From positions 1 to 35,381 of the forward strand of contig LJVB01000005.1 of assembly GCA_001304215.1 (NCBI GenBank): DNA of 35,381 nucleotides. Reading direction: 5' to 3'. The first letter of the stretch is position 1. The number at the start of each line of letters is the position of its first letter. The position numbers were made by a program, and so were the translations under genes. Of this stretch, positions 1 through 35,381 are shown piece after piece. This stretch comes from Acidithiobacillales bacterium SM1_46 (lineage in GTDB: Bacteria; Pseudomonadota; Gammaproteobacteria; Acidiferrobacterales; Sulfurifustaceae). The notes beneath the pieces are model-generated. The model was not told the origin of the DNA. It searched no databases and was given only the letters and a program-made list of their open reading frames with translations.

Positions 1-87
1 GGCGGTGAGTGTCAAGGTTTCGGCAAAAGCAGTCGCGGAGATCAACAGCGCTGCCAACAGCCAGCCGGTACGCATGGCGCGTAGCAT
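1..87 (-). CDS. N-terminus of an exported protein, cut by the window edge
   Basis: Only the first 25-29 codons are visible. They read MLRAM then RTGWLLAALLISATAFA, a typical Sec signal peptide: basic start, hydrophobic core and an AxA-like cleavage site, followed by ETLTLTA. Two in-frame ATG codons (87 and 75) are possible; I took the longer because both lie inside the gap after yhdP. It follows yhdP by about 50 bases in the same direction and may share its transcript. In many gammaproteobacteria the next genes here are a nitrilase-family gene and tldD; neither starts with a signal peptide, so this is something else. The family cannot be named from so little. Confidence 0.5.
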   Translation of the reverse strand, partial: MLRAMRTGWLLAALLISATAFAETLTLTA

Positions 88-136
88 AGCATTGCGCACC
101 GCCCGGACCGAAGGATAAACCCCCAGGGCACGCGGG

Positions 137-3100
137 CTATTGCGGCGCTGGCGTCTCCGGCAACTTCTCAATCTTCATGCGCTTGATAACCCTGACGTCA
201 GGCTCGGACCAGGGCCCCTTCACGAGCCAAACCTCGCGCGCACCCTCGCGGATCGCGAGCTTGAGCACCTGCTGCACAGCGAGTACCGCCGCCGCAACCT
301 GCGGCCCCCAGATTGCCAAACCGGCAATCGCCGCCGTGTCACCCACCCGTGGTTCGATCTCGACGCGCAGATCAAAATCCTGATCGGGCAACCCAATGCG
401 CCCGCTAACGTCCACCTTGGCAGCCGGCGCACGCACAACCGTGTCACGCAGCTGCAGGTTGCCGTAGTCAATCGTCGCCTTACCCGTCAGCCGATCGAAC
501 AGAAAGCCCTTGCCATAGATCGGACTGAAATCGAAGGCGAGAAACCGCCCGAGCGCGGTCAGATCCACCGCGCTAAAGAGCCGCCCGAGTGCGCCCGGAG
601 CAACTTCCGGAAGTCGGCCATTCTCCACTCGTATCTCGCCCTCACCGTTTAGCGCGGACAGCGCCATGTCCGGAATCCCGCCTCGCCACGCAAGGCGCGT
701 CTTGATCTCGCCGACGCCCCCGATCACCCGCCCGGGGTAGCCACTGGCCTCGAGCGTCTTGCCGAAATCCTTCGAGTTCATTTTCGCGTCAAACGTCGAG
801 CTGGATTCGCCGGCGCGGGTCTCCCATCGGCCGGTCGCTTCAAGCCCCGCCTCGGGGCGCGTTAGCTGGAGCCTGTCGACGCTCCATCCACGCTCGGAGC
901 GGCTGGCGGCGAGTTGGAGCGTGCCGAAATCTCGCGTACCGAAACGAAACGATTTGGCGGTGAGCGTCAGTGCCGGCAATTGGTGCGGGTCAGTCTGACT
1001 CGGTCCGGTATCATGGATGCCAGTTTCCGGAACCGACAGATGCTCGAATTCGAGCACCATTTGTGGCACAGCCGGTGTGGGATCCAGCCGGAACGTGCCC
1101 GACGCAGCTGGCCCGTCGAGGCTGCCTGACCAGCGCCCTTTCGCATCCTGCGTCACATCGATGGCCACGCGCCCGAACTGACGGTTCAGGTAAGCCAGTG
1201 CCGAGGTCTCGAAGGTCACTCGCCGCAGTGGCGCCACATCCAGTCTGCCGAGGTCATGCGCCTGACTGGCTTGGTCGCCGCGGAGCAGATCAATCCAGCC
1301 ATCAGCGTCCAGACTGTCGCTGCGGCCGACGATATACAGACCAGCCTCGGCCGGCAGACGTGCCGGTTCGCCGCCGAACACCAGCATGCCGCGCTCAAAG
1401 CGCCAGCCCGCGCCTTCCGGCGCTAGCGCGAGTTGACCCCTGACATATCCGGGCGCGTCGAGCGACAGCACGTGGCGCGCATGCCCCGACTCAAGCGTAC
1501 GGATTGAAAGCTTGGCGGGCAACAGCCCCTCTTCTCGGTTCAACGGCACCGGCAGCGATGCGCGCAATCCACGCCAGTCAAACTCGCCTTCCAGATGGCC
1601 GCCTTTTGATGACGTCCAGGTTCCCTGCCAAGCGCCCTCACCTTGCAGGCGCGAGGCGATCCGCTCACCGATTACCGGCGCCATACTGTCCGCCGTCATG
1701 CGCCCCTCGCCGACAATGGTCAGCGCACCTTGCGCCGTATACCCTTGCAAGCGCGCCTGTCCGCCCAGAAAGTCTGCGGTCACGCGGCCTCCTGTGACGC
1801 CGTCTTGGTTGAACAGGATACTGCCCTCGAGATCGCGCGGCTTCAGACCCGCCACCGGTAGCTGCAGATCCACGCCGCGCAACTCGTACTCGCCGTGAAT
1901 TATTGCCGGCTGCGCGCCGAATGGCACCGTCACTTCAAGCGAAAGCACCCCCTCGCCATTCGCATCGATCCCTTCCGGAAGATACTGCTTCCAGGTGGCG
2001 CGCGTCGGCGGCGCCTTTACGGCCCGCAGCACCCGTAGCGCCTCGTGTACCGACCCGCGCACCCGAAGGTTCACATCGACACGGTCCATCGACTCGCCGT
2101 TCGGAAACTGGGTGTGCACGCTGACGCGGTCGGCCGCGAGCGCGCCCAGTCGCGCCGTGCGCGCTGTCACCCAGACATCCTGGTTGAGAACGTGCAAATC
2201 GACGTTTGCCCGGCGTGCCGGCTCCCAACCCTCGAGGAAGTGATACACCGCATCGCGCACATGGGCCGTGACTTCGAAGCGACCCTGGCCCTGCGCAAAC
2301 GGAAAATCGCGCGGCCTGCCGTCCAGCACCAGCGTGCCGCGCTCTACGTAGCCGCCGGCGAACGCCCACTCCATCCAGGCGAGAATGTCCTTCGGTAGGT
2401 AGTGGACCGGGTAGTAGTTGCGCGCATGCTCGCCCTTGCCCGCCCAGAAGTCAGCTTGAACCTTGATGCGCGAACCCAGCTCCGCTGCGTCGGGCAGCGT
2501 CAGGCCGAAGGAACCGCTGGCCTGAATATCATCATTGCCGACGCGCAGTCCGTCGGCTTCGATCTGCCAGGCCTTGTCGACGCGATGCCAGCGAACCTGC
2601 CCGGTAAGCTCGTTGAGCTTGAGGGGCGCGCGAAACACGCCGCGCAAATCGAGTGTCATGCGGTTGGTGTTCAGGTTCATCTCGCCGCTTCGACTATCGA
2701 CGCGCACTCGACCGCTCAGGCCGGCGACCCCTGGTACATCGCCCTGCGCCAGATGTTGCCAACCGAGGACATTCGCCGACACGGCAAAGCCCTCGGGAGC
2801 ACGTGCTGGACCCTCGATCACAAGCTGCACGTCCTTGATGTCTCCGCGTGGGGCAAACGCTGTCCAACGCTCAAGCCACTCCACCCAACGTCCACTGGCG
2901 GCCTGACGATCCACTGCGCTTAGCACGGTCTTGGCGTACGCCGTCAGTTCATCGACCATGACATGCTCGATCGACACTTTGCTCTGCTTAACGTCAAAGG
3001 CAACAGCGACCTCCCCTACCGACCAGGACTTCTGCACAAGCGCAACGCTCAGGTCGCGGAGCGCAAGACGCCAAGCCGAGACACTCCCTTCCCAGCGCAC

Positions 3101-4099
3101 CCGCGCCGCGGCCATGGGTACGGGCAGCGCCGTACGCAAACCCGTTGCCGGCAGGCGCAAATCTTCCACGCTGACGCTGCCCTCGATGCGCCGTGGCGCG
3201 CCACTTCGCCAGTTGCTCCAGAGCTCGACGCCGAAGCGACCGGCAAGATGCTCCGGCAGTTGCTCGCGTATCGCGAGCGGCAATCCGGCCGCGTCAAGTC
3301 CCTGCGCGCGCACGTAGATTTCTCCCGCCCAGTCACTGCTCACGAACGGATTTCCGCTGATATCAGCGCCGAAGGCGCAGTCCCTGCAAAGCGACTCGGG
3401 GAACACGGCCTGAAACGCCAACCGGTGTCGCTCGCCATCATTGCGCAGCGAGACATTGACGTGCTCGAGATGTAGCGGCGGTTTCTTATCGCGGCGATCT
3501 GACCACTGCAGCTCCCCGTTTTCGATCAGGATCCGGCCCTGACGCAAAATCCAGCCGAGAAACTTTTCCCCTCCGCCAGGTTCGGTCTGCTCCATCGCGC
3601 CGAGACCTGTCAGCCTGAACTGTCCATCTTCGAGACGCTCGAACGCCAGTCGTGGTTGCACCAACACGAGTTCACGAATACGCAACTCGCCGTAGAGAAG
3701 CGGTAGAAGGGCAATGTTGACACGAATCTGATCAAGCGAGACGACCGGCGTTGGTCGATCGTGCGCATAGACAGCAAGACGCTCCACACGAAGGCCGGGA
3801 AACAAGCCTTCCCAGTGTGCGGCAAGCGCACCGATTCGCACGGTCTGACCGGCTGCGCGACTGAGGTACTCCTCCGCCTCGGCTTTGCGTTCTGCGATTC
3901 CTGGCAATGTGAAACGCGCGACCGTAAACGCAACCGCCAACAAGGACAACGCGCCGGCAATTGCATAGCCCAAATAGCGCACCACGGTGTGCATGCCACG
4001 ACGCATGCGCGCCGTTGGCCGCCAGTGCCTGAATGGGCCCAGGTGATGCTTCAGATAGGCAACCAGACCTGCCCAGCGTTGCTTCCAGTCGAACGTCAT
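137..4099 (-). CDS. yhdP: YhdP family AsmA-like envelope protein (TIGR02099 type)
   Basis: This 1320-residue protein has the size and layout of YhdP: a cytoplasmic N-terminus, one membrane anchor at about residues 40-64 (GYAIAGALSLLAVAFTVA), then a very long periplasmic part rich in beta strands. The first part is DUF3971-like and the end is AsmA-like, with the conserved close FDLRVEIEPRVGDTAAIAG and WGP. In E. coli, YhdP acts with TamB and YdbH in moving phospholipids between the inner and outer membranes; the same job is inferred here. The ATG at 4099 starts MTFDWKQRW, 53 bases after the RNase G stop. The maf-rng-yhdP order is the usual one in many gammaproteobacteria and supports the call. 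Confidence 0.9.
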   Translation of the reverse strand: MTFDWKQRWAGLVAYLKHHLGPFRHWRPTARMRRGMHTVVRYLGYAIAGALSLLAVAFTVARFTLPGIAERKAEAEEYLSRAAGQTVRIGALAAHWEGLFPGLRVERLAVYAHDRPTPVVSLDQIRVNIALLPLLYGELRIRELVLVQPRLAFERLEDGQFRLTGLGAMEQTEPGGGEKFLGWILRQGRILIENGELQWSDRRDKKPPLHLEHVNVSLRNDGERHRLAFQAVFPESLCRDCAFGADISGNPFVSSDWAGEIYVRAQGLDAAGLPLAIREQLPEHLAGRFGVELWSNWRSGAPRRIEGSVSVEDLRLPATGLRTALPVPMAAARVRWEGSVSAWRLALRDLSVALVQKSWSVGEVAVAFDVKQSKVSIEHVMVDELTAYAKTVLSAVDRQAASGRWVEWLERWTAFAPRGDIKDVQLVIEGPARAPEGFAVSANVLGWQHLAQGDVPGVAGLSGRVRVDSRSGEMNLNTNRMTLDLRGVFRAPLKLNELTGQVRWHRVDKAWQIEADGLRVGNDDIQASGSFGLTLPDAAELGSRIKVQADFWAGKGEHARNYYPVHYLPKDILAWMEWAFAGGYVERGTLVLDGRPRDFPFAQGQGRFEVTAHVRDAVYHFLEGWEPARRANVDLHVLNQDVWVTARTARLGALAADRVSVHTQFPNGESMDRVDVNLRVRGSVHEALRVLRAVKAPPTRATWKQYLPEGIDANGEGVLSLEVTVPFGAQPAIIHGEYELRGVDLQLPVAGLKPRDLEGSILFNQDGVTGGRVTADFLGGQARLQGYTAQGALTIVGEGRMTADSMAPVIGERIASRLQGEGAWQGTWTSSKGGHLEGEFDWRGLRASLPVPLNREEGLLPAKLSIRTLESGHARHVLSLDAPGYVRGQLALAPEGAGWRFERGMLVFGGEPARLPAEAGLYIVGRSDSLDADGWIDLLRGDQASQAHDLGRLDVAPLRRVTFETSALAYLNRQFGRVAIDVTQDAKGRWSGSLDGPAASGTFRLDPTPAVPQMVLEFEHLSVPETGIHDTGPSQTDPHQLPALTLTAKSFRFGTRDFGTLQLAASRSERGWSVDRLQLTRPEAGLEATGRWETRAGESSSTFDAKMNSKDFGKTLEASGYPGRVIGGVGEIKTRLAWRGGIPDMALSALNGEGEIRVENGRLPEVAPGALGRLFSAVDLTALGRFLAFDFSPIYGKGFLFDRLTGKATIDYGNLQLRDTVVRAPAAKVDVSGRIGLPDQDFDLRVEIEPRVGDTAAIAGLAIWGPQVAAAVLAVQQVLKLAIREGAREVWLVKGPWSEPDVRVIKRMKIEKLPETPAPQ

Positions 4100-4152
4100 C
4101 GGGCTATTCTGGCTGATTTGCCGGCGAAAAAGCAGGATCTGGCGTATAGCGC

Positions 4153-5655
4153 CTAGAGCAACACGACGTCGTACTGTTCCTGGTTGTAAGTCGCCTCGAC
4201 CTTGAGCTGGATCGGACGGCCGATGAATTCCTGCAGCTGGGCGACGCTGGCTGCCTCCTCATCGAGCAGCATGTCGATCACAACCTGCGCGGCCAGCACC
4301 AGATATTCCTTGGCGCCGAAGGCACGCGCCTCTCGCAGAATTTCCCGAAAAATCTCGTAGCACACGGTCTGCGCGGACTTGACCATGCCGCGCCCCTGGC
4401 ATACCGGGCAGGGCTGACAGAGCACGTGCTCGAGGCTCTCGCGCGTACGCTTGCGGGTCAGCTCAACCAGTCCGAGGCTCGACATCTCTGTCATGAATAC
4501 CTTGGTACGATCACGCATCGCCGCGCGCTCGAGCGCTCGTAACACCTGACGGCGGTGCTCGGGATCAGCCATGTCAATGAAGTCGACGATTATCATGCCG
4601 CCGAGATTTCGCAGCCGCAGCTGGCGCGCGATTGTTTGGGCCGCCTCGAGGTTGGTCTTGAACAGTGTCTCCTCCAGGTTCTTGCGCCCGACATAGGCCC
4701 CGGTATTGACGTCGACGGTCGTCATGGCCTCGGTCTGATCGATAATCAGGTAGCCGCCGCTCTTCAGCGGCACCTTGCGCTCCAGCGCCCGCTGGATCTC
4801 GTCCTCGACCGAGTAGAGATCGAAGATCGGCCGCTCCCCTGGGTAGTACTCGATGTGCTCGGCGATTTCCGGAATGAACTTGATTGCGAAGTCACGCGCC
4901 TTGAGAAAGGTCTCACGTGAATCGATGCGAATCTTCTCGACATTGGCACGCACCAGATCGCGCATGGCGCGCAGCGCGAGCGGAAGGTCCTCATGGATCA
5001 GCGCACAGGGCGGCACGTTGCCGATGCGATCCTGGCAGGCAGCCCAGGCACGGTGCAGGTAGCGCAGATCAGTGTAAATCTCCTCCTCGTCGGCGGCCTC
5101 GGCAAGCGTGCGCACGATATAGCCGCCCTCGTTCCCCACTTCCGCAGCTGCGTCACGCACCAGCGCGCGCAACCGCTCGCGCCCCGCCTCATCGGTGATG
5201 CGCTGCGAAACCCCGATGTGCTGGCTGTCCGGCAGGTAGACGAGATAGCGCGCCGGCAACGTCAAATGGGTTGTGAGACGTGCGCCCTTGGTGCCAAGCG
5301 GATCTTTCACCACCTGCACCACAACCTCCTGTCCTTCGCGCAGCAATTCCTGAATCTGGCGCTCACGCACAATCACTGCCGCCGCGTCCGCGATGTCACC
5401 ACCCTCCGCGCCAACACCGCCGCCATCGTTGTGCTTGACGTCCACCGCGTGCAGAAAGGCGGCGCGATCGAGTCCGATATCGACGAACGCAGCTTGCATG
5501 CCCGGCAGGATGCGTTGCACCCGTCCCTTGTAAATGTTGCCGACCAGCCCGCGGCTGCGAGCGCGCTCGAGATGAACTTCCTGCAAAACCCCATTTTCGA
5601 CCACCGCGACTCGGGTCTCCTGCGGTGTCACGTTGATAAGGATTTCTTCGCTCAT
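4153..5655 (-). CDS. rng: Ribonuclease G
   Basis: This endoribonuclease of the RNase E/G family matures the 16S rRNA 5' end and takes part in mRNA decay. At 500 residues it is close to E. coli RNase G (489). The start SEEILINVTPQETRVAVVENG and the S1 RNA-binding region (GNIYKGRVQRILPGMQAAFV, from about residue 40) match the family closely. The catalytic DNase I-like part has the metal-binding aspartate contexts MTTVDVNTGAYVG and GGMIIVDFIDM. The Zn-link cysteines are in CQPCPVCQGRG at 413-423, and the protein ends NQEQYDVVLL as expected. A Gly/Ala-rich stretch (GGGVGAEGGDIADAA, about 77-91) sits in the S1 domain. Its ATG overlaps the maf stop as ATGA, so translation is probably coupled. Confidence 0.96.
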   Translation of the reverse strand: MSEEILINVTPQETRVAVVENGVLQEVHLERARSRGLVGNIYKGRVQRILPGMQAAFVDIGLDRAAFLHAVDVKHNDGGGVGAEGGDIADAAAVIVRERQIQELLREGQEVVVQVVKDPLGTKGARLTTHLTLPARYLVYLPDSQHIGVSQRITDEAGRERLRALVRDAAAEVGNEGGYIVRTLAEAADEEEIYTDLRYLHRAWAACQDRIGNVPPCALIHEDLPLALRAMRDLVRANVEKIRIDSRETFLKARDFAIKFIPEIAEHIEYYPGERPIFDLYSVEDEIQRALERKVPLKSGGYLIIDQTEAMTTVDVNTGAYVGRKNLEETLFKTNLEAAQTIARQLRLRNLGGMIIVDFIDMADPEHRRQVLRALERAAMRDRTKVFMTEMSSLGLVELTRKRTRESLEHVLCQPCPVCQGRGMVKSAQTVCYEIFREILREARAFGAKEYLVLAAQVVIDMLLDEEAASVAQLQEFIGRPIQLKVEATYNQEQYDVVLL

Positions 5656-6230
5656 AAAGTCGCCTCCTGCGTCTCGTGCAGCAGTGTCGCGAGTTCGTAG
5701 ATCGGCAGGCCCACGATACCGGAGTAGCTCCCCTCGATGTGAGTGATAAACGCCGCCGCCCGGCCCTGGATGGCATAGCCACCGGCCTTGTCAGCGGGTT
5801 CGCCGCTCGCCCAGTACGCGGCGATCATTTCATCAGTGAGGGGAGCAAACGTGACGCGCGAGCGCACCAACGCCGTGCGCTCGCGGGAACCGGCGATCAA
5901 CGCAATGCCGCTCAAGACTTCATGTGTGCGCCCCGCAAGCCGCTTCAACATCGCCTGGCCGTGGCTCGCGTCCGCCGGCTTTCCGAGGATCTCCCCGTCC
6001 AGTACCACTTCCGTGTCCGCACCGAGTACCGGCCGCAGCGCGAGGCCGCGCGTTGCCACTTGCTGCGCGACGAACCGCGCCTTGTCGAGCGACACCCGCA
6101 CCACGTACTGCGCCGGTGTCTCGGTGGGCAGCGGAACTTCGAGCAAGTCGGATGGCATGACCTCGAAGACGATTCCGAGCTGGCGCAGCAGCTCCTGGCG
6201 CCGCGGCGAAGCGGAAGCAAGATAGATCAC
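5652..6230 (-). CDS. maf: Maf-family nucleoside triphosphate pyrophosphatase (YhdE-like)
   Basis: Maf proteins hydrolyse non-canonical or pyrimidine nucleoside triphosphates to monophosphates; YhdE-type members prefer dTTP and UTP. The sequence begins with the family signature IYLASASPRRQELL (SASPRR at 6-11), followed by LGADTEVVLDGEILGKP with the key Asp at 72 and the conserved ADKAGGYAIQG segment. Its length of 192 residues is normal. The start is GTG at 6230; no strong ribosome binding site is visible. It overlaps rng by 4 bases and lies 97 bases after rlmH, with the heptamer tract between them. The dTTP/UTP specificity is inferred from similarity to YhdE and from the rng linkage. Confidence 0.92.
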   Translation of the reverse strand: MIYLASASPRRQELLRQLGIVFEVMPSDLLEVPLPTETPAQYVVRVSLDKARFVAQQVATRGLALRPVLGADTEVVLDGEILGKPADASHGQAMLKRLAGRTHEVLSGIALIAGSRERTALVRSRVTFAPLTDEMIAAYWASGEPADKAGGYAIQGRAAAFITHIEGSYSGIVGLPIYELATLLHETQEATL

Positions 6231-6248
6231 AGTGTTGCGTGAGAAGTA

Positions 6249-6327
6249 TTAAGTGGTAAATGTGTGGGATCCGGTCTTGCCCGCGGAATCGCCACTTAAC
6301 ACTGAACACTCGACACTGAACACCGAT
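6249..6327 (-). repeat. Heptamer tandem repeat and 8-bp inverted repeat between rlmH and maf
   Basis: On the plus strand, 6293-6327 reads as five adjacent 7-base units: CACTTAA, CACTGAA, CACTCGA, CACTGAA and CACCGAT. The last unit ends exactly next to the rlmH stop codon. A perfect inverted copy of the first unit plus one base, TTAAGTGG, lies at 6249-6256 and can pair with CCACTTAA at 6292-6299 across 35 bases. In the rlmH-maf transcript this would form a weak stem just after rlmH. There is no T-run to make it an intrinsic terminator. The strand is given as that of the flanking genes. Confidence 0.75.
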
Positions 6328-6795
6328 TCACCGGTGGTAAGGCTTATTAGCAATAATACTCCACGCCCGGTACAGCTGCTCGGCAAGTACCACTCGCACG
6401 ACGGGATGCGCCAGGGTCAGCGGCGAGAGCGACCAACGCTCGTCGGCGTGCGCGAGGCACGCCGGAGCGAGCCCCTCGGGGCCCCCTATCAGCAGCGCCA
6501 CGTCGCTTCCCCCGGACAACCACCTCCCGAGGCGCACCGATAGGGCCGCCGTATCCAGCATCGTGCCGCCGCGATCGAGCGCCACGACTCGTGCGCCCGG
6601 CAGTACCGCCGCAAGCTGGCGAGCGCCTTCCTGTTCGGTGAGCCTCGCAAGATCGGCGTTCTTTCCGCGCCGCCCGGCGGGAATCTCTTGCAGCACGAGA
6701 CGACACTCGCGTGGCATGCGCTTGGCGTATTCCGCGTAACCCGCCGCGACCCAGTCGGGCATGCGCTCGCCGACCGCAATGAGATGAATCTGCAT
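6328..6795 (-). CDS. rlmH: 23S rRNA (pseudouridine1915-N3)-methyltransferase RlmH
   Basis: RlmH is a SPOUT-class enzyme that methylates pseudouridine 1915 in helix 69 of 23S rRNA on the assembled 70S ribosome, using S-adenosylmethionine. The protein is 155 residues, the usual size. It starts [16 protein letters not shown] and has the SAM-binding trefoil-knot loop LLIGGPEGL (about 102-110). It ends with the diagnostic block [20 protein letters not shown] and [12 protein letters not shown]. It follows rsfS by 33 bases, as in most proteobacteria. In E. coli and Pseudomonas the next genes are mrdA/mrdB; here maf-rng-yhdP follows instead. Confidence 0.97.
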
Positions 6796-6828
6796 GGCGT
6801 GCAGGCGCCGGCGGGAAGCGACGGCGTC

Positions 6829-7242
6829 CTACTGCGCCGCGACCTTACTGCTGCGCCGTCGTGCGGAGGCTCGCCCGGGTTTTGCCGCCTTGGCCAAATC
6901 CACGGGCTTGGCATCCGACCAGAGCTTCTCGAGATTGTAAAAGTCTCGCACCTGAGAGCGCATGACGTGCACCACCACATCACCGAAGTCGAGCAGCACC
7001 CAATCGCCGACTTGTTCACCCTCCACGCCCACCGCGCGTACGCCGTGCTCGCGCAGCATCTCCCGCACGCGCTCGGCTACCGCTGCCACGTGGCGCGTGG
7101 AAGTGCCGGTAGCAATCATCATGGTATCGGTAAAATCGGAGAGCTTGCGAACATCGAGGACGGTGATGTCCTGGGCCTTGGCATCCACCAGCGCATCGTG
7201 GATCCAGGTTTGCAACTGCTTACCGCGACTGCGTTTCGGCAT
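6829..7242 (-). CDS. rsfS: Ribosome silencing factor RsfS
   Basis: RsfS binds ribosomal protein L14 and blocks joining of the 30S and 50S subunits when nutrients are scarce. I place the start at the ATG at 7242 (MPKRSRGKQLQTW), giving 137 residues. The frame is open further upstream, but that segment is the tail of nadD in another frame, and AGAGG lies 5-6 bases before this ATG. Family features include DFTDTMMIATGTSTRHVAAV and GDWVLLDFGDVVVHVM followed by YNLEKLW. The C-terminal tail is Lys/Arg/Ala-rich (KAAKPGRASARRRSSKVAAQ), a little longer than in E. coli. The start overlaps nadD by 23 bases. Confidence 0.95.
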   Translation of the reverse strand: MPKRSRGKQLQTWIHDALVDAKAQDITVLDVRKLSDFTDTMMIATGTSTRHVAAVAERVREMLREHGVRAVGVEGEQVGDWVLLDFGDVVVHVMRSQVRDFYNLEKLWSDAKPVDLAKAAKPGRASARRRSSKVAAQ

Positions 7243-7885
7243 CGGCACCTCTTGGCTGATACAAACGATTGGTACAAATATACTCCCAAACAGCATCGGG
7301 CAGCTGACCGCGAACCGACTCGCCGCGCGCGATGGCATCACGGATAGCGGTGGCGGAAATATCCTCTGGCGGCACAGGCTGGAAGAAAATGCAACCGGCG
7401 CTCACCTGCGTTAGTGTGCGCGCTTCGTGCACGACCCTTCCACGCGCCCAGGCCGGCAGTTGCGCCTCGCCGGGGAATTCCCAGCCGGGCCGCGTCATGA
7501 CAACCAGGTGCGCAAGCTGCGGCAGGCGCGTCCATTCATGCCAGATTTCGATGTCCTCGTAGGCGTCCATCCCCAGAAGCAGACAGATCGGCCGCGCGCC
7601 CAACTCGCTACGCAGCGACTCGAGCGTGAGCACGGTAAACGAGGGTCCGCCGCGACGATACTCGCGATCATCCACCTCGAATCCGGGAAACTCCTCGCAA
7701 GCGAGTTGCACCATGCGTAACCGGTGATTGGCAGCCGCCACTGGCTGGCGGCGGTGAGGAGGATGAGGCGCAGGGACAATCAGCAATGGCTCGAGCGCGA
7801 GCCGCTCGCGGACCACCTGCGCGGGACGCAGATGACCGTAGTGAATGGGGTCGAAGGTTCCGCCAAAGACACCGAGCGCTTGCAC
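7220..7885 (-). CDS. nadD: Nicotinate-nucleotide adenylyltransferase
   Basis: NadD joins nicotinate mononucleotide and ATP to give deamido-NAD, a late step shared by de novo and salvage NAD synthesis. The nucleotidyltransferase signature GGTFDPIHYGHLR is at 8-20, with the HxxH pair at His15 and His18. The second signature, SATAIRDAI, is near residue 185. The 221-residue length is normal. The start is GTG at 7885. There is no Shine-Dalgarno sequence before it; the leader instead reads GGATCCGCCTCCTAA, which resembles the anti-SD end of 16S rRNA. It overlaps rsfS by 23 bases and follows proA by 49, as in Pseudomonas. Confidence 0.96.
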   Translation of the reverse strand: MQALGVFGGTFDPIHYGHLRPAQVVRERLALEPLLIVPAPHPPHRRQPVAAANHRLRMVQLACEEFPGFEVDDREYRRGGPSFTVLTLESLRSELGARPICLLLGMDAYEDIEIWHEWTRLPQLAHLVVMTRPGWEFPGEAQLPAWARGRVVHEARTLTQVSAGCIFFQPVPPEDISATAIRDAIARGESVRGQLPDAVWEYICTNRLYQPRGADAETQSR

Positions 7886-7934
7886 TTAGGAGGCGGATCC
7901 CCGGACCATGGCAGGCATCGCGACCGGGATCGGT

Positions 7935-9221
7935 CTAGCCGCGAACGTGTCCGTCTCCCAGCACTATGAACTTGACCGATGTGAGGCCCTCCAGTCCCAC
8001 GGGACCGCGGGTGTGCAGCTTGTCGGTGGAGATGCCAATCTCGGCGCCAAGGCCGTACTCGAAGCCATCTGCGAACCGCGTCGAGGCATTGACCATCACG
8101 GAGCTGGAATCCACTTCGCGCAGGAAGCGTCGCGCGTGCGAGATGTTCTCAGTCACAATGCTGTCCGTGTGCTGTGACCCGTATTGGGCAATATGTTCAA
8201 TCGCCTGGTCGAGGCCTTCCACCACACGAATCGAAAGAATCGGTGCCAGGTACTCGGTGTGCCAGTCTTCCTCGGTCGCGGCGAGCGCGTCCGGTATGAG
8301 CTTGCGTGTCGCCGCGCAGCCGCGTAGTTCCACGCCCTTTTCCCGATACAGCTTGGCAAGCGCCGGCAGCGCCTTGTCCGCCACGGCGCGGGCGACCAGC
8401 AGCGTCTCCATCGTATTGCAGGTGCCGTAGCGCTGGCATTTCGCGTTAATCGCAATTTTCACCGCCTTGTCGAGATCGGCCCGGTCGTCGATATATACAT
8501 GACAAATACCGTGCAGATGCTTGATAACCGGGATGGTGGCTTCGGCGCTGATGCGCTCGATCAGGCTCTTGCCGCCGCGCGGAACAATTACGTCCACAAA
8601 CTGCTTCATGGTGATCAGCTCACCAACGGCTGCGCGGTCGGTCGTCTCCACTACCTGCACGGCCTCCGGCGGAAGCCCCGCCTGCCGAATGGCCGCCTGA
8701 ATACAGGCCGCGATCGCCCGGTTGCTGTGAATCGCCTCACTGCCGCCACGCAGAATCGTGGCGTTGCCGCTCTTCAGGCAAAGCCCGGCGGCATCGGCCG
8801 TCACGTTCGGACGTGACTCGTAGATAATTCCGATTACGCCGAGCGGCACGCGCATGCGTCCGACCTGGATGCCGGAGGGGCGATAATTGAGATCGGTAAT
8901 GCTGCCGACCGGATCGGCGAGCGCCGCAATCTGCCGCAAGCCCTCGGCCATCGCATTGATTCGCGCCGGGTTGAGTTCCAGCCGATCGAGCAGCGCAGTA
9001 TCGAGACCCTGCGCACGGCCGGCTTCAAGATCTTTGTGATTGGCGGCAAGCAATGCGTCGGTCTGACGCTCGATTTCGGCCGCCATTGCGGCCAGCGCCG
9101 CATCCTTGGCCGCCGTCTCAGCGCGCGCCAGCGCGCGGGCAGCCAGGCGAGCACGTTGGCCAACGGCCTGCATGTAGGCGCGGATATCCGAAGTCGACTT
9201 CAGCTGGGTAGCGCTCGTCAT
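7935..9221 (-). CDS. proA: Gamma-glutamyl phosphate reductase
   Basis: ProA reduces gamma-glutamyl phosphate with NADPH to glutamate semialdehyde, the second step of proline synthesis. The 428-residue protein is an aldehyde dehydrogenase fold enzyme. The catalytic cysteine is C268 in [12 protein letters not shown]. Other conserved segments are [35 protein letters not shown] and [14 protein letters not shown]. The end is also typical ([20 protein letters not shown] and [20 protein letters not shown]). The ATG at 9221 gives [13 protein letters not shown]. It sits between holA (10 bases upstream) and nadD, an arrangement also known from Pseudomonas. proB is not in the window. Confidence 0.97.
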
Positions 9222-9231
9222 GACACGACCC

Positions 9232-10269
9232 TCATTGTGCTATTTGCTCACAGGTGCCGGGCGCAGCATTCGCCAGTCCGAGCGCCAGACACTCAAGCTC
9301 GGTCCACGGATCCGCCCGCAACCGGCCCTTGATGGCACGATCCGCACGCGCCGCGCGCTGCAGCAGATCGTGGCAACGCGCAAGCGACAGGCGCTTCAGC
9401 GCGCGCGACACCAGTGGCCGGCGTTTGGCCCACACCCGCCGTGACTCCAGCACGGCCGGGAGCGGTCTGCCCGCCTCGAGATCTGCGGCCATGTAGGTCA
9501 GCTCGCGCGCTTCGCGCGCCAGCGCCCACAAGATCAGCACCGGCTCGACGCCCTCGGACCGAAGGTTCCCGAGAATCCGTTCGATCGCGGCCGCCTCGCC
9601 CTGCAGACAACTGTCCGCCAACCCGAACACCGTGAAGCGGGCATTGTCGCTGAGACTGTCCTCGATGTCATCCGCGCTGACCACCGCCCCTTGGTCGCGC
9701 GACATGGCGAGCTTGTCGATTTCCTGTGCGGCGGCAAGCAGATTGCCTTCCATATGATGTGCCAGCAATTCCGCCACGCCGGGGCCGGGAACCAGGCCGC
9801 GAGCACGCATTCGCCGCGAGATCCACGCCGGCAACTGCGCTGCGTCGATCGGGTAGATCGCCACAACGGTCCCCGCCCCGGCGATGGCCGTGACCCATTT
9901 GGCCTCGCGATCGCGCTTTTCGAGCTTGCCGGCCACAACCAGAAGCACGGTATCGAGCGCGGGCTGCGCCAGCATGTCGATCAGCATCTTCGCACCAGTC
10001 TCGCCGGGCTTGCCGCTCGGCAGGCGCAATTCGATGAGGCGTCGCGCCGCAAACAACGACAGCGACTGGCTGGCTGCGTACAGCGCATTCCAGTCGAAAC
10101 CGGGCTCTACCGTGTGGCGCTCGCGCTCGCCGAAACCACTCGCCTGCGCAGCCGCCCGGATCGCATCGCAGGCTTCGTTCACCAGCAGCGGCTCGTCCCC
10201 ATATACGAGATACGCCGGCGCGAGTCCGCGTCGCAAATGGTCGTCAAGGTTCGCAACGGAAATCTGCAT
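9232..10269 (-). CDS. holA: DNA polymerase III subunit delta
   Basis: HolA is the wrench of the clamp-loader complex: it opens the beta sliding clamp at replication forks. The 345-residue protein matches the family length (E. coli 343). It starts with the conserved [23 protein letters not shown] near residue 16 and carries the AAA+-like fold typical of delta ([20 protein letters not shown], then [14 protein letters not shown]). The helical collar region ends the protein. The ATG at 10269 follows the lptE stop by only 5 bases. The leuS-lptE-holA order is conserved across gammaproteobacteria and supports the call, since delta subunits are weakly conserved. Confidence 0.93.
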
Positions 10270-10274
10270 CCCGC

Positions 10275-10781
10275 CTAACCGGGTCGACCAAGTTGAGACA
10301 GCCGCTGCAGGATCTGCTGCGCCGCATCGCGCTTAAGCTCGGAGAGCAACTGACTCTCCTCGCGCTCCTTGGCGAGCACATTCAGCCGATCGAAGGTGAC
10401 CGGGCGCTGCATGATCACGGTTTGCGGCGGCGCCATCTCGTTTCCGTGTGCATCGGTCACCCGGAAGCTCACCTCATAGCGCAGCATGTACTCGCGAACT
10501 TTGACGGTGGAGTCCACCGACAGCACGCGATTCGTGACCATTTCGTTATAGAGAAACAGCGTCGGCAGGTCCTTGCCGTCGGCGACCTTTGCGCCACCCT
10601 GCACCTGCAGCGCGTCGCGTACCGCGATCAGCAACGGATCATACTCTCCCCCGCCACCTGATCTCTGCACGCGCAGTACGGCGAGTGCCGAGGGAAGCGT
10701 GGCCCCAGTCGTACCCCGCAGGTGCCAGCCGCACGCCGCAAGCAACGGCAACGCGACGATGAGCACCAAGCCCAGGCGCAT
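10275..10781 (-). CDS. lptE: LPS-assembly lipoprotein LptE
   Basis: LptE is the lipoprotein plug of the LptD barrel, which places lipopolysaccharide in the outer leaflet of the outer membrane. From the ATG at 10781 it is 168 residues: MRLGLVLIVALPLLAAC is a lipoprotein signal peptide with lipobox LAAC, and the mature protein starts CGWHLRG, the usual LptE opening. The frame is open to a TTG at 10817, inside the end of leuS, but the signal peptide argues for the ATG. Later segments (LPTLFLYNEMVTNRVLSVD, VREYMLRYEVSFRVTD, KRDAAQQILQRL) fit the family. It is packed between leuS and holA. Confidence 0.94.
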   Translation of the reverse strand: MRLGLVLIVALPLLAACGWHLRGTTGATLPSALAVLRVQRSGGGGEYDPLLIAVRDALQVQGGAKVADGKDLPTLFLYNEMVTNRVLSVDSTVKVREYMLRYEVSFRVTDAHGNEMAPPQTVIMQRPVTFDRLNVLAKEREESQLLSELKRDAAQQILQRLSQLGRPG

Positions 10782-10809
10782 GACGTACCAATCTCGCAAG
10801 ACGCGCACG

Positions 10810-14318
<3,509 letters not shown>

Positions 14319-14407
14319 GTTCGCGCTCCCGTGATGTGTGATGGTTCGGACTCTATCCCCAATCCAGCCCTAACGCCATTCGCCGTATCAGGCGCAGCGC
14401 GGCAGCA

Positions 14408-14926
14408 CTATTTGGCCTTGGCGTTATAACGCTCAATGGTTTTGGCTGTCAGATCGATCGACTCGTCGACATGGAGCACAGCGCTCTCCGGCAGAAAGAT
14501 GACCATAGAATACTGCTGCTCTTTGGCCAGTTCCTTGGCGATCGCGCGGATGTCGGTCATCGACTTGTTCACCAGTTCGCCCTCGCGTTTGCTGAGCGCC
14601 TGACGAGCCTCGTTCTGCATTTTCTGGAATGCCTCGACCTTGGCCTGAAACTCCTGCTGCTTTTGCTGCTTCTGCTGGTCGGTCAGCAGCAACTGGTTCT
14701 TCTGAAAGTCCTGTTGCAGCGACTTGAGCTTCTGCTCTTCCTTTTGAAGCGCGCCCTGCTTGTCCTTGGCGAGCTTCTCGAGCTCGATGCGATTGCGCTG
14801 ACCGGGCTTGCTGTCGGTCATAACCCGCGGCAGGTTCACATAGGCTACGCCGCCCTTTTCCGCCGCCAGCGTCGGCAAGCTGCCGACCAGAAGCGCCAAT
14901 GCCATCAATCCAGTTGTCATCTTCAT
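14408..14926 (-). CDS. OmpH/Skp-like periplasmic chaperone-type protein
   Basis: From the ATG at 14926 this is 172 residues with a signal peptide (MKMTTGLMALALLVGSLPTLAA). The mature part begins GGVAYVNLPRVM, the first beta strand typical of the Skp/OmpH family. It continues as a long Gln/Lys/Glu-rich coiled coil (about 45-125) and closes with a short strand (YSMVIFLPESAVLHVD). Skp trimers hold unfolded outer-membrane proteins in the periplasm. The usual skp gene stands between bamA and lpxD; this copy sits after lnt, so it may be a paralogue with a different client. The open frame extends to 15025 inside lnt, but the signal peptide fixes the start. Confidence 0.85.
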   Translation of the reverse strand: MKMTTGLMALALLVGSLPTLAAEKGGVAYVNLPRVMTDSKPGQRNRIELEKLAKDKQGALQKEEQKLKSLQQDFQKNQLLLTDQQKQQKQQEFQAKVEAFQKMQNEARQALSKREGELVNKSMTDIRAIAKELAKEQQYSMVIFLPESAVLHVDESIDLTAKTIERYNAKAK

Positions 14927-14997
14927 GGAAGAAATGTCCTCAAGATACTTCGATTGGCTAAAGAGTCGCGCGTTGTAGAACAAATCCGCGCTGCTGT

Positions 14998-16530
14998 CTA
15001 TGGCCGTGTCCGGCGCCATCCCCAACCCGCAACGACCAGGAACAGGGCAAGTATCACCACCAACAGGTTTCCGACCCGAACATAGGGCGTGACCCCTGCA
15101 CGCGGTACGACCTCCGCGCGCAACACGAGTTCCTCAAACTGCTGCGAACGCGCCAGCACGACGCCACGGTGATCAATGACCGCCGAGGGTCCGGTATTGG
15201 CCGATCGCACCATAGGGCGCGCGGTCTCGAGTGCGCGCATGCGGGCCATCTGCAGGCGCTGGTGCGGGGCAAGCGAGTCGCCGAACCATGCGTCCTCGCT
15301 CACATTCACCAGGACACTGGCCGTCGGTAGGGTGCGGATTACCTCCTCGCCGAAGGCGTCCTCATAGCAGACCGAGATACCAAGCTTCTGCCCTTTGACC
15401 GCGAGTGCCGCCTGAACCGGCGGACCTGGAGTGAAATCCGACATCGGGATCTGAAGATAATCAAGCAACCACTGGAGCCACGGCTTGAGCGGCAGGTACT
15501 CGCCAAACGGCACGAGGTGCCGCTTACGGTAAGTCGCCTCGCCATCGCGACTGACCAGCAACACACTGTTGTAATGCCGGCCGCGCTCGCGCTCGACAAT
15601 TCCAGTGAGGAATGCGGTCTGCGAGCTACCAGCCAGCATCCGCAGCTCGGCACGCAATCCCCCCGTTTCGTCCAGATAGGCCGGCACCGCGGCCTCTGGC
15701 CAGACGACGAGATCGGCATCGAGCGCGGTGCGGCTGCGTGCGAGATAGCGCGCCACAATTTCATCACGGTAGCGGGCGGCCCACTTGATTCGCAGCGGTA
15801 CATTGCCCTGAACCAGCGCAACGCGCAGTGCGCCATCCGCTGGCACGCTCCATTCGACGCGGCCGAGCGCGTAGCCGAGCAGCGTTACCGCCACGATCAA
15901 AATTGCCGCCGCGCGCCAGACGCGCGCGGGCCGAAGCAACGCCGCGGAAAGTGCCGCGGCAACCATCGCGGTGACAAGACTCACGCCATAAACGCCGAGC
16001 CACGGCGCAAATCCGGCGAGCAGCGTATCGATCTGGCTGTAGCCGAGATGCAGCCAGGGAAAGCCGCTCAGAAACGCGCCGCGCAGCCACTCCTGCAGCA
16101 CCCATAAAGCGGGCAGCACCAGAAAATAGTGTACGAGGCCGGGATCGTCCTCATGCCCGCGCGCGAGGCGCGCCTGCGCCCAGCCCGCAAGGGCAGGGCT
16201 GACGGCGAGGATGGCGACAAAAAAGAAGGTGGCCAGACCGGCGAGCGGCGCAGCCATATTGCCGAAATTGTGCAAACTGACGTAGACCCACGAGGCGCCC
16301 AGGCCGAACAATCCGAGGCCAAAAAGGAATCCGCGCCAGGCGGCGCGCGCCGGCGTTGCGCCGTGCCAAAGTACGAACAACAGTGCCGGGCAAACGAAAG
16401 CGAGCGGAAACCAGCCGACCGGGGCGAATGCGAGGCAGAGCAGCACCCCGCTCGCCAGCGCGATGGCATCGGCCGCGCGCGGGTACGATGACCCGAAGCT
16501 AGCGAGCCTCGTCAGGTTCGCCGGCGCCAA
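14998..16530 (-). CDS. lnt: Apolipoprotein N-acyltransferase
   Basis: Lnt adds the third acyl chain to the N-terminal cysteine of lipoproteins in the inner membrane, which Lol-dependent sorting needs. The first 225 residues hold six or more hydrophobic segments; the periplasmic nitrilase-like domain follows. The catalytic triad can be read as E279 (VVWPEAAVP), K336 (YRKRHLVPFGEYLPL) and C388 (GISVCYEDAFGEE). A last membrane helix (NLLVVILALFLVVAGWGW) ends the protein at 510 residues. The start is TTG at 16530, overlapping the end of corC by 32 bases; no better start precedes the first helix. LolB and LptE, two lipoproteins that would be its substrates, are encoded in the same window. Confidence 0.96.
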   Translation of the reverse strand: MAPANLTRLASFGSSYPRAADAIALASGVLLCLAFAPVGWFPLAFVCPALLFVLWHGATPARAAWRGFLFGLGLFGLGASWVYVSLHNFGNMAAPLAGLATFFFVAILAVSPALAGWAQARLARGHEDDPGLVHYFLVLPALWVLQEWLRGAFLSGFPWLHLGYSQIDTLLAGFAPWLGVYGVSLVTAMVAAALSAALLRPARVWRAAAILIVAVTLLGYALGRVEWSVPADGALRVALVQGNVPLRIKWAARYRDEIVARYLARSRTALDADLVVWPEAAVPAYLDETGGLRAELRMLAGSSQTAFLTGIVERERGRHYNSVLLVSRDGEATYRKRHLVPFGEYLPLKPWLQWLLDYLQIPMSDFTPGPPVQAALAVKGQKLGISVCYEDAFGEEVIRTLPTASVLVNVSEDAWFGDSLAPHQRLQMARMRALETARPMVRSANTGPSAVIDHRGVVLARSQQFEELVLRAEVVPRAGVTPYVRVGNLLVVILALFLVVAGWGWRRTRP

Positions 16531-17395
16531 GCGTGGTGACTTTCAGCAGGTGCACGCGCCGGCTGTCGGCGCGTAGTACCTCGAAGTGCAGACCGTCGAT
16601 ATCGAGCTTCTCGCCGCGACGAGGCACATGCCCGAAACGCGCCATCACCACGCCGCCGATCGTCTCCATTTCGTCATAGGCGAGTGAGGCCTTCAGGCGC
16701 GCATTGAAGTCCTCGAGAGTGGCAAGCCCTTTGACCACGAATTCGCCAGGGCCACGCTCAACGATTCCAATTTCATCCCCATCGAAATCGTACTCGTCCT
16801 TGATTTCACCAACGATCTGTTCAAGCACGTCCTCGATCGTCACGAGACCCGCCACACCACCGTACTCATCGACCACGATGGCCATGTGATTACGCGATGC
16901 ACGAAACTCACGCAGCAACACGTTGAGTCGCTTGGACTCCGGCACGAATACCGCCGGGCGCAACATGTCATTCAAATTGAAGTGGGCACGATGTTTCTTG
17001 TCGAGTTCGAAGTAGCGCAGCAAGTCCTTGGCAAGCAGGATGCCGACCACGCGATCCTTGTCCGCATCGATTACCGGAAAGCGCGAGTGCCCGGAACGAA
17101 TTAGCGCCGGCAGGTACGTTTCCGGGCGTTGGTTCTTGTCGACTACATCCATCTGCCCGCGCGGCACCATGATGTCCCGCACCTTCATCTCGGACACACC
17201 AAAGACGCCCTCGATCATCTCGAGCGAGTCGCGGTCGATCAGCCCGCGCACACCGGCATCGCGGAGCACCTCCAGCAACTCCTCGCGCGTGGCGGGCTCT
17301 CCGAGCAATGCGAGGCTCAACCGATCGAGAAGCGTCCGTGCCGGTGCGGGCGCCTCCTGCGTCTCGGGTGGCGGATCGTCGTCGCGTTTGTTCAT
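16499..17395 (-). CDS. ybeX: CorC/YbeX-type CBS-domain protein
   Basis: This 298-residue soluble protein has two CBS domains: about 76-135 (VRDIMVPRGQMDVVDKNQRP onward) and about 145-200, ending YGGVAGLVTIEDVLEQIVGE. A C-terminal CorC_HlyC domain follows (about 215-290). It lacks the membrane DUF21 domain of full-size CorC/CNNM transporters, like E. coli YbeX. YbeX/CorC has been linked to Mg/Co efflux and to ribosome-related stress; its molecular role is not settled. The ATG at 17395 follows ybeY by 21 bases, in the conserved miaB-ybeZ-ybeY-ybeX-lnt order. Confidence 0.94.
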   Translation of the reverse strand: MNKRDDDPPPETQEAPAPARTLLDRLSLALLGEPATREELLEVLRDAGVRGLIDRDSLEMIEGVFGVSEMKVRDIMVPRGQMDVVDKNQRPETYLPALIRSGHSRFPVIDADKDRVVGILLAKDLLRYFELDKKHRAHFNLNDMLRPAVFVPESKRLNVLLREFRASRNHMAIVVDEYGGVAGLVTIEDVLEQIVGEIKDEYDFDGDEIGIVERGPGEFVVKGLATLEDFNARLKASLAYDEMETIGGVVMARFGHVPRRGEKLDIDGLHFEVLRADSRRVHLLKVTTLGAGEPDEAR

Positions 17396-17416
17396 CGGAT
17401 GTGTGGAACGGAACGG

Positions 17417-17866
17417 TCAGGTATAGGGGTTCGGGAAGCCGAGTCGGCGCAGGATGCGCACTTCGCGATCCTCCATGATTGCCGCTTGGCGGGCATTTTC
17501 GTGGTCATAGCCGCGCAGGTGCAGTATACCGTGGACCACCAGGTGCGCCCAATGCGCCTGCTCGTCCTTGTGTTCGGCCCGCGCCTCGCGCCGTACCAGC
17601 GGGGCACAAATGACAAGATCGCCAAGTACATCCGTGCGCGCTCCGGGCGGCGCCTCATAGGGAAATGACAACACATTGGTTGGTTGATCCTTGCCGCGAT
17701 AGCGCAGGTTAAGCGTGCGGCTCTCTGCCGCGCCCACGATTCGCACGCCGATCGCCACTGAACGACGACGCCAGCCGGACAGCGCGGCCCGCGCCCAGCG
17801 CCGGAACTTGCCCACCGCGGGAACCGGCAGGCGCGTAGTGCAATCAAGGCGGAGGCGCAGATTCAC
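17417..17866 (-). CDS. ybeY: Endoribonuclease YbeY (16S rRNA maturation)
   Basis: YbeY is a single-strand-specific metallo-endoribonuclease needed for 16S rRNA 3' end processing and ribosome quality control. The zinc-binding signature HGILHLRGYDH is at 112-122, with His112, His116 and His122 as ligands. The other family block is LNLRYRGKDQPTNVLSFPYE near 52-71. Its 149 residues are close to the E. coli length of 155. The start is GTG at 17866 and overlaps the ybeZ stop as GTGA, so the two are probably translationally coupled. YbeZ is a known partner of YbeY. Confidence 0.96.
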   Translation of the reverse strand: MNLRLRLDCTTRLPVPAVGKFRRWARAALSGWRRRSVAIGVRIVGAAESRTLNLRYRGKDQPTNVLSFPYEAPPGARTDVLGDLVICAPLVRREARAEHKDEQAHWAHLVVHGILHLRGYDHENARQAAIMEDREVRILRRLGFPNPYT

Positions 17867-18852
17867 GAGGGCGTCTCCGCGCGCCCCTTGGTGCGGCGGG
17901 TAAAGGCCTCATAGGCCTCGACGATACGTTGCACGAGCGCATGGCGCACGACATCCTGGCTCGTGAAGTGAGTGAATGACACGCCCTCGACGCCTCGCAG
18001 GATTTCCACCGCTTGCACCAGTCCGGACTGCTGGGTACGGGCGAGATCGATCTGGGTGATGTCACCCGTCACCACCGCCGTGGTCCCGAAGCCGAGGCGC
18101 GTGAGGAACATCTTCATCTGCTCGACGGTGGTGTTCTGAGCCTCATCGAGAATGATGAACGACTCGTTGAGCGTGCGCCCGCGCATGTAGGCGAGCGGCG
18201 CCAGCTCGATGCTGCCTCGCTCGAGCAACCGCGCCACTTTTTCAAAACCGAGCATCTCGTGCAGCGCGTCATACAGCGGGCGCAGATAGGGATCGATCTT
18301 TTGCTCGAGGCCGCCCGGGAGGAAGCCGAGCCGTTCCCCGGCCTCCACCACCGGCCGCACCAGCACGATGCGGCTGACTCGATTGTGCTCCAACGCCTCG
18401 ACCGCGCACGCGACGGCCAAATAGGTCTTGCCGGTACCAGCCGGCCCAATACCGAAATTGATGTCGTGGGTGAGGATGCTGCGCACGTAATCGCGCTGGC
18501 GCTCGCTGCGCGGACGCACCACACGCTTTGGCGTGCGCAACTGTGTCTCGGGATCCTCGGGCGCCTGGGCGGTGGGCAATGAAACTTCCTGCAGGGCCTG
18601 ATGCACGCCAGCCAGCGTCACCAATTCGTCCCGACCCGTGGAATCATAGAGCGTCTTCAACACGCGCTCGGCGCTGCGCGACTCCTCGCCGCGTCCGATG
18701 ATGCGAAAAGCGTTACCGCGGTTGGCAATCTCGACGCCAAGATACTCCTCTATCTGGCGCAGGTGCTCATCATGTTGGCCGCAGAGATTGGCGAGCCGAC
18801 GATTGTCGGCGGGCGCCAGTGTGAATTCGATTGGTTTTGACTTTGCGCTCAA
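17863..18852 (-). CDS. ybeZ: PhoH-like ATPase YbeZ
   Basis: This is a PhoH-family P-loop ATPase of 329 residues. Walker A is GPAGTGKT at 136-143 and Walker B is FIILDEAQN at 232-240; the N-terminal region (FTLAPADNRRLANLCGQHDE) is the usual one. The family resembles RNA helicase-like domains and YbeZ interacts with YbeY, so a role in rRNA maturation is likely though its substrate is unclear. I take TTG at 18852 as the start (MSAKSKPIEFTLAPADN), because no ATG lies near the family N-terminus; the ribosome binding site is weak. A structured 109-base gap separates it from miaB. Confidence 0.95.
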   Translation of the reverse strand: MSAKSKPIEFTLAPADNRRLANLCGQHDEHLRQIEEYLGVEIANRGNAFRIIGRGEESRSAERVLKTLYDSTGRDELVTLAGVHQALQEVSLPTAQAPEDPETQLRTPKRVVRPRSERQRDYVRSILTHDINFGIGPAGTGKTYLAVACAVEALEHNRVSRIVLVRPVVEAGERLGFLPGGLEQKIDPYLRPLYDALHEMLGFEKVARLLERGSIELAPLAYMRGRTLNESFIILDEAQNTTVEQMKMFLTRLGFGTTAVVTGDITQIDLARTQQSGLVQAVEILRGVEGVSFTHFTSQDVVRHALVQRIVEAYEAFTRRTKGRAETPS

Positions 18853-18882
18853 AGCAGCTTGCCGGGTGACCCCGTTTCCCTA

Positions 18883-18942
18883 GTCGGTGGACAGACGCGA
18901 TGTCGCCATCAGGCGTGCTGACGGATCCGGTCTGCCGCCGAC
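18883..18942 (-). promoter_or_regulatory. Imperfect stem-loop between miaB and ybeZ
   Basis: Read on the minus strand, GTCGGCGGCAGAC (18942-18930) can pair with GTCTGTCCACCGAC (18896-18883), giving about 12 base pairs with one mismatch and one bulge. A small inner hairpin (TCAG-CACGC-CTGA) lies in the loop. No T-run follows, so it is not an intrinsic terminator. It lies in the mRNA between the miaB stop and the TTG start of ybeZ and could stabilise, be cut, or tune ybeZ translation. This is inferred from base pairing only. Confidence 0.4.
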
Positions 18943-18961
18943 TTGTGACAAGGAGCGAGCT

Positions 18962-20410
18962 TCATCGAGCCACGCTTCCACCACCGTCGACGGAGCTTGC
19001 GCCATGCGCGATGGCCGCCCCTTCGGAGACGGCGGCTGCGGCGCCCATGGTCCCATCGCCGAACGAGCGTTCGCCTCGGGCAGGCGGCGCTAGCAACCGA
19101 CCGCGCAGGGAGTTGGTCATCGCTGCCGTGATTCTTGCGCCCACAAACTCGCCGATCTGCGCGACATCGCCGGCGTCAAGATTTACCACGCGATTGTTTT
19201 CGGTGCGTCCACAGAGTTCCGAAGGGCGGCGGCGCGAGGGACCTTCGATGAGGATGCGCTGAACCGATCCGACCATCTGCCGGCTGATCGCCTGCGCGTG
19301 GCTGTTGTTGAGCTGCTGGAGTTGGTGCAAACGCTCGTCCGTCACTTCCTTGGGCAACATGCCCGCGATGTCCGCAGCGGGCGTACCCGGTCGCGGGCTG
19401 AAGACAAAACTGTACGAGCTGTCGAACCGCACTTCTTCCAATAACCGCAAGGTCGCCTTAAAGTCTTGTTCGGTTTCGCCGGGGAAACCGACGATGAAAT
19501 CGGTCGTAATCGAGATGTCCGGACGAACGACGCGCAGTTTGCGCAACCGCGACTTGTACTCAAGCACGGTATGACCGCGTTTCATCAGCGCGAGGATACG
19601 GTCCGAACCGCTCTGCACCGGCAGGTGTAGGTGATTGGCAAGCTTGTCGATCTCACCGTAGGCACGAATCAGATTGTCACCGAACTCCATCGGATGCGAT
19701 GTCATGAAGCGCAACCGCCCAATGCCGTCAACCTCGGCAAGATATCGCAACAGCGTGGCGAGATCCGCATACGTGCCGTCGTGGCGCAAGCCACGATAGG
19801 CATTGACGTTCTGACCAAGCAACGTCACTTCACGCACACCGCGCTCCGCGAGTCCCACGACCTCGGCAATTACGTCGTCGAATGCCCGCGAGAATTCCTC
19901 GCCTCGCGTGTACGGCACGACACAGTAACTGCAGTACTTGCTGCAGCCCTCCATAATTGACACGAACGCGCGCACGCCCTCGACCCGCGGCTCCGGCATG
20001 CGATCGAATTTCTCCATCTCCGGGAACGACACATCGACCACCGGGCGGCGCGTGCTGAGTGCCTGATCGACCAGTTGCGGCAACCGGTGCAGCGTCTGGG
20101 GGCCAAACACGAGATCGACCAGCGGGGCGCGGCGCACCAGCGCCGCGCCTTCCTGGCTGGCGACGCAACCGCCCACGCCGATCACAATGTCCGGGCGTGC
20201 TGTCTTAAGCTCCCGCCAGTACCCAAGTTGGGTAAAAACCTTTTCCTGAGCCCTTTCGCGGATGGAGCAGGTATTAAGCAGCAGAACGTCGGCCTCAGAG
20301 GGGTCTTCAGTGATCTCCAGGCCGTGTGAGGCCGCCAGCACGTCCGCCATTCGGGCGGAATCGTACTCGTTCATTTGGCAGCCAAAGGTCTTGATGTGGA
20401 GTTTGCGCAC
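18962..20410 (-). CDS. miaB: tRNA-2-methylthio-N6-isopentenyladenosine synthase MiaB
   Basis: MiaB is a radical-SAM methylthiotransferase that adds the 2-methylthio group to i6A37 in tRNAs reading UNN codons. The N-terminal domain has the auxiliary-cluster cysteines C11 ([12 protein letters not shown]), C48 (LNTCSIRE) and C82 ([10 protein letters not shown]). The radical-SAM cluster is C156, C160 and C163 ([17 protein letters not shown]). A TRAM domain follows near 375-440, ending SLRGRLLA. The protein then runs on for about 41 Gly/Ala/Ser-rich residues (442-482), beyond the usual family end. The start is GTG at 20410 ([11 protein letters not shown]). It heads the ybeZ-ybeY-ybeX-lnt group. 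Confidence 0.97.
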
Positions 20411-20489
20411 TATGCGCCCGGACGACAGGGGGCGCCTAATCTACCCGCGCCCCGGCCAAAAGAAAAGCCAACCCGTAGAATTTCCCTTC

Positions 20490-20528
20490 AAAATCAAAGA
20501 AAAAGGCGAGTGGAGTGACCCACTCGCC
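20490..20528 (-). terminator. Strong intrinsic terminator upstream of miaB
   Basis: On the minus strand a perfect 9-bp stem, GGCGAGTGG with CCACTCGCC (20528-20520 and 20513-20505), closes a 6-base loop and is followed at once by TTTTTCTTTGATTTT. This is a textbook intrinsic terminator. It lies 80-120 bases before the miaB start and about 380 bases after the 5'-nucleotidase stop, so it must end something in between: an RNA starting in the gap, read-through from the nucleotidase, or an attenuated miaB leader. Confidence 0.85.
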
Positions 20529-20690
20529 TGCAACATGCGCGTCGTCGTTCGGGTACAGCACGTTTGTTACATCTTCCCGACCGGCGACCACACAACCCTA
20601 GAAAAACACAACTCACACTGGAGGACTGAAGGAGACACCCACTATCACCCGGGGACCGCCCAGTTCGGGCGACAACCGGGAAATTAAAGA
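20490..20690 (-). ncRNA. Candidate structured small RNA or leader between the nucleotidase and miaB
   Basis: This stretch has no convincing reading frame yet folds strongly on the minus strand. At 20680-20648 a nested hairpin pairs CCCGG with CCGGG and, inside it, CGCCC with GGGCG. Further on, AACGTGC pairs with GCGCATGTT (about 20567-20533, one G-T pair). The terminator at 20528-20490 ends it. A TTTAAT hexamer just before the first hairpin could be a -10 box, which would give an RNA of about 190 bases, but the -35 is poor. It does not match what I know of 6S RNA, tmRNA, RNase P RNA or SRP RNA. It may instead be a miaB attenuator leader. Confidence 0.4.
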
Positions 20691-20707
20691 AAGCACGCAA
20701 ATCCGAA

Positions 20708-20762
20708 GGAAAAATGAGCCGCGGCATGGGGCGGGGTGCCCAAACATTCCCTGCATCCGCGG
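20708..20762 (-). terminator. Possible terminator after the 5'-nucleotidase
   Basis: On the minus strand CCGCGG (20762-20757) can pair with CCGCGG (20724-20719), helped by GGG/CCC pairs inside, and CTCATTTTTCC follows. The stem is interrupted and the loop is large, so this is weaker than the terminator at 20490-20528. Its position, 150-200 bases after the nucleotidase stop, would suit the end of the addB-addA-nucleotidase transcript. Confidence 0.35.
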
Positions 20763-20863
20763 CGACGTCCTTGTCCTCAGTCTGGCTCACCGCAAGCAAT
20801 CCTCAAGCGCCGATATTGTGCAGCGAAGGCTGCCAGACCAATCAGGTCTATTACTTTCAATAG
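20714..20863 (+). CDS. Possible 49-residue small protein (weak)
   Basis: This is the only plus-strand frame in the gap with a good ribosome binding site: AAGGA stands five bases before the ATG. It would encode MSRGMGRGAQTFPASAATSL and so on, ending QTNQVYYFQ, with two cysteines near the end (LCSEGC). No family is recognised, there is no signal peptide or membrane segment, and no plus-strand promoter or terminator is evident. It overlaps the possible minus-strand terminator at 20708-20762. It is listed because the 500-base gap has no other candidate protein; it may well be chance. Confidence 0.12.
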   Translation: MSRGMGRGAQTFPASAATSLSSVWLTASNPQAPILCSEGCQTNQVYYFQ

Positions 20864-20910
20864 CTTATAGAAGAATCCTCAACAAACGTACCAAACGGCC
20901 CGACGAACGG

Positions 20911-21813
20911 TCAACTTTCATTTGCCACGCCGTAGGGAACATGGCCGGTCGCGACGTGTGGCGCCGCCGAAACACAGTGACGCTGCTGGTCATCGAAGAA
21001 GATATCGGCCTGAAAAGCCTTCAGAAAGGCCCCCTTGTCCATACCACCAAGGAACAACGCCTCGTCAATGCGGATGTTCCAGGCACGCAGCGTGCGAATG
21101 ACACGCTCGTGTGCCGGCGCGCCGCGCGCGGTCACCAGCGCGGTTCGGAGAGGTGAACGGCTCGGCGGGAACTCCGCCTGGATACCATGTAACGCGGAGA
21201 GGAATCCGCGGAACGGACCGCCCGGCAGCGGATCGGTGGCGGCCACGCGCTCGGAATGGTTGAACGCCTCCAAGCCGCGCCGCTTGTACACACGCTCGGC
21301 CGCATCCGAGAACAACACCGCATCGCCGTCGAACGCGATCCGCAGCGCATCGCCCTCGGGCAGGAGGCCGCGTCGCGGCATCAGGGTGGCCGCCGCAAAA
21401 CCGGCTTCCAGTGCATCCCCGACATCCTCGGCGTTCGCTGACAAGAATAACTGGGCTCCAAACGGCTCGACATAGCGAAACGGGCTGGCGCCTCCCGCGA
21501 AGGCGGCGCGCGAAATCTCCAGACCGTAGTGCGATACCGAGTTGAAAACGCGCAGACCCGTGTCGGCGCTGTTGCGTGAAATCAGAATTACTTCAACCCG
21601 CTCTCGCAGCGGGGCTAGCCCGTTCAGGGCAAGCAGCTTCTTCACCACCGGGAACGCAGCACCTGGCTCGAGCGGATCATTCTCGTGCTCGATCTGATAG
21701 CGGCAATACGCCTCAACGCCCTGCTCGGTAAATACCCGGTGGCTGTCCTCGAGATCAAACAGCGCGCGGGAGGAAATGGCGACAACCAGCTTCTGTTCTG
21801 CAGACGACGTCAT
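20911..21813 (-). CDS. 5'-nucleotidase of the cN-I-like family (PF06189 type)
   Basis: The 300-residue protein from ATG at 21813 (MTSSAEQKLVVAISSRALFD) matches bacterial homologues of cytosolic 5'-nucleotidase I. Typical segments are ISSRALFDLEDSHRVF, VILISRNSADTGLRVFNSV, RAAFAGGASPFRY, FDGDAVLFSDAAERVY and DEALFLGGMDKGAFLKAF. FDGD and the final FFDD are probably Mg-binding aspartate sites. It should dephosphorylate nucleoside 5'-monophosphates in the cytoplasm; substrate preference cannot be told. The frame opens 12 codons earlier at a TTG, but the family start fits the ATG. It follows the addA-like gene by 54 bases and may share its transcript, possibly to recycle nucleotides from DNA degradation (inference). 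Confidence 0.88.
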   Translation of the reverse strand: MTSSAEQKLVVAISSRALFDLEDSHRVFTEQGVEAYCRYQIEHENDPLEPGAAFPVVKKLLALNGLAPLRERVEVILISRNSADTGLRVFNSVSHYGLEISRAAFAGGASPFRYVEPFGAQLFLSANAEDVGDALEAGFAAATLMPRRGLLPEGDALRIAFDGDAVLFSDAAERVYKRRGLEAFNHSERVAATDPLPGGPFRGFLSALHGIQAEFPPSRSPLRTALVTARGAPAHERVIRTLRAWNIRIDEALFLGGMDKGAFLKAFQADIFFDDQQRHCVSAAPHVATGHVPYGVANES

Positions 21814-21867
21814 AAAGCCATTCTCGCGCCAAACACAACGGCGAGGCAAAAGGCACAGCCAGCAAAC

Positions 21868-24800
21868 CTAGTCACCAACCGCCGGCCACTCGCGCCAGGC
21901 ACCCAGCAGCGGAAAGTAGAGCCCGAGGCGGATCGGGCGCGCATCTAGCAAATACATTAGTCGCGCGTAGCGTGCCAATTGCGCCGCATAGCGCTGCTGC
22001 TCCCGGTCGAGAAACACATCCGGATCGCCGCCTTCATGCGTACCGGTCTTGTAGTCGATGATCCAGCGCACGCCGTCGCCATCGACGAACGTCCTGTCCA
22101 GCACCACGCTTACCAGTTCACCCTGGTCCACTCCGGTCAGGGCATATTCCGTCCGCGCCTCGCCGTGAGCGGAATCGAGAATCCAGCGACCGCGCGGATC
22201 GGTGAGCGCGTGGGTCAGCGCTTCGCTCACACGTTCGATCGCGGCACCGATCCGATCGGCGGGCACGCCCAGTTCGGCAAGGTTGCGCGCGAAAACAGGC
22301 GTCAGCGCGCGCACCCGCTCCTCGCTCCAGGCGGCGATACCTTCGCGCGCGAGGATCTCCAGCCAGCGATGCACCAGGCTGCCGACCGAGCGAATCGTCT
22401 CGCTCGCCCAGTCGAACGCCACGACCGTGCGGTCGCTGCGTACCGGCTCGGCGCGCTTGCGCCACGCCACCTGCGCCGGCGGCGCCGGTGTCCGCCAGGC
22501 ACTGGTCAGGCGCCGGATCGCCACGTTATCCGTGGCCGCTTCGTGCGTGGCAGTAACATGACGATGGGCTCCGCGAGCGAGTGCCCGCTCGAATTCACCC
22601 GCCGCCGCCGGCCACAATCGTGCCAACAGTGAGCGCGCAGGCGGCTCACGCAGCTCACGACCGCCCTCTTCGGTTTCCTCGATGGCGACCGCCCCTAACA
22701 GATGCAGGTGGCGAATGGCGCGAGTGCTCGCCACGTAGAGCAGCCGGGTATCCTCGAAGTCGGCCTGGATGCGCTCGTATCCGCCAAGGAAGTCATAGAC
22801 GGGGTCCTGCTTTTCGCCGCGTGCGCGCATCGGCGCGAGCAGCAGCTCGGCAACCGTCGCGCCGGCGCGCGCCATTTCGTGCCAGCGCAAGAGCGGCGCA
22901 TCCGCCGCACGCGGCTGGCGCCCAAGACCCGGCACGATCACGGTATCGAATTCGAGTCCCTTGGCCTTATGGACCGTCATTACCTGCAGGCGCTCGCCGG
23001 CATCGACATCTGGCGCCGCGTGCAGCTCGCCGACCTGTTGGTCGAGCAGCGCGAGATCGGCGAGATCACCGCCCTGCTCCAGCGTATCGAGCAGGTCGAA
23101 AAATGCGCGCGCGTCGGCAAGCGCGGCGGCGCCCGGCGCGCAGGCACTACCCCCGAGCGCGAGCCAGGTTCCTTCCACCAGCTGGCGTAGTGGCGCGCGG
23201 CGCTCGCGCTGGAGCGCCGCGGCCAGCACATCGCGCACACGCACAAGGCGCGCCTGCCCGTCATCGCTCAAGCGCGCAACGTGCGCATCATCCTGCATCA
23301 GAGTCCAGACCGCCGTGTCGCGATCTCGCGCGCACAGAGCATCGAGGTCGGCGAGCTGCAGTCCGCACCATGGCGCGCGCAGTACGGCGAGCCAGCTCAG
23401 GCGGTCGGCGCGGTGAACCAGCGCGCGAGTGAGCACGAGCAGATCCTGCACCACCGGCCGGCCACCGAGTGGCTCGATATCGATGGCGCGAAACGGTATG
23501 CCCGCGGCGCGCAGCCGCGGCACGATTTCCTCGAGGTGCGAGCGCGAGCGCACCAAAATGGCAATGGTCCGCTGCGCGGGATCGGCAAGCGCCGCCTGCA
23601 CCAGCGCCGCCACCTGCTCGGCCTCCGCCACGTGGTCCTTGTCGAAGAATGGATGCACCGTAACGGCCTGACCATGCAGGGCTCCATTGGCCGCGACCGA
23701 ATGCGCATGCGTCACGGCACCGAGCGCGATGTTCTCTTCCGCCGGGAAGGCAGTGGCGAACGCGCGGTTCACCCAATCGACGATGCCAGCCTGCGAACGA
23801 AAGTTCACTTCGAGTGCAAGTGGCGTGAGCCGCACGCTGCCCAGTCCCTGCGCGCGCGCCCGCAGATACAGGCCGACTTCGGCCTGGCGAAAGCGATATA
23901 TCGACTGCATCGGGTCACCGACCAGAAACAGCGTGCGCCCGTCATCCGGCTGCCAGCCGGCGGTCAGGCGCTCTAGCAGTTCGTACTGGCTGAGCGAGGT
24001 GTCCTGGAATTCATCGACCAGCAGGTGCGCGATGCGATAGTCGAGTAGCAGCGCAAGGTCACTCGGCGCCTCAGGTCGCCCGAGCGCTTCGAGCGCACTC
24101 CACGACACTTCGGTGAAGTCGACCTCGCCGTGCCGGGCGAACACCAGGCGCAGTTGCGCGACGGCGAGCGGCAGCAGCGCGCCGAGCGCCTCGATCAGCT
24201 GCCATTGGGCATCGGCGTAGTGCGGACCGGGCAGTGCCACCAGCGCGCGCAGGCGCCCGAGCAGCTCCGGCGCCTCGGCGAGTTGCGCGATCAGCGCTTC
24301 GAATTCGGCCTTGGCCGCGGCAAGCCTTGCCTTTTCTTTGCCCTTTGCGCTACTCGGCGGCGGAAATCCTTCGCTCCTTGTAACTCGCGCGCGCCAGGCA
24401 CCACCGTCGGTGGAGGTCGTCAGCAATCCGGCCAGCGCCTGCCACGCAGCAAGATTGCCGACACGGGGTGCGAGCAGCGCGACGCACTCCTCCCAGGCAA
24501 TCAGCGCGGAGTCACTGCCCGCGGCACGCAGGTTGGCCGTGGCCGCGCGCAACACGCCTAGCAGCGCCGCCGCCACGGCCGTCGGCAGCGCCGCGGCGGC
24601 TCGCGCGAGCTCATCCTCGATGGCATGGGTGAGCGCGGTTTCGAGCACCGCACGATGGCGACGCGGATCGTCGGGTGTCGCGAGGTGGCGCAACCACTGG
24701 TCGCGCCGCGCCAGCATGCTGGCAAGTAGCGACTCCACTTGCGGCAAATCATTGTCGAGATGTGCGAGCAGCCGCTCGACCGCAGGGGTCCAGTCGTGAT

Positions 24801-25296
24801 CCGCCTCGAGCAGCGCGAGCAGCTCGCGCGCCGCCTCGCGGTAGAGCGTCTCGCCCTGTTCGGTGATGCGCACCGCGCCGCCGGTGCGCGAGAGCACCGG
24901 CATCTGGCGGGTAAGGCCGGTGCACAAGGCATCGATGGTGCTGATCCGCAGCCGCTGCGGCTGGGCGAGCAGGTTCCAACCACGCTCGGCATCGCGCGCG
25001 AGCGCGGCACGCGCCAGCGCCACCATGCGCTGTTTGTGGGGCGCCTCGAGCTCGGCCCCCGTCGCGGCAGCGGCGAGCGCCTCGATGATGCGGCTTCGCA
25101 TCTCGGCCGCGGCCTTGCGCGTAAACGTGATGGCGAGTACTTCCTCCGGATGATCCACTCGCCCGAGCAGCACGAGATAACGGTTGGTGAGCAGCTCGGT
25201 CTTGCCGGAACCGGCCGGGGCCTGCACGATGAAGGAACGCGCCGCATCGAGCGCCGCCTCGCGCGCGTTCGTATCCGCCAGCCGCTCAGTACTCAT
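21868..25296 (-). CDS. AddA/RecB-like UvrD-family helicase-nuclease
   Basis: All superfamily 1 helicase motifs are readable in this 1142-residue protein: I (APAGSGKT, 26-33), Ia (AITFTRKAAAEMRSR), II (LLVDEFQDTS), III (FLVGDPMQSIYRFRQ), IV (LEVNFRSQAGIVDWV), V (LQVMTVHKAKGLEFD) and VI (LLYVASTRA). The C-terminal PD-(D/E)XK nuclease is present as WIIDYKTGTHEGG, followed by QQRYAAQLARYARLM. It should unwind and cut DNA ends for recombination repair, together with the AddB-like protein encoded just before it; the ATGA overlap suggests coupled translation. It resembles AddA/RexA more than RecB because the partner is AddB-like and no RecC or RecD is seen. Confidence 0.92.
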   Translation of the reverse strand: MSTERLADTNAREAALDAARSFIVQAPAGSGKTELLTNRYLVLLGRVDHPEEVLAITFTRKAAAEMRSRIIEALAAAATGAELEAPHKQRMVALARAALARDAERGWNLLAQPQRLRISTIDALCTGLTRQMPVLSRTGGAVRITEQGETLYREAARELLALLEADHDWTPAVERLLAHLDNDLPQVESLLASMLARRDQWLRHLATPDDPRRHRAVLETALTHAIEDELARAAAALPTAVAAALLGVLRAATANLRAAGSDSALIAWEECVALLAPRVGNLAAWQALAGLLTTSTDGGAWRARVTRSEGFPPPSSAKGKEKARLAAAKAEFEALIAQLAEAPELLGRLRALVALPGPHYADAQWQLIEALGALLPLAVAQLRLVFARHGEVDFTEVSWSALEALGRPEAPSDLALLLDYRIAHLLVDEFQDTSLSQYELLERLTAGWQPDDGRTLFLVGDPMQSIYRFRQAEVGLYLRARAQGLGSVRLTPLALEVNFRSQAGIVDWVNRAFATAFPAEENIALGAVTHAHSVAANGALHGQAVTVHPFFDKDHVAEAEQVAALVQAALADPAQRTIAILVRSRSHLEEIVPRLRAAGIPFRAIDIEPLGGRPVVQDLLVLTRALVHRADRLSWLAVLRAPWCGLQLADLDALCARDRDTAVWTLMQDDAHVARLSDDGQARLVRVRDVLAAALQRERRAPLRQLVEGTWLALGGSACAPGAAALADARAFFDLLDTLEQGGDLADLALLDQQVGELHAAPDVDAGERLQVMTVHKAKGLEFDTVIVPGLGRQPRAADAPLLRWHEMARAGATVAELLLAPMRARGEKQDPVYDFLGGYERIQADFEDTRLLYVASTRAIRHLHLLGAVAIEETEEGGRELREPPARSLLARLWPAAAGEFERALARGAHRHVTATHEAATDNVAIRRLTSAWRTPAPPAQVAWRKRAEPVRSDRTVVAFDWASETIRSVGSLVHRWLEILAREGIAAWSEERVRALTPVFARNLAELGVPADRIGAAIERVSEALTHALTDPRGRWILDSAHGEARTEYALTGVDQGELVSVVLDRTFVDGDGVRWIIDYKTGTHEGGDPDVFLDREQQRYAAQLARYARLMYLLDARPIRLGLYFPLLGAWREWPAVGD

Positions 25297-27974
25297 GCCG
25301 GCTCCCCAGGGAGCACATCGCCCCAGCGCGGATGCTCGTGCACGCGACAGAGCGGCTCGAGGTCACATTGCTCGCAGGTCTCGCGGCCATCGCGCGGGTC
25401 GACCGCGGCCGCGCCGGTGCGGAACGCTGCCGCCAGCGCCTCGAGCGTCGCGCGCCAGTCATTAAGGAGCGCCTCCCACGAACCGACGGTCGCGGCCTGC
25501 TTGTCGTCGGCAAGCGTGCCCACCGCCGGCAGCAAACCGCTTTCGTGCGCGAGGCCCCGAAAATCGCAGGCATCCGGGCGCAACCGCGCGTAGGCAAGCG
25601 CTGCTACCGTTCCCGGCGCGGCAATCGCATAGAGTGGCAGCTGCGGCTCGGCGGGACGCGCGCCATACCAGTCCTTCACGTGCGCGCGTCCGGTTTTGTA
25701 ATCGATGACCACCAATCCGCCGTCATCCATCTGATCAACCCGGTCGGCAATAACTTCGACGCGCAAACCGCCGACGCTGAGCGGTGCGCGCGTTTCGCTC
25801 GCACGCACCACGAATGGCCGGCGCTCGCGCTCGAGCGCTAGCCAGCGCAGTACCAGTGCCTCGAGGCGCTGTTGCTCGAGCGTCCGAAAGCGAGCCGTGA
25901 AAGTCTCGCGCCGCCGCGCAGCGAGCTTTTCGATCGCTCCCGCCACCGCCTGCGACACTTCGCGCGTGAGCTCAACTTCGCTCAGCGCCACCAGCCGCGC
26001 ATGACTACCGAGCTGCTGCCAGAACACACGCAAGGCATCGTGCAACAGAGTGCCGCGCGCTGCGGCATCGAGCCCGGGCTGCGGCTCGGCGAGCGCCTGG
26101 CAATCGAGGCGCACATGCGCAAATGCGCGAAACGGGCAGGCCGACTGATCGCGAAAGAGGCGCGTGCCTCCAGGCAGCTCCACGCCTTCCGTGAGCGCCG
26201 GCGCTTCGGCATCAATGAGCGTCTCCAGCTCACCCGCCACCTGCAGGCGTTCGGCCTCGTCCGGCATGCCTTGCAGAGCGAGTGCGGCCATTGTTGTCTC
26301 GGCAAGCCCGGTGATCAGCGGGCTAGCGCGCAGTACCTGCTCGCCATCGACACTGGCATGACTTAGCATCACCTCGCGAGCGCTGCCGAGCAGGCGCACG
26401 GTCGCGCGCCGTGCCACGGCGAGCTCGCGCTCCGCCGAGGAATGCGGCAGCCCGCGGGCGCGTTGCAGGCGAAGATCAAGAAACGGATTGGCCCGCGGGC
26501 TCGCCGGCCAGACGCTGTCGTCCAGTCCGCTCACCCAGAGATGATCGAACTCGAGACCGGCCGCCTCGAACAGGCCCAACACCTGCACCGGCACGTCCGC
26601 CGTGCGCGGCTCGAAGACGCGTTCGATCGCGAGTCGCCGCAGGGTCGCGACCGCAGCGACATAGTTGGACCGCCCGCTCACCGCATCGAGTGCTGCGAAC
26701 GTCACCAGCAGCTCGCGCCACGCTTCGAGCGTCTGATACTCGGCACTGTCCGGCGTGCGCGAACCTGGCCACCCGAGCAGCGCAAGCAGTTCGGCGAAAA
26801 TCTGTGACCAGGCGCTTGGCAACTGTCGCGGCGCGAGCCGGTCGATGACGGCGCGCCAGCGTCGCAGGCGCCCGGCCAGCTCAGGGCACGGGATCTCGTC
26901 GTCTGTTGCCAGCGCGAGCAGCCGGTGCGGCGTGGCACGGGTCTCCCCGATTCGCCGCAACCGCACGTCCAGCGCGGCGCGGCGCGGCAATTCCTCCATG
27001 GCGCCAAAAAACGGTGAGCGCAAAAAGCTGCCGGCCTGCGCGAGCGGCAGTGGCTCGCCACCGAGCTCGAGCGCCAGCAGTGCTGCGTGCACCAGCGGAA
27101 AATCCGCGAGCGGCAGACCAAGCGAGAGATGGTAGGGACGCCGCGCGGTATTGGCATCGGGGGCATCCGGCCGGATCGCGCCGGGGGCGAGCGCTTCATC
27201 CAGCGCGCGGACCACGAGCGCCCGGCGCTCGCCAAGCCCGGGCACGACGATGCCGATCCGAACCGACGAATCGGCTTCGAGTCGCCGCCGCGCCCAAGTC
27301 GCCGCGATCGCGAACTCCTCACGCGCGTCGCGACAGGCGAGGCGGTGCATGGCCGGCGCAGGCGGCGGCGCGGGTTCATCCATCACTTGTACGCCGGTTC
27401 CCCGCAACACCTCCATGTGTCTCGCCTGCTGGGGCGTCAGCTCATCGAAACCCGCCAGCAGCACGCGCTCCGGCGGCGCCAACGCTCCGGATGCAAAGCC
27501 CTGCGAAACAACATCGGGCAAGGTCGCTGCATCGATCCAGTGGCGGTCGCTACACGTGCGCTCAAAATCTTGCACCCAATGCGCAAAGGCGAGCAGATCT
27601 TCGTTCGCCGCTTTCGCGACATCGGGTAGCGGCAGGCGCCACGCATGCATCAGGTTCCAGGCATCCTGCGCCAGCGCTGCTGCAGCGTAGGGCTGCAGCA
27701 AGTCATTCTGCCAGCGTGAATCGAGGATGACCGACTCCCACAGCCGCAGGGCCTGCGTGTCGTCCAGCAGACTGCGTGCCTCGGACGCAGCCAGCGCCTG
27801 CCAATGGCGCGCAATCCAGTCCGGCCAGGCAAGGACTTGCGGACTTGGCCAGGCCTTGTGGCCGCGCGCGAGCATTCGCTCGCCGTAGCGGCGGGCGAGA
27901 TCCCGGGCGAGCCGCCGCCCGGCGGTGATCAGGGTTGCGCCGGCCTGCAGCGCCTCAAAAACGGTCTCTTCCAT
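25293..27974 (-). CDS. AddB-like PD-(D/E)XK nuclease (TIGR03623-type probable DNA repair protein)
   Basis: At 893 residues this matches the proteobacterial family of about 900 residues found beside UvrD-like helicases and distantly related to AddB. The N-terminus (ATLITAGRRLARDLARRYGE) is helicase-like but has no Walker A motif. The C-terminal nuclease shows GGLVVIDYKTGRAHV and PQLPLYA. Four cysteines fit the AddB-type iron-sulfur staple: one in QSACPFRAFAHVRL and three in C867-x2-C870-x5-C876 near the end. With the AddA-like partner it probably forms a two-subunit, RecBCD-like end-processing enzyme. The ATG at 27974 starts MEETVFEALQAG; the tRNA-Met gene ends 86 bases upstream. Confidence 0.88.
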   Translation of the reverse strand: MEETVFEALQAGATLITAGRRLARDLARRYGERMLARGHKAWPSPQVLAWPDWIARHWQALAASEARSLLDDTQALRLWESVILDSRWQNDLLQPYAAAALAQDAWNLMHAWRLPLPDVAKAANEDLLAFAHWVQDFERTCSDRHWIDAATLPDVVSQGFASGALAPPERVLLAGFDELTPQQARHMEVLRGTGVQVMDEPAPPPAPAMHRLACRDAREEFAIAATWARRRLEADSSVRIGIVVPGLGERRALVVRALDEALAPGAIRPDAPDANTARRPYHLSLGLPLADFPLVHAALLALELGGEPLPLAQAGSFLRSPFFGAMEELPRRAALDVRLRRIGETRATPHRLLALATDDEIPCPELAGRLRRWRAVIDRLAPRQLPSAWSQIFAELLALLGWPGSRTPDSAEYQTLEAWRELLVTFAALDAVSGRSNYVAAVATLRRLAIERVFEPRTADVPVQVLGLFEAAGLEFDHLWVSGLDDSVWPASPRANPFLDLRLQRARGLPHSSAERELAVARRATVRLLGSAREVMLSHASVDGEQVLRASPLITGLAETTMAALALQGMPDEAERLQVAGELETLIDAEAPALTEGVELPGGTRLFRDQSACPFRAFAHVRLDCQALAEPQPGLDAAARGTLLHDALRVFWQQLGSHARLVALSEVELTREVSQAVAGAIEKLAARRRETFTARFRTLEQQRLEALVLRWLALERERRPFVVRASETRAPLSVGGLRVEVIADRVDQMDDGGLVVIDYKTGRAHVKDWYGARPAEPQLPLYAIAAPGTVAALAYARLRPDACDFRGLAHESGLLPAVGTLADDKQAATVGSWEALLNDWRATLEALAAAFRTGAAAVDPRDGRETCEQCDLEPLCRVHEHPRWGDVLPGEPA

Positions 27975-28060
27975 GGGCAGCCTGGTGTGGCCGCCATTCT
28001 AACCGGCTGGATGTGTTGGGCGGGGTGCGCCGGCAGCGCTAATGCCGGCAAAAAGGAAGT

Positions 28061-28137
28061 TGGTGGCTAGGGGCGGGATCGAACCGCCGACCTCAGCATT
28101 ATGAGTGCCGCGCTCTAACCAGCTGAGCTACCTAGCC
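28061..28137 (-). tRNA. tRNA-Met (CAT), elongator
   Basis: The 77-base gene folds as a full cloverleaf: acceptor GGCTAGG with CCTAGCC, D arm CTCA...GAGC, anticodon stem CGGCA with TGCTG around loop CTCATAA (anticodon CAT), and T arm GGCGG-TTCGATC-CCGCC. The CCA end is encoded. It resembles E. coli elongator tRNA-Met in the acceptor and D arm. It lacks the C4-G69 and C5-G68 pairs expected of a lysidine-modified tRNA-Ile(CAT), and it is not an initiator because pair 1-72 (G-C) is intact. Confidence 0.96.
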
Positions 28138-28151
28138 GAAAAAGGCCGCAA

Positions 28152-28180
28152 ACGATACCGGACGCCTTGGTGTGGTTCAA
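28152..28180 (-). promoter_or_regulatory. Probable sigma-70 promoter of tRNA-Met
   Basis: On the minus strand TTGAAC (28180-28175) and TATCGT (28157-28152) are 17 bases apart. A GC-rich stretch (GCGGCC) follows before the tRNA start at 28137, the kind of discriminator seen in growth-rate-controlled stable RNA promoters. Each hexamer matches consensus at four of six positions, so the call rests mainly on spacing and position between the ychF stop and the tRNA. Confidence 0.4.
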
Positions 28181-28197
28181 GCCAAGCCGACCGAAGC

Positions 28198-29289
28198 CTA
28201 CACATTAAAGCGGAAATGCATGACATCGCCATCGCGCACGACGTACTCCTTGCCCTCCAGCCGCAACTTCCCGGCTTCCTTGGCACCGTGCTCGCCGCTG
28301 TGCTTCACGTAATCGTCAAAGGCGATCACTTCGGCGCGAATGAACCCGCGTTCGAAATCCGTATGAATCACACCGGCCGCCTGCGGGGCATGCGCGCCGA
28401 TTGGCACTGTCCAGGCGCGCACCTCCTTCGGCCCGGCCGTGAAATAGGTGTGCAGGCCAAGCAGCTGATAGCCGGCGCGAATGACACGGTTCAGGCCGGG
28501 CTCGTCCAGTCCCATCTCCTTCAGGAACGCCTGCTTGTCGTCGGCACTCATGCCGGCAAGCTCCGCCTCGATGGCGGCACTGATCGGAACCACCACGGTG
28601 TGTTCGGCGCGGGCAATTTCCTCGACCTGCTGCAACATCGGATTGTCGGTGAAACCGGTCTCGGCGACGTTCGCGATATACATGAGCGGTTTGTCCGTCA
28701 GCATGCACAGCGGCCGCAGCAATCGGCGTTCCTCGTCGCTCATGGCCAGCGCGCGTACCGGCTTACCGGTATCGAGATGGCTGCGAACCTTGAGCAGCAG
28801 GTCGCGAAGCCTGATGTCGTCCTTACTGCCGCTCTTCGCACCCTTCTCAGCGCGCTGCAGGCCCTTCTCCGCTGTGTCGAGGTCCGCGAGCGCGAGCTCG
28901 GTGTTGATGACCTCGATATCCGCCGCTGGACTCACCTTGCCCGAGACATGCACCACGTTCGTGTCCTCGAAGCAACGCACCACATGCGCAATGGCATCGA
29001 CCTCACGGATGTGAGAGAGAAACTTGTTGCCGAGACCCTCGCCCTGCGCGGCACCGGCGACCAGCCCGGCGATATCGACGAACTCGATGGTAGTTGGGAT
29101 CACCTTCTCGGGCTTGGCGATGCGGGCCAGCGCGGTGAGCCGCGGATCCGGTACTTCCACGATGCCGACGTTCGGATCAATGGTACAGAACGGATAATTC
29201 TCTGCCTGAATGCCGGCCTGTGTCAGGGCGTTGAAAAGTGTCGACTTACCCACGTTCGGCAGTCCGACGATGCCACATTTGAATCCCAT
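28198..29289 (-). CDS. ychF: YchF/Ola1-family ATP-binding GTPase-like protein
   Basis: YchF is an Obg-family P-loop protein that prefers ATP over GTP, binds ribosomes and affects stress responses. The 363 residues match the family length exactly. The P loop is GLPNVGKST at 9-17, the G3 region is [20 protein letters not shown], and the usual NKxD specificity motif is replaced by NVAE (YIANVAETG), the mark of this family. The TGS domain at the C-terminus ends [18 protein letters not shown] and VMHFRFNV. It follows pth closely, as in most gammaproteobacteria. Confidence 0.98.
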
Positions 29290-29298
29290 AATCGTTTC

Positions 29299-29883
29299 CT
29301 AGCGTGCGTGCAAATGCAGGACGTTCATGACCTTTTGCAGGTCGCCTTGCACGATGTCATCGATATGCCGGAGCGCCTCGGTGATGGCGTCGTCGAGTAG
29401 CGTCTGTTCCGCTATGGGCGCACGCCTTAGGACGTAGCTCACCACTTGGGCGCTCGTGTCCGGCCGCCCGACGCCCAGGCGCAGACGAATGTACTCGCCG
29501 CTGCCGAGCTGCTCGGTCACATCCTTCAGACCATTGTGCCCACCATCACCGCCACCTATTTTCAGTCGCACGGCCCCGGGCGGCAGATCAATCTCGTCAT
29601 GCACGACCAGGATCCCGGGAACCGCAATCTTGTAGAAGTGTGCAAATTTCTGGACTGACTCGCCGCTGTGATTCATGAAGGTTTGCGGGGCGAGCAACCA
29701 GACTTCCCGCCCGGCGAGCATCACGCGCGCGCAATCAGCCCGGAAGCGTGCCTCCTGGCGCAGCACCACACCGGTTTCGCCGACAAGGCGCTCCAGAAAG
29801 CGGAACCCGGCGTTGTGCCGGGTTTGCGCGTATTCCGGACCGGGATTGCCCAGCCCGACGATGAGCGAGATGGCTTGGTTCAT
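29299..29883 (-). CDS. pth: Peptidyl-tRNA hydrolase
   Basis: Pth releases peptides from peptidyl-tRNAs that fall off the ribosome. The 194-residue protein has the family core GLGNPGPEYAQTRHNAGF, with catalytic H23, and the other active-site residues N13, N71 (FMNHSG), D96 (VVHDEIDLPPG) and N117 (GGDGGHNGLKD). A clear AGGAG lies about eight bases before the ATG at 29883. It sits between rplY (111 bases upstream, no gene or clear terminator in that gap) and ychF. Confidence 0.98.
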   Translation of the reverse strand: MNQAISLIVGLGNPGPEYAQTRHNAGFRFLERLVGETGVVLRQEARFRADCARVMLAGREVWLLAPQTFMNHSGESVQKFAHFYKIAVPGILVVHDEIDLPPGAVRLKIGGGDGGHNGLKDVTEQLGSGEYIRLRLGVGRPDTSAQVVSYVLRRAPIAEQTLLDDAITEALRHIDDIVQGDLQKVMNVLHLHAR

Positions 29884-29994
29884 CCGGCCTCACTCCTGGC
29901 CAACGCAATCCGCGAGTGGGCCGCGGCTGCGATAATCAGTCGCCGCCCGGCCACGCAGCGTCTTGCGCAGCAGGGCGAGACCAATAGGCGCAGG

Positions 29995-30720
29995 CTATTT
30001 CTTGCCCGCCTCGGGTTTCTTGGCTTCCGGCTTTTTCGCCTCGCCTGCCGCCGGGGCAGCAGCCGCCGGCGCGCCAGCGGCCGCGGGCGCAACCGCCGCG
30101 GCCTCGCCCTCGACAGGTGCAGCCACGACCGGTGCCTCTTCCTCGACGCGGACCGCGGTGATCGCGGCAACGGCGTGGTCATCACCACCATGAGCGAGGC
30201 TCGTGATCTGCACACCTTCCGGCAGCTTGATATCCGAGAGATGTACGGAGTGGTTGAGGTGCATCTGCGACATGTCCACTTCCAGGAACTCGGGGAGATC
30301 CTTTGGCAGACAGGTAATGTCGATATCGGTCATGAGGTGCGTGACGATGCCACCCTCGAGCTTCACACCCGGCGCCACGTCCTGCCCGAGGAAATGCAGC
30401 GGCACCTTCATGTGCAGCTTCTCGGTTGCGCTGATGCGCTGAAAGTCGACATGCAGGACCTCGGTGCGCACCGGATGCATCTGCCAGTCACGCAGAATCG
30501 CCTGATCGGTCTGGCCATCGACCGTCACGTTCAGGATCGCACTGTGAAACCTTTCGTCATCCAGGTGCTTGAGCAGCACATTTTGCGGTAACGAGACCAT
30601 CTGCGGCGGCTTTTCCGCTCCGTACAGAATTGCAGGGGCCAAACCAGCGCGGCGAAGGCGGCGGCTCGCACCCTTCCCTTGCACCGAACGCGGCTCGGCC
30701 GTGATATCAAACTTTGCCAT
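29995..30720 (-). CDS. rplY: 50S ribosomal protein L25/general stress protein Ctc (long form)
   Basis: L25 binds 5S rRNA in the large subunit. This is the long CTC/TL5 form: an N-terminal L25 domain (about 1-92, with RRLRRAGLAPAILYGAEKPP and HVDFQRISATEKLHMKVPL) and a C-terminal beta domain (about 95-185, GVKLEGGIVTHLMTDIDITC and on). The 241 residues then end in a low-complexity Ala/Pro/Glu/Lys tail (about 190-241) with a repeated KKPEA. Placement between prs and pth is the standard order and confirms the call. Confidence 0.96.
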   Translation of the reverse strand: MAKFDITAEPRSVQGKGASRRLRRAGLAPAILYGAEKPPQMVSLPQNVLLKHLDDERFHSAILNVTVDGQTDQAILRDWQMHPVRTEVLHVDFQRISATEKLHMKVPLHFLGQDVAPGVKLEGGIVTHLMTDIDITCLPKDLPEFLEVDMSQMHLNHSVHLSDIKLPEGVQITSLAHGGDDHAVAAITAVRVEEEAPVVAAPVEGEAAAVAPAAAGAPAAAAPAAGEAKKPEAKKPEAGKK

Positions 30721-30814
30721 GTAACTTTCTCCAGTACTGTCAGGTTAAACACACCCGCCGCCCCGCGACCAGGGCAGTCAGGCCATCGATCGCGCATGCC
30801 CAAGGGCACACGCG

Positions 30815-31765
30815 TCAATCCATGAAGAGCTCGCTCACCGAGTCTTCCTCTGAAATCCGGCGCATCGACTCCGCCAGCAGCTCAGCAATCGAAAGCTGGC
30901 GGATCTGCTTGCAGGCCTGCGCCTCCGGTTTGAGCGGAATCGTGTCGGTCACCACCAGCTCATCGAGCTGCGACGCCGAAATACGTTCCACTGCCTTTCC
31001 CGAAAGCACGGCGTGCGTGCAGTACGCCAACACCCGTTTTGCACCATGCGCCTTCAACGCGCCAGCCGCCTCGCACAACGTGCCAGCGGTATCGACCAGG
31101 TCGTCCATCAGCACACAGGTGCGGTTTTCCACCTCGCCGATGATATGCATGACCTTGGCCTCGTTCGGGCGCGGCCGGCGCTTGTCGATGATCGCCAGAT
31201 CCGCTTCCAGGTGTTTGGCCATCGCCCGCGCCCGCACCACCCCGCCCACGTCTGGCGATACAACCAGCAAGTCCTTGAACTCTTGCCGCCAGATGTCGCC
31301 CAACAGCACGAGCGAGGCATAGATATTGTCCGTCGGGATACTGAAGAATCCCTGGATCTGGTCCGCATGCAGATCCATCGTCAGCACCCGGTTCGCGCCC
31401 GCGACCTGGATCATGTCCGCCACGAGCTTCGCCGTGATCGCCACACGCGCCGTGCGCGGACGACGATCCTGTCGCGCGTACCCATAATAGGGAATCACCG
31501 CGGTGATGCGCCGCGCCGAGGAGCGCTTCACCGCATCGATCATGATGAGCAACTCCATAAGATTCTCGTTGCTCGGTGCACAAGTGGGCTGCACGATAAA
31601 CACGTCGCGCCCGCGCACGTTGTCCATGATTTCAACCATGACCTCGCCGTCACTGAAACGGCCGACCACAACCTTGCCAAGCGGGACTCCCAGACGACGG
31701 GCCACCGCCTCGGCAAGTGCCGGGTTTGCATTCCCGGCAAAGACAGCAACGTTTTCGAGTGCCAC
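30815..31765 (-). CDS. prs: Ribose-phosphate pyrophosphokinase
   Basis: Prs makes PRPP from ribose 5-phosphate and ATP, feeding nucleotide, histidine, tryptophan and NAD synthesis. The 316-residue protein has the family start [17 protein letters not shown], the ATP-binding region with [13 protein letters not shown] and [13 protein letters not shown], and the PRPP-binding loop [13 protein letters not shown]. The start is GTG at 31765, supported by GAGGG eight bases upstream. It is preceded by tRNA-Gln and ispE on the same strand. NadD in this window lies in a pathway that depends on PRPP. Confidence 0.98.
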
Positions 31766-31793
31766 GCGTACTGCCCTCGTCCGCTAGTAAAAC

Positions 31794-31868
31794 TGGTTGG
31801 GGTGCCAGGATTCGAACCTGGGAATGCCGGAATCAAAATCCGGTGCCTTACCGCTTGGCGACACCCCA
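31794..31868 (-). tRNA. tRNA-Gln (TTG)
   Basis: The 75-base gene has acceptor stem TGGGGTG with CACCCCA, a D arm (GCCAAGCGGTAAGGC), an anticodon stem-loop with TTTTGAT giving anticodon TTG, a T arm CCAGG-TTCGAAT-CCTGG and an encoded CCA. The 5' T-A first pair is usual for tRNA-Gln. It lies only 13 bases after the ispE stop and 28 bases before the prs GTG, so it must be cut out of the shared transcript or start from a promoter inside the end of ispE. Confidence 0.96.
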
Positions 31869-31881
31869 GAAGGTTTTCCCC

Positions 31882-32700
31882 TTACCTTATATATAAGGGA
31901 TGCCGGTTCAAGCCACGCGCCACAAAACCCGTGCATGGCGCGCGCTCCAGAATCTGTTCGCCCGCTGCCCGACTGGTCACCGCCACAAACACACATGCGC
32001 CCGAACCGGTCATGCGTGCGGGACCATACTGCGAAAGCCAACGGATTGTCCGGTCGACCTCGGGATAGCGGCGGCGTACCACCGCTTCGAGATCATTGGC
32101 GCCCTGCCCCGCGCGAAAGGCGCGTATTGTGATGGTGGGGGTTTGGCGTGTCAAATCAGGGTCCTGGAACACTTCACGGGTCGACACCTGGACCGGCGGC
32201 GAGAGCACGACGTACCACGGCTCATCGAAATCGACTGGCGTCAGGACATCTCCCACGCCCTCCGCCCAGGCCGCCCGTCCATGTACAAAAACCGGAACAT
32301 CGGCGCCCAACTGCAACCCCAGGTCCGCCAGTGCCACGCGGGACAGACCGAGCCCCCACAGCTGATTGAGTGCAATGAGAGTAGTCGCCGCGTCCGAGCT
32401 GCCGCCGCCGAGGCCACCACCCACAGGAATCCGCTTGGTAAGACCAATGACGGCGCCCCGCGAAGTGCCACCATGTGCCTGCAGGAGCCGCGCTGCGCGC
32501 AGGCAAAGATCCGCGCCTTCATCCACGTTCGCCACGGCGTGGGCGCGCAGGATGCGCCCATCCGCAGTGACCTCGAAAGTGAGCTGATCGCTATAGTCGA
32601 GAAACTGAAAGGCGGTCTGCAGCAGATGATAGCCATCCGCTCGCCTGCCCACGACATGCAGAAAGAGATTCAGCTTTGCCGGGGCAGGCCAGACGTCCAT
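31882..32700 (-). CDS. ispE: 4-diphosphocytidyl-2-C-methyl-D-erythritol kinase
   Basis: IspE phosphorylates CDP-methylerythritol in the non-mevalonate isoprenoid pathway. This GHMP kinase of 272 residues has the family opening PAPAKLNLFLHVVGRRADGY, the ATP-binding loop PVGGGLGGGSSDAATTL (about 91-107), and the third motif ARMTGSGACVFV near the end. The ATG at 32700 follows lolB by 35 bases. The lolB-ispE-(tRNA-Gln)-prs order is conserved in gammaproteobacteria. Confidence 0.98.
   Translation of the reverse strand: MDVWPAPAKLNLFLHVVGRRADGYHLLQTAFQFLDYSDQLTFEVTADGRILRAHAVANVDEGADLCLRAARLLQAHGGTSRGAVIGLTKRIPVGGGLGGGSSDAATTLIALNQLWGLGLSRVALADLGLQLGADVPVFVHGRAAWAEGVGDVLTPVDFDEPWYVVLSPPVQVSTREVFQDPDLTRQTPTITIRAFRAGQGANDLEAVVRRRYPEVDRTIRWLSQYGPARMTGSGACVFVAVTSRAAGEQILERAPCTGFVARGLNRHPLYIR
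31885..31898 (-). promoter_or_regulatory. AT-rich 14-bp palindrome, possible -10 region for tRNA-Gln
   Basis: CCTTATATATAAGG is a perfect palindrome spanning the last codons of ispE. On the minus strand it contains TATATA and TATAAG, good -10 hexamers about 18 bases before the tRNA-Gln start. A TTGAAC lies upstream (31911-31906), but 14 bases away, shorter than the ideal 17. It is therefore a possible promoter rather than a firm one. Confidence 0.3.
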
Positions 32701-32735
32701 GCCGCCATTCTATCAACCGCCTGGCCGATCGGGCG

Positions 32736-33380
32736 CTAGTGACGCGGTACCCAGCGATCAATTACCACCCGGAATTCAAGCGTGGGATCGTTTCCCGCCG
32801 CGATGTCGAGGCTTTGGCGATTGCCGGCATCAGCGCGCTTGATAAAGAGCTTGTTCGGCAACTCAAGGGAATCGAGGCGCTCGTAGCCGAGAAACTCGAC
32901 CTGCCAGCCGAGCTGGCGCAACGTGCGCAAGCGGCCCCACTCGTCGAGCTCGCGCACACTCGCGACCCCGGGCGCGGGCAAACCCCGTATCCAATAACCA
33001 AGTCCGTTCACCGGCAGCTGCCAGCCGGTCGCGCGCTGCAGCAGGTTCTCCGCGCTCGTGTCACGCAGGATCTGCTGCGCGCTGTCGCGCAACTCTGCAC
33101 CCGACGCGTCCTGACGAAGTCGCACATGGCCACTGCCCAGCGGCCCAACAAGGTCAATGTCATGCCGATCCTTGGCGCGCAGCCACAGGAGACTGGCCTG
33201 CCAACCTTCGTCAGCAGTGCGCAGAGCGATACGTCCGCGGATTTCCCATGAGTCGAGCGGACCCAGATCGCGTGTGCGTGCCAGCCACGCCGCATCGCGA
33301 TCGCCCACTGGCGGTCGCTCCGGCATGGCCGCGCAGGCGCTCAGCGCTGCGAGCAGCAATGCCGCCAACCAGCCTCTCAC
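32736..33380 (-). CDS. lolB: Outer-membrane lipoprotein receptor LolB
   Basis: LolB takes lipoproteins from periplasmic LolA and inserts them in the outer membrane, and is itself a lipoprotein. I place the start at GTG 33380, which overlaps the TPR gene stop as GTGA and begins a lipoprotein signal (VRGWLAALLLAALSAC, lipobox LSAC). The frame is open to 33485, but that part lies inside the TPR gene and would bury the signal peptide. The product is 214 residues (E. coli 207). Family features are DSWEIRGRIALRTADEGWQA, HDIDLVGPLGSGHVRL and GYWIRGLPAPGV. Its place before ispE confirms the call. Confidence 0.93.
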   Translation of the reverse strand: MRGWLAALLLAALSACAAMPERPPVGDRDAAWLARTRDLGPLDSWEIRGRIALRTADEGWQASLLWLRAKDRHDIDLVGPLGSGHVRLRQDASGAELRDSAQQILRDTSAENLLQRATGWQLPVNGLGYWIRGLPAPGVASVRELDEWGRLRTLRQLGWQVEFLGYERLDSLELPNKLFIKRADAGNRQSLDIAAGNDPTLEFRVVIDRWVPRH

Positions 33381-35113
33381 TGTTTGAATTTCTTGATGGC
33401 GTCGAGTACAGCCTCGTTGTCCGGCGCCTCGCGCAGGGCCCGGCTCCATACCGACTCGGCCTCGCGCCGATTGCCCATTACCCAAAGCACCTCACCCAGA
33501 TGCGCCGCGATCTCTGCATCATTGCGCACCTCGAGCGCGCGCTTGAGGTAGCGCACTGCCTCGGCATTATTGCCCATGCGGTACTGCAGCCAGCCCATGC
33601 TGTCGAGAATGAAGGCGTCGTCGGGACGCAGCGCCAGAGCTTCGGAAAGCAGCGCGTTGGCTTCCTGCAACCGGTTTGTGCGGTCTGCAAGCGTGTAGCC
33701 CAGCGCATTCAGCGCATGCGCGTTCTTGGGGTCTTTTTTCAACACGCTGCGCAGGTCGCTCTCGACCACCTGGATCAGGTTGAGCTTCTCGGCGATCAGG
33801 GCACGAGCGTAGAGCAGGTCCTTGTCACCGGGCAGTTGCTTCAGCCCCTGATTGAGAACCGCGAGCGCCTCTTCGTACTTGCGTGCCTCGCGCAGGATCT
33901 GCTCCTCGGACAAAATAAGCTGCACACGCTGCTGATCCGTCGTGGGTGAGAGCGAGCGCAGGTGAGCCAGTGCGCCGGGAATGTCGCCCTGCCTGGCTTT
34001 CATCATGCCAATCCGGGTCTGCGCCTCGAAATAGTTCTCACCCGGCCCAATCTCGCTGTACCAGCGGATCGCCTCGGCGTAGTCCTTGCGCTGTTCCGCG
34101 ACCTGGCCGAGGTAGTAACGAGCCTGATCGTGCTGCGGACGCAACGCGAGGGTGCGCTTCAGGTACTTTTCTGCGTCGTCTAGTTCCTGCGTCTGCAACG
34201 ACAGGAGCGCGATCGCATAAATCGTGTCCGCGTCATTGGGCATGTCACTTAAGACGCGCGTGAACTCGCTGCGGGCCTTGCTCCACTGACGTTGGTCGAT
34301 CAGGTGTCGAGCGTAGTTGAGACGCACAGTCGTGGCATGAGGATACTGCGCGAGGAACTCCTCGTAGAACTGCTGGGCCTTACCCATCTCCTTGAGCGAC
34401 ACAAGGATGCGTGCCTTGAAAAGCGCCGCCTCCTCCCAGCCCGGGCGCAACACAAGCGCGGTGTCCGCAGCCTGGAGGGCGCGCGGAAAGTCCCCCATTC
34501 GCACGCTAAGGTGCGTGAGCGCGAACTGTGCGGCGGGCACCTTCGGATTCTGGTCGACCAATTGCTGCATGACCGTCAGTGCCGAGGCCCTCTGGGTATG
34601 GCGCGAGAGCACCGACACCACGCGCATGTAGGCCTGCTCAGGATTCGACCGCGGAGTTTCCAGGACAATCAGACGCTCGAACTGCACGAGCGCCTCATCG
34701 GGCCGGTCGAGTTCCATCAGGATGCCGGCCAACGACTCGCGGGCATCCGGGTCGTCGGGCTGCAGCTCCACCCAGAGCTTCGCCGAAACGAGCGCTTCTT
34801 CGAAGCGTCGGGCATAGGTGGCCGCCAACGTGGCTCGCTCGGCAAGCCGCGGATCACGGGTCTGCTGCGCAACCTTGCCGAGCGTCTGGGCCGCGACACC
34901 CACCTGACCGCGCTGGCCGGCAATTTCGCCGAGTAGAATGTTGTAAAGCGTGGCCGCATCGAGCGGCACGTTGGGCAACGCCTCGACCGCCGGTTCCGCT
35001 GCGATGGGCGCAGAAGCTTGCGAGCCGGAAGGCGCTTTCGGTGAGCTGGCGCAGGAAGCCAGCATGGCGCTGGCCATCAGGACGAGTAACGATCGGTTCA
35101 TGGGCTGATGCAT
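33377..35113 (-). CDS. TPR-repeat lipoprotein upstream of lolB
   Basis: The 578-residue protein starts with a lipoprotein signal peptide (NRSLLVLMASAMLASC, lipobox LASC), a Pro/Ala/Ser-rich linker, then at least eight tetratricopeptide repeats covering about 60-570, for example around LALRPQHDQARYYLGQVAEQ and ALRPDDAFILDSMGWLQYRM. A homologous gene beside lolB is common in gammaproteobacteria, between hemA and lolB; its role is not established, and a scaffold in envelope assembly is only inferred. ATG at 35113 has GGGGAG about 10 bases upstream; ATG at 35101 is the alternative. lolB overlaps it by four bases. Confidence 0.88.
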   Translation of the reverse strand: MHQPMNRSLLVLMASAMLASCASSPKAPSGSQASAPIAAEPAVEALPNVPLDAATLYNILLGEIAGQRGQVGVAAQTLGKVAQQTRDPRLAERATLAATYARRFEEALVSAKLWVELQPDDPDARESLAGILMELDRPDEALVQFERLIVLETPRSNPEQAYMRVVSVLSRHTQRASALTVMQQLVDQNPKVPAAQFALTHLSVRMGDFPRALQAADTALVLRPGWEEAALFKARILVSLKEMGKAQQFYEEFLAQYPHATTVRLNYARHLIDQRQWSKARSEFTRVLSDMPNDADTIYAIALLSLQTQELDDAEKYLKRTLALRPQHDQARYYLGQVAEQRKDYAEAIRWYSEIGPGENYFEAQTRIGMMKARQGDIPGALAHLRSLSPTTDQQRVQLILSEEQILREARKYEEALAVLNQGLKQLPGDKDLLYARALIAEKLNLIQVVESDLRSVLKKDPKNAHALNALGYTLADRTNRLQEANALLSEALALRPDDAFILDSMGWLQYRMGNNAEAVRYLKRALEVRNDAEIAAHLGEVLWVMGNRREAESVWSRALREAPDNEAVLDAIKKFKQ

Positions 35114-35381
35114 CGTATGGTTGTCTCCCCGCTCGCGGCGCGGTCTGCCGGGATCTTCTTGCCGCGAGCAAAACCCTCCGGCCGGTCTGCCGGGTACGCG
35201 GCCTGGCCGGGGGGGCGGACAAGAGGATCGAATTTACCTGTGAGTCTGGTCGGTTTATCGCCAACCGGCAAGCCGAGCGGCTGGGCAGACTGACACCTAT
35301 TCTGTACAAATACCCGCACTGTGAATGGCATTTACCCGCCGCGCGATGCGCGTGTCCTTGCAACTCCATTCGATACGGCTT
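35114..35381. other. Intergenic region, probably between divergent genes
   Basis: This gap holds the leader of the TPR gene and no supported complete gene. In related gammaproteobacteria hemA is usually transcribed away from here. A plus-strand ATG at 35346 opens 12 codons (MRVSLQLHSIRL) to the window edge, but they do not match the usual HemA start and no ribosome binding site precedes them, so I do not call a gene. A clear sigma-70 promoter was not found on either strand. Confidence 0.3.

Follow-up and report, generated by a model that had tools for sequence, protein, structure and literature searches.

A probable ORF-less derivative of a small membrane-protein transcription unit upstream of miaB in Acidithiobacillales bacterium SM1_46

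What is encoded in the 500 bases in front of miaB that hold no known gene? This question was raised by the window analyzed in this study, namely the whole stretch of 35,381 nt at positions 1 to 35,381 of contig LJVB01000005.1 from Acidithiobacillales bacterium SM1_46, an uncultured relative of sulfur-oxidizing bacteria. The gap runs on the minus strand from the end of the 5'-nucleotidase ORF at 20911 to the GTG start codon of the tRNA-modification gene miaB at 20410 (miaB, 18962-20410; TIGR01574, E 3.1e-174), and a first-pass annotation had noted its 500 bases. That annotation interpreted the segment 20490-20690 as a protein-free, unannotated RNA of about 190 bases or as a conditional miaB leader, and considered it unlike 6S, tmRNA, RNase P RNA or SRP RNA. 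The last point was borne out by the Rfam scan that it had proposed: in the window, only two tRNAs, both outside the gap, reached the gathering score, no family did so in the gap, and a permissive threshold yielded sub-threshold matches there that were far under gathering, with nothing credible among them. In five relatives' loci, tRNAs alone reached gathering. The segment is indeed without a conserved ORF, but open frames are present in the gap, one of 101 codons at 20494-20799 and one of 47 codons that begins within the leader hairpin described below; no Pfam match was obtained for either. A nucleotide search of the gap against 59 other genomes gave chance-level similarity only, and there was no congener of the window's genome among the genomes searched. 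The kinship of the gap to relatives is visible only through alignment by place and through the profile.

In most relatives of the family, the DNA before miaB consists of a conserved promoter, a covarying 5'UTR hairpin, a small ORF, an intrinsic terminator, and a separate miaB promoter. Of the 20 family genomes, 18 gave a miaB locus, that of the window included. At 13 of the other 17, an ORF of 51-54 aa lies no more than 560 nt 5' of miaB; G008 and G009, two of the four that are left, have the small ORF farther upstream on the same contig. When 24 small-ORF loci, including those of paralogues, were scanned with a strict finder, 12 showed an intrinsic terminator 3' of the ORF. Some loci have a particular layout. 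In G016 (L122), an inverted-repeat insert, seen by eye, separates miaB from the terminator of the unit with the small ORF, and in G007, GC-rich palindrome-like repeats extend 5' of miaB up to the contig end (L114), the small-ORF unit being on another contig (G007:C89), apart from this miaB locus. In the window, the stretch 20911-27974 (-), which separates tRNA-Met (28061-28137) from the unit in front of miaB, contains AddB-like (TIGR03623), AddA-like helicase, and 5'-nucleotidase genes. Six loci of relatives (L112, L113, L115, L118, L126, L141) are without these genes at this place, and tRNA-Met is located there a few hundred bases 5' of the small-ORF unit.

The small ORF encodes a membrane protein of about 53 aa that begins MLKLSFWIGTPS and, in the three proteins examined, shows a hydropathy peak of 2.6-3.0 (17-residue mean) near residues 28-44. 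It matches no Pfam or NCBIfam family: in Pfam, hits were obtained for a paralogue only, none of them reaching the curated cut-off, NCBIfam gave one far sub-threshold hit, PHROGs gave only weak hits (E 0.009 and 0.04), and a PDB profile search gave nothing significant. The differences at codon positions 1, 2, and 3 (944, 480, and 1535 in 12 sequences) indicate that the small ORF of the relatives evolves as a protein. Profile searches detected it in 17 of the 20 family genomes and, among the 37 genomes from the rest of the order, in 3. In a class sample of 369 genomes there were 2 with the ORF, and these belong to the family. A second copy is present in four genomes; in the one examined (G004, L149:668-1888), the paralogue is located in a cluster of tiny membrane-protein genes, flanked by DUF5670 and DUF3185 and downstream of a glycine-zipper protein, which hints at an envelope or stress role. 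Full-text literature searches, as far as the texts they covered extend, found nothing relevant to the small-ORF/miaB locus. The analysis brings to light a small membrane-protein family whose promoter is conserved and whose 5'UTR element covaries, so far found in a single order of Gammaproteobacteria.

The counterpart of this unit in the window was recognized by a covariance model of the leader (R1), which was built from 11 relatives with the window left out and whose E-values the tool itself describes as rough. When the 20 family genomes were searched, the top match in the window's own genome was the one at 20822-20692 (-), in syntenic position, with a score of 29.0 bits (E 7.8e-5) compared with 16.2 bits for the runner-up; on the window alone its E-value was 1.1e-6. 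The score is weak beside those of the relatives (29 bits versus 70-143 for the model rows), and the match stops where the relatives have the start codon of the small ORF. At E < 0.01, 16 of the 20 family genomes match; the small ORF follows at once in 15 of them, but not in the window. Over 57 genomes of the order, for which stricter filters were used, none outside the family passed E 0.05; in the distant members L145-L147, the promoter block is shared by eye and R1 is not passed. These data indicate that the promoter and 5' leader of the window (20692-20822, -) are homologous to those of the relatives' small membrane-protein gene.

Downstream of the leader, no ORF of 51-54 aa follows, and the stretch standing in its place (20530-20691, -) has no detectable trace of it. 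A frameshift-tolerant profile alignment scored 18.9 in the window versus 18.1 (sd 3.3) in 60 shuffles. Pairwise alignment against the same 10 relatives gave z values of 1.1 to 7.8 for the leader versus -1.6 to -0.1 for the ORF stretch. The nhmmer profile of the small ORF, which recognizes the most divergent family homologue tested (L148) at E 1.3e-9, likewise did not detect a decayed copy in the window, and this candidate was rejected. No copy was found at E <= 10 elsewhere in the genome, whose assembly (2.6 Mb in 182 contigs) is 91% complete.

As read from the alignment, the block that the relatives share 5' of the small ORF begins with a box resembling ATCGG, followed by a -35 of the TTG type, a spacer that is 17 nt long in most cases, and an element resembling a -10. 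The putative promoter of the window (20779-20814, -) is composed of an ATCGG box (20814-20810), TTGAGG (20806-20801), a 16-nt spacer where the relatives have 17 nt, and CAGACT (20784-20779), with four bases missing between the box and the -35. The conservation of the block in the relatives' alignments suggests that this promoter may be active, with a predicted start near 20772. A strict pattern of the block, used in a search for a shared regulon, occurred at the small-ORF locus only, in 4 of 20 genomes; as it misses the window's own site because of the deletion there, it says little on a shared regulon.

The leader hairpin of the window (20718-20763, -) reads GCCGCGG(AU)...(AU)GCCGCGGC, with GCAGGGAAUG in an internal loop (20754-20745) and an inner GGGC/GCCC stem. 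The covarying 5'UTR hairpin of the relatives carries a AGGGAAUG-like loop, which resembles AGGGAAUGA in most of them, and is missing in three genomes (L139, L140, L148). Among the 11 relatives, eight of which are from one genus (g5), both sides changed in 5 of 11 pairs, a count reached by 1 of 500 shuffles and compared with 0-3 in slid controls, and pairing was seen in 94.1% of cells, compared with 44-63% in slid controls. In a 19-row model-fitted alignment including the window, the values were 5 of 11 pairs and 93.3%. In the window, 9 of the 11 model pairs form and the outer stem has six pairs, one of them C-G versus U-A in most relatives; alone, the hairpin is no stabler than shuffles (z -0.53). 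In the relatives, such a hairpin may control translation of the small ORF. RNAalifold also paired bases within columns 2-27 of alignment A2, in the promoter; these pairs were set aside as upstream of the expected start. A further hairpin that it proposed, of 4 pairs and covering the ribosome-binding site (columns 130-141), is weak. The covariation that the first-pass annotation had recommended looking for is found in this leader hairpin, which is a different structure from the two stems which it had described.

These two stems both lie within the stretch standing in place of the small ORF, which is without similarity to the relatives. The nested GC-rich hairpin (20648-20680, -) folds as previously claimed and is moderately more stable than shuffles (-19.3 kcal/mol, z -2.38, 2 of 200 as good), with no counterpart seen in relatives. 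The second stem, earlier placed at about 20567-20533, exists at about 20530-20570 (-), and its stability is ordinary (-9.8 kcal/mol, z -0.63). Taken as a whole, the 201-nt segment folds only slightly better than its shuffles (z -1.82, equalled by 11 of 200), and a 276-nt stretch close to the predicted transcript gave z -0.60. The terminator at 20489-20529 (-) is exceptional by comparison with shuffles (-19.6 kcal/mol, z -6.0, 0 of 200); its stem (20529-20504) has a loop of 4 and 11 pairs, rather than the 9 reported earlier with the same T-rich tail. Its position is that of the unit's terminator in the relatives, where it closes the small-protein gene.

As the terminator ends 94 bases 5' of the miaB start on the same strand, it could belong to an attenuator, in which an alternative fold switches the terminator and miaB is transcribed from upstream. 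Against this stands a putative miaB promoter (20438-20471, -) downstream of the terminator, with TAGATT at 20443-20438 and an uncertain -35, either TTGGCT (20471-20466) or TTTTCT (20466-20461). The -10 element TA[GA]ATT occurs 33-41 nt 5' of the start in 13 of 18 family loci, the window included, with the pattern having been picked after inspection and a slightly wider one hitting 5.9% of mononucleotide shuffles. Moreover, the longest complementarity to the terminator arms that could serve as an antiterminator was 7, which was reached by 95% and 42% of shuffles, so that no mutually exclusive fold was found among the contiguous pairings tested, and the equivalent terminator of the relatives comes after the small ORF. 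Since the conserved -10 element follows the terminator and antiterminator pairing does not exceed chance, the conditional leader proposed by the first-pass annotation is unlikely, and miaB most likely has a promoter of its own a short way downstream. This case shows that a terminator in front of a gene does not have to be an attenuator.

Taken together, these results make it probable that the segment is the 3' part of a short, self-contained transcription unit that descended from the relatives' 51-54-aa membrane-protein unit and is ORF-less here, the small ORF presumably having been lost or replaced in the window's lineage. RNA polymerase would start from the conserved promoter at about 20814-20779, near 20772, transcribe the leader hairpin and then the ORF-less body, and stop at the 11-bp terminator with an end near 20500, so that the transcript would be about 275 nt long; miaB would also be insulated by this terminator. 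As the protein gene is gone, with promoter, leader hairpin, and stop signal kept, any RNA made would be non-coding. The earlier suggestion of an RNA of about 190 bases is supported in outline, but the RNA would start earlier and be longer, and its counterpart in the relatives is an mRNA. The weak R1 match, the 16-nt spacer, the four missing bases, and the ordinary stability of the leader hairpin count against this explanation, and with one genome alone to show it, the ORF-less state may reflect a local accident or a fault of the assembly.

The retention of a leader whose ORF is undetectable points either to selection on the leader or to replacement of the ORF in one event, and the data do not separate the two. 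If selection was responsible, the mRNA unit may have turned into a functional small non-coding RNA that acts via the leader or the new GC-rich hairpin; after the coding part disappeared, selection would have maintained the promoter, the terminator, and the covarying hairpin of the leader, including the conserved GCAGGGAAUG loop. The leader kept after ORF loss hints at such a function, as do the maintenance of the hairpin with C-G in place of the usual U-A and the stability of the nested hairpin. One-event replacement gives the same pattern, however, conservation has no congener to be compared with among the genomes searched, and the whole segment is not unusually stable, which leaves a functional RNA possible but rather unlikely. 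The idea of a CsrA sponge was rejected, as the GGA count (5 versus a mean of 3.7) is near chance. It is still less probable that the unit codes for a small, now unrelated protein, for example by the 47-codon frame from the hairpin or a 27-codon frame from GTG 20696. A start codon does lie a few bases from the relatives' start, and M-L-S-L resembles M-L-K-L by eye and after the fact; however, there is no Pfam match, similarity to the small-protein profile is not beyond shuffles, and the relatives' ribosome-binding site (GAGGAGGA) is lost in the window. We also give little credence to an assembly fault, by which the organism would have the small ORF and the contig would be chimeric or wrong over about 160 bases: the fragmented, incomplete assembly and the lack of an ORF copy elsewhere in it would agree with such a fault, but the leader, terminator, and miaB promoter stand on one contig in the right order and spacing.

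Under the preferred explanation, that of an ORF-less derivative unit, the window offers a natural example of a unit that has lost its protein and retained its other parts. If the ORF-less RNA works, a transition from mRNA to small RNA could be traced here; if not, the unit is an ordinary relic.

Concerning similarity to known systems, the closest are the relatives' own small membrane-protein units before miaB, such as those of Sulfuricaulis sp. S40-5 (L031) and Acidiferrobacteraceae Centralia_MAG_68 (L049), with which the window shares the place, the promoter block, the leader hairpin with its loop motif, the terminator, and the separate miaB promoter. The window differs from them in having no detectable small ORF, and the genome of L049, unlike the window, is without the leader hairpin. 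Attenuator leaders with an intrinsic terminator are a general kind of regulatory leader, and the window resembles them in having a terminator 5' of a gene on the same strand, but it differs in the conserved miaB promoter element after the terminator and in that an antiterminator was not found. Small genes for stress or membrane proteins are known to carry structured 5' leaders, and there are also RNAs with a dual function, such as SgrS. The unit of the window resembles these in organization: it is short, its 5' part is structured, it ends in an intrinsic terminator, and in the relatives it contains a small ORF.
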